DNA of 64,000 nt from NCBI GenBank assembly GCA_905479495.1, contig CAJQMR010000002.1, positions 248,001-312,000 on the forward strand, given 5' to 3'. Positions 1 through 64,000 of this stretch are shown piece by piece. A program made the position numbers and the translations under genes. Numbering within the stretch: position 1 is the stretch's first letter; the number at the start of each line of letters is the position of its first letter. This DNA comes from an uncultured Anaerolineae bacterium (GTDB lineage: Bacteria; Chloroflexota; Anaerolineae; Promineifilales; Promineifilaceae). A model generated the notes under the pieces. The model made no database searches and was not told the DNA's origin. It saw nothing but the letters and a program-made list of their open reading frames with translations.

Positions 1-570
1 TTAATTGGGGGAATTAGCGGCCCGATTTTAGGAACCATCCCTACCGACATGCATCTGCATGACAGCTACTGGGTGGTGGGGCATTTTCATGCCACGATGT
101 TTGGCGGCTTTATCTTCCCCTTCTGTGCAGCCTTGTATTATTGGTATCCAAAAATCACCGGGCACATGTACAAAGAATCCTTGGGTAAGCTTCATTTTTG
201 GCTGATGGTGCCTGGCTTCTGGGTGATGAGTTTTGGCCAGATGAGCGTGGGTATTTTAGGCATGAATCGCCGTTATGCTGATTATGAGCCTAGCTTAGGT
301 ATTGGCAATACCCAAATTCTGATTACGCTGTCGGCGTTAGTAATTGGCTGGTCGCTGTTGATTATGGTGTACAATTTTATTGCCAGCACGCGCACAGAAC
401 CGGTTGCCGACACCAACCCGTGGCGTTCTCGTTCACCCGAATGGCAGACACCAACGCCAATCCCCGAGTTTAACTATGACACGCCGTTTGAGGTGGTTGG
501 TGATCCATACGATTATGGGCTGGCTTCATCGCAATATGTCAATATGGCACCAGCCGCTGCTGGAGATTAA
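1..570 (+). CDS. ctaD: Cytochrome c oxidase subunit I, C-terminal part (cut by window edge)
   Basis: The frame is open from base 1, so only the last 189 residues are visible. This is the haem-copper catalytic subunit that reduces oxygen and pumps protons in the cytoplasmic membrane. The visible motif HDSYWVVGHFH holds the two His of HFH, which in this family bind haem a3 and haem a. Further membrane segments follow, then a hydrophilic tail rich in Pro. It is the first visible gene of an oxidase operon; a subunit IV gene begins 12 bases after the stop, behind the Shine-Dalgarno GGAGAA. The short C-terminal side fits an A-type oxidase. Family assignment is secure; the N-terminal part cannot be judged. 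Confidence 0.95.
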   Translation, partial: LIGGISGPILGTIPTDMHLHDSYWVVGHFHATMFGGFIFPFCAALYYWYPKITGHMYKESLGKLHFWLMVPGFWVMSFGQMSVGILGMNRRYADYEPSLGIGNTQILITLSALVIGWSLLIMVYNFIASTRTEPVADTNPWRSRSPEWQTPTPIPEFNYDTPFEVVGDPYDYGLASSQYVNMAPAAAGD

Positions 571-582
571 GGAGAATTTAAC

Positions 583-786
583 GTGAGTGAATTGAAAGCA
601 TCTGCCCAGCGTACTGGTGTGTATGTATTTTTGGCGCTGCTGGCTCTTACAGTTGTGGAATCAATAATCGGTGCGTTAGAGTCTCCGGTTACGGTTTTGC
701 TGATTATCATTGCCTTGGTGAAGGCAGCTTTAATTATTTACTTTTTTATGCATGTGTATCGCTTATGGCGTGAGGAGAGTCATTGA
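583..786 (+). CDS. Cytochrome c oxidase subunit IV (prokaryotic type)
   Basis: A 67-residue protein with two predicted membrane helices (about residues 12-32 and 38-58), the size and pattern of the small prokaryotic subunit IV that stabilises the oxidase. It starts at GTG, with GGAGAA eight bases upstream. Its stop codon TGA overlaps the ATG of the subunit III gene (TGATG), so the two are translationally coupled. The second helix is followed by a basic tail (RLWREESH). Position between subunits I and III supports the call more than sequence alone. Confidence 0.9.
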   Translation: MSELKASAQRTGVYVFLALLALTVVESIIGALESPVTVLLIIIALVKAALIIYFFMHVYRLWREESH

Positions 787-1436
787 TGAGTTCAGTAGCT
801 GCGGAAGCACATCATGATGATCATCTTGATGACCATGCCCATAGCCACGAACTGTCCTGGCCGCAACAGCTACGGGCAAATCGGCTGGGGCTTTGGCTGT
901 TCTGTATTTCGGAAGTCTTTTTATTTTTGGCTTTACTGGCGGCCCGGTTTTACCTGTGGGGTGGTGAGCGGCCGGAATTAAGCCAGGGACTGGGTTTTAT
1001 TACCACTACCGTTTTGCTTGTTAGCAGTTTCTTTGTGTTTCGTGGTGAAACGGCCATGGAGCATGGCGACCGCAAAAAGTTTTTGAACAGCTTTGTTTTA
1101 GCGGCGATTATGGGTTTTATCTTCTTCGTCGGTGTTGTGGTTCTGGAATGGAATATTTTTGGCTTGGAGCTAAACCTGTTTGGCATTGAGTGGTTTGGCC
1201 ATTTAAAGCCAAGCGATGGTGTGTTTGGTGGCGTATTCTTTGCCATGACAGGGATGCACGCGCTGCATGTGCTAAGCGGCCTCTTCTTAATCTATGTGGT
1301 TTGGAATAAGGGACGTCGGGGTGAATTTTCGCCAGAAAAGCACTGGGGTGTGGAAGCTTGCGCCATTTATTGGCATTACGTGGATGTTGTGTGGGTGTTT
1401 TTCTATCCAGCGTTGTATCTGATTGGCCGCACATAG
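786..1436 (+). CDS. ctaE: Cytochrome c oxidase subunit III
   Basis: A 216-residue membrane protein of the haem-copper oxidase subunit III family, which supports proton uptake and turnover stability of subunit I. Five helices are likely, the usual number for short bacterial forms. Family-typical stretches are LWLFCISEVFLF near the start, FFAMTGMHALHV and the closing WHYVDVVWVFFYPALY. The N-terminus is unusually rich in His and Asp (HHDDHLDDHAHSHE), which could bind a metal. I chose the ATG at 786, which overlaps the preceding TGA, over an in-frame TTG at 783. Confidence 0.95.
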   Translation: MSSVAAEAHHDDHLDDHAHSHELSWPQQLRANRLGLWLFCISEVFLFLALLAARFYLWGGERPELSQGLGFITTTVLLVSSFFVFRGETAMEHGDRKKFLNSFVLAAIMGFIFFVGVVVLEWNIFGLELNLFGIEWFGHLKPSDGVFGGVFFAMTGMHALHVLSGLFLIYVVWNKGRRGEFSPEKHWGVEACAIYWHYVDVVWVFFYPALYLIGRT

Positions 1437-1586
1437 TCGTTGGTGCGTACAGGTCGATAGAAATCCACAGAAGAACATTATGTCGAGTGAAGCGGGTTGT
1501 GTAGGTAGCGTTATTTTTCTAAAAGCTAATCGGAAATAGCATTTACTTTAGTACGAATACCCATCTTCACAAGTGAGTAAACCAAC

Positions 1587-2531
1587 ATGGATCCTGTCCT
1601 AAAGGCGATTTTGCTTTCCTGGGATTGGAAGATTGAAGTAATTATCGTCCTGGCCCTGGCCGGGACGCTTTTTTCTAGGGGGTGGTGGCAACTGCGTCAG
1701 CGTTCCCGTAGAGCAGCACGGCGCTACCGGCGTACTGCGCGCTCTCGCTGGCGGTTGGCTGTATCCTGGCGGTTGGCAGCTTATTGGGGAGGCTTGCTGG
1801 CCGTAGCCCTTGCTTTGCTTTCGCCAATTGATGCCCTGGGGCAGCAGCTCTTTTTTATGCACATGGTGCAGCATTTGCTGCTGATTATGATTGCCCCGCC
1901 GCTGCTGCTGGTGGCTAATCCTATGCCCTTTATCCTGTGGGGCTTACCCACCGGCTTGCGGCACAAGATAGGTGGCCTATTTAGCCAGGCGTTACATCGC
2001 GAGTCTGGCTTCCGGCGCTGGCTGCGCTTGCTGACGCAACCTGGAATCATCTGGATGGTGTGGGTTGTTTCGCTCATCGGTTGGCATGATCCCAGCATGT
2101 ATAATTTGGCACTGCGGTTTGAATGGGTGCATAATGCAGAACACCTATCTTTTTTTATTGCCAGCATGCTGTTGTGGTGGCATCTTACTGGGGCTGGGCC
2201 GCGTATACACAAGCAGTTTGGCCTGCTGGGGCGCATTGCTTTGGTGATGTCGGTGGTGCCACCCAACATGCTCACGGGAATTGTGCTGGCTTTTGCCACC
2301 CAGGGCTATTATTCATACTATGAATCGGTTCCCCGGCTGTGGGGCTTCGATGTGTTGATGGACCAGCAGCTCGGCGGGGTGATAATGTGGGTGCCGGGCA
2401 GTATGATGTATATTATTGCTGCTTTGATTTTAATCGGCCGTTTTTTGAGCCAGGAAGATCGCAAACCGCAGTTACCGGAGTCTAAATGGGCTTCAGAAAA
2501 GGCTGTGGCTGCCCCTGGCTTAAAGCATTAG
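1587..2531 (+). CDS. ctaG: CtaG-family cytochrome c oxidase assembly protein
   Basis: A 314-residue polytopic membrane protein of the Bacillus-type CtaG (caa3 assembly factor) family, thought to help copper insertion into the oxidase. Seven or so helices are visible after a basic cytoplasmic stretch (QRSRRAARRYRR). His-containing segments such as FFMHMVQHLLLIMIAPPLLL, HNAEHLSFF and WWHLTG match the family, whose conserved His are suspected copper ligands. It follows subunit III after about 150 bases and precedes SURF1, so it belongs to the oxidase assembly cluster. No strong Shine-Dalgarno is seen at the chosen ATG. Confidence 0.9.
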   Translation: MDPVLKAILLSWDWKIEVIIVLALAGTLFSRGWWQLRQRSRRAARRYRRTARSRWRLAVSWRLAAYWGGLLAVALALLSPIDALGQQLFFMHMVQHLLLIMIAPPLLLVANPMPFILWGLPTGLRHKIGGLFSQALHRESGFRRWLRLLTQPGIIWMVWVVSLIGWHDPSMYNLALRFEWVHNAEHLSFFIASMLLWWHLTGAGPRIHKQFGLLGRIALVMSVVPPNMLTGIVLAFATQGYYSYYESVPRLWGFDVLMDQQLGGVIMWVPGSMMYIIAALILIGRFLSQEDRKPQLPESKWASEKAVAAPGLKH

Positions 2532-2539
2532 GGGAGCCT

Positions 2540-2644
2540 ACTGTTTCGCTAAACGAATATTGACGGATAGAAAGGCTGTGGCGAAACAGTTAAACTGAAG
2601 CAAACTTTCACAATTTCTATCCGTAAAAAGAAGTTTGCTTCAGT
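2540..2644 (+). promoter_or_regulatory. Three interleaved perfect inverted repeats, possible kissing-loop RNA
   Basis: Stem 1 pairs 2540-2549 with 2581-2590 (10 bp, ACTGTTTCGC). Stem 2 pairs 2594-2607 with 2631-2644 (14 bp, ACTGAAGCAAACTT). The loop of stem 1 holds 2563-2573 (ACGGATAGAAA), exactly complementary to 2614-2624 in the loop of stem 2 (11 bp). All three pairings are perfect. The element ends just before the likely SURF1 ribosome site (GGAAGGGA near 2648). It could be a leader RNA, a terminator pair or a protein-binding DNA site. Confidence 0.7.
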
Positions 2645-2666
2645 ACTGGAAGGGACAGAGCCAACC

Positions 2667-3449
2667 ATGAACTTGCTGAAAACGTTATTTAGCCGCCGTT
2701 GGCTGGGTGGTACGCTGCTGGTGTTGTTTGCCATGGGTCTGTTTGTACGCCTGGGCATCTGGCAGCTGGATCGATTGGATCAGCGACGAGCGCAAAATGA
2801 TCAGCTGCGTGCTGTGCTGGATTCGCCACCGTTGGATTTAGCGCAGCCGTTGCCCGAGGGGGCAGAGGCATTGGCACTGCTGGAAAATCGCCTGGCGACG
2901 GTGACGGGACAGTACGATTTTGCTCAGGAGCGGATTTTGCTGCTGCAATCTTGGCAGGGCAGGCCGGGCGTGGCGTTGGTGACGCCGCTGCTCATTGAGG
3001 GGATGGACGAGGCGCCTGCACCGAGTGGAGGTGAAGTGGCCGTTCTCGTTAATCGTGGCTGGGTGCCGCAGGCGGAATACGAAGCCGGGCAGTTGGGCAG
3101 TTATCAAACGGAGACAGGCGTCGTGCAGGTTGATGGTTATCTGGCCTTGGGCCAGCCGAGGCGGGGCGATTCGCCCGAGGTCGCCCCACAAGAAATTTAT
3201 CGCCTTGATTTGGAGGCGCTAGCAGCCGCGTTGCCTTATGATCTGCTGCCCGTGGTTTTGATTGAAGCCCCTACGCAGGAAGTTGAGTTAGAATCGCCAC
3301 TGCATGCCGCTCGCGAGGTTGATTTATCGGAAGGTCCACATCTGAGCTACGCCTGGCAGTGGTTTATTTTTTGTGTGTTGACGGGCAGCCTTTACCTGGT
3401 GTTTGTGCGCCGATCGGAACAGGAACGGCCGTCTCCGCCTACAAATTAA
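2667..3449 (+). CDS. SURF1-family cytochrome oxidase biogenesis protein
   Basis: A 260-residue protein with the SURF1 plan: one N-terminal helix (about 10-30) opening with the basic SRRWLGG, a large extracytoplasmic domain, and one C-terminal helix (about 227-247). Characteristic motifs are GIWQLDRLDQRRAQND, PVLVNRGWVP-like text (VLVNRGWVPQ) and HLSYAWQWF before the last helix. SURF1 helps haem a insertion into subunit I. It follows ctaG and the interleaved inverted repeats. The C-terminus (SEQERPSPPTN) carries one copy of ACGGCCGT. Confidence 0.93.
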   Translation: MNLLKTLFSRRWLGGTLLVLFAMGLFVRLGIWQLDRLDQRRAQNDQLRAVLDSPPLDLAQPLPEGAEALALLENRLATVTGQYDFAQERILLLQSWQGRPGVALVTPLLIEGMDEAPAPSGGEVAVLVNRGWVPQAEYEAGQLGSYQTETGVVQVDGYLALGQPRRGDSPEVAPQEIYRLDLEALAAALPYDLLPVVLIEAPTQEVELESPLHAAREVDLSEGPHLSYAWQWFIFCVLTGSLYLVFVRRSEQERPSPPTN

Positions 3450-3459
3450 ACTTATTGTC

Positions 3460-4089
3460 ATGATAGAAAATAAACAGATTTCACAAATTATAAAGAAGAA
3501 AGCTTATCTCTTTCTGTGGGATGTCGCATTTTCTCTGCGCACCGCTTCGTTCCTCTTTTTGCTTGCAGCTTACCTGATTTTGCCACACCCTGTCTTGGCT
3601 CACGGCGGTGGCGAACTGCAAATTAGCAACGCGCCCATTGGTGCATATCAGGTTTCTATCTGGAACAACCCGCCAATCGCGCGGGCGGGACAGGCTGTTC
3701 ACGTGACGGTAGGCATTGCTCAGATTGATACTGGCGAACCGGTGCTGGATGCGGCCGTTTTTGTCACGATCCTCAATGAGCGCAATGAATCGGTAGCCAC
3801 CGCTGCGGCCACGACGGAGCAGTCGATCAATCGGCTTTTTTATGAGGCGGACCTGGACGGGGTTTCCCCTGGAACTTATGAGATGCAAATCGAAGTGACG
3901 GGAAGTGAAGGGAACGGCGTGTTATCTTTTCCGCTCACGGTGGAAAGCGCCTCGTTTTGGCCCTGGTTGGCGGGGGCTGGGGCGGCGGTATTTGTTGTGT
4001 GGTTAGTGCTGCGCCAGTGGCGTAAAGGCGCAAAAGTAACGGTGGCTCGCCGAAGTACGGCCGTTCCTCGGCCCCGTTCTGTAGATTAA
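3460..4089 (+). CDS. FixH/YtkA-like membrane protein of the oxidase cluster
   Basis: About 209 residues. An N-terminal helix (about 25-45) ends in HPVLAHGGGE, probably a signal peptide with a His-containing mature start. Next comes an extracellular beta-rich domain (about 55-165) resembling FixH/YtkA-like or copper-resistance (CopC-like) domains, with PGTYEMQIEV near its end. A C-terminal helix (about 170-190) and a basic tail (RQWRKGAKVTVARR) follow. The ATG at 3460 lies 10 bases after the SURF1 stop; a start at 3403 would overlap SURF1 and is less likely. Position suggests a role in copper handling or oxidase assembly, but the domain call is by eye only. Confidence 0.65.
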   Translation: MIENKQISQIIKKKAYLFLWDVAFSLRTASFLFLLAAYLILPHPVLAHGGGELQISNAPIGAYQVSIWNNPPIARAGQAVHVTVGIAQIDTGEPVLDAAVFVTILNERNESVATAAATTEQSINRLFYEADLDGVSPGTYEMQIEVTGSEGNGVLSFPLTVESASFWPWLAGAGAAVFVVWLVLRQWRKGAKVTVARRSTAVPRPRSVD

Positions 4090-4115
4090 GCGTCGATGAA
4101 ACGTCGGTTATCTCA

Positions 4116-4144
4116 GTGACATTTTGGTGACAACTGTTTATAAT
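4116..4144 (+). promoter_or_regulatory. Sigma-70-type promoter for the transglutaminase gene
   Basis: GTGACA at 4116-4121 is followed after exactly 17 bases by TATAAT at 4139-4144. It lies in the 189-base gap between the FixH-like gene and the transglutaminase gene, about 135 bases before the latter's ATG, and separates it from the oxidase operon. Confidence 0.6.
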
Positions 4145-4278
4145 TCTCAGCGAGAAGAAGATAGGATGCACATAATTTGAAATTAAGAGTGGCGGTCCCG
4201 AAAACAGCTTATCGATAAACCCCCCCATAGTGGGAACTGCCAATTCTAAGTCCTAGAGAAAACGCCAGGGAAACTAAT

Positions 4279-6600
4279 ATGCATATTCGACCCAAATTAG
4301 AAGAAGGCTGGTCAACATTATTTTTGCTTTGGGCCATGATTATGATCTCCTCAATGGCCATTGCCCAGGCAGATCTTATTGTTGGTTTGCATGTCATTCC
4401 GCTGGTGGGAACCGTGGCTTTGATAGTTGGAACTTTGCTGGCCAAAAGTCGCTTCTCCGCCAACACAGCCCACACGTTTGCCGTTATTTACGGCATATTT
4501 GTTGTGTTTGTCATTGTGGGCACCGTGGACGCCTTTGCTGGTATGCCCTGGCGTGACCGCATCCTCCACCCCACCGACGGCATCATCAGCCGCCAGCTTA
4601 TCTGGTTGCAAAAGTTGGTAACCGGCGGCACCAGCCGCGATGGGTTTATTTTTGTTTTTCAAACCTCCTTTATTTATTGGGCTTTGGGCTATACGGCAAC
4701 CTGGTACACCTTCCGCAAGCCACGCGTGTGGCGGGCGGTTATTCCTAGCGGTCTGGTTTTGTTGAGTGTGGTTTATTATTATGCTGGCCCCCGCCCACTG
4801 GAATTTTACCTGGCGCTCTATTTGCTGCTGGCGCTACTGTTTGTGGCCCGTACTTATCTGGTTGAGCAAGAAAAAGGGTGGTTGGCCAGTGCAGTGCGGT
4901 ATGAAAAAGGCATCTGGTTTAATTTTGTTCGGGCCGGCTTTATTGTTGCCCTGTTGGCGTTAGCCTTTACCTGGCGACTGCCGCCATTGGCAGCCAGTGC
5001 CACGATGGGTGATGCCTTGAGCGGCGCGAGAGGCCCGTGGCGTGAGTTTCAGGATAACTGGACGCGGATGTTCTCGGCGCTGCGTACGTATGGCACAAAC
5101 ACAACGGATCCATATCAGGATACGTTGGTATTGGGTGGTCCGAGGACGGTGGGCAATACGGCCGTTATGGACATCATCGTGCCGCGTGAATTGCCCTACG
5201 TGTATTGGCAAGCCAAGGTGTACCATACGTACAAAGATGGCGGTGGTTGGGACAGCTTAGATGAGTCATTCACGGAACATTTTCCAGATGAAGGCCCTAT
5301 TAGCCATCCCTTTACGGCCGACCGCGAAGTTATCACCCAAACGGTCATTTCCTATTTGCCTAATTCCAGCCTGATTTACGGCGCACCAGACATTATTGAT
5401 GTGGATCGGCCCATCAATGTGTATGCCAGTCGGGATGATAACGGTAACCAACTGGTGAGCCAGGTTCGTTCCAAATTTGTGCTTCAGCTCGGCGACCAGT
5501 ATGAAGTGACGTCTCGCCTCTCATTAGCAGATGCCACCAGCCTGCGCAATGCCGACACGAATTATCCAGATTGGATTGATGAAATTTATTTACAGTTGCC
5601 TGACAGCGTTACTCCAGAAACGCTTGCCCTGGCGGAAGAGTTAACTGCCCCATACGACAATCCGTTTGATAAAGCGATTTCTGTGCGCGATTATTTACGG
5701 GAAAACATCGTTTACAACGATCAAATTCAGGCCACACCCGACGGCATTGATCCCGTGCATTACACCTTGTTTGTGAGCCAGGAAGCGTATTGTAATTATT
5801 ATGCCTCGGCGATGGCCGTCATGCTGCGTTCTCAGGGCGTTCCGGCACGGGTTGTGGGCGGTTATGCTCAGGGCAGCTTTGACCCGGAAACAAATTCGTA
5901 CCGGGTACAGGCCAGTAATTCACACACCTGGGTCGAGGTGTTTTTCCCCGGCTATGGTTGGATTCAGTTTGAGCCGACTGCCTCGATTCCTGCCTGGGAC
6001 CGTCCAGAAACGGTTGATGAGAGCGGTAGCGGCGGCGATGCGTTTAGTGCCTTCTCGGCTCAGTCGCTGCTCAATCGCGAAGAATTGTTAGGAGAAGATC
6101 TGGAGGATTCGCAAGATCCTGATTTTGATCCGAATGAGGTAGCAAACTTGCTGGACCAAGAGGATGCGACGCTTGCCGAGCCTTCTTTTTGGGACACATT
6201 CCCTGTGTGGCAGGCGATTGGTGCAGCGCTTGTTTTGGTTGTGGCCGTGACGCTTTCATATGTAGCCAATGAGATGAATAAGCGGGTCGAGGGAGATGTG
6301 GATAAAAGCTTCTCCCGTTTGCGCAGCTGGGCCAGTTGGCTGGGTCTGTCTACGCGTGAAACACAGACGCCCTATGAGCAGGCGGAATTGTTGGTTACGG
6401 CCGTTCCCGAAGGAAAAGAACCAATCCGCACCCTAACCAAACAATTTGTCCTCAAGCAGTTCAGCGCCGCCAAAGCGTTTGAAGAGGGCTTTAACCCACG
6501 GACCCAGTGGCAAAATCTGCGCCCCATTCTCATCCGGCAAACGCTGGCTAAGAAGATGGCCGACCTGCGCGAACGGCGCAAAAACCGCCGCAAAAGATAG
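4279..6600 (+). CDS. Transglutaminase-like membrane protein (TgpA type)
   Basis: 773 residues. Residues 10-240 hold about six membrane helices (DUF3488-like), then an extracytoplasmic segment, a transglutaminase-like core (about 440-570), another helix near 650 and a cytoplasmic DUF4129-like tail ending in a very basic run (LRERRKNRRKR). In the core the likely catalytic Cys is in EAYCNYYAS (about 504) and the His in NSHTWVEV (about 548). The third position, usually Asp in DPT, reads FEPT here, so Glu replaces Asp. TgpA proteins are thought to act as periplasmic cysteine protease or transglutaminase-like enzymes; the substrate here is unknown. It has its own promoter. Confidence 0.88.
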   Translation: MHIRPKLEEGWSTLFLLWAMIMISSMAIAQADLIVGLHVIPLVGTVALIVGTLLAKSRFSANTAHTFAVIYGIFVVFVIVGTVDAFAGMPWRDRILHPTDGIISRQLIWLQKLVTGGTSRDGFIFVFQTSFIYWALGYTATWYTFRKPRVWRAVIPSGLVLLSVVYYYAGPRPLEFYLALYLLLALLFVARTYLVEQEKGWLASAVRYEKGIWFNFVRAGFIVALLALAFTWRLPPLAASATMGDALSGARGPWREFQDNWTRMFSALRTYGTNTTDPYQDTLVLGGPRTVGNTAVMDIIVPRELPYVYWQAKVYHTYKDGGGWDSLDESFTEHFPDEGPISHPFTADREVITQTVISYLPNSSLIYGAPDIIDVDRPINVYASRDDNGNQLVSQVRSKFVLQLGDQYEVTSRLSLADATSLRNADTNYPDWIDEIYLQLPDSVTPETLALAEELTAPYDNPFDKAISVRDYLRENIVYNDQIQATPDGIDPVHYTLFVSQEAYCNYYASAMAVMLRSQGVPARVVGGYAQGSFDPETNSYRVQASNSHTWVEVFFPGYGWIQFEPTASIPAWDRPETVDESGSGGDAFSAFSAQSLLNREELLGEDLEDSQDPDFDPNEVANLLDQEDATLAEPSFWDTFPVWQAIGAALVLVVAVTLSYVANEMNKRVEGDVDKSFSRLRSWASWLGLSTRETQTPYEQAELLVTAVPEGKEPIRTLTKQFVLKQFSAAKAFEEGFNPRTQWQNLRPILIRQTLAKKMADLRERRKNRRKR

Positions 6601-6610
6601 TTTTGAGACT

Positions 6611-6665
6611 GGAGATTGGAGATTAGAGATTGGTTGTAATCTCCAATCTCTAATCTCTAATCTCC
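6611..6665 (+). repeat. Intergenic hairpin of GGAGATT words
   Basis: Arms 6611-6633 and 6643-6665 pair at 22 of 23 positions around a nine-base loop. Each arm is itself made of repeated words (GGAGATTGGAGATTAGAGAT). It lies between the transglutaminase and recQ genes. No U-tract follows directly. The same words recur in frame at about 32885-32920 and 54228-54262. Confidence 0.7.
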
Positions 6666-6702
6666 TCTTCCCCCTCCACCAAAATTCCCCTACAATAGTG
6701 GC

Positions 6703-8853
6703 ATGATCCAGTCCCAACTCAAACAAATATTTGGCTACGACAGCTTCCGTCCGTTACAGGAAGAAATTATTCAAAACGTCCTGCGCAAGCAAGACTCGCT
6801 GGTGGTGATGCCCACCGGCAGCGGCAAATCGCTCTGCTACCAGCTGCCTGCCCTGGAGTTCCCTGGCCTGACGGTCGTCGTCTCCCCGCTCATTTCACTG
6901 ATGGAAGACCAGGTGATGCAGCTGCGGGCGTTGGGGGTAACGGCCGTTTTCCTCAACAGTACCCTCGACCAGGTTGGCCACGATTGGGTTGCTGATGAAA
7001 TTCGCTCCGGCGCAGCCAAGCTGCTCTACGCTGCACCCGAAACGCTCGTCCAGCCGCGCACCCTGGCTTTGCTGGACCAGTGCAACGTCGATTGCCTGAC
7101 CATTGACGAAGCCCACTGCATTTCCGAATGGGGCCACGACTTCCGGCCCGAATATCGCCAGCTGGTGGCCCTGCACCGCCGTTTGCCCGATGCGGTTTGC
7201 CTGGCGGTGACGGCCACCGCCACGGAACGGGTGCGGCAAGACATCAAAAACAGCCTGGAAATTGGCGACGCCCACGAATTTGTGGCCAGCTTTGACCGGG
7301 ACAACTTGATGCTTTCTGTTGAACCCAAAACCGACGGTTTGGCTCAAACGATCAACTTTTTGCAGGCCCATCCCGATGAATCGGGCATTATTTACTGCGC
7401 CACGCGCAAGCAGGTAGACTTTTTGTCGGGAGAACTGGGTCGGCGCGGCTGGTCGGTACGGCCGTATCATGCCGGACTAGATGACAACACCCGTCGCCAA
7501 AATCAGCAAGCGTTCATCCGTGACGATGTGCCCATTATGGTGGCCACGATTGCCTTTGGCATGGGCATCAACAAGCCCAACGTGCGCTTTGTCTTGCACT
7601 ACGATCTGCCCAAAAATTTGGAAAGCTACTACCAGCAAATCGGTCGGGCCGGGCGGGATGGTCTGCCGTCTGACTGCCTGCTGCTGTTCAGCTATTCAGA
7701 CGTGCAGACGATCAACTATTTCATCAGCCAGCAGGAGCCGAGCCAGCAGCAGGGGGCGCGGGTGCGGCTGGAAGCGATGCTGGGTTTTGTGGAGACGAAC
7801 GTGTGCCGCAGACGGCCGTTGCTCAACTACTTCGGCGAGTCCTATCAAAAAGAGACTTGCGAACAGTGCGACAACTGCACCACCGAAGCGGGCGATCTAG
7901 TCGATTTGACCATCCCGGCGCAAAAATTCCTCTCCTGCGTCAAGCGCACCGGTGAATTTTTTGGCGTTAATCACATCATCGACGTGCTGCGCGGCTCGCA
8001 GAGCCAAAAGGTGCTGCAGCGCGGGCACGATAAGCTGTCTACGTACAACATTGGTGGCGAGTTTAGCAAGAAGGAATGGCAGTATCTGGCGCGGCAGTTT
8101 GTGCAGCAGGGGCTGATGGTGCAGGGCATGGAGCACGGCAGCTTGAAGCTGACGCCGCAAGCGTATGCCGTCTTCAAAGGCGAACCGGTGCAGGGCACGC
8201 TGCCGGACAAGCCGCAGGCAGCGCCCTCAGCCACGGCTTACGCCAATTATGACCAGGGCCTATTCCAGCTGCTGCGCCAAAAGCGCAAGGCGTTGGCCGA
8301 CGAGGCGGGCGTGCCGCCCTACGTCATCTTCTCCGACCGAACGCTGGTGGAGATGGCCACCTACTTCCCGCAGTCGCGGGCCAGCTTTGGCACCCTGTAC
8401 GGCGTGGGTGCGGCCAAGCTGGCCAACTTTGCCGAGGTGTTTGTGCCGATTATCCAAAATTATTGTGCCGAAAATGGGATCGAGGAAGTGCGGAAGACGG
8501 CTCCGACCACGGTTTCTGCCAGCAGCAGCACACCGGGTGGACGGACGGTTGAGGTGCTGAATTTGTATAATAACGGCCGTTCCCTCCCCGAACTATGCCA
8601 ACAGTACAACGTCAAGCGCAGCACCATTCTCAACCACCTGTGGAAAGCGGTGCAAGCGGGTGAAACGCTGCGCGCCAGCAATTTGCTAGAGCATTCAGAC
8701 CTTTCGCCCGACCAGCAGCAGCAAGCCCTGGCCGCCTTCGCCCAACACGGCAGCGACTACCTGCGCCCCGTCTACGTCGCCCTCAACGAAACCGTCGATT
8801 ACGAAGAACTCCACCTCCTGCGTCTCCACTTCGTCAGTCAAGCAGCAGAATAG
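6703..8853 (+). CDS. recQ: ATP-dependent DNA helicase RecQ
   Basis: 716 residues. The helicase core (about 1-340) shows Walker A MPTGSGKS, the DEAH box in DEAHCISEWGHDFRPEY and motif VI QIGRAGRDG. A zinc-binding RQC region follows with VCRRR...CEQCDNC (about 367-393). An HRDC domain lies at about 517-595, and a C-terminal helix-turn-helix region at about 610-715 (LPELCQQYNVKRSTILNHL), as in the long RecQ form with HTH_40. It unwinds recombination and replication intermediates. No clear Shine-Dalgarno is seen before the ATG, whose upstream is the hairpin repeat. It carries several in-frame ACGGCCGT copies. Confidence 0.95.
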   Translation: MIQSQLKQIFGYDSFRPLQEEIIQNVLRKQDSLVVMPTGSGKSLCYQLPALEFPGLTVVVSPLISLMEDQVMQLRALGVTAVFLNSTLDQVGHDWVADEIRSGAAKLLYAAPETLVQPRTLALLDQCNVDCLTIDEAHCISEWGHDFRPEYRQLVALHRRLPDAVCLAVTATATERVRQDIKNSLEIGDAHEFVASFDRDNLMLSVEPKTDGLAQTINFLQAHPDESGIIYCATRKQVDFLSGELGRRGWSVRPYHAGLDDNTRRQNQQAFIRDDVPIMVATIAFGMGINKPNVRFVLHYDLPKNLESYYQQIGRAGRDGLPSDCLLLFSYSDVQTINYFISQQEPSQQQGARVRLEAMLGFVETNVCRRRPLLNYFGESYQKETCEQCDNCTTEAGDLVDLTIPAQKFLSCVKRTGEFFGVNHIIDVLRGSQSQKVLQRGHDKLSTYNIGGEFSKKEWQYLARQFVQQGLMVQGMEHGSLKLTPQAYAVFKGEPVQGTLPDKPQAAPSATAYANYDQGLFQLLRQKRKALADEAGVPPYVIFSDRTLVEMATYFPQSRASFGTLYGVGAAKLANFAEVFVPIIQNYCAENGIEEVRKTAPTTVSASSSTPGGRTVEVLNLYNNGRSLPELCQQYNVKRSTILNHLWKAVQAGETLRASNLLEHSDLSPDQQQQALAAFAQHGSDYLRPVYVALNETVDYEELHLLRLHFVSQAAE

Positions 8854-8984
8854 AACGCAGATGAACGCAGATGACGCTGATTTTTCTTGTTTTCCGTGCT
8901 GTGGCTGGTCTTCTGAACGAGCCACAAAGTAGTATGGGGGATGTCCACGGCAGTCAAATGCCTCACCAAAGGGGGAAAGAGCAA

Positions 8985-9548
8985 TTGATTAAAAAAAGCT
9001 TATTGTTTGGTATTGCATCGATAGTAACGATTTTTGTAATTTGCATTTTGAGTTTCAAATTTATGACGGATGGTTGCATCGGGATTTTTTGTGTAGAAGA
9101 AACGGATTTTTCCGTATATGAACTAGACATTCCCGACACCTATTTTCCAGTTGATTCAACTATCAATGAGTTGTTACCGCTGTCTGAGCCAATGGGTGCA
9201 CAGGAAGCAGTTAATAAGACTGTTTATTGGGGTGAGTACGGTATTGCTGTATACAATATTCACAGTTTTAAGAGTACAAATAGGGCCTCCTCAATGTTCG
9301 ATGCTTTGCAAAATGATGCCTCTCGGTTCAGGTCCCATAAGGATGTGAATTACAGTAGCCAAAAAGCGGACCAATATTTTTCTGGATGTGGGTTTTCAGA
9401 ATTCGGGGGTTATCGCTGTGCAGCATTTATCAGGTACGAAGGTCTAGTTATTTCGCTTTCAGCAAGAACTGATAGTCAAATGACTGAGGAACAATTCAAT
9501 CAAGTTGTAAAATTCGTCGATGAGTTGTTGTCACAACGATATGATTAA
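8985..9548 (+). CDS. Single-pass membrane protein of unknown function
   Basis: About 187 residues when read from TTG 8985, which has GGGGGAAAG five bases upstream; ATG 8958 and 8934 are in-frame alternatives. A helix near the start (GIASIVTIFVICILSF) is followed by an extracytoplasmic domain with four Cys (CIGIFC and CGF...YRC), likely disulfide-bonded. The text is AT-richer than its neighbours and has no ACGGCCGT, which suggests recent arrival. I recognise no family. It stands alone between recQ and a repeat-rich gap. Confidence 0.6.
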   Translation: MIKKSLLFGIASIVTIFVICILSFKFMTDGCIGIFCVEETDFSVYELDIPDTYFPVDSTINELLPLSEPMGAQEAVNKTVYWGEYGIAVYNIHSFKSTNRASSMFDALQNDASRFRSHKDVNYSSQKADQYFSGCGFSEFGGYRCAAFIRYEGLVISLSARTDSQMTEEQFNQVVKFVDELLSQRYD

Positions 9549-9915
9549 TATCTTCTATTTGTTGAGGTCAGTCTCCTGACCGGGCCACAAGGCGGCACGG
9601 CGAGACGCCGACCGCAGCCAGGTGAGGTTTTGTGCTGGTCAAAGGCTATGGCGTAGCAAAGAACCTGCCCTTGTCATGCTGAGGTCCTCCGAAGCATCTC
9701 TGAAACCTTACACCGAGGGAAAATCTTGCCAATGAGCAGGCTCTTGCCCAGCCAAGTTTAGAGGGATTCTTCACTTCGTTCAGAATGACAAATGAGGCTC
9801 TATTGTTTGCCAACCACTGATTGCAGATAAAGCTCCAAAGCGCGGGGGTGGTGTGCCAGATACGGCCGTGTTTGATGGTCTTCAGTAACGCCATCCCACT
9901 ATCGGATAGCTTAAA
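9549..9915. repeat. Gene-free repeat-rich gap
   Basis: No gene is supported here. A 6-bp hairpin (GGTCAG/CTGACC) lies at 9566-9581. Two inverted arms of a REP-like element follow: 9673-9706 starts GTCATGCTGAGG, and 9757-9790 ends TTCGTTCAGAATGACA. Related copies lie at 12899-12935 and 13660-13690. One ACGGCCGT occurs near 9863. The gap separates the plus-strand membrane protein from the convergent galactokinase-like gene. Confidence 0.6.
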
Positions 9916-11112
9916 TTATGGCACATCCGATACCGATACGACTTTTGCGCCGTCGGTTAGTTTTGTGACGAGACTGGGGGGGATACGGCCGTATTCCTGC
10001 CCAAAAGCTTCATTAATCGATTCAATCAGCTGGGGAACGGCCGTTTCCGCCACCAAAATTTGCATGAAGCCGCCAAAACCGCCTCCGGCAAAACGAGCCC
10101 CGTAGCAGCCGGGCACGGCCCAAGCGGTGGCCGCCAATAAATCCAGCTCCGGCGTGCTGTTTTCGTAGTTGTCCCGCGAGCTGATGTGGGATTGGCGCAT
10201 GAGGCGGCCAAAGGCGGCCACGTCTCCCTGGCGCAGCGCTGCGGCTCCGGAGTTGGTGCGGGCGCACTCGCCCACGACGTGAGCCGTCCGCTTGCGGAGC
10301 GTTTCGGGCAGGTGGTGGCCCAGCAGCTCCAGTTCATCTAGCGACACGTCCCGCAAGGTTTTGATGTGGGGTAGGTGTTGTTGCAGAACGGCCGTTGCCT
10401 CGCGGCACTCAGCGGGACGATCATTGTAATGGCTGCTGGCCAAGCGCCGCCGCACGCCAGAATCGACCAGGACAACGGCCGTATCCGATGGCAAGGGCAG
10501 CAGTTCATGGCTAAAAGTGCGGCAGTCCAGGTAGATAAGTTGGTTGGCCTGGCTGGCGACGCAGGCAAATTGATCCATCATGCCTGAACCGACGCCAACG
10601 TAGGCATTTTCTGTCTTTTGGCCGATGTGTGCCCGGCTGAGATTGTCCAGTTCGAAGCCGCACAGGGTTTCCCAGGCCAGCAAAAAGGCCATCTCCACCG
10701 CCGCCGAGGAACTAAGTCCAGCCGCCTGCGGCAAGTCGCTGACCAGGACCACGTCCATGCCTACCAGGTCATACCCTGCTTTTTGCAGCGCCCAGGCAAC
10801 GCCCATCGGGTAGTTGACCCAGTTACCGCCCACGCTGGAGGCAAACAGTTCCAGATGGGGTAGTTGGAATGCGGCCGTTTCCCCCAAATTTAGCGCCCGC
10901 ACCGTCACCCGATTATCCGTCGTGGGCGCAGCGGCCAGCCAGACGGATGGCTCGATGGCCCCCGGCAGCACCCAGCCTTCGTTGTAATCCAGGTGAGCAC
11001 CCAATAAATTGACCCGACCAGGCGCACGCACGGTGACGGCCGTTTCTCGCCCCACCAGCTCCCGAAAAATATGTTGTACCTGTTCAAACTTTGTTGATTG
11101 TAATGTTGACAT
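9916..11112 (-). CDS. galK: Galactokinase-like GHMP sugar kinase
   Basis: 398 residues with the galactokinase plan. The N-terminal sugar signature reads GRVNLLGAHLDYNEG. The ATP-binding loop is LPQAAGLSSSAAVE, the catalytic Asp lies in GSGMMDQFACV, and the C-terminal glycine motif is RFAGGGFGGF. The first signature usually reads GEHxDY; here Ala replaces the Glu that contacts the sugar C6 hydroxyl in galactokinases. Plant galacturonokinases also have Ala there, as I recall, so the substrate may be an acid sugar or another variant. It lies 87 bases downstream of the XPB-like gene on the same strand, behind a hairpin. At least five ACGGCCGT copies lie within it. The kinase family is secure; the sugar is not. 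Confidence 0.85.
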   Translation of the reverse strand: MSTLQSTKFEQVQHIFRELVGRETAVTVRAPGRVNLLGAHLDYNEGWVLPGAIEPSVWLAAAPTTDNRVTVRALNLGETAAFQLPHLELFASSVGGNWVNYPMGVAWALQKAGYDLVGMDVVLVSDLPQAAGLSSSAAVEMAFLLAWETLCGFELDNLSRAHIGQKTENAYVGVGSGMMDQFACVASQANQLIYLDCRTFSHELLPLPSDTAVVLVDSGVRRRLASSHYNDRPAECREATAVLQQHLPHIKTLRDVSLDELELLGHHLPETLRKRTAHVVGECARTNSGAAALRQGDVAAFGRLMRQSHISSRDNYENSTPELDLLAATAWAVPGCYGARFAGGGFGGFMQILVAETAVPQLIESINEAFGQEYGRIPPSLVTKLTDGAKVVSVSDVP

Positions 11113-11130
11113 AATGATTTTGAATTAAGA

Positions 11131-11193
11131 GAACGCTGATTTCCCTGATGACCCTGATCTTAAAAATCAGGGGAATCAGGGTAATCAGCGTCC
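11131..11193 (-). repeat. Imperfect hairpin of CTGAT words between two minus-strand genes
   Basis: The left part (AACGCTGATTTCCCTGATG) and the right part (ATCAGGGTAATCAGCGT) are near-complementary around CTTAAAAATC. It lies after the stop of the XPB-like gene and before the galactokinase start, so it may end or weaken transcription between them. Confidence 0.5.
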
Positions 11194-11199
11194 CATTTT

Positions 11200-12852
11200 T
11201 TATTGAACCGTGCTGTCCAGCAGCAGGCCGAGTTGGGCGGCGGCTTCGCGCAGCTTTTGCCAGTTTTCCAGCCGCACGGTGGCCGCCAGTTCGCCCAAAC
11301 TTTCGTCGATGAAGTCGCGGGTTTTGGCATTGCTGCGCAGCGTTTCTAAAATGCCCGCATCCCGCACGCGCAGGATTACGGCCGTTTCCAACCGCCCTTC
11401 CACCCCCCGCTCCCGCCAGCGCTCGATGCCCCGTTTGGTGGCGGCTGGTAACGGCCGTTCGCTGGCTTCCTGCAAAAAGGTCAAAATGCGGTCTGGCTCG
11501 ATGCCCTCGGCGCGAGCTTGCTTGAGCGAGGCAGGCGTGATCTGGTAGGCATACGGTTTGCCCGGTTCCACCGGCTGCGCCTCGCTGATGCGGGCCACCT
11601 GGAAGCGGTGGTGCCGATTGGCGTTGTGCGCTGCCAAAATGGTGCTGTCCGGCTGCACGATGATGGGCACGGTCACTTCTTCGGCGGCGGGTGGGGAATT
11701 GGCCAGCCATTCCAATGCCCGGTCCGTTAGCCGGAAGAGATGGTATTTGCCTTGAACGGCCGTTTCTGCCAGGCCCAACCAAAACAGCGGACCCTGCACC
11801 AAAAACGCCAGCAGGCGACCCTCTACCAGCTCCCAATTTTCGATGCCGGAGAGATAGTTGTCCTGGGCCACGTCACGCACGTACCAGGTGTCGTAATTGC
11901 CGTCGGGGCGCTGGAAGTCGGGGTCGGTTTGTTTGATGTGGCTGATGAGGTCGTTGAGGCTGTACCAGTCTGGCGTTTGCGGCAGGGCGTCCAGCAGGGC
12001 AGTGCGGGCCAGGATGGGATCGTTGCGCCACTGGTCGCCCTCGCAGCGCAGGCCGGGCGTGTGGCACAAATCGTTCCAGCCGCTGCTGCTCCAGGCGTCC
12101 ATCAGGGCGCGCAGTTGGGCCTCGCGGGATTTGGTCAGCCAGGAAACGGCCGTTCGGGTAGGCCGAATACCGCCTTCTACTTCGCGCAGCATTTCCATTT
12201 CGCGGGCCAGATTGATGAGCAGGGAGCGGCGGTCGGCGTTGGCATCGAGCAGCACTTGCGGCAGAAGGTCCAGCGCTTCGCTGCGCAAGGCGGTGCGCTG
12301 AGCCAGGGCCAGCAGGGTGGTGAGATCATCGACAGCGCTGCTGCTGGCCGGGGTGTAGCGGTTGGGTTCGGGCACGGGGGTGAGGTTGGTAACGGCCGTT
12401 TGCCGCACTTCTTTGGGCTTTTCCGGCCGGGGTAACTTTTCCAACAGCTCATCGGGCAGGTAATAGAACTCGATCATGCCTTCGGCCGTTTCATCAAAGC
12501 CGCGATAGACAAAGCCGCGATACCACAGCGATTCCACCGGGCTAATCGGGTCAAACCACGGCTCTTCCCGCTCCAGTGCCCCCGGCCCCATCAGGCGGAC
12601 TTCGCCATGTAATCGTTCAAAGGCGGCAACCGGGGAACGGCCGTTGCTCTGCACCAGTGTTTGGATGGCGGCCGCTTCTTCCGGCCCCAGGTACAAAACT
12701 TCCTGGGCAAAATCGAGCTGGGCCAGCCGTTCTGCCAGGGCCTTGCAGCTGGCAGTCTTATCCTCGCCGGTCAGGTCTAGCTCCCACCATTCACCGATCA
12801 CCCGCAGGACAATCAATTCATGTTCCTGTAACGCTTTCAACAATGTCCGCAT
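11200..12852 (-). CDS. XPB/Ssl2 N-terminal-like protein without helicase motor
   Basis: 550 residues, cytoplasmic. The C-terminal third (about 380-480) resembles the helicase-associated domain of XPB/Ssl2-type helicases (Helicase_C_3): PIIVQPDSTILAA, then YAYQITPASLKQARAEGIEPDRILTFLQ. The rest is helical, with segments typical of winged-helix repeats (WYSLNDLISHIKQ). No Walker A or DEAD box is present, so it is not a helicase by itself. A function in DNA repair or transcription is only a guess. It is GC-rich and dense in ACGGCCGT, so it looks native. Confidence 0.65.
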   Translation of the reverse strand: MRTLLKALQEHELIVLRVIGEWWELDLTGEDKTASCKALAERLAQLDFAQEVLYLGPEEAAAIQTLVQSNGRSPVAAFERLHGEVRLMGPGALEREEPWFDPISPVESLWYRGFVYRGFDETAEGMIEFYYLPDELLEKLPRPEKPKEVRQTAVTNLTPVPEPNRYTPASSSAVDDLTTLLALAQRTALRSEALDLLPQVLLDANADRRSLLINLAREMEMLREVEGGIRPTRTAVSWLTKSREAQLRALMDAWSSSGWNDLCHTPGLRCEGDQWRNDPILARTALLDALPQTPDWYSLNDLISHIKQTDPDFQRPDGNYDTWYVRDVAQDNYLSGIENWELVEGRLLAFLVQGPLFWLGLAETAVQGKYHLFRLTDRALEWLANSPPAAEEVTVPIIVQPDSTILAAHNANRHHRFQVARISEAQPVEPGKPYAYQITPASLKQARAEGIEPDRILTFLQEASERPLPAATKRGIERWRERGVEGRLETAVILRVRDAGILETLRSNAKTRDFIDESLGELAATVRLENWQKLREAAAQLGLLLDSTVQ

Positions 12853-12898
12853 AAAATTCTCTCAATCATATTAGTAAACAAATAACCATGTCTTTTAG

Positions 12899-12935
12899 AT
12901 GTCATTCTGAGCAAAGCGAAGAATCCCTCTAAACT
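12899..12935 (+). repeat. REP-like element, left flank of the macro-domain gene
   Basis: The run begins ATGTCATTCTGAGC and continues AAAGCGAAGAATCCCTC. It is a member of the common GTCATTCTGAGCGAAGCGAAGAATC type of scattered bacterial repeat. A partner in opposite orientation lies at 13660-13690. Confidence 0.65.
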
Positions 12936-12952
12936 TTATCGACCAAAACCTT

Positions 12953-13585
12953 TCATTTCTTGATTGAACTAAACATCATTCCCAAATCTCCGCCACGGCC
13001 GACTATTTTTTGGCGTTCATCAGCATACCGCCAGCTTATATGACTCGGTGGATTTAGAAAATTTCGATAGGCAACGGCCATCTGTCGTGCCGCTTCATCA
13101 TATGGTACCTGACCAGTAGCCGTACCCAAGCCAGGACAAGCTATTGACCGGATTTTTTTTGCAGCAGTCAAATTGTGCTGGTAAACAGCCAGGAGCATAG
13201 CCCACATGGCAACATAGACATTATCGGTCAAAGCAATTGTCATCGGAATTCGCATGGTTGGGGTATGGGCGATGTAAGGGTGTTTTTCATGCCCAGTTTC
13301 AATGATGAATGAGGTGCCAATAGGTTGTTCACCAAGATACGTTTCGAGAATGTGTTTTTGAACGCGTTGCTCTAAGGCTCTGCCAAAGAAACGAACAATA
13401 GCTAGATCGACACCACCGTCCATCAAACCAAATGAATTTGCTGCACTGACCATGCAGTCGAATTCAGAAAGTTTTTCAAAGTATCCGTTTACGACTTCGA
13501 CGCTAGACAACCCAGCAAAATGTTCACGCCAGGCAGCACAAAGGGCGGGTTGGGGATCAACGAGAATGAGTTTTATTTCTTGCAC
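12953..13585 (-). CDS. Macro-domain (ADP-ribose-binding) protein
   Basis: 210 residues, almost all one macro domain. The first ligand loop is VSAANSFGLMDGGVDLAI and the second glycine loop is CPGLGTATGQVP. Macro domains bind ADP-ribose and often remove it from proteins or nucleic acids, or process its phosphate. The VSAANSFG form with a following Asp (MDGGVD) is found in phage and bacterial stand-alone members. The gene is AT-richer than its neighbours, lacks ACGGCCGT, and is bracketed by REP-like repeats in opposite orientations, so it may have arrived by transfer. Activity cannot be told from sequence. Confidence 0.8.
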   Translation of the reverse strand: MQEIKLILVDPQPALCAAWREHFAGLSSVEVVNGYFEKLSEFDCMVSAANSFGLMDGGVDLAIVRFFGRALEQRVQKHILETYLGEQPIGTSFIIETGHEKHPYIAHTPTMRIPMTIALTDNVYVAMWAMLLAVYQHNLTAAKKIRSIACPGLGTATGQVPYDEAARQMAVAYRNFLNPPSHISWRYADERQKIVGRGGDLGMMFSSIKK

Positions 13586-13659
13586 AAGTTTGCCTCGAAT
13601 ATCTTTTTAATTGTCAGTGTGCTTCTTAGGTCCATAAGGTAAGGGCCGGTTACGATTTT

Positions 13660-13690
13660 AGGGATGCTTCACTGCGTTCAGCATGACAGT
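13660..13690 (-). repeat. REP-like element, right flank of the macro-domain gene
   Basis: The plus strand reads GGATGCTTCACTGCGTTCAG then CATGACAG; reversed, this is the same family as 12899-12935. Together they form inverted flanks about 760 bases apart. Confidence 0.6.
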
Positions 13691-13724
13691 TTAGGGTTTC
13701 TCGTTGGGCATACGGCCGTTCCTC

Positions 13725-14630
13725 CTAAACAATCACGTCAATGGCGGCGGGCAGGCTGGTGATGGTGACTTCGCGCACGTTGTCTTGCGGGTAGGCAAAC
13801 ATCTCGCCGTCGGTGTGAATGGGTAGGGGGCGGTCTGATCGCACCCGAATTTGCTTGTTTTGCCGCATCGTGACGTGTTTCGATTTAATATGGGTCCCGC
13901 GCACCACGGAAAGCAGCAAACTTAGCATGGTCAGGCGGCCGACGGGGTTTACGGTGCAGGTGTCTATTAAATCATCCCCGTGCTGGGCATGGGGCGTGAG
14001 TAAAAAGCCGCCGCCACCGCGCGGGCCGACGCCAAAGGCAATAAAGGTGATCTGTTGCTCAACCCGCTCGTTGTCAAAATGGATGGTTGTTTGAGGCAGC
14101 TGTGAGTAAGACATGATGGTGCGTAGGGTGGCCAACAGGTACATCATAAAGCCGTGAACGCGGTTGATAGCTTCCGTTTCTATCACCACCACGGCATCAA
14201 AGCCAATGCCGATGTTGTTGTCCACAATGCGAAAGCGCCCCTGGTCATCCTCGATGCGGGCCAGGTCAATGGTTTGGGACGTGCCGCTAAACAGTTTTTG
14301 CACGGCCGTTTCTATCTTCGTCGGAATTTTCAAGCTCCAGGCCAGATCATTGCCCGAGCCGATGGGGATGATGCCTAGTTGAGCGACGGCTTTGCTGCCC
14401 CGCATCAGCCCGTTGACCACATCATTGATGGTGCCATCGCCACCCGCCGCGACGACCAGATCGTAGCCGTCATCTGCTGCTTGCCGGGCCAGCTCTCTTG
14501 CATGGCCAGGAGACTCAGTTTGCACCAAGTCAACGCCACCGAATGGTTGCGCTGCCTGTTGAATAACGGCCGCTTGTGCTGCGCCGCGTCCTTGATCTGC
14601 CATTGGGTTTAGAATGACTTTTACGCGCAT
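13725..14630 (-). CDS. Diacylglycerol kinase-family lipid kinase
   Basis: 301 residues of the DagK/YegS-type lipid kinase family, which phosphorylates diacylglycerol or related lipids with ATP. The catalytic domain shows AGGDGTINDVVNG (about 60-72) and IPIGSGNDLAWS. Downstream are GIGFDAVV and the C-terminal beta-sandwich with HTDGE. I use the ATG at 14630 because GGAGAAG stands just upstream; an in-frame start 13 codons earlier lacks this. It diverges from the PfkB kinase gene at 14841. Substrate specificity is not readable. Confidence 0.88.
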   Translation of the reverse strand: MRVKVILNPMADQGRGAAQAAVIQQAAQPFGGVDLVQTESPGHARELARQAADDGYDLVVAAGGDGTINDVVNGLMRGSKAVAQLGIIPIGSGNDLAWSLKIPTKIETAVQKLFSGTSQTIDLARIEDDQGRFRIVDNNIGIGFDAVVVIETEAINRVHGFMMYLLATLRTIMSYSQLPQTTIHFDNERVEQQITFIAFGVGPRGGGGFLLTPHAQHGDDLIDTCTVNPVGRLTMLSLLLSVVRGTHIKSKHVTMRQNKQIRVRSDRPLPIHTDGEMFAYPQDNVREVTITSLPAAIDVIV

Positions 14631-14745
14631 GTGCTTCTCCAGAACAGTTGGTTTAGTGGAAGTGGGCAATTATACGATACGGCCGTCTGCACACAAAGTG
14701 CGCACACCAATGGCTTGTGGTGAACGGGCACATCTATGATTTCAG

Positions 14746-14788
14746 GCAAAGGCGCTAAGACGCAAAGTTTTTTTCTTAGCGCCTTTGC
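14746..14788. repeat. Perfect 15-bp hairpin in a divergent intergenic region
   Basis: Arms 14746-14760 (GCAAAGGCGCTAAGA) and 14774-14788 are perfectly complementary around a 13-base loop. A related word set (ACGCAAAGGCGCAAAG) lies at 34302-34385. It sits between two divergent genes, so it is unlikely to be a simple terminator for either. Confidence 0.6.
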
Positions 14789-14840
14789 GTGAGCACAGCG
14801 AATCTCGCATGTAGCAGTGCGCTATGTTAGAATCACGCCT

Positions 14841-15680
14841 GTGACAAAGATAGATTATTTGGCAATTGGGCATATTACACGGGACGTGACCCCCGCAGGC
14901 AATCTGGTGGGCGGTACGGTTTCCTATTCTGGACGGGCGGCACAGGCGCTGGGCTGTGAGACGGCCGTTCTCACCAGCTGCCAACCGGACTATGAAGGGC
15001 TGGCTGAGCTGACAGATCTCACCGTTGAGGTCGTTCCATCGGCCCATACCAGCACATTTGAGAATATTTATGGGGAAAACGGCCGTACCCAAATGCTTTA
15101 CACACCGGCCGACCCGATTCTGGCGCAGCATTTACCAGTGGATTGGGTGAATTCGGCCGTTGTCCACCTGGCTCCCGTGGCCAATGAAGTGGACCCGGCG
15201 CTTATCCAGCAGTGTAACGGCAGCCTTATTGGGCTGACGCCGCAGGGTTGGCTGCGCCGCTGGGCGGCCGACGGCCGTGTTTTCGCCCGCGATTGGCCAG
15301 AAGCAGCATACTATTTGCCGTTGGCCGACGTGGTCATCCTGAGCGAAGAAGATTTGCTGGACGAGGCCATGCTGCCCCGCTATCGGCAGGCGTCGCGGCT
15401 GCTCATCATGACGGAAAATGTGCGCGGCTGTACCGTTTTTGCTGGGGAGGATGTGCGCCAGATTCCAGCCCCCAGCGTGGCCCAGGTGGAACCCACCGGC
15501 GCGGGCGATATTTTTGCTGCGGCCTTTTTAACCCGGTATGCGCGGAACGGCCGTAATCCCTGGCAAGCTGCCGAATTTGCCAACCACATTGCGGCCCAAT
15601 CCGTTACGCAAGTTGGGCTGGATGCCAAAATTAATCATATTCAAACAGTGACACAAACAATAAATCACCCAATTACTTAA
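14841..15680 (+). CDS. PfkB-family carbohydrate kinase
   Basis: About 279 residues of the ribokinase fold. Signature 2 is EPTGAGDIFAAAFL (about 218-231) with the catalytic Asp in GAGD; the N-terminus VTKIDYLAIGHITRD is typical. The substrate is a sugar or nucleoside but cannot be named. I favour GTG 14841; an in-frame GTG at 14817 is possible, and neither has a clear ribosome site. The C-terminal TQTINHPIT is encoded by the start of the AATTAC-word repeat, so the reading frame has run into an intergenic repeat. It lies 62 bases before parA. Confidence 0.8.
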   Translation: MTKIDYLAIGHITRDVTPAGNLVGGTVSYSGRAAQALGCETAVLTSCQPDYEGLAELTDLTVEVVPSAHTSTFENIYGENGRTQMLYTPADPILAQHLPVDWVNSAVVHLAPVANEVDPALIQQCNGSLIGLTPQGWLRRWAADGRVFARDWPEAAYYLPLADVVILSEEDLLDEAMLPRYRQASRLLIMTENVRGCTVFAGEDVRQIPAPSVAQVEPTGAGDIFAAAFLTRYARNGRNPWQAAEFANHIAAQSVTQVGLDAKINHIQTVTQTINHPIT

Positions 15681-15736
15681 TTGCTCAATTACAGCATTTG
15701 TAATTGGGTAACTGGGTAATTGGGCATTTAGGTAAT
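15664..15736 (+). repeat. AATTAC-word inverted repeat overlapping a gene end
   Basis: CACCCAATTACTTAATTGCT and, further on, GTAATTGGGTAACTGGGTAA form imperfect arms. It covers the stop of the PfkB gene and the gap before parA. The same words recur at 63907-63962 and, in frame, at about 32480-32512. Confidence 0.6.
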
Positions 15737-15742
15737 TCGTTC

Positions 15743-16546
15743 ATGACAACAAAAATCTACGCCATTGCCAATCAAAAAGGGGGGGTGGGTAAAACCACCA
15801 GCGTGATCAACCTCTGTGCTTTTCTGGCCTCCAGCGGGCGGCGCGTCCTGATGATCGATATGGATCCGCAGGCCAACGCGACCTCTGGCCTGGGCTACGA
15901 CAAGTATGAAATGGAACGCTCGACCTATGATTTGCTGCTGGAAACGGCCGCAATCGACGACATCCTTTTGCGGCATAAAGAGTATAAACTGGACATTCTG
16001 CCTTCCCATCCTGCCCTGGCTGGGGCCGAGGTGGAACTGGTCAACGCCATTGGTCGTGAATACCGCTTACGTAATGCCCTGGCAGCCATAGACGGCCGTT
16101 ACGACTATATCCTCATCGATTGTCCGCCCAGCCTGAGTATGCTCACCGTTAATGCACTCACCGCTGCCAAAGATGGCATCATCATCCCCGTACAGTGTGA
16201 ATATCTGGCGTTGGAAGGATTGACGCAGCTCACCCAAACCATCGAGCTGGTGCAAAAATACCTCAATCCCAATCTGGCCATTCGTGGCCTGATCATGACG
16301 ATGTACGACAGCCGCACCAACCTTAGCCGCCAGGTGGTGGAAGAAGTACGCAAATATTTTCCGGGCAGAGTCTTCCGCACCATTGTGCCGCGCAACGTGC
16401 GTCTGAGCGAAGCCCCCAGCTTTGGTCAGCCGATTAATCTATATGCGCCCAATTCGCCCGGCGCGGTGGCCTATAAAGTGCTGGCCGCCGAGCTGGTGAA
16501 GGGGGACATGCCGGCCAAATCGACCGCAGCGGGGGTGGCCGCATGA
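15743..16546 (+). CDS. parA: Chromosome-partitioning ATPase ParA (Soj type)
   Basis: 267 residues. The deviant Walker A reads KGGVGKTTS (with NQKGGVGKTT near residue 10), Walker A' is MIDMDPQANAT and Walker B YILIDCPPSL. The size and lack of an N-terminal HTH fit a chromosomal Soj-type ParA, which binds DNA non-specifically and is driven by ParB. I use ATG 15743; a frame extension to 15704 would begin inside the repeat. The last four bases overlap parB (ATGA), so the two are coupled. Confidence 0.95.
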   Translation: MTTKIYAIANQKGGVGKTTSVINLCAFLASSGRRVLMIDMDPQANATSGLGYDKYEMERSTYDLLLETAAIDDILLRHKEYKLDILPSHPALAGAEVELVNAIGREYRLRNALAAIDGRYDYILIDCPPSLSMLTVNALTAAKDGIIIPVQCEYLALEGLTQLTQTIELVQKYLNPNLAIRGLIMTMYDSRTNLSRQVVEEVRKYFPGRVFRTIVPRNVRLSEAPSFGQPINLYAPNSPGAVAYKVLAAELVKGDMPAKSTAAGVAA

Positions 16547-17406
16547 CGAAGAAACGAGGCTTAGGCCGCGGACTGGGCGCGCTCATCCCCAGCGACCACA
16601 ATGCTTCTGCCGAGGAAGGTGGGGTGAAGATGGTGCCGGTTACGGCCGTATCGCCCAACCCACACCAGCCCCGCAGTGTCATGGATGAAAAAAAGCTGCA
16701 AGAACTGGCCGACTCGATTAAGGAACATGGCCTCATCCAACCACTCATCGTTACCCAGGCAGATGGCGGCTACACGCTTATTGCCGGGGAGCGCCGCTGG
16801 CGGGCCTGCCAGCTGGCTGGTCTGGAAGAAGTGCCGGTGGTTATCAAAGAGGCCACGCCGCAGGAAATGCTGGAGCTGGCGATTATCGAAAATGTGCAGC
16901 GGGCTGATCTTAATCCGCTGGAAGAAGCATACGCTTACCAGCAGTTGGCTGATGATTTTGGTTTCACTCACGAGCAGATTGCCCAGCGCATGGGCAAAGG
17001 GCGGACCACCATCACCAATTTGATTCGCCTGTTGGGTTTGCCAGAAAACATTCAGCAGGCCGTGGCAGACGGCCGTATCAGCGGCGCGCACGGTCGGGCT
17101 TTATTGCCCTTGCCCAACGAAACCATGCAAACCAACGTCATGAACGACATTATCAAGTTCAACCTCAGCGTGCGCCAGGTGGAAGCCCGGGTCACAACAT
17201 TACTGTCTGCCAAAAAACCGAAAGCCAAAAAACCGCGCCCTGGCCTGCCCGTAGAGTTGGAAGCATTGCAAACGCAGTTCCAGGAGTCGCTCGGCACCAA
17301 AGTCAACATCGAAGCAACCGGTAAAAGCAAAGGGCGCGTCATCATCCACTACTACTCCGACGAAGAACTCCAAGCCGTCTACGACGCCATCATCGGCGAA
17401 GAATAG
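16543..17406 (+). CDS. parB: Chromosome-partitioning protein ParB
   Basis: 287 residues with the Spo0J/ParB plan: basic N-terminus (KKRGLGRGLGALIP), CTP-binding domain with GERRWRACQLAG and ENVQRADLNPLEEA, a central HTH (THEQIAQRMGKGRTTITNLIRLLGLP) and a C-terminal dimer domain after a Lys-rich linker. It spreads on DNA from parS sites and stimulates ParA. No parS consensus (TGTTTCACGTGAAACA) was seen in this window. It overlaps parA by four bases. Confidence 0.95.
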   Translation: MTKKRGLGRGLGALIPSDHNASAEEGGVKMVPVTAVSPNPHQPRSVMDEKKLQELADSIKEHGLIQPLIVTQADGGYTLIAGERRWRACQLAGLEEVPVVIKEATPQEMLELAIIENVQRADLNPLEEAYAYQQLADDFGFTHEQIAQRMGKGRTTITNLIRLLGLPENIQQAVADGRISGAHGRALLPLPNETMQTNVMNDIIKFNLSVRQVEARVTTLLSAKKPKAKKPRPGLPVELEALQTQFQESLGTKVNIEATGKSKGRVIIHYYSDEELQAVYDAIIGEE

Positions 17407-17410
17407 TTCT

Positions 17411-17438
17411 GTAGGTCAAGTTTGCAAACTTGACCTAC
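17411..17438 (+). terminator. Perfect 28-bp palindrome after parB
   Basis: GTAGGTCAAGTTTG at 17411-17424 is perfectly complementary to 17425-17438. It starts five bases after the parB stop. A short run of mixed A and T follows but no clear U-tract, so it may be a terminator or a processing site. Confidence 0.55.
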
Positions 17439-17468
17439 GTCAAAACTTTCTCCCTAGGAAAAATCGAT

Positions 17469-18005
17469 ATGATAAGTATTGGTGCGGGTGTTGTCATTGT
17501 GGAAGATGGCAAGGTGTTGTTGGTCAAACGAGAAGATTTAGAGGTGTGGGCACTGCCGGGGGGCGGTGTGGATGAGGGGGAGTCGTTGGCGGAAACGGCC
17601 GTTCGTGAAGCCTACGAAGAAACGGGACTGGAAGTTGAAATTACCCATCTAATTGGTGTTTATTCTGAGATCGGTAGCTGGAGTGATTGGCATATTGCCT
17701 CCTTTGCCGCAAGGGTCGTTGGTGGCAAGCTGAACTCTCAAATAGGTGAGGTGCTGGATTTGCAGTTTTTTCCACTCGATAATTTGCCCAGAGATATGTT
17801 TTGGTGGCACCGTCAGCATATTGTAGATTTTCAAGCTGGTCTGGGGGGATCTGGGGCAAGTCGGCAAGATATAAATTCCCAGCCTGGTGCATCCAATCGA
17901 GCTGAGCTGTACGCTATGCGTGACCAATCTGGAATGTCGCGCAGCGAGTTTTATCATTGGTACTATGAATCAAAGGATTCAAATAAAGTAAAGAAATCAC
18001 AGTAA
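17469..18005 (+). CDS. Nudix hydrolase
   Basis: 178 residues. A complete Nudix box GGVDEGESLAETAVREAYEE followed by TGLEV gives the metal-binding REAYEE core. The family cleaves nucleoside diphosphates linked to another group; the substrate is not readable. The C-terminal 50 residues (after FQAGLGG) are hydrophilic and look like an extension. ATG 17469 has AGGAA about nine bases upstream. The second half is AT-richer than parB and has no ACGGCCGT. Confidence 0.88.
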   Translation: MISIGAGVVIVEDGKVLLVKREDLEVWALPGGGVDEGESLAETAVREAYEETGLEVEITHLIGVYSEIGSWSDWHIASFAARVVGGKLNSQIGEVLDLQFFPLDNLPRDMFWWHRQHIVDFQAGLGGSGASRQDINSQPGASNRAELYAMRDQSGMSRSEFYHWYYESKDSNKVKKSQ

Positions 18006-18148
18006 CCCACCCTCCACTTATTCATCCACTTAGCATTTACTAAACCCTCAATATGCTTGTTTATAATTGGTGATCGATTTCGGATCGATTGATTTGTACG
18101 CTTTCTCCCTAGACTCAGCAGTTTATTGTATGTTTAAAGGAGAAAGCT

Positions 18149-20551
18149 TTGCTTAAGTACAGATCAATTTCAACATCCCTCATTGGCACATTTTTCATCA
18201 GTTCTATTTTGTTATTTTCCACGTTATTTTGGCTGCAAAACGGCCGTTCCACTCAAGCCGCCCCCCTCGCCACCACCTGGTATGTGAATGCCGCCACCGG
18301 CAGCGATAGCAATTCCTGCCTGTCAGCTGGTTCTGCCTGCGCCACCATCGGCGGGGCAATTGGCAAGGCTGCACTTGATGATGTGATTGAGGTTGCTGAC
18401 GGGACCTACACCGAAAATCTGGTTGAGGATTTGGCGGTGCAGAATTTAACGCTCAACGGTGCAGGTGTGGGCAGCACCATCATCGACGGCAGCACCAGCG
18501 GGCGGGTGCTGGAAACCACGGGCAACGTCACCATTACCGGTGTGACCATTCAAAACGGGTACATCGATCCCGGTGATATTTTTGGCGGGGCGGGCATTGC
18601 CAACTTTGGCACCTTGTTGGTACAAGACAGCCTAATCACCGGCAACAACACGACTGGTGGCGGCGGCGGTATTTTTAACAACAACCAGCTGACGCTGCTT
18701 AATTCTGAAGTCTCTGGCAACTCAGCAGATAGCGTCGGGGGCGGAATTGTCAACTATTCTGGCGATACGCTCACCGTTACCAACAGCCTGATTGCGAACA
18801 ACAGTGCTGACCAGGGCGCAGGAATTTACTCTATAGGCACAACTATCGTGACGGAGAGCACCATTCAGGGCAATACGGCCGATTCTTTTGGCGCTGGTGC
18901 TGCCGTGTGGGCGGGTACGGCCGTTTTCGACCGAACAATTATTTATCAAAACGAAGCGATTCAGGCAGGAGCAGGCATTCATAACGGGTTCGGCACTATC
19001 ACCGTCACCAACAGCACCATTAGTGACAACAGCGCCCCCAACCATGTGGGTATTTCTAATGTGGGTAGTGTAGAAGCCACCATTATTAACAGCACGATTG
19101 CCTACAATAACATCACCGCCTCTGGGCCTGGCCGCTATGGCGGCGTCAGCAACTACAACGGCGGTACCCTCACCATCCAAAACAGCATCGTGGCTCAAAA
19201 CGATGACCGCCAATGCTTTTCCAATGACAGTTGGACCTCGGCTGGGAATAACCTGGCCAGCGACAATTACTGTGATTTTGATACGACGGGTGACATTGAA
19301 TTGGTTGATCCGCTGCTGGCCCCGCTGGGCGATTACGGCGGACCGACGCTCACCCATCCGCTTAGCCCTGGCAGTCCGGCGATTGACGCGGGCAGCAATA
19401 CTGCCTGCCCTGCCACCGACCAGCGCGGCATTAGCCGTCCGATAGATGGCGACAATGATAGTACGGCCGTTTGCGACATCGGTGCCTTTGAAGCTCAAAA
19501 CCAGCTCACCATTGCCGATCTCTCCGTGCTGGAAGGCGACAGCGGCACGACGGATGCTGTTTTTACCGTCACCCTGTCACCGGCCAGCAGCCAGAGCGTG
19601 ACGGTGGATTTTGTCACGTTGGCGGATACGGCCGTGGCCAACAATGATTACGACACTACCAGCGGCCAACTCACCTTTGCTCCTGGCGAGACCACCCAAA
19701 CCATCACCGTTACCGTCAATGGCGACACCGACGACGAGCCGGATGAAACGTTCACCGTCACCCTGAGCAACGCCAGCAATGCCGACATTATTGACGGAAC
19801 GGCCGTTGGCACCATTGTGGATGACGATGGCTTGGGCAGCCTCACCATCTCGGATCAAACGGTGGATGAAGGTGACAGCGGCATTGTCATTGCCGAATTC
19901 ACCGTGACACTCTCTCCCGCTCCAACCAGCATCGTCACGGTGGATTACGCTACAGCCAACGGCAGCGCCAGCGCGGGCAGCGATTTTGGTGCCGCCAGCG
20001 ACCAGCTCACTTTTGGCCCTGGCCAAACCAGCCAAACAATCCAGGTCACAGTCAATGGCGATGACACGGATGAGGGCGCGAGCGAGACCTTTGTGGTGAA
20101 TCTGAGCAATGCCTCTGGGGCTAACATTACTGATAATCAAGCAACAGGCACCATTACGGATGATGATACGGCCGTTATCACCATTGCCGTTGGGCCACAG
20201 GTTGCCGAGGGAGATAGCGGGACGGGAACGGCCGTCTTCACCATCACCCTCACCAATCCCGCCAGCTACCCCATCACCGTTGATTACACCACAGAAGATG
20301 GCTTTGGCGATACCGGCGCTGACGCTGGCAGTGATTATGAGGCCAAGTCAGGCACGCTCACCTTCAATCCCGGCGAAACGTCCCAGAATATCAACATCAC
20401 CGTTTATGGCGATACCGAACCTGAACCGGATGAACGTTTTGTTATGCGTATCAGCAACGGCAACCCGGCCCCCATTCAGAACAGCTCAACCTACGGCGAC
20501 ATCCTCAACGACGACAATATGAAGGTTTACCTGCCGTTTATTATTCGTTAG
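18149..20551 (+). CDS. Secreted beta-helix protein with Calx-beta domains
   Basis: 800 residues, starting at TTG behind AAAGGAG. A signal peptide (about 1-40) leads to a right-handed beta-helix region (about 50-450) with many N-T/S-x-x-N-N rungs (TVTNSTISDNSA). Three Calx-beta domains follow (about 455-560, 560-670, 672-790), each with EGDSG and ending in VNGD...DE-type calcium-binding text. The last residues are KVYLPFIIR. Short hydrophobic-basic YLP endings recur in secreted Chloroflexota proteins as I recall them, and may be a sorting signal. The role is probably surface adhesion or polysaccharide contact. No catalytic residues are identified. It carries at least seven ACGGCCGT copies. Confidence 0.85.
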   Translation: MLKYRSISTSLIGTFFISSILLFSTLFWLQNGRSTQAAPLATTWYVNAATGSDSNSCLSAGSACATIGGAIGKAALDDVIEVADGTYTENLVEDLAVQNLTLNGAGVGSTIIDGSTSGRVLETTGNVTITGVTIQNGYIDPGDIFGGAGIANFGTLLVQDSLITGNNTTGGGGGIFNNNQLTLLNSEVSGNSADSVGGGIVNYSGDTLTVTNSLIANNSADQGAGIYSIGTTIVTESTIQGNTADSFGAGAAVWAGTAVFDRTIIYQNEAIQAGAGIHNGFGTITVTNSTISDNSAPNHVGISNVGSVEATIINSTIAYNNITASGPGRYGGVSNYNGGTLTIQNSIVAQNDDRQCFSNDSWTSAGNNLASDNYCDFDTTGDIELVDPLLAPLGDYGGPTLTHPLSPGSPAIDAGSNTACPATDQRGISRPIDGDNDSTAVCDIGAFEAQNQLTIADLSVLEGDSGTTDAVFTVTLSPASSQSVTVDFVTLADTAVANNDYDTTSGQLTFAPGETTQTITVTVNGDTDDEPDETFTVTLSNASNADIIDGTAVGTIVDDDGLGSLTISDQTVDEGDSGIVIAEFTVTLSPAPTSIVTVDYATANGSASAGSDFGAASDQLTFGPGQTSQTIQVTVNGDDTDEGASETFVVNLSNASGANITDNQATGTITDDDTAVITIAVGPQVAEGDSGTGTAVFTITLTNPASYPITVDYTTEDGFGDTGADAGSDYEAKSGTLTFNPGETSQNINITVYGDTEPEPDERFVMRISNGNPAPIQNSSTYGDILNDDNMKVYLPFIIR

Positions 20552-20560
20552 CCTTTTTCC

Positions 20561-20593
20561 AGGTGCGACGCACTTTCAAAGTGCGTCGCACCT
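20561..20593 (+). terminator. Perfect 16-bp hairpin with one-base loop
   Basis: AGGTGCGACGCACTTT (20561-20576) pairs perfectly with 20578-20593. It lies nine bases after the stop of the secreted beta-helix gene. There is no U-tract downstream, but a CTTTTTCC run precedes it, so it could act on the opposite strand. Confidence 0.6.
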
Positions 20594-20664
20594 CATTCCC
20601 CGTACGGCCGTTCCCCGGTATAATCCCCACACGATACCAAAACCACGCAGTTGGAGAAGCCAGC

Positions 20665-21858
20665 ATGAATAATCAGAACCTTGTCCGGGAAAAAGTCGCT
20701 CAAGCGACCCAAATTCTCAACGAGTTTGATGTTGACCTTTGGTTAACGTTTGTACGCGAAACCACCCTGTCGCCCGATCCGGCGCTGGAACTCATCGCCG
20801 ATGTGGATGTGACCTGGAAATCGGCCTTTATGCTTTGTCGAGATGGAGCACATGTGGCCATAATCGGCCGTTTTGACCGCGAAAACGTCGAGCAGCTGGG
20901 TGTCTACCCGCAAATCATCGGCTACGATCAGGGCATCGCCGAGCATCTCCGTGCCGTCCTGGCCGAAAAAGCGCCGCGCACCATCGCCATCAACAGTTCC
21001 GAAAATGACGTCGCTGCCGATGGCCTAAGCCACGGCCTGTTCTTGAGCTTGCAAAACATCCTGGCCAATACGCCGTTTGCCGACCGGCTCATTTCTGCCG
21101 AGAAAATCATTGCTGCCCTGCGCGGCCGTAAAAGTCCAGCGGAAGTCGAGCGGGTGCGCCAGGCAGTTGCCACCACCGAAGCGCTTTTTGACGAGGTGGA
21201 AGCGTTTGCCAAACCGGGCATGACCCAGCGCCAGATTGCTGAATTTGTACACGGCCGTATTGACGAGATGGGTCTGGACTACGCCTGGCCCAAGCCGTTT
21301 AACCCGATTGTGACCTGCGGCCCGAATTCGGCCGTAGGGCATGCTGCCGCCGGGGATGTGGTCCTGGAAAAAGGGCACACGCTGCACCTTGATTTGGGCG
21401 TCAAGCAAAACGATTACTGCTCCGACATCCAGCGCATGTGGTATGTGCTGGACGATGGCGAAACCGAAGCGCCGCCAGAGGTACAGCACGCTTTTGAGGT
21501 GGTCTACGGAGCCATCAAAGCCGGGGAATCGCTGCTGACGCCCGGCACCCCAGGCTGGCAAGTAGACGAAGCCGCCCGCGACTTCATCGTGGACAACGGC
21601 TACCCAGAGTACATGCACGCCTTCGGCCACCTGCTGGGCCGCGTCGCCCACGACGGGGCCACCGTCCTGGGGCCGCGCTGGGAGCGGTACGCCGGCATTT
21701 GCGAACTGCCGGTAGAGGTGGGCAACATCTTCACCCTTGAACTGCACGTCGTCGTGCCCAACCGCGGCATCATGAGCCTGGAAGAAGATGTGTTGGTCAC
21801 CGACTCCGGCGTCGAATACCTCAGCAACGCCCAAACCGTTTTACGGTTTATCCGCTGA
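20665..21858 (+). CDS. M24-family metallopeptidase (Xaa-Pro aminopeptidase-like)
   Basis: 397 residues with the two-domain creatinase/prolidase plan. The C-terminal metal-binding domain shows HLDLGVKQNDYCSDIQRM (two Asp ligands), HAFGHLLGR (His ligand), ELHV (Glu) and LEEDVLVTDSGVEYLS (Glu). It likely removes N-terminal residues before proline or cleaves dipeptides. ATG 20665 has GGAGAA seven bases upstream. Its last 18 bases overlap the end of the convergent Thr/Pro-rich gene. Confidence 0.88.
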   Translation: MNNQNLVREKVAQATQILNEFDVDLWLTFVRETTLSPDPALELIADVDVTWKSAFMLCRDGAHVAIIGRFDRENVEQLGVYPQIIGYDQGIAEHLRAVLAEKAPRTIAINSSENDVAADGLSHGLFLSLQNILANTPFADRLISAEKIIAALRGRKSPAEVERVRQAVATTEALFDEVEAFAKPGMTQRQIAEFVHGRIDEMGLDYAWPKPFNPIVTCGPNSAVGHAAAGDVVLEKGHTLHLDLGVKQNDYCSDIQRMWYVLDDGETEAPPEVQHAFEVVYGAIKAGESLLTPGTPGWQVDEAARDFIVDNGYPEYMHAFGHLLGRVAHDGATVLGPRWERYAGICELPVEVGNIFTLELHVVVPNRGIMSLEEDVLVTDSGVEYLSNAQTVLRFIR

Positions 21859-23109
21859 CTCTCTTTTGCCACGGGCATTTTTCTGCTCTTGTGGATTATG
21901 TAGAGCTTTCATCGTGTCTGCTCGTGGTGGTGGTTCTGTTGAGGGAGTGTCATTTTCACAACCCTCAGGCTCTTGAATATCTATTGTTTCGGTTTGAGAA
22001 ATGTTGGCCGGCCAGTAAGCTCGTGCTTCAATCGTGAATTCCCTACGTATGGCAAACGTTCCAGATGATCTCGGTAAGATTAATAATTGATCGGTGTAAG
22101 GCGTAGTTTCTGCCCAAACTAACCAGCTATCACATGTTACCTCGCTAAACAATTCTAATACATAATCCCCCGGTTCGGCCGTTGGCGTTGGCGTAGGTTC
22201 AAGGTCACAATTATCTGGCTTGACTATTTCAACTGTCCGGCTCTCAACCATGCCATTCGGCCAGCGCGCATTCGCGATAACGCGATACACGTCCCGCATT
22301 TCAAAATTGCCCTCGTTGGTCGGGATGAAAACAATCTCTGCACTGTCAGGCTCAGCGATGGCAAAAACTTGCCAGCTTTCACAGGTAATGACGGTTTCTA
22401 CCTCAAGCGTGTAATCAATCGGCGGCGTTGCCGTGGCGGTAGCAGTTGGACTAGCCGTAGCGGTTGGGCTGGCTGTAATTGTGGCAGTTGGTGACGGCGT
22501 ATGTGTTGAGGTTGGTGTGGCCGAAGCGGTTGGGCTAGCCGTGGAAGTTGGGCTGGGCGTAATTGTAGCGGTTGGTGATGGCGTTCGTGTCGGGATCGGT
22601 GTGGCCATAGCGGTTGGTCCAGGCAGGCGTGTAGGCGTTAAGATGGGTGTGGCGCTTGACCGTGGTGGATTATTGGGAACCTGAGTCGGTGAGCTGGAAG
22701 CAGTAGGTGTCGTGCTAGCAACAGGTAACTTCGGTGGAACTGGTGTATCACTGATCGGCGGCGTTTCAAGTTGCACGGGTGTGTTTGTGTTGGTTGGTGT
22801 GAAAATTTTAGTAACCGTTGGCGTTGGTATATCCACGGGCAGGGCTGTTGCGGTACCTTGGGGAGTAGCCGTACGTTTTTCCGGTAAGCTAGCAACTTGG
22901 GTGTTTGTAGGAACTATCAAGCTTGACTGTTTTGTACTATTTGTTGTGGGTGTTGAAATAGTGTCGCAATTAACGATATTGTCAACTGATGGACAATTGG
23001 ATTGTGCAAACAAAAGCAGCCCAATTATGGCAACAGCTAATAAAAACGCAATTGTGAACTGCCATAAGGGAAAGCCCGTTTTAGCCACAAGATGCTTCAA
23101 AAAGCTCAT
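21841..23109 (-). CDS. Membrane-anchored Thr/Pro-rich protein with two repeated domains
   Basis: 422 residues. One helix (about 16-36) anchors it. Residues 50-225 are a Thr/Pro/Ser/Ala-rich stalk with repeated TPSPTATIT-type units. Two tandem homologous domains of about 70 residues follow, starting DYTLEVETVITCESWQVF and DYVLELFSEVTCDSWLVW, each ending in a Cys (KPDNC, EPEGC), so each may hold one disulfide. A charged tail closes it. It is probably a surface protein. It lies 32 bases downstream of the small HTH-like membrane gene on the same strand. No function is recognised. Confidence 0.7.
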   Translation of the reverse strand: MSFLKHLVAKTGFPLWQFTIAFLLAVAIIGLLLFAQSNCPSVDNIVNCDTISTPTTNSTKQSSLIVPTNTQVASLPEKRTATPQGTATALPVDIPTPTVTKIFTPTNTNTPVQLETPPISDTPVPPKLPVASTTPTASSSPTQVPNNPPRSSATPILTPTRLPGPTAMATPIPTRTPSPTATITPSPTSTASPTASATPTSTHTPSPTATITASPTATASPTATATATPPIDYTLEVETVITCESWQVFAIAEPDSAEIVFIPTNEGNFEMRDVYRVIANARWPNGMVESRTVEIVKPDNCDLEPTPTPTAEPGDYVLELFSEVTCDSWLVWAETTPYTDQLLILPRSSGTFAIRREFTIEARAYWPANISQTETIDIQEPEGCENDTPSTEPPPRADTMKALHNPQEQKNARGKRESADKP

Positions 23110-23141
23110 TATTCAACTCCCTCATTTTGCTACTAAAAGTT

Positions 23142-23627
23142 CTAAGTTCCAATTATTTCTTTTATTGCCTTCATCAACTCTCTTCCAAAAAAGCCAAGGA
23201 AGCCGACAATAAATGTAAATGCGATCCATGCAAAGATAACGTGAATTTGAAGATGCTTAACGATGAGTTCCCCAATAGTTGCTACTCCGAGAGCGATCAT
23301 AAATAGAGCTTGGTCTCGGTGTCGTCTAATAAGATCATCTTTTTGTTCATCTTCAAATAGATCGTTGACATTTTTATGTAAACTACTGAGTTGTAATTCA
23401 ATACTCTCTAATTTCTGAGCAATATCTGATTCAGAATTACTAACTTCTATATGATTGTTATTTAGAGAAAAAAGATAGCGAATAGAAACAGGTTGAAGGA
23501 ACCATTCACGATCTTCTGGAAACCCCCGGTAAACACCTGGAACAGGTCTTGTATCTAAGATCTGCTCAACCTTTACCTCACTAACCCCAATAAGCTGGCT
23601 CACTTCACTAATTTTGTAACTAATCAT
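23142..23627 (-). CDS. Small membrane protein with HTH-like start
   Basis: 161 residues. The start YKISEVSQLIGVSEVKVEQIL looks like a MerR/Xre-type helix-turn-helix. Next comes a region with coiled-coil character (KLESIELQLSSLHKNVNDLFEDEQ), then two helices (about 105-122 and 128-148). It is AT-rich, has no ACGGCCGT, and diverges from the ATPase at 23858 across a 230-base gap that could hold shared promoters. It may be a membrane-bound regulator; no family is recognised. Confidence 0.6.
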   Translation of the reverse strand: MISYKISEVSQLIGVSEVKVEQILDTRPVPGVYRGFPEDREWFLQPVSIRYLFSLNNNHIEVSNSESDIAQKLESIELQLSSLHKNVNDLFEDEQKDDLIRRHRDQALFMIALGVATIGELIVKHLQIHVIFAWIAFTFIVGFLGFFGRELMKAIKEIIGT

Positions 23628-23857
23628 TTTTGCTGACTCTGTCCTATTAATTTAATAAGTCTCTTACTACAACAAATATAGAAAAAATCATTTAATAACT
23701 CTGCTCACTAATCGTAATAAAAAACGTATTTTAGTGTTGGTCAACACACAATCAGTTTGCTGGCAATTAGCTGACGATTGCCTTCTTGTGAAACTAGCGT
23801 TACAATTTTTAATACATTACCTTTTCATTGACTCTCTCGTAACACTGGGCAAGCAGT

Positions 23858-25549
23858 ATGACCATAGAATTACCCTCAAACGGTGACAACGTGACCGGAT
23901 GGCTTAAAGGCCTCGGGTTTGATTTGGGGCATCCCTTTAAACTTAGGGAAGCTTTACAGGAACGCATGCTTCTGCCTCATTTCTTTGTAGAGGTAGACGG
24001 GTACGAAACTATCCAAAACCAACAAAGCTTAATTGCGGCCGCACCGCGCGGTGCTGGGAAGACAGCTCTACGGATTATGGCTGCCCATAAGGCTGCGCCA
24101 TGGGTGCCAGATACCGATACATTAGCTGTTGAACATACAGATTTTGAGGTGATGTTGAATCGCCACGAGCAGGGGGTAAATTTTTCCATTGTTGATCATC
24201 AGAAAAATCTACTTAAAGCCGGCACACATTCTCTCCTGGCGCTTTTTTGTGGCATTGGTGTCAATATTGATGATGAGACAACCCAAGAGAAACGCCTCAA
24301 GTTGGTGCGGCAGCTAGTAGAGCCAGATAAAGTACATCTGGGCAATTTGCTGCGTTTATATGACCCTATCTGGTTTAGGCCCGATCACACCCGCTTTCGA
24401 ATCCAGAATCTAGCAGGCAATTTTGATAGTTACCAATGGCCCACATTTACCCAGGCAGTTGAAAGTCGGCAACTAAGGGCTTGGGTCTTAAATGAGCCTG
24501 TCTTACGCGATCGTGAAACAATTCTCTTTTTGGCAGATTTGAATGATAAATCATCAGCCTCCCTTGTGGAACCTGCTTCAATTACCCAGGCCGTTGGAGA
24601 ATTTGCTCAGTTTTGCCAAAGTCTTGACTTTGTTCATTTACGCTTTTTAATTGATAGAGTTGATGAGTTCCCACAGACAGAAAATAATCCCCAGTTACAA
24701 GCACAACTGCTTCATCCATTATTAGGTAATTTGCATTTAGAGGAAATGTCTGGTGTTGCTTTTAAATTTTTTATTCCAGATGAAACCTATGAGGTCCTTA
24801 GGGCAAATGCAATGGTGCGTCTAGATCGCTTTCACAATGTAGCTGTCCAGGTTGACTGGACAGAGGAAAAGTTACGCCAGTTGTTGCAGCGACGCTTAGA
24901 TGTTTTTAGTAATGGCCGCGTCACGGACTTTGCTCAAATCTGCCAAGAGCAGGATAAGCAGTTGGCTGCTCGTTTGGAGCAAAAGCTGTTAGCTGTCGCT
25001 GACAATTCACCGCGTCGTTTGATAACGGCCGTTTACTACCTAATGGAAGCACACGTTCAGAATGTGGGCCCCACTGGATTAATCGGAGAAGGCGATTGGG
25101 ATAAGGCTGATGAGCAAATGAGGATTGATGGTTTTATTGAAGGAAACAGAGAAAATTTAGTTTATAGACCTATAGAACAGCCGGGAAGAGAAATTAAAGA
25201 GGTTACAGAGATTACAGATGCTATAATCCCCATACTATATATCCATCCTGAGCTGCCACAAATACTGATAGCAGCGGAGAAGATTGATCTTACGCCAACT
25301 GAACACAGCATTATGCTGGAGATTGAGCAAAACGATAATATGATGTCGCGCGACGATCTGGCGCGTATTGTGTGGCAAGCGGACAAAGATACGTCTAATC
25401 AAGCTATTGATCGCACAATCAGCAGGCTGAGAGATAAACTAAAACCAGTCAGCAATAATGACAAATACAGATATATCAAAACGGTCCGAGGCTGGGGGTA
25501 TAGGCTGGAGAATTGTGAACTTGATTACCAGCATCCTTTGAATGATTGA
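23858..25549 (+). CDS. AAA-type ATPase fused to a PhoB-like winged helix
   Basis: 563 residues. Walker A is APRGAGKTAL (Lys 68) and Walker B probably LRFLIDRVDEF (about 268). A sensor-2-like DNSPRRLITAVYYLME lies near 387. The C-terminus (about 478-553) is an OmpR/PhoB-type DNA-binding domain: LTPTEHSIMLEIEQND, then the recognition-helix region AIDRTISRLRDKL, then RYIKTVRGWGYRLE. An NTPase-gated transcription factor is the simplest reading. It opens a plus-strand run leading to two STAND NTPases and a radical SAM enzyme. One ACGGCCGT (near 25024) lies inside. Partner and signal are unknown. Confidence 0.75.
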   Translation: MTIELPSNGDNVTGWLKGLGFDLGHPFKLREALQERMLLPHFFVEVDGYETIQNQQSLIAAAPRGAGKTALRIMAAHKAAPWVPDTDTLAVEHTDFEVMLNRHEQGVNFSIVDHQKNLLKAGTHSLLALFCGIGVNIDDETTQEKRLKLVRQLVEPDKVHLGNLLRLYDPIWFRPDHTRFRIQNLAGNFDSYQWPTFTQAVESRQLRAWVLNEPVLRDRETILFLADLNDKSSASLVEPASITQAVGEFAQFCQSLDFVHLRFLIDRVDEFPQTENNPQLQAQLLHPLLGNLHLEEMSGVAFKFFIPDETYEVLRANAMVRLDRFHNVAVQVDWTEEKLRQLLQRRLDVFSNGRVTDFAQICQEQDKQLAARLEQKLLAVADNSPRRLITAVYYLMEAHVQNVGPTGLIGEGDWDKADEQMRIDGFIEGNRENLVYRPIEQPGREIKEVTEITDAIIPILYIHPELPQILIAAEKIDLTPTEHSIMLEIEQNDNMMSRDDLARIVWQADKDTSNQAIDRTISRLRDKLKPVSNNDKYRYIKTVRGWGYRLENCELDYQHPLND

Positions 25550-25766
25550 CAAATGACAGAAAATTGTCAGCAAACTGGCTGATTGCTGTCAAGTTACAGT
25601 TAAACAATCATTTTACACTTGTTGCAAATAGTGGTTTTTTTCTCACTCTTCCATAAAAAAAACGCCAACTAAACTAAAATTTCTTACTTTTAAAGGTGCC
25701 AATGTTTGTCACACTACTGTTTTGCACCGCGAATAAATGAGGAAATATGGAGAAGAGGTGCAAAAG

Positions 25767-25856
25767 ATGTCAGCTAAACTTGACAAGTGTCATCGGATTA
25801 CCCTAATTGCGTGGGCTGTAAGTAACTACATTACACCAACTACTTGGCTGTGTTAA
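25767..25856 (+). CDS. Candidate small peptide (29 residues), possible maturase substrate
   Basis: The frame reads MSAKLDKCHR at its start and TPTTWLC at its end, with Trp 16, Tyr 21, Trp 27, Cys 8 and Cys 29. GAGG lies eight bases before the ATG; an in-frame ATG at 25737 would add ten residues but has no ribosome site. Small size, a charged start, an aromatic/Cys end and location in the same run as a radical SAM/SPASM maturase fit a precursor peptide. Chance is a serious rival for so short a frame. Confidence 0.35.
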   Translation: MSAKLDKCHRITLIAWAVSNYITPTTWLC

Positions 25857-25872
25857 AATAGCCAACATCAAT

Positions 25873-25917
25873 TCCTGTGGAAGCATTCCTAACAGGAGCT
25901 TAATTGTAAATGCTTCC
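25873..25917 (+). promoter_or_regulatory. Possible H-type pseudoknot before the STAND gene
   Basis: TCCTGT (25873-25878) pairs with ACAGGA (25892-25897). GGAAGCATT (25879-25887) pairs with AATGCTTCC (25909-25917). The arms alternate in the order A-B-A'-B', which allows a pseudoknot or two exclusive hairpins. It lies between the small peptide frame and the STAND ATPase. Confidence 0.4.
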
Positions 25918-25953
25918 CTAGTTAACGCAGTTTGCAGTAAAAGGGTGCATCAA

Positions 25954-27405
25954 ATGGCTACATTCGAGGTTGATCTGGCGACTGTACAGCGCCAGGCAAT
26001 ATATTCATCAGATCAGTTTGTGGGCCGCCAAACTGAATTGTCTCTCGTAAAAAATAAAGTCGAAAAATTACGGCAAGGAGAGGTTGAATTACAGCCCGTC
26101 GTCAATTTTTGGGCGGTGCAGGGGAGTGGAAAGTCGTGGCTGCTGCATCATATTGCTCATCTCTATCCGCCAAAGTCTGATTCTTCTTCCCTAAAACCAA
26201 CGCTGCCCCTACTTTACGAATTTAAATCTAATAAGGCAGACAATTTATTGTCTGATATAACGCGTACATTGGCCCACGCAGCGCTTGAACAAGTGCCAAA
26301 GAATTCTGCCTTCACAGAGCTGAAAGCAGCTAATCATAGTGGTGATCCATCCCAACTGGCAAAAGCCCTGTCTAAATTGATAAAAGAAGACAAATTTATT
26401 TTGATACTTCTGCTGGATCGTGCCGAGAAAATTCCCCCCGATAAGTGGCAGGAAGTGGAGCGCCATATTTTGGAGCCTGTTTTGGTTACCAATGGCGCGT
26501 TGCTTATTGTTTCCGGGCGGCGGCAGCTACCACCCTGGCGAACGTTTGAACTACGGCGTCGCGTGACGGATACGGATAGTACCCAACTATTTCCTTTTGA
26601 TGCGTCGCTTGTTCAGGCTCAATTAATCAAGTTAGTCGGTAAGGCTGCGGTTAAGACGGCCGATTTGCGCTTGTATACGGCCAATAGCCCCTTGTTGGTG
26701 CGGGCTTTGGTTGAGACGTTTCAGAAAAACCGTTCGGTAGAGGAAACGCTTTTTACCAAAGCATGGATGCAAAAGCATGAGGAGGATTTGTTACGGCCGT
26801 TTCGCCGTCAAGCATTAGAGCAACTGCTTCAAGATGTTGAACCTGACGTTGTTGACATACTCCGTGCTGTCTCCCCGCTGCGCTTTTACCGCCTCAATAC
26901 TGTCCGCCATATGCTTGCCAACCAAAAAGAAGTAGAAAATCCAGACAGGTATTATTTCCGACTGTTACAAACCCTTGAACCAGAAACTGACCTAGCCTGG
27001 TGGGATAATAAGCAGCGCGCTTACGTTACCAGCCAAATTATTCGCGATCTTCTCAATGAACAAAAAAAAGAAGACGATTTGGCAACGTTTCTTGAGGCAC
27101 ATCAGCGGGCAATGGACATGTATCATGCGTTTGCTGCTGAATTTCCCGCAGGCAGTGAAGAACACCTGATTGAAATACTCTACCATATCGGCAGCATTTA
27201 TCAGGTCAATGAAAAAGTAAAATCTCTAAAACAAACAGCACAAGATGTGCTTGATTTCGCACGGGTGAACCTCACCGAAAATGGTTTGTGGACTTTTTAT
27301 AAGCAGCTTGAAAAAGACAACGATCTGTATTATGTCTTATCCACACCAGTATGGAATAAGCTTAAGAAGGGCCTGCAAACATGGCAAGAAGGCACACATT
27401 CTTGA
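25954..27405 (+). CDS. STAND-type NTPase
   Basis: 483 residues. QFVGRQTEL near residue 21 is the GRxxEL-type entry motif of STAND NTPases. Walker A is AVQGSGKSWL (Lys 60), Walker B FILILLLDRAEKIP, and the following strand ends in LIVSGRR. The second half is helical without a clear effector. STAND proteins are switches that assemble on sensing a signal. ATG 25954 has AAGGG eight bases upstream and is preferred to GTG 25945. It lies 55 bases before the STAND-TPR gene. The effector could be supplied by the neighbours. Confidence 0.7.
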   Translation: MATFEVDLATVQRQAIYSSDQFVGRQTELSLVKNKVEKLRQGEVELQPVVNFWAVQGSGKSWLLHHIAHLYPPKSDSSSLKPTLPLLYEFKSNKADNLLSDITRTLAHAALEQVPKNSAFTELKAANHSGDPSQLAKALSKLIKEDKFILILLLDRAEKIPPDKWQEVERHILEPVLVTNGALLIVSGRRQLPPWRTFELRRRVTDTDSTQLFPFDASLVQAQLIKLVGKAAVKTADLRLYTANSPLLVRALVETFQKNRSVEETLFTKAWMQKHEEDLLRPFRRQALEQLLQDVEPDVVDILRAVSPLRFYRLNTVRHMLANQKEVENPDRYYFRLLQTLEPETDLAWWDNKQRAYVTSQIIRDLLNEQKKEDDLATFLEAHQRAMDMYHAFAAEFPAGSEEHLIEILYHIGSIYQVNEKVKSLKQTAQDVLDFARVNLTENGLWTFYKQLEKDNDLYYVLSTPVWNKLKKGLQTWQEGTHS

Positions 27406-27460
27406 CGCTTTGTTAATGAGAGCATTAGCAAGCAGGGTAAGTTGGGAAGGGTAAGGAAAA

Positions 27461-30445
27461 ATGAGTACAGTAAGTTCTCAGTTGGCATTAGCAAACCAGA
27501 CGCAGTACATTATTGGTCGCCAAGAATACTTGGATGCCATATACGCCGCAATCACCGACAAGAAGCAACAGTCGCACGCCCTCTACTTTGTTGCCCCGGG
27601 GGGCCTGGGTAAAACACGTCTCCTACAAGAAATCGTGGCTAAACAAGGCCAATGGAACGATTTTGCTTTCCGCTGCACCCCCCTTATTGATTTGTACCAT
27701 GCTGATTTTCATAGTCCAGATGATTTACGCCAGGCCATCATCAGCGGACTCGATCCCCAACAGCAGCAGTTCCCACGCTTTTTTGCGGTGGTGCAAGCGT
27801 ATAAACACCAACTTCAGGCAGGCGCTTCTGACCGTGAACTGGAGCAGCAGCGGCGCAAGCTCGACACTTTATTTCTTCAGGAATACAAAAGCTTCGCTCA
27901 ACAGCATCGATTGGTCATTTGCCTGGATACGCTAGAGCTTGTTCAACATGAAGATGACTTCGTCATGCGTGTTTGCCAGGTGGAGAATATTGATACGGTA
28001 ATCAAAACCTGGATGGTTCACCGCTTGAGCAAGCTGCCTAATACAGTGATCTTGCTTGCTGGTCGCCCGCACTCTAATTTGCAACAAGAATTAGAGAAGC
28101 ATTTCCGCGACTCAGACCACGAGTTCACCCTCTACAATCTGGGTGTTTTTAGCCTTAAAGAGACGCAAGAATTTATCGATGCCCTGGCAACAGCACCGAA
28201 TCAAGATGAGTTGCGCCACATTCTTGACCAGAATCCAGGTTTATATGAGCGTATCTTCGACTTGACCCAAGGGAAGCCGATTTATCTCGCCTTGATCGTT
28301 GACTTTTTACTGCTGGGCAGCGACATCGGTGCTCTGTTTCCAGCTGATACCACACAAGCAGTCAATGTAAGTGAAGCGGAACTGGGCAAGCGGCTGGTTC
28401 GCTTTATGCTGCAGGACTTGCCTTATCCGGTCAGGCGTATCCTGTTTTGGCTGCTTTTTGCCCGTAAGGGGTTAGATCAGGCTTTGTTGCACTATCTTGA
28501 ACCGGATTGGTCCAAAGAACAGGTGCAACAATATGTGCTGGAAGCTGAAAAATTGGCTGTGGTCAAAGTACGTCAGAACAGTGCAGGCAACACACAACTG
28601 TTTTTGCACGATGAACTCTATGATATTTTTGATCAATATTTTAAGGGAGATGTTTTATACGGCCGTGACTATCTTCCTGTCGCTGAATATTATCGCCAAC
28701 AACTTCAAACTAAAAGATTATCCCCTGAAGAACGTAAAGAACTTCAGGTTGCATCATTGTATTACGAGCTTCAGATAAATCTCGACGAAGGTTATCATAA
28801 ATATTATACGCGCTGGAGCTATGAAGCGATTAAAGATCATGAACTTAACCATGACATGCGTCTGCGCGACGAGATTTTGCGTTTTTTGAATCGCTATACA
28901 TCTCACTCCTCAACGTTTTATGATGAGCGGATTGCACATCTGGCTTCCCGCGAACAGATTGATCGAGATTGCGCCGTGCGGTGGATATGGCGACATTTTG
29001 CCCACGGCGAGAGCACCAAAGCCCGTGAAGTAGCCAACAAACTCTGGCACAGCGACGAGCTCCGCTTTAACTGGGAGCAAATTGATGATCCCCTGTATAA
29101 AGCTGACCTACTAACGGCCTTAGCCACTGCCGGTGTTCAAGAAGGGCTTTCTGCTGATTCATTGTTGCGCCAGGCGATAGATTTTGCCCAAAACGCAACA
29201 GGATGGAGTGAGTGGGAACGGACACGAATTCTAGGTTTAGCTTATGATCAGTTAGGTTATCTTCATCGCACGACCGGTCATTATAGTGAAGCCCGGCAGC
29301 AGTATCTAAATGCGCTCCCGTATTTCAGAAAAGCCGATCTGACAAATGAGTATGCCATGACGCTTAATAACCTGGCTTACGTTTTGGCTTTGTTAGGACG
29401 GCCGCAGGATGCTCAAGAATATGTTGATCGGGCCCTTGAGACACGCCGCCAGGTTGGCCACCGCTACCGAATTGCCCTAAGCCTTAACACACGCGGCCGT
29501 ATTTTTACACTTCAAGATCACCCCGACTGGGGCATCAAAATGTCCGAAGAAGCTCTGGAAATTTGCACAGAATTGGGCGCAGATCGGGGCATGGGGCTAG
29601 CTTACAATGCCCTGGGCTTTTCCTGGCGTAAGAATGGAAATCAGTGGAAATTAGGTGTTATGTCGCTTGAGGAAGCAGAAAACGCATTTCAAGAATCTGA
29701 AACTTATTTACAGAAGGCAGTTGATCTATTCACGACATTTCATGAGCCAATTCGTTTATGGGAAGCTTATAATGAATTGGGTAGCCTTTACAATGATTGG
29801 GCCTGGTTACACCATCAGCACGACAATTCTGAGAAGTCTCTTGCCTGTTATGAATCAGCTATTCGGTTCCAGGAGAAGGCCGGCGCTCTGGCAGAGCAAC
29901 ACACTCTCTCATTTCAACTGACTGACGCCTGGGATGATTTAGCAGAGACGTGCGGTGATATGAGTCGGCTACTAAAAGTAGTTGGTCGTAACGAAGAAGC
30001 GAATAAGGCTCGTAATAGGGCAGAGGATTTGCTAAATAAGATTATTAATGAGCGCGTGCCTTCAGAATTCCAACTTATGTCGGGGAAAGGTTTTCAGGAA
30101 ACGGCAGAAGCTGGAGAAGCCTATTGGCTCTCAATGGGAAAAGCCAACTTGTGGTTAGGTGTCTGGCGTTTTCGTGACGTTATCGAAGGTTCAGTTCCAG
30201 AAGATGCGCAAGAAGAGGTACTTACCCAAACCGCCCGCCATCTCATTTTAGCAGTTGCGTATTTTCATCGGTATAATCCTACATCTTACGATCTCAGACG
30301 GACACTTGGTTATTTGAGTAGATTTTTCCAACAGATAAATCGCTCAGACAAGTGGGCTTTGCAGCAAGTCAAAGGAATCGAGAAAGAATTCGCTATTGAT
30401 CTCGGTGTTGTTCACGACCTGATTCAGCAAACGCTCGCGTTATAG
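27461..30445 (+). CDS. STAND-type NTPase with TPR repeats
   Basis: 994 residues. Entry motif IGRQEYLDAIY, Walker A VAPGGLGKTRL (Lys 51), Walker B LVICLDTLEL and a following ILLAGRP form the NTPase (about 15-330). A winged-helix-like region (LFLHDELYDIF near 385) follows. Residues about 540-860 are tetratricopeptide repeats, for example GYLHRTTGHYSEARQQYLNA and ALVL-type pairs such as TLNNLAYVLALLGRPQDAQE. TPRs probably sense or bind a partner. TAAGGAA stands before the ATG. It is the largest gene of the accessory block and precedes the radical SAM gene by 71 bases. Confidence 0.8.
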   Translation: MSTVSSQLALANQTQYIIGRQEYLDAIYAAITDKKQQSHALYFVAPGGLGKTRLLQEIVAKQGQWNDFAFRCTPLIDLYHADFHSPDDLRQAIISGLDPQQQQFPRFFAVVQAYKHQLQAGASDRELEQQRRKLDTLFLQEYKSFAQQHRLVICLDTLELVQHEDDFVMRVCQVENIDTVIKTWMVHRLSKLPNTVILLAGRPHSNLQQELEKHFRDSDHEFTLYNLGVFSLKETQEFIDALATAPNQDELRHILDQNPGLYERIFDLTQGKPIYLALIVDFLLLGSDIGALFPADTTQAVNVSEAELGKRLVRFMLQDLPYPVRRILFWLLFARKGLDQALLHYLEPDWSKEQVQQYVLEAEKLAVVKVRQNSAGNTQLFLHDELYDIFDQYFKGDVLYGRDYLPVAEYYRQQLQTKRLSPEERKELQVASLYYELQINLDEGYHKYYTRWSYEAIKDHELNHDMRLRDEILRFLNRYTSHSSTFYDERIAHLASREQIDRDCAVRWIWRHFAHGESTKAREVANKLWHSDELRFNWEQIDDPLYKADLLTALATAGVQEGLSADSLLRQAIDFAQNATGWSEWERTRILGLAYDQLGYLHRTTGHYSEARQQYLNALPYFRKADLTNEYAMTLNNLAYVLALLGRPQDAQEYVDRALETRRQVGHRYRIALSLNTRGRIFTLQDHPDWGIKMSEEALEICTELGADRGMGLAYNALGFSWRKNGNQWKLGVMSLEEAENAFQESETYLQKAVDLFTTFHEPIRLWEAYNELGSLYNDWAWLHHQHDNSEKSLACYESAIRFQEKAGALAEQHTLSFQLTDAWDDLAETCGDMSRLLKVVGRNEEANKARNRAEDLLNKIINERVPSEFQLMSGKGFQETAEAGEAYWLSMGKANLWLGVWRFRDVIEGSVPEDAQEEVLTQTARHLILAVAYFHRYNPTSYDLRRTLGYLSRFFQQINRSDKWALQQVKGIEKEFAIDLGVVHDLIQQTLAL

Positions 30446-30516
30446 AGCTGTATCATACGTTTGTAGACGTGTGGTTTCAGATCTCTTAATTACCACTTTC
30501 TTCTAAGGCAGAATAT

Positions 30517-31992
30517 ATGTTCACACCCCCTACTCACGCTCCCTTAGCCCTGCAAAAGCCTCGAGTTTTACTAGCTGTCAATAACATTGAAGAAGATTGC
30601 AAAAGCAGCGATGAGGATCTCCAATTTATTGTCCAAACAAAAGGGCGTTTAGAAAATGAGATCATTACAAACCCAGATATAATTATCGTGCAAATTTCAA
30701 CTACAAAATTTGCAGGCTTTAATCCTCTTTCGCAGTCAGGTGTCTGCTTGCTCGATACATTCCAGATCGCTTTGTTAGAGGAGTTTCGGCAATCTCGTAT
30801 CGTAGATACGGCTATAGTCGATGGTGAAGCACCATCTCAAATTCAACTCAAAGAAATAAAACGTTTGCTTGAATTGGGTCTGATGCAAGTTGTTGGTGAG
30901 CAAACATTCCTCAGGAAAGGCCAATCACAAGAATTGACGGCCTGGCTGCACGTGACTAACGATTGTAATCTGGGCTGTGATTACTGTTACATCTACAAAA
31001 CGCCGGACCCGATGGAATTGGAGCAAGGCCAGCAGGCGGTTGAAGCTGTTTTTCGATCTGCTCAGACACACAATTTTCCTAAAGTAAAACTTAAATATGC
31101 TGGCGGTGAAGCGACGCTGAATTATAGTTTGGTGTTGGCACTCCACGCTTATGCACAGCAGTTGGCGAAACGGTATCAATTAGAGTTAGACGGGGTTGTG
31201 TTAAGCAATGGGATAGCTATTTCCAATCGGATGATCCGAGATATGCAAACCTATGGGTTGCGCCTGATGATTTCATTGGATGGCGTAGGAGAGTACCATG
31301 ACCGACAACGGCAGTTCAGAAACGGTCGTGGTTCCTTCGCCTATGTCGAGCGCACATTGGATCGACTGGCCAGGCACAACTTCACGCCATCCATCAACGT
31401 CACGATTTCTAACCGCAATCTTGATGGTTTGCCGGATGTGATTGCTTATATTTTAGATCGAAAGCTGCCCTTTTCGCTCAATTTTTACCGCGAGAATGAG
31501 TGCTCGGCGGCAATGACCGATCTGGTTTACCAAGAAGAAAAAATCATTGCGGCGATGAAAGCAGCCTTTGCCGTCATTGAGCAAAATCTGCCCCCTTACA
31601 GTTTACTGGGCACATTGGTTGATCGCGCTCGATTAGATGCCCCGCACCGGTACACCTGCGGCGTAGGCCGTTCGTACCTTGTGATTGATCACAAGGGTGG
31701 CGTGGCTAAATGTCACATGGAAATTGGGCAACCAGTAACAGACATACGTGCTGCTGATCCTTTGGAGCTCGTCATGTCTGACCAAAATGGTATCCAAAAT
31801 TTACCTGTGGAAGAAAAGGAGGGCTGCCGAGATTGTGCTTGGCGCTACTGGTGTACAGGTGGCTGTCCCGCACTAACCTATCGTATGACCGGTCGTTTCG
31901 ATGTGAAGTCACCTAACTGCAATATTTATAAAGCATTATTTCCCGAACTGCTGCGTCTGGAAGGGTTGCGCTTGCTCAAATATGGTGGTTAA
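30517..31992 (+). CDS. Radical SAM/SPASM peptide maturase
   Basis: 491 residues. The radical SAM cluster motif is CNLGCDYC (Cys 150, 154, 157), followed by YAGGEATLN. The C-terminus has a complete SPASM pattern: Cys 381, Gly 394, Cys 399, then Cys 437, 440, 446, 450 and 468, spaced CX2CX5CX3CX17C. It should therefore hold one SAM-binding and two auxiliary 4Fe-4S clusters, like anSME-type peptide-modifying enzymes. Residues about 75-130 (GVCLLDTFQIALLEEF, then KEIKRLLELGLM) resemble the PqqD-like RRE fold that binds leader peptides. The substrate is unknown; the 29-residue frame at 25767 is one candidate. It ends the plus-strand run and converges on rarA. Confidence 0.85.
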   Translation: MFTPPTHAPLALQKPRVLLAVNNIEEDCKSSDEDLQFIVQTKGRLENEIITNPDIIIVQISTTKFAGFNPLSQSGVCLLDTFQIALLEEFRQSRIVDTAIVDGEAPSQIQLKEIKRLLELGLMQVVGEQTFLRKGQSQELTAWLHVTNDCNLGCDYCYIYKTPDPMELEQGQQAVEAVFRSAQTHNFPKVKLKYAGGEATLNYSLVLALHAYAQQLAKRYQLELDGVVLSNGIAISNRMIRDMQTYGLRLMISLDGVGEYHDRQRQFRNGRGSFAYVERTLDRLARHNFTPSINVTISNRNLDGLPDVIAYILDRKLPFSLNFYRENECSAAMTDLVYQEEKIIAAMKAAFAVIEQNLPPYSLLGTLVDRARLDAPHRYTCGVGRSYLVIDHKGGVAKCHMEIGQPVTDIRAADPLELVMSDQNGIQNLPVEEKEGCRDCAWRYWCTGGCPALTYRMTGRFDVKSPNCNIYKALFPELLRLEGLRLLKYGG

Positions 31993-32013
31993 CTATCAAA
32001 TTGAAATAGCTCA

Positions 32014-34245
32014 TTATCCAGCGATGATGTAGAACACGGCCGTTTCCCACCCCACAATTTGCTCTTCCAACTGCCGTTTGTACAGGGTGCGCACTTTGTC
32101 CACCTCTTTTTCACTCAAACCAGCTTCGCGCAGGCGACGGCCGTATGTGCCCTCACCATCTCCGCCAAACCAACGTTCCAAATGTCCTTTAGTCAATCGC
32201 CGCTGCCCTTTTTCGCGGTCGAGCTGCTGGCTGGCGATGGTGAAACCGGCCGCTTCTAGCCCCGCCAGCACGGCCGTTTCGTCCCAGTTCACCAGCGGAT
32301 CGCTTTCATCAGCGTAGATTGCTTCTTCAGCTTTTGTCACTTTCTTGGCCAGCGCCTTCGTCTCGCCCGACCAATCGACCAGCTGGTACAGCCGTTGGCC
32401 GTGTTTGGGGATGGTTTGCACTAGGCAGAAACGGCCGTCCTCAGCTAATTTCTCCTTAAGCGGGGCAAATAAATCGGTAATTGAGTAATTTTGTAATTTT
32501 GTAATTGGGTTGCGGGTGAGGATGCGGTCAAATTGTAGGTCGTCTTCGCCGCGCAGGGCGAGCAGGCTGTCTAGTTCTGTCAGATCGCCGATGAGGATGA
32601 ACGGCCGTTCCAGTTCGGGCAATCGTTCGGCTTGTTGGCGTAAGGCTTCGCCGTCGGTGGTGGCGGCTGCCAGGGCGTAGACGCCGCCTTCGGGAGCGCG
32701 GCGCACTGCTTCCCAGGTGAGCAAGCCGCTGCCGGCATTCACGTCCAGCACCAGGTGGTGCCGCTGCACCGCCGCCAATTCAAACAGCCGCTCTCTCTGC
32801 TGTCCCAGGGTTTGCCCCGCCTGCGAAATTGTCCGCTGGAGCCACGCCTCTTTGCCCTTGTTTTTGGGGCTGGTCGTATAAATTTCCCCAATCTCCAATC
32901 TCGAATCTCCAGTCTCCAGCATCGCGGCTAATTGTGCTTCCCGTTTGCGCGCCACCTCGTCCCGAATTTGCCGCTCGTATCCCTGGTCGCTCGGCTCGTA
33001 GAACATTTTGCCTTGCAGGGCGTCGGGCAGATATTGCTGCGCCACCCAGTGGTCACGGTACGCGTGTGGATAGAGGTAGCCCTGACCATGACCAAAGCCT
33101 TCTTTGTCCCGATTGCCATCTTTAAGGTGATTGGGCACGTCGGCTTCCTGCTCTTTTTCCACGCTGCTGAGGGCGTCGAAGAAGGCAAAGGCGGAGTTGG
33201 ACTTGGGCGCGGTGGCCAGGTAGAGGCAGGCCTGGGCCAGCGGGAAGCGGCCTTCGGGCATGCCGATGCGCTCAAATGCTTGCCAGCAGCTAGTTACGAT
33301 GTTCATCGCTTGCGGATCAGCCAGGCCCACGTCTTCCCCGGCAAAAATGGTCATGCGGCGGAAAATGAAGCGAGGGTCCTCACCGGCGTACACCATCTTG
33401 GCCATCCAATAGAGCGCTGCGTCGGGGTCGGAGCCGCGCAAGCTTTTGATGAAGGCGGAGATGGTGTCGTAATGGACGTCCCCTTCTTTGTCGTACAAAA
33501 CGGCGCGGCGCTGGATCGATTCTTCGGCGACTTCGAGGGTGATGTGGAGTCGGCCGTCTTCCTCCTTTTCCGTCGTCTCCACCGCCAATTCTAACGCATT
33601 CAGCACGCCACGGGCATCGCCGTTGGCCACATCTACCAGATGGTCCAGCGCTTCTGGCTCGATGGCTACGTTCAGGCTACCGTAGCCGCGCTCCTTGTTG
33701 GCCAGCGCCTGCCGGGCAATCTGCCGCAAATCATCTTCGGTCAGGGGGCGCAGTTGAAAAATGCGGCTTCGGCTGACCAGCGCTTTGTTTACCTCAAAAT
33801 ACGGATTTTCCGTCGTGGCCCCGATGAGAATGATGGTGCCGTTTTCTACGTGGGGCAGCAGGGCGTCCTGCTGGGCTTTGTTCCAGCGATGCACCTCATC
33901 CACAAACAACGTGGTGCGCTGGCCATACAAATTACGCCGCTCCTGCGCCGTGGCAATTGCTTCACGAATCTCCTTCACGCCAGACAGCACGGCGTTGATC
34001 GTAATGAAATGGCTTTCGGTGCTGTTGGCGATAACCATGGCCAAGGTGGTTTTGCCGGTGCCGGGTGGCCCGTAAAAAATGAGCGAGGAAAGCTGGTCGG
34101 CCTGGATGGCCCGGCGCAGCAGCCGTCCTGGCCCTATGATGTGTGTTTGACCCACATATTCATCCAGCGTTTGCGGGCGCATTCGGTTGGCCAGGGGAGA
34201 TTCTTTTTCGATTTGGGCTTTACGGCCGTGTTCAAACAGATCCAT
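32014..34245 (-). CDS. rarA: RarA/MgsA ATPase fused to a methyltransferase-like domain
   Basis: 743 residues. Residues 1-425 are RarA, a clamp-loader-like AAA+ ATPase acting at stalled replication forks: FYGPPGTGKTTLA, Walker B TLFVDEVHRWNK, sensor GATTENP and the C-terminal GSDPDAALYWMAKM and FRRMTIFAGEDVG. Usual RarA ends near residue 440. Here a second domain follows, with VLDVNAGSGLLTWEAV, which looks like a class I SAM methyltransferase motif I. The joint reads LETGDSRLEIGEI, encoded by the GGAGATT-word intergenic repeat, and a second repeat-derived stretch (NPITKLQNYSIT) lies inside the methyltransferase part. ATG 34245 (MDLFEHG) is the family-like start. Confidence 0.85.
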   Translation of the reverse strand: MDLFEHGRKAQIEKESPLANRMRPQTLDEYVGQTHIIGPGRLLRRAIQADQLSSLIFYGPPGTGKTTLAMVIANSTESHFITINAVLSGVKEIREAIATAQERRNLYGQRTTLFVDEVHRWNKAQQDALLPHVENGTIILIGATTENPYFEVNKALVSRSRIFQLRPLTEDDLRQIARQALANKERGYGSLNVAIEPEALDHLVDVANGDARGVLNALELAVETTEKEEDGRLHITLEVAEESIQRRAVLYDKEGDVHYDTISAFIKSLRGSDPDAALYWMAKMVYAGEDPRFIFRRMTIFAGEDVGLADPQAMNIVTSCWQAFERIGMPEGRFPLAQACLYLATAPKSNSAFAFFDALSSVEKEQEADVPNHLKDGNRDKEGFGHGQGYLYPHAYRDHWVAQQYLPDALQGKMFYEPSDQGYERQIRDEVARKREAQLAAMLETGDSRLEIGEIYTTSPKNKGKEAWLQRTISQAGQTLGQQRERLFELAAVQRHHLVLDVNAGSGLLTWEAVRRAPEGGVYALAAATTDGEALRQQAERLPELERPFILIGDLTELDSLLALRGEDDLQFDRILTRNPITKLQNYSITDLFAPLKEKLAEDGRFCLVQTIPKHGQRLYQLVDWSGETKALAKKVTKAEEAIYADESDPLVNWDETAVLAGLEAAGFTIASQQLDREKGQRRLTKGHLERWFGGDGEGTYGRRLREAGLSEKEVDKVRTLYKRQLEEQIVGWETAVFYIIAG

Positions 34246-34301
34246 ACCCGCATTGTAGCCAGAACTCAGCTTGCAGGGCAACTTCTCCTAGCTATTTTTA
34301 A

Positions 34302-34385
34302 CGCAAAGGCGCAAAGAGAAGAAAGTTGCCAAGATTTTCCTTTCTTTGCATCTTTTATTCCTTTGCTTCTTTGCGTCAAAATTTT
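34302..34385. repeat. GCAAAG-word inverted repeat between rarA and the TetR gene
   Basis: ACGCAAAGGCGCAAAG on the left and CTTTGCTTCTTTGCGT on the right form imperfect arms. It belongs to the same word family as the 14746-14788 hairpin and lies in a divergent gap. Confidence 0.5.
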
Positions 34386-34408
34386 CGGCCTTGAAAAACG
34401 ATAACTGA

Positions 34409-34455
34409 TTGACAAACGGCCGTAATCCTGCTATCCTGTTTCGGACCGAACGGTC
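34409..34455 (+). promoter_or_regulatory. Promoter and operator of the TetR gene
   Basis: TTGACA (34409-34414), a 17-base spacer and TATCCT (34432-34437) form a strong sigma-70 promoter. The palindrome GACCGAACGGTC (34444-34455) covers the expected start of transcription, so binding there would block it. The spacer holds one ACGGCCGT. A near-identical operator lies at 35090-35103. Confidence 0.75.
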
Positions 34456-34469
34456 TTAAAGAGGTAACC

Positions 34470-35069
34470 ATGCGCAAAGGCGAACAAACCAAAGAATACA
34501 TCCTACAAAAAGCGGCCCAGCTGTTTAACGAGCGGGGGTATTACGGCGCGTCGATGTCGGACATCATGGCCGTGACGGGCATGGAGAAGGGGGGCATCTA
34601 CAATCATTTTAAGAGTAAGGATGATCTGGCGGTGCAGGCGTATGAGTATGCCGTCGATTTGATGCGCCAGAAGTTTGCCGCCGCAATCAAAGGTAAATAC
34701 CATGCCGTTGACCGGTTGCAAGCAGTCGTGGTCGTTTTTCGAGAAATTACCGATGGGTCTCCTTTGACAGGCGGCTGCCCGGTGGTGAATACGGCCGTTC
34801 ACACCAGCCACACCCACCCCCGGCTGCACGCTTCTGCCCAGGAAACGATGATTGAATGGCAAGATTTCATCCGACGCTTGGCGCAGTTGGGCATTGATCG
34901 CCAGCAGCTTAAACCAGACACAGATGTAGAGATGCTGACCACGTTGCTTATTTCCACGTTGGAAGGGGCTATTATGCTCACGCAGCTGCACCAGGATGAC
35001 AGCTACATGGATCGGGCCATTGCCCATCTAACCGACTATCTGCAAAGCTTAGCTTTACCGGAAAGCTAA
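34470..35069 (+). CDS. TetR/AcrR-family transcriptional regulator
   Basis: 199 residues. The N-terminal HTH reads ASMSDIMAVTGMEKGGIYNHF with the typical YNHF ending. The ligand domain follows, with HTSHTHPRLH near the middle. Text such as TGGCPVVNTAV resembles the TetR_C_16-type group. It probably represses itself and the following thioesterase gene through the GACCGANYGGTC sites found before both. GAGG stands before the ATG. A terminator overlaps its stop. The ligand is probably an acyl-CoA, fatty acid or aromatic compound, judged only from the neighbour. Confidence 0.88.
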   Translation: MRKGEQTKEYILQKAAQLFNERGYYGASMSDIMAVTGMEKGGIYNHFKSKDDLAVQAYEYAVDLMRQKFAAAIKGKYHAVDRLQAVVVVFREITDGSPLTGGCPVVNTAVHTSHTHPRLHASAQETMIEWQDFIRRLAQLGIDRQQLKPDTDVEMLTTLLISTLEGAIMLTQLHQDDSYMDRAIAHLTDYLQSLALPES

Positions 35070-35078
35070 ATTTTTTTT
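35049..35078 (+). terminator. Rho-independent terminator of the TetR gene
   Basis: TTAGCTTT (35049-35056) pairs with AAAGCTAA (35062-35069) around ACCGG, followed by A and eight T. The stem includes the stop codon of the gene, so the thioesterase gene needs its own promoter. Confidence 0.75.
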
Positions 35079-35089
35079 GCCACAAAAAC

Positions 35090-35103
35090 AGACCGATTGG
35101 TCT
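35090..35103 (+). promoter_or_regulatory. Second TetR operator
   Basis: AGACCGATTGGTCT is a 14-bp palindrome matching the operator at 34444-34455; both are followed by TTAAA and a purine-rich ribosome site. It lies 17 bases before the thioesterase ATG. Confidence 0.7.
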
Positions 35104-35119
35104 TAAAAAGGAGCGAGTT

Positions 35120-35662
35120 ATGCTGAATTACAGTGCATTACCTAAAGTGTTAGAAAGTACGGCCGTTGTCCGTTTTCAGGATTGTGACCCATTTGGCCAT
35201 CTCAACAACGCGCGCTACGTTGATTATTTTATGAATGCGCGCACCGACCAGTTGCAGGCCCATTACGATTTCAATATTTTTGCCGTGGGGCAGGAAATTG
35301 GCAGCAATTGGGTCGTAAGCAAAACGGAGATTGTCTTTTTGCTGCCCGCCATGCTGATGGAAACGGTACGCATTCAAACGCGGCTCATTTGGGCCACGCA
35401 GCGCAAGCTGGTGGTGGAAGGCATCATGTTGGATGAGAGCGGTCAGCAAATGAAATCTGTGGCCTGGGTGGAGTTTACCTTTGTCAATTTGGCAAACGGC
35501 CGTCCTGCCAGCCACACTGCTGAATTGATGGAACTCTTCCACGCGGTACAGGTCAACGACATTTATGAAAATGCATCCTTTGACGAACGCATTGCCCAAC
35601 TGCGCCAGACCCAGCGCCAAAAGCGGCGTGAACAAATCGCTGTAGCCAATGCCTATGCTTAA
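35120..35662 (+). CDS. Acyl-CoA thioesterase (4HBT hotdog fold)
   Basis: 180 residues. FQDCDPFGHLNNARYVDYF near residue 20 is the 4HBT active-site stretch, with the Asp-containing DPFGHLNN motif. The fold hydrolyses acyl-CoA thioesters. The C-terminal tail (RIAQLRQTQRQKRREQ) is basic and helical. AAAGGAG precedes the ATG. A TetR operator directly upstream suggests induction by a substrate or product. It ends 16 bases before the GNAT start. Confidence 0.88.
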   Translation: MLNYSALPKVLESTAVVRFQDCDPFGHLNNARYVDYFMNARTDQLQAHYDFNIFAVGQEIGSNWVVSKTEIVFLLPAMLMETVRIQTRLIWATQRKLVVEGIMLDESGQQMKSVAWVEFTFVNLANGRPASHTAELMELFHAVQVNDIYENASFDERIAQLRQTQRQKRREQIAVANAYA

Positions 35663-35678
35663 TCACGAGGGAAAACTC

Positions 35679-36305
35679 ATGGATTGGTTCACCATCAACC
35701 CGAAATTATTGCGTTATTTTACGGATGGCACTGACTGGGCCAACGCCAGGCAAGGCGTTTCCTCCGGGCTTTCATCGCTTATTTTCCGCCCGGTGCAAAT
35801 GGCAGATGCTGACCTGATTGTGGAGATGCACCGACGGTCGTCCGAGAAAACCATCTACAGTCGATACCACAGTCCGCGCGTGCCTACCTGGCAAGAGATT
35901 GTCCAGATTTGTCAGCTTAATGGGGAAAACGGCCGTGCTATCGTAGCGGCCACTGGCGGCAAAAAACCGGCAGTGGTAGGTCTTGCCTATTACATTCTTT
36001 CTGCGCCGGATACGGCCGAAATAGCGCTTTTGGTCGAAGACAGGTACCAGGGGCAGGGTGTGGGCAAGCGGCTGCTGAAACTGCTAACGGCGCTGGCTAT
36101 TGCCCAGGGCATCTGCTTTTTCGAGGCGTTTGTGTTGCCCACCAACCGGCGGATGTTTCATTTGCTGCACCAAACAGGGCAGGTGGTACAAAACAAGTTG
36201 GATTATGGCACACGGGAAATGCGGATTCAGCTAACGGCCGTTCGCCCCTGGGACTTGGCCGAGGAGAGATTATTACAAGAGGAACGAGACTATCTGCCCG
36301 TTTGA
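35679..36305 (+). CDS. GNAT-family N-acetyltransferase
   Basis: 208 residues. The acetyl-CoA loop is RYQGQGVGKRLLKLL (about 130-145), after the strand TAEIALLVED. The family moves an acetyl group from acetyl-CoA to an amine; the target is unknown. ATG 35679 has GAGGGAAAA upstream; an earlier ATG at 35649 would overlap the thioesterase. It is in the same transcription unit as the thioesterase and convergent with the sigma factor gene. Confidence 0.85.
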   Translation: MDWFTINPKLLRYFTDGTDWANARQGVSSGLSSLIFRPVQMADADLIVEMHRRSSEKTIYSRYHSPRVPTWQEIVQICQLNGENGRAIVAATGGKKPAVVGLAYYILSAPDTAEIALLVEDRYQGQGVGKRLLKLLTALAIAQGICFFEAFVLPTNRRMFHLLHQTGQVVQNKLDYGTREMRIQLTAVRPWDLAEERLLQEERDYLPV

Positions 36306-36312
36306 TGTCAGT

Positions 36313-36942
36313 TTAGGTTGGTGAGGGTTGGCTGTTGTTGTCCGGGTCTAAAACAGGGCCAAGGGTATCGCGCAGCCATTGGCGGGCGCGGTGCAGCCGC
36401 ACTTTGGTGGCGCTGTTAGAAATATCGAGCGTAACGGCCGTTTCCGCCGTGCTCATCCCCTCAAATTCCCGCAGCAGAAAAACCATTTGTAACGTTTCTG
36501 GCATGGCGGCAATCGCCTGGCGCAGTTCGGTTTGCACTTCTTCGCTGTCATATGTTTCTTCTGGCAGGCAGCACCAATCAAACAGCTGACGTGGAATGTA
36601 GCCGGGAGTTTCGTCGAGGGTTTCTTCTACAGAGACGGTAGGGGCACTGGGACGGCGCAGGCGCATCATCGCCGCATTGTAGGCGATGCGGTACAGCCAG
36701 GTGCTCAGGCTGGAGCGCCCTTCAAAGTTGTCGATGGCTCGGAAAGCGTTGAGGAACGTTTCTTGGAGCACATCTTCGGCATCTTGTTCGTTGCCCAGCA
36801 GGCGCAGCAGCAGCCGATTGATGGCTGGTGAGTGCAGGGCAATGCATTCGTCACAGGCGGATTTATCGCCCGCCTGGATTCTGGCGATGAGTTTAGTTTC
36901 TTCGGCCTGGTCGGTTGTCATTTCAGGATCAGTCTGTGTCAT
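36313..36942 (-). CDS. ECF-type RNA polymerase sigma factor
   Basis: 209 residues. Region 2 is DAEDVLQETFLNAFRAIDNF with LSTWLYRIAYNAAM; region 4 is MSTAETAVTLDISNSATKVRLHRAR. The linker carries a CC pair in DWCCLPEE. It recruits RNA polymerase to a set of stress or envelope promoters. No anti-sigma gene is adjacent. ATG 36942 is chosen; an upstream in-frame start lies inside the terminator of the OsmC gene. It converges on the GNAT gene by seven bases. Confidence 0.9.
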   Translation of the reverse strand: MTQTDPEMTTDQAEETKLIARIQAGDKSACDECIALHSPAINRLLLRLLGNEQDAEDVLQETFLNAFRAIDNFEGRSSLSTWLYRIAYNAAMMRLRRPSAPTVSVEETLDETPGYIPRQLFDWCCLPEETYDSEEVQTELRQAIAAMPETLQMVFLLREFEGMSTAETAVTLDISNSATKVRLHRARQWLRDTLGPVLDPDNNSQPSPT

Positions 36943-36964
36943 GACTGACACTCTATCCCGAGGC

Positions 36965-37009
36965 AGCAAAAAAGGCAACCTTACCCAGGTATGGATAGAG
37001 GTTGCCTTT
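36965..37009 (-). terminator. Terminator of the OsmC gene
   Basis: On the minus strand AAAGGCAACC (37009-37000) pairs with GGTTGCCTTT (36980-36971), followed by further T. It lies between the OsmC stop and the sigma factor start, so the two are separate units. Confidence 0.7.
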
Positions 37010-37091
37010 AGATTTGGCTCATTTCCCAGTGGTGGTTAGTGCAAAAGAACGTTCAAATGTGAAACCTTGTGTCCCATTCTTTTGGAAAAAG

Positions 37092-37502
37092 TTAGGCAGA
37101 CGCTAATTCAGGGGCGATATTGGCTTCTATTTCAAACGTCGGTGGATGCTCGAAATGTTTCTTCACGGCACATTGATCGGCAGCGCGGATAACGGCCGTT
37201 TTATATTTTTCTGGAAAGTCGGCTGGCAGCTGAATGTCCAACTTGATTTTGCTAACCATGCCCGTCATGCGGTTAACTTCTAAGCTTTGCACCAGGCGCA
37301 CGCCTTCGGCTGAGATACCGCGCTGTTGGCAAAAGCCCAGTACGTAAATGCCCGCACAGGTGCCAAAAGAGGCCAGAAATGTGGCAAATGGCGTGGGGGC
37401 CGAGGCCTGTCCATTATAAGAAGGTTGGTCGGTGGGGACGGTAAAAGGGCCAAAATGGGCGTCTACACGTGCCCCGCCGGGGAAGTCAATAATCATTTCC
37501 AT
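37092..37502 (-). CDS. OsmC/Ohr-family protein
   Basis: 136 residues. The two family Cys are in ASFGTCAGIYVLGFC (about 49) and AADQCAVKKHFEHPP (about 110). OsmC and Ohr proteins reduce organic hydroperoxides with these Cys. The N-terminus fits the shorter OsmC-like subgroup. CGGAG lies upstream of the ATG. It has its own terminator at 36965-37009 and follows a 30-bp palindrome. Confidence 0.88.
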   Translation of the reverse strand: MEMIIDFPGGARVDAHFGPFTVPTDQPSYNGQASAPTPFATFLASFGTCAGIYVLGFCQQRGISAEGVRLVQSLEVNRMTGMVSKIKLDIQLPADFPEKYKTAVIRAADQCAVKKHFEHPPTFEIEANIAPELASA

Positions 37503-37542
37503 GGTGAAGTTATCTCCGTAACAAAAAGTTTAATTTAATGTG

Positions 37543-37572
37543 GTGGGTGGCAAACGGCCGTTTGCCACCCAC
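37543..37572. terminator. Perfect 30-bp palindrome centred on ACGGCCGT
   Basis: GTGGGTGGCAAACGG (37543-37557) is perfectly complementary to 37558-37572, with no loop base. It lies between the stop of the lipoprotein gene and the OsmC start, both on the minus strand. It is probably the terminator of the lipoprotein gene, with A- and T-rich flanks on both sides. Confidence 0.6.
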
Positions 37573-37610
37573 ACTTTTTGTTTAGATGCAAGCAACTGGA
37601 AATGGTTACA

Positions 37611-38561
37611 TTAGGAAATCCAGGCTTCGGTCACTTCGCCTGTCCAGCCGTCGCCCATGCGCGTGAAGTTGATAGTGAAGCCGCCACCGCTGAGGTAGAT
37701 CATGTCGGAATCAGCGGCGATGGCCCAGCTGCTGCCCAGGGACACGTTCACTTCGTCTGGGGAAACGGCCGTAAATCCCTGAAACCGCAGATACGGGAAG
37801 TCACCTTCAGCATCTGCTTTGGCCTGAATTTCTTCAGGCGACATCGCTACCAGGTTCACGCCGTCCAGTTCGGGCAGCAGGGCCGGATCGATATTTTCCG
37901 TGGAGAGGACAATTTCTGGCTGATCCGCCAGCAGCGCGTAGTCGGGGATTTCCTGGTCAACCAGCGCTTTTTCCAGCGTCAGGCGCAGCAGGTCAGCCAC
38001 GTCTTCGTCGGGCAGGTCCAGTTCAGACACCGGTCCGTCGTTGGTGCCTGGCAGCGGTTGGGCCATATTGTCCACATCCAGGGTGAAGGTGTCGGTGACG
38101 CCGTTCACGTCTACGGTGTAGGTGCCTGCGGGTAGTCCTTGCACGTCCAGGGCCACGTTTTCTTCAAAGCCCACCAACTGTTGGGTGCATAAAGCCTCGG
38201 TGGGGCGCTGCGTGGTGATATTTACCAGGAACGTGTCGCTTTCCTGCGTGGTTTCGATGTTGCCCAACGTGGTGCAGCCATCGCCCAGGTAGCCGGTGAC
38301 ATTCACATGAACCTGAACCGGAAACGATTCCAGAATCATAATCTGGATAGATTCAACCGTGGCATCATCGATGGTCACGTTTTCCAAATCAACGGGTTCC
38401 TCGGCTGGTGGTGTGGCTGTAGGATCATCAGAGCTAACAGGGGCATCCATGTCTGGCGTTTCCGTGGCAGGGTTGTCTGAAACGGCTGGTTCGCCACCGG
38501 ATGGTGAGCAGGCCGCCAGGGCTAGCAGTAGCAGAAATAAAAGCATCGTTTTTTGTTTCAC
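37611..38561 (-). CDS. Lipoprotein of unknown function
   Basis: 316 residues from GTG 38561, which follows AGGAG. The lipobox is LALAACS, then an acidic Thr/Pro/Glu stretch (about 20-60). The first domain (about 60-170) has two Cys (GCTTLG and ALCTQQ) and beta-rich text such as AGTYTVDVNGV. The second (about 180-316) has helical and beta segments (DVADLLRLTLEKALVDQ, IYLSGGGFTINF). It is probably attached to the outer face of the membrane. No family is recognised. It is followed on the same strand by OsmC and preceded by two further lipoprotein genes. Confidence 0.75.
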   Translation of the reverse strand: MKQKTMLLFLLLLALAACSPSGGEPAVSDNPATETPDMDAPVSSDDPTATPPAEEPVDLENVTIDDATVESIQIMILESFPVQVHVNVTGYLGDGCTTLGNIETTQESDTFLVNITTQRPTEALCTQQLVGFEENVALDVQGLPAGTYTVDVNGVTDTFTLDVDNMAQPLPGTNDGPVSELDLPDEDVADLLRLTLEKALVDQEIPDYALLADQPEIVLSTENIDPALLPELDGVNLVAMSPEEIQAKADAEGDFPYLRFQGFTAVSPDEVNVSLGSSWAIAADSDMIYLSGGGFTINFTRMGDGWTGEVTEAWIS

Positions 38562-38658
38562 GTTTGTATTCTCCTTTTCGTTACACATCAAAAGACCGAG
38601 GTTGCCTCGGCCTCACACATATAACGATGGAGCGATTGCTTTTGTTCCCGACGCCTAC

Positions 38659-40608
38659 CTACTCAATCGTTACGGTGAGCGTGTAGCTGGACGGTTCCAG
38701 GGTGCCGATGGCCCGCAGCGTGTAATCTTGCGTGGCAGGCAGCTCGCCCTGCCAGGAAGTGGCCCCGGACATGTTGCCATTGGTCAGCGGAATGCCGTCG
38801 GCCCCGACGATGGTGAGCAGGACGTTACTGGTGGGCGAGGTGATGTTGACCGTCATTGCTTGGCCTGCCTGGGCGGCCAAAATGTAGTCATCTGATTCAT
38901 GGGTGGCCACATCGCCTTCCACAGTAGCAGAAATTGCGCCGGAATCGAATGTGATGCGCTGGGGGATGATGATTTGGAGCGCGTAATCAGCGGCCGTTTC
39001 TTCCGCATAGACACGAATCACATAATCCCCTGTTTCTGGCAGTTCCCCCTGCCAAAAGGTAGGACTCATTTGCCCATCAAGGAAATCGCCCTGGGCATCT
39101 CTTACCGTCAGGTGAGCGTTTGGATTGGGATTGTTGAGCATGACTGACATTTGCTGTCCGGCTTGGGCGGCCAGTACGTACACAGCCACCTCCCCTGGCT
39201 GAAGTTGCCCGGTTAGCTGAGCGGCTGTTGCCCCTGGCTGGAACTGGATGCGCTGCACGGCTGGCTGTCCCGTTTGGGTAAACAGCGGTTCGTCAGGATT
39301 TAAAACAGCCGCGTGCTGTAAATCAACGGCGATTTGTGGGTCGGCGAGATTGTTGAGGTAAATGGCCCAGGCGCGGAAGTAGTAGGCGGCGGCTAACTCC
39401 GGCTGCACAGCGATGGCCGCATTGGTTTGCTGCAAGATGTAGTCGGCCAGCCATGGTTCGTTGCCCTCGGCTACCGTACCCTGCGTGACGGCTGGAGTGG
39501 GGCTGAAAAGCTGCTCGTTACTGTAATTGCGCATAATGTCTAGTGCAGCAGCATAATCGCCGTAAAAGATCTTAGTCAGCAGTGGAAAGGGAGCGTGGTT
39601 CAATTCGGCCTGGTAAGCCTGATTGTAAAGGCGAATGAGGGCTGCATCCCAGGTGAGGGTGAAGGTATCGGTGGGTTCATCGCTTTCCGCAGCCAGGCGT
39701 TCGGCTTCTTCAATCTGAGTGAGCGCTTCGGGCCATAGACCGGCGTTAGCCAGCTCGACGGCGCGATTAGTTGGTTGTCGCGTCGGATGTCCTTGTTGGC
39801 CCATCAACATAGGCTGGAGGGTAACTTCAAGCATGCGTTCGTTCACGGCATCCCAGGTGTAGACGCCGAAGTTGAGGTAGCGCACACCGCAAGCGTAGCA
39901 GAAGACGTAAAAATCGTGCAGGCGTAGAATCAGTTCGGCCGTGCCGTCGCCGTTCAAATCCTCCAGGTAGCCAATGCCGGGACTGGCACTGTTGCCTGTC
40001 ACTTCTAGATGCATGGTTGTGCCATCAAAGCGCAGCAGCTGGAAGGTGCCGCCGTGGGCACCCACGCCACCGTCGATAGCCAGCCAGACGTAGGCAGGAT
40101 CAATGTCTACCTGGGTGACACCTTCTTCATAAAGGTAGTCGGGGCCAAAGTTGTTTTCATCGAGGTTGTTTAGTTCCTGGTGTGCCAACTCCTGCCAGGT
40201 GTTGTTTTGCCAGGTGTAAATGGCGACAAAGTGGCTGGGCACAGGGTCGATGTCAAAGTTGCGGAAGCCCTGGCTGTGAACAACCCACAACGGCAGTTCC
40301 CCATTGGGCGCATTTAGCGGCAGCACCGCCAGGCCGTCAAAGGCGTTGGCGGGCAGGGCGTTTTGCACGGTGGTGAGCAGATCGTTGGTGTTGGGAACGG
40401 CCGTTGGCTCGGCATTGTTGGTGGGGGTGGGAACGGCCGTAGCGTCTTCTGCTAGAGGTGTTTCATTAACCGGGGCCAGGGTTGGTGTGGCTGCTGTGGT
40501 GGACTCAGTGGTGGTCGCTGATGTTGGCGTTGAGGTAGCTGTGGGCGTGCAAGCAGTGGCCAGCAGCCCGGTGAGTAAAAGAATAAATATCCATTTTAAG
40601 TTTTTCAT
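38659..40608 (-). CDS. Lipoprotein with TPR-like centre and two PPC-like domains
   Basis: 649 residues. Lipobox LLATAC, then a Thr/Pro-rich linker with TAVPTPT (about 20-75). The middle (about 80-290) has a VCBS/FG-GAP-like text (LEDLNGDGTAELILRL, a calcium-binding DxNxDG). Helical, TPR-like parts follow (RAVELANAGLWPEALTQIEE). Two C-terminal beta domains (about 455-550, 555-649), each with WQGELP and DYxL, resemble pre-peptidase C-terminal domains. It is a probable extracellular binding protein. The 40608 start lies 12 bases after the stop of the next lipoprotein gene, so they form an operon. Confidence 0.78.
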   Translation of the reverse strand: MKNLKWIFILLLTGLLATACTPTATSTPTSATTTESTTAATPTLAPVNETPLAEDATAVPTPTNNAEPTAVPNTNDLLTTVQNALPANAFDGLAVLPLNAPNGELPLWVVHSQGFRNFDIDPVPSHFVAIYTWQNNTWQELAHQELNNLDENNFGPDYLYEEGVTQVDIDPAYVWLAIDGGVGAHGGTFQLLRFDGTTMHLEVTGNSASPGIGYLEDLNGDGTAELILRLHDFYVFCYACGVRYLNFGVYTWDAVNERMLEVTLQPMLMGQQGHPTRQPTNRAVELANAGLWPEALTQIEEAERLAAESDEPTDTFTLTWDAALIRLYNQAYQAELNHAPFPLLTKIFYGDYAAALDIMRNYSNEQLFSPTPAVTQGTVAEGNEPWLADYILQQTNAAIAVQPELAAAYYFRAWAIYLNNLADPQIAVDLQHAAVLNPDEPLFTQTGQPAVQRIQFQPGATAAQLTGQLQPGEVAVYVLAAQAGQQMSVMLNNPNPNAHLTVRDAQGDFLDGQMSPTFWQGELPETGDYVIRVYAEETAADYALQIIIPQRITFDSGAISATVEGDVATHESDDYILAAQAGQAMTVNITSPTSNVLLTIVGADGIPLTNGNMSGATSWQGELPATQDYTLRAIGTLEPSSYTLTVTIE

Positions 40609-40620
40609 TGTAAATCCTTT

Positions 40621-41136
40621 CTATTTATTTGGTTCAAAAACCACCGGCTCGGTGAGGGGGAAGGTAAATTCAAAGCAGATGGCCCCGCGCTGGTGGATGA
40701 TTTGGCCGGTCCAGTTGACGATGTCGTTTTCGCCTAAGTGGAATGTGTCCTGGTAACGGCCGCTTGGCCCCACCGGATTAGCTAATGTGAGTTCAATTGC
40801 GCTGCTGTGGTTGGGGGAACGGCCGTTGAGCAAAATGATAAGCTTATCTTCCGGCAGGAGCCCTTTGGCATCCAGCAGAACGGTGCGCTCTTCTTCGGCC
40901 ATGCCGATGGTAAGGCGCATGCCTTCTAGCAGCGGGGTGCAAGGGGCGGGTGTGGCGGTCGGTTCGGCCGTGCCGATTACTCTTGTCACTTCCACAAGGT
41001 GGCTGTCTGGTGTGTCGGTTGGCAGCACTTCTGTGGCCACCGGCATGACGACTGAAGGTGTGCGGCGAGCTGGCGTGCAGGCGGCCAGGGTCAATAAAAT
41101 CAATAAACAGGTGGTTAGCCAGCGATTGTTTTTCAT
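40621..41136 (-). CDS. Small lipoprotein
   Basis: 171 residues. Lipobox LTLAAC near residue 20, then a Thr/Pro segment (TEVLPTDTPD, TAEPTATPAP). The C-terminal 100 residues are a beta-rich domain with two ACGGCCGT-type sites in the coding text (NGRSPN). ATG 41136 has GGAGC about eight bases upstream. It is first of three lipoprotein genes read on the minus strand; the function is unknown. Confidence 0.75.
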   Translation of the reverse strand: MKNNRWLTTCLLILLTLAACTPARRTPSVVMPVATEVLPTDTPDSHLVEVTRVIGTAEPTATPAPCTPLLEGMRLTIGMAEEERTVLLDAKGLLPEDKLIILLNGRSPNHSSAIELTLANPVGPSGRYQDTFHLGENDIVNWTGQIIHQRGAICFEFTFPLTEPVVFEPNK

Positions 41137-41255
41137 CGGGTTATGCTCCAAGGCCGTTAGGGAAACGGCCGTATCTTCACAAAGTCTCAGCCTTTATTGT
41201 GGCAGATAAATGGAGGGCGGTCTGTATGTCTGGATGATGATTAGGCTACGAAGTC

Positions 41256-41312
41256 GTGACGCGTGAAACGTGATGCGTGAGCTTTCTTTTTTCACGTTTC
41301 ACGCATCACGTT
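41256..41312 (-). terminator. Hairpin of CGTGA words after the PH-like gene
   Basis: CGTGACGCGTGAAACGTGA on the left and TCACGTTTCACGCATCACG on the right pair with one mismatch around a loop ending in TTTCTTTTT. It follows the stop of the minus-strand gene at 41330. Confidence 0.6.
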
Positions 41313-41329
41313 TCTACTGGTTTGCGAAA

Positions 41330-41932
41330 TTAGAGGTCAAGGATTTGGGCGGCCAGGGAACGGCCGTCTTTCTTGGTTTTTTGCTGGCGGGCGTCGTGCC
41401 ATTTGCGGCGGGCTTCTTCGATGTCCCGGTTGAGCTGCATCCAATTGGGGCTGGCCAGCAGCAGCCCTTCGCGGCGTACGCCAAACAGCAGTCGCGGGAA
41501 CCAGAGCGTGCGTTGGTTGAGTGCTTTGGGCCAGCTGTTCAAGTTGACAAAGGTGCACGTCGCGCCAATGAACGGTCTTACCAGGCTGCGTTCGCGTGCT
41601 TTAAGGGTGTCGAAGTCAAAATGCTGGCTCATTTGCGTGGAAGTGACGGTTTGGATACGGCCGTAACTAATTTTCACCTGCTTGAACGGCCCGCGCAAAA
41701 GCAGATAGCCGGGTGTGACCACCACGCCAGCCCGCCGCAGCAAAATGCTGTAGTAAATCCACAGCATAGCGACCACCCCCAGCACCAACCAGACCAGATA
41801 CCAGTACGTGCCGAGGAACGGCCGTAACAAATCAACCACCGCCAGCACCAGCAGGGCAAGACCCAGCCATAGCAGCTTGCCTCGCATCCGGCGGCTCATC
41901 TGGTCGTACAACAGAAGTTTATGTTTTTTCAT
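41330..41932 (-). CDS. Two-helix membrane protein with PH-like domain
   Basis: 200 residues. Two helices (about 20-37 and 42-62) are followed by a cytoplasmic domain (about 68-150) beginning VVVTPGYLLLRGPFKQVKISYGRI, which resembles bacterial PH-like (bPH2) domains. A basic tail (RRKWHDARQQKTKKDGR) closes it. Such proteins bind membrane-related ligands, but function is unknown. It lies downstream of the small ferredoxin-fold gene on the same strand, behind a hairpin at 41958-42008. Confidence 0.65.
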   Translation of the reverse strand: MKKHKLLLYDQMSRRMRGKLLWLGLALLVLAVVDLLRPFLGTYWYLVWLVLGVVAMLWIYYSILLRRAGVVVTPGYLLLRGPFKQVKISYGRIQTVTSTQMSQHFDFDTLKARERSLVRPFIGATCTFVNLNSWPKALNQRTLWFPRLLFGVRREGLLLASPNWMQLNRDIEEARRKWHDARQQKTKKDGRSLAAQILDL

Positions 41933-41957
41933 AACTACTGGGAGAGTTTGTAGGTAT

Positions 41958-42008
41958 GCGAGTTTGCAAGTGGCAAGTTTATTAGTAACCCGCCACTCGC
42001 AAACTCGC
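41958..42008 (-). terminator. Hairpin of GCGAGTTTGC words
   Basis: GCGAGTTTGCAAGTGGC (41958-41974) pairs with 41992-42008 at 16 of 17 positions. It lies just after the stop of the minus-strand gene at 42016. Confidence 0.6.
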
Positions 42009-42015
42009 CCACTTT

Positions 42016-42336
42016 TTACATTTGAAAAACACCCCGTTGGTAGGGCACCACTTTGTAACTAAAATCGGTAACGTACTGCTCTAGCTGGCTGTTAAGCGTC
42101 AGCCACATCTCATTATCTAGCAGGTCATCTATGGTTTGGCGGTCACGGCAAACAAAGCCAACCAGCCGGTTTGGCGCGTCACCAAAGGCGGTGTGCCACA
42201 CTTCGCTCACCTGGAAGCCCATCATTTGCATGGCAGGCACATACCGCTGCATCACAAATTGCTGGTACGCCTGCAAATTGATGTCTTCTACTTCATAACT
42301 CAACAATAATTTCAATCCCGATGGCTTTTCTTCCAT
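42016..42336 (-). CDS. Small NIPSNAP/ABM-like protein
   Basis: 106 residues, one compact alpha-beta domain. The pattern LKLLLSYEVEDINLQAYQQF, then a central strand VSEVWHTAFG and a closing YVTDFSYKVVPYQR fits a dimeric ferredoxin fold such as NIPSNAP or antibiotic-biosynthesis monooxygenase-like proteins. No catalytic residue is identified. It begins 12 bases after the stop of the sensor kinase gene and so is cotranscribed with it. Confidence 0.55.
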   Translation of the reverse strand: MEEKPSGLKLLLSYEVEDINLQAYQQFVMQRYVPAMQMMGFQVSEVWHTAFGDAPNRLVGFVCRDRQTIDDLLDNEMWLTLNSQLEQYVTDFSYKVVPYQRGVFQM

Positions 42337-42348
42337 GTCTAACCTTCC

Positions 42349-44145
42349 TCACGATTGCTCACTACTATCGTTAACTTTATCTGCTCCCTCCATCTTAGCC
42401 AAAGGAATCGTAAAAGTAAATGTACTGCCTTCTCCTATTTTGCTTTCAAAGCTAATTTCGCCGTCTTGGGCTTCCACCATGCGGCGCACAATCGAAAGGC
42501 CCAGGCCCCAACCGGGCTGTTCGCGTACTGCTTTATCTTCAGCGCGGAAAAACTGGGTAAACAGTTTTTGTTGATCTTCTTCAGAGATGCCTACCCCGTT
42601 GTCCTGAATGCTGACGTGGGCGGAACGGCCGTTGGGCCAGGCCCGTACCACAATCTCACCACCCTCAGGCGTGTATTTGTTGGCGTTGCTCATCAAATTA
42701 GAAACCACCTGGGCAATGCGGGTGGAATCAGCGTAGACTGGCGGCAAAGCATCTTCAATTTCCAGGTGCAGCATCTGTTCCCGGTTGCTGATGCGCTCAC
42801 GCAGACTGTCGGCCACATCGGCAACCACTTCGCGCAGGTCAAACGGTTTCAGGTCAAACTTCATACGGCCGCTTTCAATGTGGTTAATATCCGACAGGTC
42901 GCTGATCAGCGAACTCATCCGGGTGAGATTGCGGCGAATCACTTCCAGGAACTGCTTCTGCTGGTCGCTTAAGGGCCCGGCCAGCCCGGCATTCATCAAG
43001 TCGGTGTACCCTTTGATCGACGTCATGGGCACGCGCAGCTCGTGGGCCACCAGGGAGATAAAATCGCTTTTGGCTTTGTTGGCTGATTGAATGGCTTCAT
43101 ATAGCTTGGCATTTTTGATGGCCACCGCTGCCCGGTCTGCCAGACGCTCGACAAAGGCAATATCTTCCCGATTGATTTCTATATTATGCTGGGTTTCCAG
43201 GGTGATGAGGCCAGAAATTTCGCCATCTTGCACGATGGGCACAGCCAGCTGAACGCTAGCCGGAGTGCCATCCACGGATTCTTCTTCCGTCACGTTGCGG
43301 GTGAGCACGGAGCGGTTATCTTGCATCACCTGGTGCACAATGGGATGATCTAATTCCACGTATCGGGATTCACTGTGTGCTTCTTCACCCCGGAAGACCA
43401 TCAGGCGCAAAATCCGACCAATTGGCCTGTTCAGCAGCCCGGTGTCTTCACTAAGTACATCCTCAAATAAGCCAATCGAACCACCTGCTGCGTTTGTCAG
43501 GGCAATGGCCCAATTGAGCGACAGGCTCAATACCTGGTTCAGCTCCAGCGAGCGGTTGAGCTGCTGGTCGATGCGTTGGAAGAGGGAAAGTTCCTCTACC
43601 CGGCGAGCCAGCGCTTGATCGGTTTGGGTGAAGAGGCGAGCGTTTTCTATGGCGATGGCGGCCTGGTTGGCAAAGGTTACCAGCAAGCCAAGATCATCTT
43701 TTTCAAAGACGCCGCTAAAGAGGCGGTTATCGACGTAAACGGCACCCAGCGTTTGCCCGCGCACCTGTAAGGGAGCACACATGATGGAGCGTAACTGGTA
43801 GCCTACCACGCTTTCCTGGCCAGAGAAGCGATCATCTTCCTGGGCATTGCTGGACAAGATGCCTTCCCCTGTTTGGATGGCCCGCTCCACGACCGTTTTG
43901 CTAATGTTGCTGGCGTCGGCTTCAATGGTTTCCTGGTCGAAGTTGCGGGCGGCGCGGGTTTGCAGGCGACCTTGCTCGGCATCATACAGCATCAGGAAGC
44001 CGCGTTCTGCACCGGTTAGTTGGATGATCGAATCCATGACCTGGTTTAGCACTTCGCCCAGGTCCAGCGACTTGCCCAGCTGGGAACTTACATCGTAGAG
44101 AGCCGCAAGCCGCGCTTCTTGTCTTTCAATCAGTTGATTGTTCAT
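42349..44145 (-). CDS. GAF-domain sensor histidine kinase
   Basis: 598 residues, no membrane segment. Two GAF domains (about 20-165 and 190-345) precede the dimerisation region with phospho-accepting His in SLVAHELRVPM (about 365). The ATPase part shows the N box SNLMSNANKYTPEGG, G1 DNGVGISEEDQQ and G2 GWGLGLSIVRR. It senses a soluble signal through GAF and passes phosphate to a response regulator. No cognate regulator is adjacent. The following gene in the transcript is the small ferredoxin-fold protein. Confidence 0.92.
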   Translation of the reverse strand: MNNQLIERQEARLAALYDVSSQLGKSLDLGEVLNQVMDSIIQLTGAERGFLMLYDAEQGRLQTRAARNFDQETIEADASNISKTVVERAIQTGEGILSSNAQEDDRFSGQESVVGYQLRSIMCAPLQVRGQTLGAVYVDNRLFSGVFEKDDLGLLVTFANQAAIAIENARLFTQTDQALARRVEELSLFQRIDQQLNRSLELNQVLSLSLNWAIALTNAAGGSIGLFEDVLSEDTGLLNRPIGRILRLMVFRGEEAHSESRYVELDHPIVHQVMQDNRSVLTRNVTEEESVDGTPASVQLAVPIVQDGEISGLITLETQHNIEINREDIAFVERLADRAAVAIKNAKLYEAIQSANKAKSDFISLVAHELRVPMTSIKGYTDLMNAGLAGPLSDQQKQFLEVIRRNLTRMSSLISDLSDINHIESGRMKFDLKPFDLREVVADVADSLRERISNREQMLHLEIEDALPPVYADSTRIAQVVSNLMSNANKYTPEGGEIVVRAWPNGRSAHVSIQDNGVGISEEDQQKLFTQFFRAEDKAVREQPGWGLGLSIVRRMVEAQDGEISFESKIGEGSTFTFTIPLAKMEGADKVNDSSEQS

Positions 44146-44497
44146 GGGTTTACCCCTGATTTTTATACTCTTTTGCTTACTAATTCCCCGGAAACTGCTT
44201 TCTGGATTATGCGCTCTCGTGAAAGTTTCCGGGGAAAGTTAGAAACGAATTCCACATGGCTGTCAACCGTATTCTTGATCAGATTCTATATTTAGGAAAT
44301 AGAACTGTTGTAGGGCGAATGACAGTTAACCGGTTTCCATTGTAATCAATTCTGTAGAGTGCCTACGCATAAATTGCGTGAAAAAATGAGGTATGGGTGG
44401 GTGGTTTTACGGCCGTATTCTGGTTAGGAAAATCACAGGGAAACAAGTCGTGTTGTTTATTTTGCAGAATTCCCTGTGATTTACTACACTGACCGGG
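44146..44497. promoter_or_regulatory. Divergent gap with two long inverted repeats
   Basis: Repeat A: 44184-44196 (TTCCCCGGAAACT) with 44224-44236, 13 bp, loop 27. Repeat B: 44430-44441 (AAATCACAGGGA) with 44471-44482, 12 bp, loop 29. One ACGGCCGT lies at about 44409. The gap separates a minus-strand sensor kinase from a plus-strand small gene, so each repeat may serve as leader or operator for its nearer gene. No gene is supported. Confidence 0.5.
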
Positions 44498-44956
44498 ATG
44501 AAAACAATGTCACATAAGAACTTCCTGCAAACGCTGCCTGAGGTGATGATTCCCCATCTGCCGCAAAAGCTGCAAACCATTCAGGTGCGGCAGCCGTGGC
44601 GCTGGATTATCCAGTTTCACTTTGGCGAGACGCGCTTGCACTATGAACTGTCCCGCGTCGCCCGGCGCGAGGCGTGGGAAATTGGCTTCCATTTTGAGTC
44701 TAGCGACAAACAGCTCAACCGCTTTTTACTGATGGGGTTTCGTCGGCACCTGTTTGAGATTAAAGACACGCTGGGCGAATCATTTGAGGCCGAAATGTGG
44801 GACAAAGGCTGGACCAAAGTGTACGAAGTGGTACCCGCCGAAGCGTACACGGCCGCTCACCAGGCCCAAATTGGCCAACGCCTGGCTGAGGTGATTACTT
44901 GCCTGCATCCCATTTTTGTGGATTTGCGTCAGCAGGCAGCGCGGATTAAGCGGTGA
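44498..44956 (+). CDS. Uncharacterised cytoplasmic protein
   Basis: 152 residues without signal or membrane segment. The centre reads REAWEIGFHFESSDKQLNRF then FEAEMWDKGWTKVYEVVP, which suggests an alpha-beta domain. I do not recognise it. The start at 44498 has no strong ribosome site; an in-frame ATG lies at 44507. It converges on a PfkB kinase gene across a 20-bp hairpin. Confidence 0.6.
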   Translation: MKTMSHKNFLQTLPEVMIPHLPQKLQTIQVRQPWRWIIQFHFGETRLHYELSRVARREAWEIGFHFESSDKQLNRFLLMGFRRHLFEIKDTLGESFEAEMWDKGWTKVYEVVPAEAYTAAHQAQIGQRLAEVITCLHPIFVDLRQQAARIKR

Positions 44957-44972
44957 GACAGTGAAAAGTGAT

Positions 44973-45013
44973 AAGTGAAAAGTAAAAAGTGGGCCACTTT
45001 TTACTTTTCACTT
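44973..45013. terminator. Bidirectional 20-bp hairpin between convergent genes
   Basis: AAGTGAAAAGTAAAAAGTGG (44973-44992) pairs perfectly with 44994-45013 around a single G. It also covers the last codons of the minus-strand PfkB gene. Confidence 0.7.
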
Positions 45014-45909
45014 TTTACTTCTATCTCCTCCAACTCTGCCTCGGTGAGAAAGCCAGCCGCTGCGCCGTCGCTGCCGATTTTGTAGGCGGCGAAACGGATC
45101 GCTTTTTGCAGGGCGGTGTATGGGTCTTTGCTGGTGCGGTAGAAATGGTTGAAGGCGGAGAAAAGGGCGTCCCCCGCGCCGATGGTGTTGACGACGGGGC
45201 GAATTTGCACGGCGGGCAGCCGTTCGCAAAAGTTGTCGGCCTTCACAGCCAACAGGGCACCCTGGACTCCCAGGCCAATTACCACAATTTCGGTGCCGAA
45301 CTCATTTTGCAGCTTTTTGGCCCACTGCTCCGGCGGCAAGGGAAGCAGCTCATGGCTCATGAAGAGGATGGTAGCGGAGGCCATATAGTCACGGTTGTAC
45401 TCGTCGTTGAGATCGGCAATGGCGTGCACGTCGGTGGCGATGGGGATGTTTGCGGCTTGGGCCTGGGCCAGAAACGGCCGTGTGTAATTCACATTGCACA
45501 AAATGGCCAAATCACTTTCTTCTAACGCTTCTTGGAACAATTCGGGGGGATACGGCCGTTTCTGCACATCCTTCAAATCCGTGTTGCACAGCCGTCGGCC
45601 TTGCTTGTCATACAAAATGACAGACTGCGCTGTTTGCGGCATCCCCGTAACGATGTAATCTGTGCCCAGATTATCTTCCTTAGCCTGCTGCCATATTTGT
45701 TTTCCGGTGACATCGTTGCCCACCAGGGTGAGAAAGTGAATCGGGCTGCCCAGCGTCGTGAGTGCTTTGGCAATGTTGTAGCCTACCCCGGCAACGGCCG
45801 TTTGAATGCCAAAAAATGGGTAGCGCATCGGCGTGTATTCGATGGGAAATTGCTCGACAGCGACCGTTGTTTCTATGTTACTGTGTCCACAAACTAAAAT
45901 CTTTGCCAT
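45001..45909 (-). CDS. PfkB-family carbohydrate kinase (ribokinase-like)
   Basis: 302 residues. The N-terminal glycine-rich signature is TAVAGVGYNIAKALTTLG; signature 2 is NTIGAGDALFSAFNHF (catalytic Asp in GAGD). It phosphorylates a sugar or nucleoside; the exact substrate is unknown. ATG 45909 (MAKILVCGHSN) is preferred to an upstream frame start because AAGGATGG precedes it. The last residues (EVKSEK) are encoded by the terminator hairpin. It is a second member of the family besides 14841. Confidence 0.88.
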   Translation of the reverse strand: MAKILVCGHSNIETTVAVEQFPIEYTPMRYPFFGIQTAVAGVGYNIAKALTTLGSPIHFLTLVGNDVTGKQIWQQAKEDNLGTDYIVTGMPQTAQSVILYDKQGRRLCNTDLKDVQKRPYPPELFQEALEESDLAILCNVNYTRPFLAQAQAANIPIATDVHAIADLNDEYNRDYMASATILFMSHELLPLPPEQWAKKLQNEFGTEIVVIGLGVQGALLAVKADNFCERLPAVQIRPVVNTIGAGDALFSAFNHFYRTSKDPYTALQKAIRFAAYKIGSDGAAAGFLTEAELEEIEVKSEK

Positions 45910-46046
45910 GAGGCCATCCTTGTGTAACGTGCTCCATCTTACGTAAATTACAGCCAAATGCCAATGCTGTATGGGGCGGATGTCACATTGACCCTGAAAT
46001 TATTGGATATACACTGGGTTTTATGGATCATGTCATAGAGGATGTT

Positions 46047-46448
46047 ATGCTGAACCCTGGCACACATAAAGAAATCGAGACTGAATACGGCCGTTTCGTA
46101 CGGCACGAAAACAGCATTCTCTATTTCTATATGCATAATGATTTGCTAATTGATGTTGCCGAAGCCCAGAAAATGGTGTCGGATGCTTGCCGCCTGGATG
46201 ATTCTGGGCAAGCTCGCCTGATCGTTGTTTATGGTAGGAACAGCGATCTGACTTTTGGTGCTCAGCGGTATTTTGCCACGGTCACTGGTTTTACCCATTT
46301 GGCCTTTGTCACTAGTTCGCGTTTACAGGTCGAAGTTGGCCAGTTTTTAACCACACTGCTGCGCGTCTTAAAATCTTCTTATGAATTTAGAGTTTTTTAT
46401 GATGTCGCGACGGCACAAGCGTGGTTGCTTGTCGGAGGCAATGCGTAA
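46047..46448 (+). CDS. Small protein of STAS/SpoIIAA-like fold
   Basis: 133 residues from ATG 46047, which has AGAGG five bases upstream (an in-frame ATG at 46023 is possible). Text such as LIDVAEAQKMVSDACRLDDS and ARLIVVYGRNSDLTFGAQRYF suggests an SpoIIAA/STAS-like alpha-beta fold (close to DUF7793-type proteins). No conserved Ser for phosphorylation can be claimed. It stands alone between a PfkB kinase and the hybrid kinase, diverging from the former. Confidence 0.55.
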   Translation: MLNPGTHKEIETEYGRFVRHENSILYFYMHNDLLIDVAEAQKMVSDACRLDDSGQARLIVVYGRNSDLTFGAQRYFATVTGFTHLAFVTSSRLQVEVGQFLTTLLRVLKSSYEFRVFYDVATAQAWLLVGGNA

Positions 46449-46633
46449 TACGGTCGGCAGACGGCCGTTCTCCTCAGAATCCCCATTTCTCATCCAACTA
46501 AAAATTATTCCTGATTGACTGAATTCATGCCTGCAGCAGATTTCCCGCTTTCAGCAGAACCACTCACCGTATTTTGTTTGAAGATGTGGCGGTAAGTTAG
46601 TGTGCCGGGCAGATATACATAGGCCTTTTGCTG

Positions 46634-49486
46634 TTAAACCGATTGGTTCAAGGCGGCTGCAATAGCATAGCTTAATTGCACGTGGTGAAATGGTTTGGGC
46701 AAAACATCGTAAACACCCATCGTTCGCAAGTTGTCTGATTCTTTATCCAATGGATGCCCCGTGACAAAAATGACGGGTGGAGGCGATTTTTGCTTTTGCA
46801 GCGCCTGGACAAAGGGAACCCCGCCCATTTTGGGCATAACGACGTCACAGATGATGAGATCGACGGCCGTTCCTTGTTCCAACAGCGCGAGAGCCTCCAC
46901 CCCATTGGCGGCCTCGGTTACGTTGTATTGCAGCAGGGTTAAACTTTCAACCAGCGCGTTGCGCAAGTCAGGCTCATCTTCCACCACCAAAAGAAGCTCA
47001 CCATGCCCGGAAACGGCCGTTTCCGGCAATTCAGGAACGTCAGCTCCTTCCTCGAACAGAGTAGCTGGAAAATATAGATCAAACGTTGTGCCTGCGCCCC
47101 GTTCACTTTGCAAAGTAATAAACCCGTCATGCTGGGCCACAATGCCATGCACCTGTGACAGACCAAGCCCCGTGCCCTTGCCTGGCTCTTTGGTTGTTAC
47201 AAAAGGTTCAAAGATATGATCCAATACAGCCGGATCAATTCCTGTGCCCGTGTCCTTAACCGATAAGTGTACCCAGTTGCCCGGCGGCATCATGGGCAGC
47301 GGTGCCTGGTTATCACGATAAACGGTCAAGGGGGAGAGCTTGAACTGCAAAAGCCCACCATCTGGCATGGCGTCGCGTGCATTAAAGGCCAGATTCAAAA
47401 TTGTTTGCTGAATGCGCGTAATATCTGCCTGCACAATATAAGGGCTCTCCGCGTACACCAGTTCGATCTCAATATTTTCGGAGAGGGTACGTTGCAGCAG
47501 CTTGACTTCTTCTTTGAGCAAACTGAGTAGATCCAACGGCTGTCGCTCAAATACGGACCGTCGGCTGAAGTCGAGTATTTGGTCAATCAGGCGGGCCGCA
47601 CGCTTGGTCTGCTGGTTAATGGTATTCAGCTGAGCTTTTTCCTTGGCATTAAGCCGTGGTGAGCGCGCCAACATTTCTGCATACAGCAGAATAACGGCCA
47701 TCAGGTTATTAAAATCATGGGCAATGCCTGCAGCTAGCTGCCCAATCGCTGCCAGCCGCTCCTGTCGATGAAGCTGCTCCTCGATCCGTTTTTGTTCAGT
47801 GACTTCCCGCAGCACCAATACCCAGCCTTGCGACACGGGCCCCGATTTAACCTGCTGCGGAATAAGCTCAAAAATATGATTCTGGAATTGTAGTTCATGC
47901 CAATTTCCGTGGGCTGGCTGCCTCAATAACGTGTTTAATGATAAATTCCCCAACGTGGTAAGTCTCTCGCCAACGGCCGTATTAGACAGGAGTGCCAGGT
48001 GTTTTTTGGCCTGGTCATTGGCAATCAATATGCGCCCATCTGGATCCAGCAAGGTGATGCCTTCTGGCACACTTCGCATAATCTGATCCATCTGTTCCGC
48101 TTGAGCTTGGACTTGTTTGAGGAGTTCCTCCCGTTCTTTTTCCGCTTCCTTCCGCTTGGTAATATCCTGTTTAATCGCAATAAAATGCGTCATGACGCCA
48201 TCTTTGTTCCAAACAGGGGTGATTGCCTCTTCTTCATGATAAAGCGTTCCATCTTTACGGCGATTAATTAACTCACCTCGCCAGATATTGCCGCTTAGAA
48301 CGGTGTGCCAAAGCGGTTCAAAAAAGGTGCGCGCGTGCACCCCAGAGTTCACTAATTCTCTGGGATTTTTACCTAAAGCGTCTTCTAGCGTATAGCCAGT
48401 CAGTTTTGTAAAGGCTGGATTGGCCCACTCTACCAGGCCATGAACATCTGTAATAACGATGCCATTGGCCGCTGCATTCAGAGCGCTGCTTTGCAAATGC
48501 ATCTGCTTTTCCGCATTTTTTCGTTCCGTTATATCCACAGCCATGCTAATGACGCCGCGCTGCCCATCGGGCAAGCGGCCCAACGGCGTAGAGCTGAATT
48601 CCCAGATTCGCTGTGTGCCATCTTTACACGCAATCGTAAATTCACCCTCGTCAATGCGCGTATCGAGCTCATAAAGCTTATCAATACCGGCTATAATTTG
48701 TGGTTGTTCGGTTCCATAGGCCTGTTCGATCCATTTGTTTATGGTGGAGATTTCTTCAAATGCATACCCTGTCAGTTCTAGCCATGTCTGGCTTACGGCT
48801 AGCATATCCCCATTTTCAGCATGAATTGCAACGGGAAAGGGCGCATATTCAATGGCTTTACGAAAGCGTAATTCGCTTTGGCGTAGTGTTTCTTCTGCCC
48901 GTTTTTGTTCGGTCAAATCTTTGGCGACAACCAGGCGAGCGGAACGGCCGTTATAAACCAATTCATGTGAAACAATCTCGACTGGAAACACGGCCTCGTC
49001 TTTACCTTGATGTCGCCATTCGCCAGCATAGCTGAGTGGTTCGGTCGTTTGTGCCACCTTCTCTAGCAGCAAGGGCACCTCCTCAGGCGGACGAATATCT
49101 TTGAGCGTCAATTCTAAAAATTCATTGCGAGAAAATTGGTATTTCGTAACGGCCGCATTGTTCACCTCTAAAAAGGCGAGGGTTTTTACGTCATACACCC
49201 ACATGGGCAAGGGATTATTGTTGAAAAGCAGTCGATACAACCGTTCGCTGTGGGCTAAAGCTTCTTGGGCTGCTTCATGCTGTTTCATCGATCGGGCAAC
49301 CAGCCAATAAATGATCAGGGTGCTCAAGAACACAAAAAGCCATCCCTTGTACGTTTGCCATTGCACCAATTGTTCAATCTGGGGTTCAAGCAAGAGCAAG
49401 AGGCGATCGGTCAACAATATCCACAGCATGCCAAATATGGCATAGATGAGTGGAATCTGTGAGGTGGTGAGCTTGAAATCCTTCAT
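46634..49486 (-). CDS. Hybrid sensor histidine kinase with PAS domains and receiver
   Basis: 950 residues. Two N-terminal helices (about 15-32 and 45-65) surround a short loop. Three PAS/PAC units and a further PAS-like one follow (about 75-520; for example SALNAAANGIVITDVHGLVEWANPAF-type text). The His box is AAGIAHDFNNLMAV, and the ATPase has DTGTGIDPAVLDHIF and GKGTGLGLSQVHGIV. A C-terminal receiver (about 830-945) has VVEDEP, phospho-acceptor Asp in LIICDVVMP, and Lys in LPKPF. It senses redox, light or a small ligand through PAS. ATG 49486 follows GAGGA. An ACGGCCGT copy extends to a 20-bp palindrome at 47007-47026. Confidence 0.9.
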   Translation of the reverse strand: MKDFKLTTSQIPLIYAIFGMLWILLTDRLLLLLEPQIEQLVQWQTYKGWLFVFLSTLIIYWLVARSMKQHEAAQEALAHSERLYRLLFNNNPLPMWVYDVKTLAFLEVNNAAVTKYQFSRNEFLELTLKDIRPPEEVPLLLEKVAQTTEPLSYAGEWRHQGKDEAVFPVEIVSHELVYNGRSARLVVAKDLTEQKRAEETLRQSELRFRKAIEYAPFPVAIHAENGDMLAVSQTWLELTGYAFEEISTINKWIEQAYGTEQPQIIAGIDKLYELDTRIDEGEFTIACKDGTQRIWEFSSTPLGRLPDGQRGVISMAVDITERKNAEKQMHLQSSALNAAANGIVITDVHGLVEWANPAFTKLTGYTLEDALGKNPRELVNSGVHARTFFEPLWHTVLSGNIWRGELINRRKDGTLYHEEEAITPVWNKDGVMTHFIAIKQDITKRKEAEKEREELLKQVQAQAEQMDQIMRSVPEGITLLDPDGRILIANDQAKKHLALLSNTAVGERLTTLGNLSLNTLLRQPAHGNWHELQFQNHIFELIPQQVKSGPVSQGWVLVLREVTEQKRIEEQLHRQERLAAIGQLAAGIAHDFNNLMAVILLYAEMLARSPRLNAKEKAQLNTINQQTKRAARLIDQILDFSRRSVFERQPLDLLSLLKEEVKLLQRTLSENIEIELVYAESPYIVQADITRIQQTILNLAFNARDAMPDGGLLQFKLSPLTVYRDNQAPLPMMPPGNWVHLSVKDTGTGIDPAVLDHIFEPFVTTKEPGKGTGLGLSQVHGIVAQHDGFITLQSERGAGTTFDLYFPATLFEEGADVPELPETAVSGHGELLLVVEDEPDLRNALVESLTLLQYNVTEAANGVEALALLEQGTAVDLIICDVVMPKMGGVPFVQALQKQKSPPPVIFVTGHPLDKESDNLRTMGVYDVLPKPFHHVQLSYAIAAALNQSV

Positions 49487-49875
49487 GGGTTTCGTCCTCA
49501 GTAAACGACAAAATAAACGCGTCAATTTTGGTGGTACCTAAGCAAAAATAGTAACGTGGACACCTACAACTTACCATAGGATATGAGGTCTTGGCAGTGA
49601 AAAATGCCGTGCGTTTGATTATGCTCAAAACCTGCCCTTCTGCCTGTTTGAATCCTAAACCGGCCGACGCTCTATCTGTAATATGATAGTTTTGTGCCTG
49701 AGTCAAGATACATCCTTGTACTAACTCGACTGCAGAAAGGTACCAGCTTGCCTGTAGAATGTAAAAGGGCAGAAATGCTTTTTTATTGGGAACGGATTGT
49801 TACCAACCTGCACCACTCATTTCACTTCCTATTGGTTCGTTACAATTTCAGTTGGTCAAACACGAGGAGAAAAGG
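49487..49875. other. Gap without supported gene, upstream of ppdK
   Basis: I see no convincing gene. A possible -10 (TACAAT, near 49841) lacks a well-spaced -35. GAGGAGA at 49864-49870 is the ribosome site of the dikinase. The region is a divergent spacer between the hybrid kinase and ppdK. Confidence 0.4.
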
Positions 49876-52560
49876 ATGTTATACGAGCAACGTGATCATA
49901 AATGGGTTTACCTGTTTGCCGAAGGCGGCACCGAGATGAAATCGCTTTTGGGCGGGAAGGGGGCCAATGTAGCGGAGATGACTCAGGCGGGGTTGCCTGT
50001 GCCACCCGGTTTCACCATCACCACAGAGGCGTGCAATGCCTACACTCAATATGAAAACCAGTTCCCCGAAGGCATGTGGTCGCAGGCTCAGGCTGCTCTT
50101 ACCCAGGTAGAAGCAGATACTGGCAAAAAGTTTGGTGACAGCCAAAATCCGCTGCTCGTTTCCGTCCGTTCCGGGGCGGCTATTTCCATGCCTGGCATGA
50201 TGGACACCGTGCTTAACCTGGGTCTCAACGATGAGACTGTGGAGGGATTGGCCAACCTTACGAACAACCGTCGTTTTGCTCTGGATGCTTACCGTCGCTT
50301 TATTGCGATGTTTGGCAACATCGTGATGAAGGTTCCCAGCGAGAAATTCAGCCGCGCTTTAGAACGATTTAAGGGGCAAACTGCTTCTGGCCGTGATACG
50401 GATTTGAGCGAAGACCAGCTAGATGACCTGATTGCCGTTTATAAGCGCATCATTTTTACTGACCGGCACGGTGACGAATTTCCGCAGGACCCGTACGAGC
50501 AGCTGCGCATGGCCATTGCGGCCGTTTTTGATTCCTGGAATACACGGCGGGCTATCGACTACCGTCGCATTCACCGCATCCCAGATGATTTGGGAACGGC
50601 CGTAAATGTCCAATCAATGGTCTTTGGTAACATGGGCTGGGACAGCGGCACGGGTGTGGCCTTCACCCGCAATCCGGCCACTGGCGAAAAGAAAGTATTT
50701 GGCGAATATCTGCTTAATGCGCAAGGCGAAGATGTGGTAGCTGGTATTCGCACCCCCAAATCGATTCATGATTTAGCGGATGAATTGCCTAAATCGTATG
50801 AACAGCTCATGGCTATCACCCAGCGGCTGGAATCCCATTACCGCGACATGCAGGATATTGAATTTACCATTGAGCAGGGCAAACTGTGGATTTTGCAGAC
50901 GCGCACCGGCAAGCGTACCGGGGCGGCAGCGGTGGCCATTGCCGTGGATATGGTGACTGAGAAGGTGATTGATCGGGAAACGGCCGTACTCCGCGTAGAA
51001 GCCAATCAATTAGATCAGCTGTTGCACCCCACCGTCGATCCCGACGCCGACGCCACCACCATAGCTACTGGCCTGCCCGCCAGTCCTGGCGCGGCCTCCG
51101 GCAAAGTTGTCCTCACTCCCGACGATGCCGTCAGCTACAGCGAGCAAGGCGATCCCGTCATTCTTGTCCGCCACGAGACCAGCCCCGACGATTTTCACGG
51201 TATGGCTGCCGCCAAAGCCATTCTAACGGCGCGTGGCGGCATGACTTCTCATGCGGCCGTGGTGGCACGGGGCATGGGCACCCCCTGCATCGTTGGCGCA
51301 GGCGACATTGAGATTAGCGAGGAAGAAGGCTACTTTTATGCCAATGAACACAAAGTGCGGCGCGGCGACTGGATCACCATCGACGGCTCCACCGGCACCG
51401 TTCTGCTGGGACAGGTCGAAACCAAACAGCCCGAGCTGGGCGACCGTTACCAGACCCTCATGGGCTGGGCTGATGAAATTCGCCAGCTGCGCGTGCGCGC
51501 CAACGCCGACACCGGGCATGATGCCAGCGTGGCCCGCAACTTTGGTGCAGAAGGCATCGGCCTGTGCCGCACGGAGCATATGTTTTTTGGCGATGAGCGC
51601 CTGGCCATCATGCGCGAGATGATTCTGGCGGAAGATTTGGCCGCCCGGCAGGCGGCCCTGGACAAGCTGCTGCCCATCCAGCGCCACGACTTTTTAGAAA
51701 TTTTTCAGGCGATGGACGGCCTGCCCGTCACCATTCGCCTGCTGGACCCGCCGCTGCACGAATTCCTGCCCAACTTTGAAGAGCTGCAAGCCGAACTGTA
51801 CGAACTTAAGCTGAAAACGCAGCAGGTAGGCACGTTTGCCCAGATGGACCAACTGCTGCATCAAATTTGGGAAAAAGAGCAGCTGCTGCACCGCGTCGAG
51901 CAGCTGCGTGAAGCCAATCCGATGCTGGGGCATCGTGGCTGCCGCCTGGGGCTGGTTTACCCCGAAGTCACCGAGATGCAGACGCGGGCCATCATGGAAG
52001 CCGCTTGTGAAGCACAAACCAGAGGCGTGTCCGTAACGCCAGAGATTATGATTCCGCTTGTTTCTGTTCAGACGGAGCTAAGCCATCAGCGGGCCGTGGT
52101 GGAGCGCATAGCCGAAGCAGTGCTGGGTGCCTATGGTATGAAAATGGAATACCAGATCGGCACGATGATCGAACTGCCCCGCGCCGCTCTGACCGCACAT
52201 CACATTGCCGAACATGCCGATTTTTTCAGCTTTGGCACCAATGATCTGACACAAACGACGTTTGGTTTAAGCCGGGATGACAGCGGCCGTTTTCTCTCCC
52301 ATTACGTAACGGAAAAATTATTGGCAGAGGACCCGTTTCAGGTATTGGATCAAACGGGCGTTGGTGAGCTGGTGCAGATTGGCGTTGAACGCGGCCGCCA
52401 AACCAAGCCGGATCTAAAGGTAGGTATCTGCGGTGAACACGGTGGTGAACCCCGCAGCATCGCCTTTTGTCAAAAAGTGGGGCTGAATTACGTCAGCTGT
52501 TCGCCTTACCGAGTGCCGATCGCCCGCCTGGCAGCGGCCCAGGCTGCTCTAAGGAAATAG
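49876..52560 (+). CDS. ppdK: Pyruvate, phosphate dikinase
   Basis: 894 residues, the usual length. The N-terminal ATP-grasp part begins with VYLFAEGGTEMKSLLGGKGANVAEM. The swivelling domain holds the phospho-His in GGMTSHAAVVARGMG (about 458). The C-terminal TIM barrel has GLCRTEHMFF and the Cys of GICGEHGGEP (about 852). It interconverts pyruvate, ATP and phosphate with PEP, AMP and pyrophosphate. ATG 49876 has GAGGAGA six bases upstream; an upstream frame start at 49786 lacks this. Only two ACGGCCGT copies lie in 2.7 kb, both in the first half. Confidence 0.96.
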   Translation: MLYEQRDHKWVYLFAEGGTEMKSLLGGKGANVAEMTQAGLPVPPGFTITTEACNAYTQYENQFPEGMWSQAQAALTQVEADTGKKFGDSQNPLLVSVRSGAAISMPGMMDTVLNLGLNDETVEGLANLTNNRRFALDAYRRFIAMFGNIVMKVPSEKFSRALERFKGQTASGRDTDLSEDQLDDLIAVYKRIIFTDRHGDEFPQDPYEQLRMAIAAVFDSWNTRRAIDYRRIHRIPDDLGTAVNVQSMVFGNMGWDSGTGVAFTRNPATGEKKVFGEYLLNAQGEDVVAGIRTPKSIHDLADELPKSYEQLMAITQRLESHYRDMQDIEFTIEQGKLWILQTRTGKRTGAAAVAIAVDMVTEKVIDRETAVLRVEANQLDQLLHPTVDPDADATTIATGLPASPGAASGKVVLTPDDAVSYSEQGDPVILVRHETSPDDFHGMAAAKAILTARGGMTSHAAVVARGMGTPCIVGAGDIEISEEEGYFYANEHKVRRGDWITIDGSTGTVLLGQVETKQPELGDRYQTLMGWADEIRQLRVRANADTGHDASVARNFGAEGIGLCRTEHMFFGDERLAIMREMILAEDLAARQAALDKLLPIQRHDFLEIFQAMDGLPVTIRLLDPPLHEFLPNFEELQAELYELKLKTQQVGTFAQMDQLLHQIWEKEQLLHRVEQLREANPMLGHRGCRLGLVYPEVTEMQTRAIMEAACEAQTRGVSVTPEIMIPLVSVQTELSHQRAVVERIAEAVLGAYGMKMEYQIGTMIELPRAALTAHHIAEHADFFSFGTNDLTQTTFGLSRDDSGRFLSHYVTEKLLAEDPFQVLDQTGVGELVQIGVERGRQTKPDLKVGICGEHGGEPRSIAFCQKVGLNYVSCSPYRVPIARLAAAQAALRK

Positions 52561-52571
52561 GACGCAGATGA

Positions 52572-52617
52572 ACACAGAGTTTCACAGATTTGTTTCTTCC
52601 TCTGTGAAACTCTGTGT
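52572..52617 (+). terminator. Hairpin of ACACAGAGT words after ppdK
   Basis: ACACAGAGTTTCACAGA (52572-52588) pairs perfectly with 52601-52617. It follows the ppdK stop by 12 bases. The same words form a longer hairpin at 55292-55351. Confidence 0.65.
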
Positions 52618-52738
52618 CTTCTCTGTGCCGCTCTGTGTTCCGCTTTCGTGACGGTTGCCCCTGAAATAGTGTCCTAGATCTAGAAATATTTTTCACAGAA
52701 CTTCAAACTTGCGGTAAACTGGATGCGGAGGCGAAATC

Positions 52739-55255
52739 ATGTTAGACACCGATGGCAAATTTTATTTGGGCCGCGTCGTAGACGCGAAAACGAACGAAAA
52801 AACTGAGCAACCCCTGTTGTACGATCCCGATGATTTGGTGACCCATGCTGTGGTTGTGGGCATGACTGGCTCCGGCAAAACGGGCCTGTGCCTGGACTTG
52901 CTGGAAGAAGCGGCGTTGAACAACGTGCCTGCTCTGATGATCGATCCCAAAGGGGACATCACCAACGCACTGATGCACTTCCCCGACTTGGCTCCGGCTG
53001 ACTTCCAGCCGTGGGTGAATGCCAATGAGGCGCGGCGTGAGGGAAAAACAGTCGAGCAGGCGGCAGAAGAAACGGCCGCTCTTTGGCGCAATGGGTTAGC
53101 CGACTGGGAAATCACGCCAGACCGTCTGCAAAAGCTCAAGGACTCCGCCCAGTTTGCCATCTACACCCCCGGCTCCGACGCGGGGCTGCCCGTCTCTATT
53201 TTGGCTTCGCTCAAAGCGCCTGACATTCCCTGGGAGAGCAACCGCGAGCTGCTGCGCGAGAAAATTTCCGGCACTGTGACCGCTTTGCTGGGGTTGGTCG
53301 GGCTAAAGGATATCGATCCAGTGCGGGCACGAGAGCACATTTTGCTGGCCAATATTTTTGAACACGCCTGGAGCCAGGGGCAGGATTTGGACCTGGCCAG
53401 CCTGATTATGCAGACGCAGGCCCCGCCGTTTACCAAGCTGGGCGTCTTCGATGTGAACACCTTCTTCCCGGAAAAAGATCGCTTTGAACTGGCGATGATG
53501 TTGAACAATATTTTGGCTTCCCCGGCTTTCCAAGCCTGGATTGAGGGCGAGCCGTTGGATGTGGCCAGTTTGTTGTATACACCAGACGGCCGTTCCCGGC
53601 ACACCATCTTCTACATTGCCCACCTTTCCGAAGCGGAACGCATGTTTTTTGTGACCTTGCTCTATTCGGCCGTGGAGTCCTGGATGCGAGCGCAGAAGGG
53701 CAGCACCACGTTGCGCGCCCTGGTCTACTTCGATGAAATTTTTGGCTATTTGCCGCCTACCGCCAATCCGCCCTCCAAAGAGCCGATGCTGCGCATGTTG
53801 AAGCAGGCCCGTGCTTTTGGCGTGGGGATGGTCCTGGCCACGCAAAACCCGGTTGATGTGGATTACAAGGCGCTGTCCAATGCCGGGACGTGGTTTATTG
53901 GCAAGTTGGGCACAGAGCAGGACAAGGCGCGTTTGCTGGATGGCTTGACGACGGCGGCCAGCGGCGGCTTCGACCGGCGCGTCTACGATGATTTGATTTC
54001 GGCGTTGGGTAAGCGCGTTTTCTTGCTGCGCAACGTGCACGACAAGCAGCCGTCGTTGTTCCAAACCCGCTGGGCGATGAACTATTTGGCGGGGCCAGTA
54101 ACGCGGGACCAGATTCCGGCGTTGAATAAGTTGGCGGGGATCGGTGATCAGTTATCAGTAATCAGTGATCAGTTATCGGTGAGCGGTGAGCAGTTGGCGG
54201 CGACGACGCCTGCGCTTGAAACTGCCCAATCTCCAATTTCTGGTCTCCAATCTCCAAACTTGCCCGGCGAAGGTGCCAAACCCGCCGTTCCTGGCCGAAC
54301 GGAAGAGTATTTCTTGCCACAAAATTTGACCTTAAGCGAAGCGGCGAAGCGTGACGGCCGTTCCCTGCCTGCCTCTGCTCAATCTGCCGGAATCTTGTAC
54401 CGGCCTGTGCTCGTGGCCCAGGCCAGCGTGAGTTTTAATAACCGTCGCTACAATTTGGATCATGAAGTGTGGCAAACGGCCGTTGTCCCCCAACCGGATC
54501 GGCGTGGCGTGGTGCGTTGGCAAGATTTTGAAGCTGCACAAATTGATGGTCGCCAGCTCGATCGTGTCCCGGTTCTGGATGCCCGCTTCCAAATGCTGGA
54601 AGCGCCATTTGATGATTCTAAAACCATCACCGTCATGAAGCGGGATTTTGAAGATTGGGTTTACCGCAGCCTGGAAGTGGAAGTGAAGGCCAATGAAGAA
54701 CTCAAAATTTATGGTGGCCCCAACGTCTCCGAGCAGGAATTTGCTGAACAGTGTGCTGACGCCGCTAAAGAAGCCGCCGAAGCCGAAAGCAAGAAGGTAG
54801 CGGAGCAATACGAAAAGAAAATCGACTCTGTAGAAGATAAGCTGAAAAAGGAAGAACGCGAGCTGGCTGAAGATGAAGCTGAATATTCGCAGCGCAAGCG
54901 GGAAGAAGCGGTGACCCATGCCGAGACGCTGTTCAGTCTGTTCAGCAAGCGGCGGCGCAGCGTCTCATCCTCCATGACCAAGCGGCGCATGACGGCCAAA
55001 GCCAAAGCCGATATTGAAGAATCCAAGGATCAGATCGAAGATTACCAAAAGGAAATGGCCGAACTGGAGCAAGAAGCAGAAGATGCGCTGCAAGAAATTC
55101 AGGAAAAATGGACAGCCATTGCCCAGGACACAACGACCATTCCCGTTACGCCCACCAAAAGTGGCATCAACGTCACCCTGTTTGGCGTGGCCTGGCTGCC
55201 CCACCACATCGTTCAGGTGGATGATGATTTTGTTTTGCTGCCTGGCTATGCCTAA
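52739..55255 (+). CDS. HerA-like ATPase with C-terminal coiled coil
   Basis: 838 residues. Walker A is GMTGSGKTGLC (about 42-52), Walker B probably ALVYFDEIFGYLP, and LATQNPVDVDYKAL is a HerA/TraG-type sensor stretch. This part (about 1-460) resembles HerA/VirD4-like DNA-translocating or pumping ATPases. A repeat-derived insert at about 472-510 includes GDQLSVISDQLSVSGEQL. Residues about 690-800 are a charged coiled coil (EKKIDSVEDKLKKEERELAE). GGAGG stands upstream of the ATG. It is followed by genes for two small proteins and a PLD-family protein. The role is unknown; DNA or protein transfer, or DNA repair, is possible. Confidence 0.75.
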   Translation: MLDTDGKFYLGRVVDAKTNEKTEQPLLYDPDDLVTHAVVVGMTGSGKTGLCLDLLEEAALNNVPALMIDPKGDITNALMHFPDLAPADFQPWVNANEARREGKTVEQAAEETAALWRNGLADWEITPDRLQKLKDSAQFAIYTPGSDAGLPVSILASLKAPDIPWESNRELLREKISGTVTALLGLVGLKDIDPVRAREHILLANIFEHAWSQGQDLDLASLIMQTQAPPFTKLGVFDVNTFFPEKDRFELAMMLNNILASPAFQAWIEGEPLDVASLLYTPDGRSRHTIFYIAHLSEAERMFFVTLLYSAVESWMRAQKGSTTLRALVYFDEIFGYLPPTANPPSKEPMLRMLKQARAFGVGMVLATQNPVDVDYKALSNAGTWFIGKLGTEQDKARLLDGLTTAASGGFDRRVYDDLISALGKRVFLLRNVHDKQPSLFQTRWAMNYLAGPVTRDQIPALNKLAGIGDQLSVISDQLSVSGEQLAATTPALETAQSPISGLQSPNLPGEGAKPAVPGRTEEYFLPQNLTLSEAAKRDGRSLPASAQSAGILYRPVLVAQASVSFNNRRYNLDHEVWQTAVVPQPDRRGVVRWQDFEAAQIDGRQLDRVPVLDARFQMLEAPFDDSKTITVMKRDFEDWVYRSLEVEVKANEELKIYGGPNVSEQEFAEQCADAAKEAAEAESKKVAEQYEKKIDSVEDKLKKEERELAEDEAEYSQRKREEAVTHAETLFSLFSKRRRSVSSSMTKRRMTAKAKADIEESKDQIEDYQKEMAELEQEAEDALQEIQEKWTAIAQDTTTIPVTPTKSGINVTLFGVAWLPHHIVQVDDDFVLLPGYA

Positions 55256-55291
55256 AAACGAAAAGCGGAACACAGAGTTACGCTGAGAAGG

Positions 55292-55351
55292 CACAGAGTA
55301 TCACAGAGATTTTCTCTGCGAAGCTCTGCGAAATCTCTGTGATACTCTGTG
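55292..55351 (+). terminator. Perfect 21-bp hairpin of CACAGAG words
   Basis: Arm 55292-55312 starts CACAGAGTATCACAGAG and pairs perfectly with 55331-55351. The loop holds TCTCTGCG and CTCTGCG words. It lies between the HerA-like gene and the next small gene. Confidence 0.65.
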
Positions 55352-55375
55352 TTCCTGATTTGAAATTCTAAATTT

Positions 55376-55840
55376 ATGCAACCATTATCAAACGAAAAAG
55401 TTACAGACGTTGGCCAAGCGCGGTTGAAGCGCTGGTTTGAGCCGATTTTGGAACGCCCAGGCTGGCGCAGTCATTTGGCGGATGCGCAGGCGGAGCAGCT
55501 TCTGGCCTGGGGGCTGGCGCTGGTGGAGCAAACGGCCGTTCGCACCCAGCAACTCCCCGATGAAGATGCCGACCCTGTGCTGGAAAAAGATAGTACGGCC
55601 GTTCGCCTCATCATGGCAGGCGTCAATGACCTTGTCGGCACGATTGGCCAGCCGCCTGCATTTGATCTGGTGGATGACATCATGACGCGTGTGCTGAAAA
55701 ATTTGCGCTGGCTCACCAACCAGCCGCTGCGCCCCGATAATTTGCGCCGCGTCAGCCAGTTCAACCAGGCTCGCGACGCCGAGGATCGTGACGCTGCCTT
55801 CCAATATCTACTGGCGCTTATCCAAACGGATGCCGCTTGA
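55376..55840 (+). CDS. Uncharacterised helical protein
   Basis: 154 residues, no membrane segment. Predicted mainly helical, with LLAWGLALVEQTAV, LIMAGVNDLVGTI and a C-terminal DRDAAFQYLLALIQ. The first ATG lies 24 bases after the hairpin repeat with no clear ribosome site. I do not recognise the family. It is followed after 18 bases by the DUF5946-like gene, and shares strand and spacing with the HerA-like gene. Two ACGGCCGT copies lie inside. Confidence 0.6.
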   Translation: MQPLSNEKVTDVGQARLKRWFEPILERPGWRSHLADAQAEQLLAWGLALVEQTAVRTQQLPDEDADPVLEKDSTAVRLIMAGVNDLVGTIGQPPAFDLVDDIMTRVLKNLRWLTNQPLRPDNLRRVSQFNQARDAEDRDAAFQYLLALIQTDAA

Positions 55841-55858
55841 GTTCACCCCGATTCCCTC

Positions 55859-56308
55859 ATGACCAAATCTTCACCAACGGTGTGCTGCCCAGAATGTGGG
55901 GGGCAATTTACAGCCGAGGAAACCTGCATTGACCATTATCACGCTTGCCTGGCACTTGAATACACGGATTCAGCTTATTTTGGGCCAGTGCATCATTTTA
56001 CTGTGCTGGCCTACAAGCTCCAGCACCCTAGCCAGCTTTCCGCCGCTGGTTGGCAGGCCATGCGCCAGCTGCTTGGACGATTTCTCGACGAGGATATTTC
56101 TCCGGCCAGAATGCGGCAGTTGCTTCAACGGCAAATGCAAAACAAATCGTTCAGCATGGTAAAAGGTACACCTGCTGTACAGCCCACCTGGACCTGGCGC
56201 AAAACGGTTATGGATGTGCGGTTAGCTGATCCCATAACGTACTGCGCCGATGTGCGCGCCTGGGCCGAAGCGGTTTACCAGGACATTCAACAAAAGGAAG
56301 TTTCATGA
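55859..56308 (+). CDS. DUF5946-like zinc-binding protein
   Basis: 149 residues. An N-terminal CCPECGGQF with a later C-x-D-H-Y-H-A-C stretch gives Cys and His for a possible zinc site. Next comes FGPVHHFTVLAYKLQHPSQLS, typical of the DUF5946 type. The rest is helical. Function is unknown. Its last four bases overlap the PLD gene (ATGA), so they are coupled. Confidence 0.6.
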   Translation: MTKSSPTVCCPECGGQFTAEETCIDHYHACLALEYTDSAYFGPVHHFTVLAYKLQHPSQLSAAGWQAMRQLLGRFLDEDISPARMRQLLQRQMQNKSFSMVKGTPAVQPTWTWRKTVMDVRLADPITYCADVRAWAEAVYQDIQQKEVS

Positions 56309-57402
56309 ACAAAAAAGCTGGCGGTGCGATTCTCGTGCTGATTTTAGCCGTTTTATCGGTGATTTTTGGGCAGGATTTTTTACAACAGTTTGGGCTAGAC
56401 CAGGGGGAGCCGCTGCTTGAGCCGGTAACAGACCCGGCCGCACCTGCGGACTGGTACGAAATTTACTTCACCAATCCAACCTGCCCCCCTGAAGCGGACC
56501 GCGTAGGCGGGCTGGATGAGGATATTGCCAGCGACATGCTTTCGGCGGAGGTGCGCGTGGATATTGCCGCCTACGATTTGGATGTGGAGCCAATCGTGCA
56601 GGCGCTCATTGATCTGGAAGAACGCGGCGTTGAAGTGCGCGTGGTGACAGACACAGACAATGCCTCACTAAGCAGCATCAACCGGCTGCGGCGCAATGGC
56701 ATCAGCGTGGTGGAGGATAAGCGATCAGCATTGATGCACGATAAGTTTGTGGTGATAGACGGCCGTATTACCTGGCTCGGTTCGATGAATTTCACTACGA
56801 ACGGTGTTTACTGCAACAACAACAATATCGTGCGCATCGCCTCGCCCCGTTTGGCCGCCAACTACACCGCCGAAATGGACGAGATGTATGATGACAGCCT
56901 GTTTGGCCCCGATTCGCCGCAAAACACGCCCAACGAAGCGCTTTCCATTGGCGGCATTGAAGTAGAAAATTATATGGGTCCCGAGCGGGAGATTGCCCCC
57001 ATTATTTCGCGCCGCCTGGCCAGCGCCGAGCGAGAGATTTTGTTTATGGCCTTCTCTTTTACGAACGACCAAATTGGCGAAACCGTGCTGGGCCGGGCTG
57101 ATGCCGGGGTCATCGTGCGTGGTGTTTTTGAGTCTGTCGGTTCCGATACACCATTTAGTTACTACACGCCGCTGGCGCAGGCGCGGCTGGCCAATATTGC
57201 TGTGCGTACCGACGGCAATCCCCAGGTGATGCACCACAAAGTGTTCATCATCGACCGCAGCACGGTCATTTTTGGTTCGTTTAACTTCAGCGATAATGCC
57301 AACCGCAGCAACGATGAAAATCTGCTTATTGTGCATGACCCCACCTTTGCCAGCTATTTCATTGAAGAGTTTGAAACGATCTGGGCCGAAGCAGGTGAGT
57401 AG
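56305..57402 (+). CDS. Secreted or membrane-anchored phospholipase D-family protein
   Basis: 365 residues. An N-terminal helix (about 5-25) is followed by two PLD catalytic motifs, HDKFVVID (about 145) and HHKVFIID (about 310). Each has the HxKxxxxD pattern with a downstream GSxNF (LGSMNF, FGSFNF). Enzymes of this fold cut phosphodiesters in lipids or nucleic acids, working as two paired HKD sites. The N-terminal helix puts the enzyme outside the membrane, which favours a nuclease or phospholipase acting there. It overlaps the preceding gene by four bases. Confidence 0.85.
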   Translation: MNKKAGGAILVLILAVLSVIFGQDFLQQFGLDQGEPLLEPVTDPAAPADWYEIYFTNPTCPPEADRVGGLDEDIASDMLSAEVRVDIAAYDLDVEPIVQALIDLEERGVEVRVVTDTDNASLSSINRLRRNGISVVEDKRSALMHDKFVVIDGRITWLGSMNFTTNGVYCNNNNIVRIASPRLAANYTAEMDEMYDDSLFGPDSPQNTPNEALSIGGIEVENYMGPEREIAPIISRRLASAEREILFMAFSFTNDQIGETVLGRADAGVIVRGVFESVGSDTPFSYYTPLAQARLANIAVRTDGNPQVMHHKVFIIDRSTVIFGSFNFSDNANRSNDENLLIVHDPTFASYFIEEFETIWAEAGE

Positions 57403-57529
57403 GTCAATTTTCTAAAATTGACCAACGGCCGCAGATTAGAACATGGTAATTACCTGATGGAAATGACTGGAACAACGGCCGTTTCCGCTATAATGGCCGC
57501 TGACTTTAAACCGATTCGCTGAGAGACTT

Positions 57530-59428
57530 ATGCAAGCAACAGCCCCACAACCGATGACGAATAACGGCCGTTCCCGCCGGAATCTCGCCTTCTTTTTCGC
57601 GCCCCCTCTGGCAGCTTTTCTGCTGCTCTTTGTGGCTCTGGCTATTGTGTTGGTGAGCTACCAGAGTCGGCATAACGGCCGTATCTTCACCGGCATCAGC
57701 GTCATGGGCGTGGACCTTAGCGGCCTGGAAATGGCTGAGGCTGAAGCCGCCCTCAGCCAGAATTTCAGCTACGCCACCAGCGAACAAATCACCTTTGTCG
57801 ATCCCGAAACACAGATAGCGTTCGCCAAAACGCCCAGCGAATTGGGGCTTACGTTTGACGTGAGCCAAACCGTGCAGGCCGCTTATGATTTGGGCCGCAC
57901 GGGTGGTCCATTTAAGCAGGCGCGGGAGATGTTTGATAGCTGGTATTACGGCCGTTCCCTCTCCCCGGTTTTGGTTTTAGACGAAAGCCAATTGGACAAC
58001 AGTCTGGCCCAACTAGCCGCCGAAATTAACAAACCCCCAGTCAGCGCCGCCTTTAATTTGAGCGGTAGTGACACCAGCTATGCGGTGGGGCAGCCGGGTC
58101 GCTTTGTCGATGTGGCCGACGTGCGCAATCGGGTTATTAGCCCGCTTACCAGCTTCCGTCCGGCGGAAGTAGAGCTGTTGGTGCATGAAATTGCCCCCGC
58201 CGTCTATGATGCCGGGGATGCCGCCGCCGAGATTCAGCAGGTGCTGGGCAGCCCCATCACCTTTTACCTGGAAGAGCCGCTGGACAATCTCGATCTGGCC
58301 CCCATCACCCTGAGCAACAGCGAACTGGCTGCCTGGGTGCGGGTAGAAGTGAACGAAGCCGCTGACGGCAGTCGTGCCCACAATGTGTTTGTTGATGAAA
58401 ATGCGCTGCGCCACTGGCTGCGCCAATTTGAAGACCAGATTTACCGTGAACCGGTCAATGCCCGTTTCTACTTTGATGATGGCACGCAGGAACTGGTTCT
58501 GGTGGCGCCGCATGTAAACGGCCGTGAACTGGACATCGACGCCACCATTGACCAGTTTAAGGCGCAGGTAAACACCCCCAATCGCTCTGTGCCCTTTGTG
58601 GTAAAGGATATTGTGCCATTGGCCAACGCCAACGCTACCGCTGCCGACTTGGGCATCACTGAGCTTATTACCGAGACGACGACCTGGTTTTCTGGCTCGT
58701 CTGATGCTCGCAAGCACAACATTGCCACCGCTGCCGCCAACTTTTACGGCATTGTGGTTGCCCCCTACGAGGAATTTTCCTTCAATAAATATTTGGGCAG
58801 TATCACCGAGGCGGATGGCTACACCGAAGGCTTGATCATCGTCGGCGGCCAGACCATTCCCGGCGTGGGCGGCGGCGTGTGCCAGGTAAGCACCACGCTG
58901 TACCAAACCGCCTTCTTTGCCGGTTTCCCCATCGAGGAGCGGCTGCCGCATGGCTACATGTTGGGCTACTATCGGGATGGGGCAGGGCACGGCATGGATG
59001 CCACCGTTTTTAACGATGGCACAATCAATGTGGATATGAAATTTATCAACAATACACCGTATCATTTGCTCATCGAAAATTATTTCAGTGAGGAAAATCA
59101 AGCATTGACCTTTAAGTTCTACAGCACCAGCTTGGGTCGTACCGTGGTGAAGGAAGACCCGGTTTTTGCCAACATCACCGAGGTTCCGGGGCCAGAGCAG
59201 GATCGCTGGGAATATGTGGAAACGGTGGAACCGGGCACGGTGGAAAAGATCGACTGGGCCACCGAGGGGGCCGATGTCTCCATCCGGCGCATTGTCTACA
59301 ATGCCGATGGGGTTATTATTGAAGACCGAACTTTTGTGAGTAACTACATCCCGGTGCCCAATGTGTTCCACTATGGCCCGGACGTGGAACCGTACAGCTA
59401 TGATCTGGTGCCGGAAGACGACCATTAA
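57530..59428 (+). CDS. VanW-family membrane protein
   Basis: 632 residues. One helix (about 25-47) follows a basic start. Two peptidoglycan-binding-like domains (about 60-330) lead to the VanW domain (about 385-520) with GGQTIPGVGGGVCQVSTTL and HGYMLGYYRDGAGHGMDATV. VanW proteins are found with vancomycin resistance genes and in many envelopes; their reaction is uncertain. It probably acts on the outer side of the membrane. ATG 57530 lacks a strong ribosome site. It carries five in-frame ACGGCCGT copies (NGR, TAV and similar). Confidence 0.88.
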   Translation: MQATAPQPMTNNGRSRRNLAFFFAPPLAAFLLLFVALAIVLVSYQSRHNGRIFTGISVMGVDLSGLEMAEAEAALSQNFSYATSEQITFVDPETQIAFAKTPSELGLTFDVSQTVQAAYDLGRTGGPFKQAREMFDSWYYGRSLSPVLVLDESQLDNSLAQLAAEINKPPVSAAFNLSGSDTSYAVGQPGRFVDVADVRNRVISPLTSFRPAEVELLVHEIAPAVYDAGDAAAEIQQVLGSPITFYLEEPLDNLDLAPITLSNSELAAWVRVEVNEAADGSRAHNVFVDENALRHWLRQFEDQIYREPVNARFYFDDGTQELVLVAPHVNGRELDIDATIDQFKAQVNTPNRSVPFVVKDIVPLANANATAADLGITELITETTTWFSGSSDARKHNIATAAANFYGIVVAPYEEFSFNKYLGSITEADGYTEGLIIVGGQTIPGVGGGVCQVSTTLYQTAFFAGFPIEERLPHGYMLGYYRDGAGHGMDATVFNDGTINVDMKFINNTPYHLLIENYFSEENQALTFKFYSTSLGRTVVKEDPVFANITEVPGPEQDRWEYVETVEPGTVEKIDWATEGADVSIRRIVYNADGVIIEDRTFVSNYIPVPNVFHYGPDVEPYSYDLVPEDDH

Positions 59429-59542
59429 GCGTTTTTAAAAAGAATCTTATCAGCAGATCTCGCAGAACCTGTCCTGAGCGAAGCCGAAGGATTGAATAGA
59501 TTATTATCTGCGAAATCTGCGAAATCTTTGATTATTTTCTCT

Positions 59543-61072
59543 GTGACCAAACTTCCTCGACTTATACTGCAAATAGTTTTTTTGGTGGCTGGTGGCTTGT
59601 TGCTGGTTGCTTGCCAGCCGGATGTGATGGTGACGCCAACGGCCGTTTCCCAAACCACCCTATCCCCCACAGCAACCCCTACACTCGCGCCGACTGATGT
59701 GCCAACGGCCGTTCCAAGCGCCACGACTTCCCCAACCATAACCTCCACAACCACGCCCGTTCCGTTGCCCGCGGTCACGCTGGCGGTGCCGCGCGGTCGT
59801 GCTGAGTTCATTAACGAGCTGCGCCGGGTGCAAACCGAGGTCATTGGTCTGGTGGAGACGCAGCAGCAATTGCTGACCTTCCCCCGCCTGGATGATCCAG
59901 AATGGGCTGGGGATGTGGCCGTGCAGGCGGCGTTTATCCAGGCCAATCGACTGGCGCTGGAGAGTTTGACATTACCGACCGCTGGCCAAAATATGGTTGT
60001 GCCGCTGCAAACGGCCGTTCTCGCCTGTGAAGAGGCCGCCCTGGCCGAAGATTTAGAGGGTTTGGCGAATTGTTTGGTTGGCTTGCAGGCGGTTTCATTT
60101 GGCAATGGTGGTGGGAATGGCGGAACGGCCGTTGCCAATCCCAACGTTGTCACGCCTATCCCGCTCGTAGGCTGCAGCCAGACCAGCGTCGGTTTTGTGC
60201 CGCTCACTGATTTGGGCACAGCGCTGCACATGGGCGCGTCAGGCGGCCTCTACCCTGATGGCCAAAACACGCCCCCCGCTGATCATCTCGCTGCTGGCTT
60301 GGCCCAGGCGCAAGCCAGCCAGCCGCTTGCCGCCGATGGCTCGCCGTCTGACGATGGCAAAATCGGTTTCATCTCTGTGGGCATGTCCAATGCGGCGCTG
60401 GAGTTCAACGCCTTTTTGCGGCTGGCCAACGACGATCCGGCCAAAAACGACTCAGTTGTCATCGTGAACGGGGCGCAGGGCGGCTGGACCTCCAACAAGT
60501 TGGCGGAAGATCCTAACGCAGAATACTGGCAGGTGCTGGACCAACGGCTGACGGACAATGGCCTGACGCCGGATCAGGTGCAGGTGGTCTGGCTCAAGGA
60601 AGCGCGGGGTGGGGTGAAAAACGAACCGTTCCCCCAGGAGCCGCAAATTTTGCAGGCGCAGCTGCAAACCATCGTCCAGACGATACAGGCGCGCTACCCC
60701 AATGTGAAAATTGTCTATCTCGCCAGCCGCATCTACGGCGGCTATGCCACCGGGCCGCTTAACCCGGAACCGATTGCCTACCATTCCGGTTTTGCCGTGA
60801 AGTGGCTCATCGAGGCCCAGATCAACGATGAGCCGCAGCTAAACTACGACCCGGCGCAGGGTGAGGTTACCGCGCCCTGGCTGGCCTGGGGGCCGTACTT
60901 CTGGGCTGACGGCCTGACGCCGCGCAGCGACGGTCTCACCTGGGCCTGCGACGAGTTTGCCGACGACGGCACCCATCCCGGCGACCCCGCCCGCGACAAG
61001 GTGGCAAATATGCTCCTAGACTTTTTCAAAACGGATGAAACAGCGAGAGTGTGGTTTTTAGGGGGAGAGTAA
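59543..61072 (+). CDS. Lipoprotein with SGNH-hydrolase-like domain
   Basis: About 509 residues from GTG 59543, which gives a clean lipoprotein signal (VTKLPRLIL to LLLVAC). An upstream TTG at 59492 would begin inside a repeat. A Thr/Pro-rich linker (about 25-75) is followed by a helical part and a C-terminal domain with ISVGMSNAALEF, NGAQGG and DGTHPGDPA, resembling the GDSL/SGNH blocks (Ser in GMSN, Asp and His in DGTHP). It may be an esterase acting on cell-wall or extracellular polysaccharide. The catalytic Ser is uncertain. Confidence 0.7.
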   Translation: MTKLPRLILQIVFLVAGGLLLVACQPDVMVTPTAVSQTTLSPTATPTLAPTDVPTAVPSATTSPTITSTTTPVPLPAVTLAVPRGRAEFINELRRVQTEVIGLVETQQQLLTFPRLDDPEWAGDVAVQAAFIQANRLALESLTLPTAGQNMVVPLQTAVLACEEAALAEDLEGLANCLVGLQAVSFGNGGGNGGTAVANPNVVTPIPLVGCSQTSVGFVPLTDLGTALHMGASGGLYPDGQNTPPADHLAAGLAQAQASQPLAADGSPSDDGKIGFISVGMSNAALEFNAFLRLANDDPAKNDSVVIVNGAQGGWTSNKLAEDPNAEYWQVLDQRLTDNGLTPDQVQVVWLKEARGGVKNEPFPQEPQILQAQLQTIVQTIQARYPNVKIVYLASRIYGGYATGPLNPEPIAYHSGFAVKWLIEAQINDEPQLNYDPAQGEVTAPWLAWGPYFWADGLTPRSDGLTWACDEFADDGTHPGDPARDKVANMLLDFFKTDETARVWFLGGE

Positions 61073-61109
61073 GCGGGAGATAATATGGCTATACTGATTG
61101 AATGAGCAG

Positions 61110-61451
61110 TTAATTGATAACTTCAACCTCAACTGCGTTCTCGCGGAAATTTATTGGGATTTCCAGAAGACCCCATGAATGACACTCTAGGGTTAGCTCT
61201 CGATTTTCCAAAAACACGACAAAGCCACACTGAACATTCTTGCATTTGCCGATAACAAGAGGCTTATCACACACAATTCGCTTAGAAGGAACAGATGGAT
61301 GGTGCACAGTTATAAAATAACCAGCGCCGGCGTTGTTTTTAAAAGAGACTAATTCTGTGGTGTCAAGTATGATTTTTAACTGGTCCAATGGGATGTGAGG
61401 TTTGACCAGAATCTCAACTACTTGACGCTCGAAATTTTTAAAAACAGTCAT
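61110..61451 (-). CDS. Third gene of the HicAB operon, unknown function
   Basis: 113 residues. The text is beta-rich with two Cys (GKCKNVQC and LECHSWG). It starts eight bases after the hicB stop and follows it on the same strand, so it is probably cotranscribed. No signal or membrane segment. It has AT-richer codons and no ACGGCCGT. No family is recognised. Confidence 0.55.
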   Translation of the reverse strand: MTVFKNFERQVVEILVKPHIPLDQLKIILDTTELVSFKNNAGAGYFITVHHPSVPSKRIVCDKPLVIGKCKNVQCGFVVFLENRELTLECHSWGLLEIPINFRENAVEVEVIN

Positions 61452-61459
61452 TCGCTTCG

Positions 61460-61792
61460 TTAATCTTGGTGAGCTAACTTGGTGCTGGCTAAGCGGTTGA
61501 GGCTAATACCTGCTTCGGCCGCTTCCAGAACCAAACGGCGGTGCAGGTCTGGGGGAATGCGTACCAAAAACTTGCCGCTATATTGCCTAACTGCTATCGG
61601 GTCTGGCACATCTTCTCCATTTGCTGCCATGTCAGCAACCACATCAGCGACAACCTGCCGAATGCCATGCAGCGCTTCCTCTGGCGATTCATCTAGCCAG
61701 CTCAGGCTTGGAAATTCAGCACAAAGCCCTACATATTCTTCATCTTCTTCTGACCAGGTAACGCGGTAGGTATAACGATCTTGGTTTAGCAT
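61460..61792 (-). CDS. hicB: HicB-family antitoxin
   Basis: 110 residues. The N-terminal half, beginning YTYRVTWSEEDEEYVGLCAE and ending FPSLSWLDESPEEAL, is the HicB partial RNase H-like fold. The C-terminal part (LVRIPPDLHRRLVLEA, ISLNRLASTKLA) is a ribbon-helix-helix DNA-binding domain. It neutralises HicA and represses the operon. It starts four bases after the hicA stop. Confidence 0.88.
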   Translation of the reverse strand: MLNQDRYTYRVTWSEEDEEYVGLCAEFPSLSWLDESPEEALHGIRQVVADVVADMAANGEDVPDPIAVRQYSGKFLVRIPPDLHRRLVLEAAEAGISLNRLASTKLAHQD

Positions 61793-61796
61793 TGCT

Positions 61797-62039
61797 TTAT
61801 TTCCCCAATTTATCCACAGCTTTCAACACTTGTCGAACTTGATATGCTTTGGCATTTCCTTTGCTATTCTGAATATTAACGCGTGGATCGCCTCGCCAGG
61901 GTGTTTTATAAGCTCGATGGCTGCTGCCGCTTTGACGTGGCTCACCAAAATAATAATCACACACTTTGCAAAGGTCGGTGAAACGAACCCCTTGGGGATT
62001 TTGCCGCATTTTCGCCACGATACGTTCAACAGAAGCCAT
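61797..62039 (-). CDS. hicA: HicA-family toxin (mRNA interferase)
   Basis: 80 residues. The C-terminal half has GSSHRAYKTPWRGDPRVNI, with the family's His in SSHRAY, and continues KAYQVRQVLKAVDKLG. HicA degrades mRNA through a double-stranded RNA-binding-like fold. ATG 62039 is chosen as the start; an in-frame start 11 codons upstream would lie in the promoter. A 14-bp palindrome covers the start, and the predicted -10 is so close that the transcript may be leaderless. Confidence 0.75.
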   Translation of the reverse strand: MASVERIVAKMRQNPQGVRFTDLCKVCDYYFGEPRQSGSSHRAYKTPWRGDPRVNIQNSKGNAKAYQVRQVLKAVDKLGK

Positions 62040-62072
62040 ACCATATGGTATCATTATTGGTATCGTTGTCAA
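62038..62072 (-). promoter_or_regulatory. hicAB promoter and operator
   Basis: On the minus strand TTGACA (62072-62067), a 16-base spacer and TACCAT (62050-62045) form a plausible promoter. The palindrome ATACCATATGGTAT (62038-62051) overlaps the -10 and the ATG of hicA. A further ATACCA lies upstream. HicB is the likely binder. Confidence 0.55.
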
Positions 62073-62106
62073 GAAGTAGAAAATCAGTTTTCAGATTTTT
62101 GAATGC

Positions 62107-62502
62107 TCATTTGAGTGCTTGCAAAGCAGCTAATGCATCCTCGGCACGGCCGTTTTGCACAAAAACGTGGTCATGGTAGAAGGCAGCAATGACGTTGGCG
62201 CTGATGTTGCGTTTGGTGAGTTGGGTGGCGATAACGGCCGTTAACCCCACCGCCTCTAAACTGGAATGCACCGACAGGGTAATGCACTTAAACACCGCCT
62301 CATAGGGAATGCCGTACTGCTCGGCGCGGTGTTGGGGAATGACCAGGGTTAAGCCTTCCGCCTCTACAAATGAAGCGATTGGTTCCAGTTCGGAATGATC
62401 GCCGTAATGGGCTTGGGGGAATGTGCCAAAAATATACGCTTCATCATGCAGCTTGGGCTTCAATGAGGCGAGCATCTTGTTTAAATCTGTTTCACCTGCC
62501 AT
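62107..62502 (-). CDS. ACT-domain protein
   Basis: 131 residues of the stand-alone ACT/DUF2241-like type. Typical parts are HDEAYIFGTFP near residue 20 and the C-terminal SLEAVGLTAVIATQLTKRNI then IAAFYHDHVFV. ACT domains bind amino acids or other small ligands. It lies 35 bases after the methyltransferase stop on the same strand. Partner unknown. Confidence 0.75.
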   Translation of the reverse strand: MAGETDLNKMLASLKPKLHDEAYIFGTFPQAHYGDHSELEPIASFVEAEGLTLVIPQHRAEQYGIPYEAVFKCITLSVHSSLEAVGLTAVIATQLTKRNISANVIAAFYHDHVFVQNGRAEDALAALQALK

Positions 62503-62537
62503 AACAACCTCTTGTTTATGTTAACTTCATCTGTTTT

Positions 62538-63173
62538 CTACGGCTTCAATAGATGGGCGGTGCAATGATTGTGCGTTTGGCCTTCATGCACGGTGAGCTG
62601 TTGTACCTGAAAGCCCGCTGCTTCCAGCTCATTCTGCAAGCTGGCTGGCGTGGGGAGGTAGCGGTAAGGGTTGCCTTCAAACTGTGTGGTTTGTGGCACG
62701 GCCGTTTGGCTGCAAAGCGAGCTAATAAAAAAGAGACCACCTGGTTTGAGCAGGCGGTAGACATTGCCTAGAAAAGTGGTGCGATCCGGGCCAATAATGC
62801 AGTGCAGGCAGTTGCCATCCACAATTAAATCAAACGATTCTCCCGACAATAAATCGGGTTGGGTCAGATCGGCTACGAGGAAGGTGATTGTGTAATCTGT
62901 CGCGGCTGTTTTTTCTTTGGCCCAGGCAACGGCCGTTGGCGAAATGTCGATCCCGGTGACGCTGTAGCCTCTTTGGGCCAGCAGCCGGGAATAGTGCCCT
63001 TCGCCACAGCCTAACTCGAGCACTTTGCTCTGTTTGGGCACAGCCGAATAAGAAAACAATCGCTCCAGCCAAATATTTTCTTTGGCCATCCGCTCCGGGC
63101 CGCCCCAGCCGGGCCACCCCTTGGCTCGTGCTTGCTGATATTTTTCTTCATGAACTAAATAATTGGGGGTCAT
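62538..63173 (-). CDS. Class I SAM-dependent methyltransferase
   Basis: 211 residues. Motif I is VLELGCGEGHYSRLL, followed by SVTGIDISPTAVAWAK and DLIVDGNCLHCII. It transfers a methyl group from SAM to a small molecule or similar; the target is unknown. The ATG at 63173 has AGGAAC upstream. It is 52 bases downstream of the histidine phosphatase gene on the same strand. Confidence 0.85.
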   Translation of the reverse strand: MTPNYLVHEEKYQQARAKGWPGWGGPERMAKENIWLERLFSYSAVPKQSKVLELGCGEGHYSRLLAQRGYSVTGIDISPTAVAWAKEKTAATDYTITFLVADLTQPDLLSGESFDLIVDGNCLHCIIGPDRTTFLGNVYRLLKPGGLFFISSLCSQTAVPQTTQFEGNPYRYLPTPASLQNELEAAGFQVQQLTVHEGQTHNHCTAHLLKP

Positions 63174-63225
63174 TGATCATTGTTCCTGAGCTGGTTATTT
63201 ACGGGGCTGGCAAGAGTGTAGGCAA

Positions 63226-63888
63226 TTACTCGTCTACCAGGCCCAGCTTTTCTGGAAGGTGGGCGGTGTCGAAGGGGCTGAAGAGGATACGGCCGTCTGC
63301 CTCAAACCGCGTCTTCAAAATACTGCCGTTGGGCATCGAAATGCCCCGCGAGAAGAATAGATACTTTTCCATCGACTGCTGAGTGGCTTCGCGAATGCCG
63401 GTGAGGGTCATCCACAAGAAGGCGCGCAAAAAGAGACCGTGGCTGAAAATAGCAATGAACTGCGCCGGCTCTTGCCGCAACTGCCTGTCCATCGCGTGCA
63501 CCCGTGCCAGCAGTTCCGTAAAGGATTCACCTTCATTGCCTTCTTTTTCCAAGGGATCCATGCGTTCCCAGAACGCTTTGGCCTCTGGCCAACGGTCGTG
63601 ACCCGTGGTGCCATTGTATCGCTCAGGGTGCAGGTAGCTGAATTCATGAATGGGCCATTCCGTGACGTTGACGGGGTTGAAGCGGTTGATAGTGGGAACG
63701 GCCGTTTGCCGGGCACGAATGTACGGAGAAACCACAATCAAATCCGGCTTATCAGTAAACGCCTGGGCAATATATTCTGCTTCTCGGTGCCCCTTCTCCG
63801 TTAGCTCCGATGCCGCCGGGTGCTTCGTAGGCAGATTTGCATTCGATATGCTCTCCCCATGCCGGATGAACCATACTTCTTTGCTCAT
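63226..63888 (-). CDS. Histidine phosphatase-family protein (phosphoglycerate mutase-like)
   Basis: 220 residues. The catalytic RHG motif is IRHGESISN (about 8-16) and the second His is in IFSHGLFLRAF (about 150). The family removes phosphate from sugars, nucleotides or proteins through a phospho-His. The substrate is unknown. It is the first gene of a minus-strand run. An AATTGAGT-word hairpin lies at 63907-63952. Confidence 0.85.
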   Translation of the reverse strand: MSKEVWFIRHGESISNANLPTKHPAASELTEKGHREAEYIAQAFTDKPDLIVVSPYIRARQTAVPTINRFNPVNVTEWPIHEFSYLHPERYNGTTGHDRWPEAKAFWERMDPLEKEGNEGESFTELLARVHAMDRQLRQEPAQFIAIFSHGLFLRAFLWMTLTGIREATQQSMEKYLFFSRGISMPNGSILKTRFEADGRILFSPFDTAHLPEKLGLVDE

Positions 63889-63906
63889 AAACTTTTCCTG
63901 CTTGAC

Positions 63907-63952
63907 AGGTGATTGAGTAATTGGGACACCTGCCTCAATTACTCAATTACCT
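63907..63952. repeat. AATTGAGT-word hairpin
   Basis: AGGTGATTGAGTAATTG (63907-63923) pairs with 63936-63952 at 16 of 17 positions around a 12-base loop. It is the same word family as 15664-15736. Confidence 0.6.
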
Positions 63953-64000
63953 GATTACCCAATGATGTTCAGATTAAGGATTTACGTACGATTCTACCAG

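Follow-up and report, generated by a model that had tools for sequence, protein, structure and literature searches.

Two perfect hairpins whose loops are complementary to each other stand in a short intergenic segment of the window analyzed here (the whole stretch of 64,000 nucleotides, from a genome that we refer to as G000), and they raise two questions: what kind of element is this, and why do its loops match? The upstream gene encodes a Caa3_CtaG oxidase assembly factor (positions 1587 to 2531, plus strand; Pfam PF09678), and the downstream gene encodes a SURF1 family protein (2667 to 3449, plus strand; Pfam PF02104). The original prediction left a choice between a kissing-loop leader that controls oxidase assembly and a mobile repeat of double-hairpin form. 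The second part stood: copies of the element are found at many unrelated places in its own genome and in related ones. The first was not supported, as context and orientation of the copies are random.

Recomputed from the sequence, both stems and the loop-loop match are perfect, at exactly the positions first noted for them. Hairpin A has a 10-bp stem formed by the arms ACTGTTTCGC (2540 to 2549) and GCGAAACAGT (2581 to 2590), hairpin B has a 14-bp stem formed by ACTGAAGCAAACTT (2594 to 2607) and AAGTTTGCTTCAGT (2631 to 2644), and the conserved linker TAA (2591 to 2593; ACTTAA in the family context) lies between them, all given on the plus strand. The loop of hairpin A carries a motif, termed X, with the sequence ACGGATAGAAA (2563 to 2573, plus strand), which starts 25 nt in from the left end of the element. 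The plus-strand letters at 2614 to 2624 in the loop of hairpin B, TTTCTATCCGT, are its perfect 11-bp complement; thus, the minus-strand reading of this motif, 25 nt in from the right end, equals that of unit A. Three such pairings had been thought improbable by chance, and indeed none of 400 random windows (first-order Markov sequences with the same dinucleotide makeup) had an adjacent pair of hairpins with stems of at least 10 bp and even an 8-bp loop-loop match. Both hairpins were recovered by RNA folding (z = -3.7) and by DNA folding on either strand (z = -5.8 and -5.7). The true feature is a little longer than the segment first noted (2540 to 2644): boundaries set from near-identical copies with unrelated flanks place the whole element at 2538 to 2649 on the plus strand, with decayed tags, CTAC (2538 to 2541) and CTGG (2646 to 2649), at the ends where intact copies have CTAG. 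This copy is of type I: its two hairpin units are inverted relative to each other and linked by TAA, it is 83% identical to the C10 copy of G000, and it matches the covariance model described below with 123.7 bits. Other strong perfect hairpins of the window are located at 20561 to 20593 (15-bp stem, 3-nt loop), 44960 to 45020 (19-bp stem), and 55292 to 55351 (21-bp stem).

A genome search for the same element, which had been suggested as a check, located it by BLAST of positions 2530 to 2655 at 12 places on different contigs of G000, the others being 70 to 88% identical to the window copy. Ten of these copies were used to build a covariance model, which identified 20 copies in G000 and, as a further suggested check, copies in other genomes: 19 in G001, 7 in G002, and 8 in G003, which together with G000 represent one genus, and 7 in G022, from another genus of the same family. 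More distant matches led to additional subfamilies with different stems, namely type II in G003 (19 matches, 11 of them at 97 to 99% identity), type III in the Anaerolineae MAGs Zod_Metabat.387 and.487 (G076 and G077, each with no fewer than 40 scored copies), and type IV in G074 and G075. A half-unit pattern detected 128 unit ends in G076 and 151 in G077, versus 11 and 10 with a reversed-pattern control. When GTDB genomes were scanned with the stem-A pattern, matches were found only in MAGs named Anaerolineae, Anaerolineaceae, or Chloroflexi/Chloroflexota, and a search for the element in plasmids, phages, and viral contigs returned no matches.

How does this distribution bear on the proposed leader? 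On the one hand, the window copy lies between CtaG and SURF1, is co-directional with both, and forms strong hairpins when folded as RNA, which is what a cis-regulatory leader of SURF1, controlling oxidase assembly by a kissing-loop pseudoknot, could look like. On the other hand, the copies are mostly intergenic and adjoin many unrelated genes in both orientations, so their position is not conserved: no other fetched copy has CtaG or SURF1 as a neighbor, and the orientation of the 35 copies located between co-directional genes is 17:18. No Rfam family scored above its gathering threshold, and none was credible at E ≤ 1. Together with stem mispairs that show no G-U excess, and thus no RNA-strand bias, these results make the leader hardly credible, and an RNA leader or riboswitch was rejected.

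The stems show at which level the structure is constrained. Across the alignment, both are paired in 94 to 95% of cells, and double changes over the whole structure exceeded those in all 500 shuffles. Covariation was detected in both arms of each stem; compensated changes include C-G to T-A (20 versus 18 sequences) and A-T to G-C, and the subfamilies retain the pairing of each stem while its sequence changes. Selection on an RNA strand should favor G-U pairs, whereas stem mispairs over three alignments were G-T in 54 cases and A-C in 66. The lack of a G-T excess and the random orientation argue for constraint at the level of DNA rather than RNA, and the near-equal mispairs fit a structure that active copies maintain as DNA and that decays neutrally once they have inserted. 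Part of the stem covariation could also come from template-switch repair of palindromes.

Intact copies have the order CTAG-hairpin A-TTAA-hairpin B-CTAG or, in full, CTAGT-arm A-loop-arm A'-(ACT)TAA-arm B-loop-arm B'-(T)ACTAG, over approximately 112 bp. Each unit of approximately 50 bp comprises the CTAG tag, a stem arm, a loop of approximately 30 nt with a subfamily-specific motif, and the second arm, and the two units are joined tail to tail by TTAA. Single-unit copies (CTAG-hairpin A-CTAG) are present at two G003 loci (L126 and L050); at one of the two, the single unit adjoins a full element in tandem, and tandem elements have one CTAG in common (L050 and L186). A type III variant contains an extra small hairpin, CGACCTGCGGTCG, within loop 2 (L274, L277, L281, and L272 in G077; L184 and L205 in G076); because several copies have it, loop 2 appears to tolerate insertions. 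A lone CTAG-to-CTAG palindrome of unrelated sequence, CTAGATGTGCTAT...AATAGCACATCTAG, lies approximately 110 bp from a full element (L346-L359, G003 C65, 176674 to 176722).

Near-identical copies end exactly at CTAG, and the sequence outside it is unrelated. CTAG bounds every intact copy despite its rarity: it is depleted approximately seven-fold in 1.58 Mb of G003 (865 occurrences versus 5936 expected from base composition). At 14 distinct ends, an upstream open reading frame of at least 90 codons stops at the TAG within the terminal CTAG, and insertion at the terminal CTAG of a gene would keep its stop codon. As read from the sequences, the CTAG on either side of all intact copies fits a target duplication of either 4 bp or TA. 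A preference for palindromic targets, which loci L126 and L112 had brought to mind, was not general (p = 0.15). The orthologous copies L054 (G000) and L083 (G001) lie between the arms of an apparent rho-independent terminator, AAAAGCGGG...CCCGCTTTT, and were retained in two species although their loops diverged. No empty CTAG site was seen in a close relative; hence, we infer mobility itself from the distribution of copies. A mobile element accounts best for the dispersal, the near-identical copies, the CTAG common to tandem elements, and the constant boundaries, and we consider it very likely that this is a short non-autonomous dispersed mobile DNA element of Anaerolineae, MITE- or REP-dimer-like and targeted to CTAG.

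Why, then, do the loops match? When the two halves of 64 distinct elements are each read from their own CTAG, the first six bases (the tag) are 90% identical, whereas the outer arms are 20% identical, the level expected by chance. In the same set, the loops (positions 14 to 40) are 52% identical in register versus 18 to 32% at other offsets, and one half-unit pattern matches both ends of the element. On these sequence comparisons, two inverted copies of one unit make up the element, a dimer whose stems diverged while its loop motif stayed alike. The loops are complementary on one strand because the two halves are in-register inverted copies of this unit, and a kissing contact is not needed to account for the match.

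Could the loop-loop pairing nevertheless be functional in itself, so that hairpins kissing via X and X', as single-stranded DNA or as RNA, tether the two element ends and thereby scaffold transposition? The pairing covaries between subfamilies, and in 23 representatives picked by hand, own loops paired better than permuted loops (mean of -16.7 versus -11.0 kcal/mol; z = -6.8; 0 of 20,000 permutations as good). Compensated loop pairs in type I/V include A-T to T-A, C-G to G-C, and A-T to G-C. However, in-register inverted repeats yield the same signal without any pairing, and the better pairing of own loops, being predicted by inverted symmetry as well, is no proof of a kissing interaction. In addition, only 78% of the type I/V loop helix is paired, its covariation hardly surpasses that of shuffles, and several full copies (II_L100, II_L116, III_L279, and VII_L106) have no loop complementarity. 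An automated permutation test with loose parsing on a less curated set gave a weak result (p = 0.027) and was superseded by the fixed-stem and in-register tests. A functional kissing contact therefore appears improbable, and we give little credence to its more specific form, in which single-stranded DNA forms two hairpins that differ in their stems, match in their loops, and, by loop-loop pairing, join the ends of the 112-nt element for insertion at CTAG in Anaerolineae. The element resembles kissing-loop RNA leaders in having two hairpins with complementary loops; unlike them, it is dispersed and random in orientation, it shows no bias toward an RNA strand, and its complementarity comes from inverted-repeat symmetry. 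As a general caution, such symmetry of an inverted dimer can mimic a conserved kissing-loop RNA, even with covariation.

Among known mobile repeats, the element shares features with MITEs (approximately 70 to 300 bp, non-coding, dispersed, near-identical copies) as well as with REPs and BIMEs (intergenic units that are short and palindromic, numerous, and in part arranged as inverted dimers). Like the bacterial MITEs RUP, NEMIS/Correia, ERIC, and Nezha, it is a foldable, non-coding intergenic sequence of approximately 100 bp that is dispersed in near-identical copies within a genome. In contrast to these MITEs, it has no continuous terminal inverted repeat of 15 to 30 bp, and each of its ends forms its own hairpin. 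If the element were a MITE whose IS630/Tc1-mariner-type transposase targeted the TA in CTAG (C-TA-element-TA-G), the CTAG boundary of every intact copy would be accounted for: IS630 is reported to prefer the TA in 5'-CTAG-3' (Tenzen and Ohtsubo 1991, as cited in PMC2170065), a likeness in insertion specificity that consists of the CTAG target. We nevertheless regard this assignment as unlikely, since the terminal inverted repeat consists of just CTAGT and, separated from it by unrelated 10-bp arms, the in-register subterminal loop motif, and since strong covariation of hairpins is not expected of such elements. Unrelated outer arms at the two ends would also be unusual for a DDE-type MITE in general.

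The other candidate is a repeat of the REP/BIME type, mobilized by a Y1 (IS200/IS605-like, RAYT) transposase, with CTAG replacing the usual GTAG tag. Hairpin repeats usually have Y1 transposases as partners. In architecture, the element matches the GTAG- or CGTC-tagged REP dimers and BIMEs (PMC3733652): its palindromic units are short, intergenic, and marked by a tetranucleotide tag, and they occur in many copies, in inverted dimers with differing stems (heterodimers) and occasionally as monomers. The element differs from these in its tag (CTAG versus GTAG or CGTC at the foot of the hairpin), in its loops of approximately 30 nt with a conserved motif versus mostly 2 to 5 nt in REPs, and in its units of 50 bp versus 20 to 40 (PMC3733652). 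A further difference lies in the genes themselves: REPs and BIMEs flank Y1 genes, whereas none of the Y1 (PF01797) loci found in the incomplete MAGs G000-G003, G022, and G074-G079 is flanked by the element's units, whether judged by a hairpin scan or by CTAG positions. Y1 genes with flanking palindromes in G000-G003, G022, G074, and G075 have short-loop or GTAG-type repeats instead, and the single Y1 gene of G076 has GTAG-type repeats around it, although this genome contains at least 40 copies of the element. These Y1/RAYT genes were rejected as partners because the palindromes around them are of other kinds; movement by a Y1 transposase is thus possible but doubtful.

Several other repeats were seen around Y1 genes. 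The window hairpin at 20561 to 20593 resembles the short-loop repeats that adjoin them. In G003 (C54; L136, 1300 to 2100), a Y1 gene has on both sides long composite hairpins that start with GCTAGTTATGGAAGCC, end with CATAACTAGC, and represent a different family of CTAG-containing palindromes. In G000 (contig C20; L146, 2060 to 2560), three tandem repeats of approximately 211 bp, each with a stem of 16 to 18 bp and a loop of 26 to 30 nt (AGTGCAAGGCACGGGC), lie beside a Y1 transposase gene, apparently inside a gene resembling a restriction specificity subunit.

Searches with the half-unit pattern found end pairs at the spacing of the element, plus copies split by other repeats; among the matches listed, there was no larger autonomous relative, and no end pair in 1.58 Mb of G003 enclosed a transposase. 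The sole 3-kb pair of CTAG hairpins in the same 1.58 Mb encloses an operon and was rejected, as it belongs to another repeat. Copies at L237 (G077 C264) and L239 (3400 to 3850, G077 C490) are split by a repeat with the ends CATAAGTGTCAACTTAAG and CTTAAGTTGACNCTTATG, which apparently represents another family of small mobile elements, one with short target duplications.

Under the preferred reading, a CTAG-targeted mobile element, a transposase supplied in trans would recognize three features of each unit, namely its tag, its loop motif, and its hairpin, the last of these probably in single-stranded or cruciform DNA. The element would insert at CTAG, and insertions may do little harm because this site is rare in these genomes and often forms a gene's own TAG stop codon. 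Identical stems would make a nearly perfect palindrome of approximately 110 bp, prone to deletion by cells, which may be why the stems of the two units differ; with differing stems, either unit could fold by itself. In many REP families, the dimers are predominantly heterodimers, whose stems or loops differ and which may escape the clearance of long hairpins (PMC3733652); this reasoning would also account for the differing stems of the present element. Once inserted, copies would decay neutrally, and the tags of the window copy have already mutated.

We found no earlier description of this family in a limited literature search, and its design, an inverted dimer with the same loop, different stems, and a CTAG tag, appears undescribed. 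Anaerolineae apparently harbor a family of small mobile repeats of distinctive design. If the mobilizing enzyme is found, hundreds of natural variants would be available to ask whether this enzyme responds to the shape of the hairpin, to the sequence of the loop, or to both.
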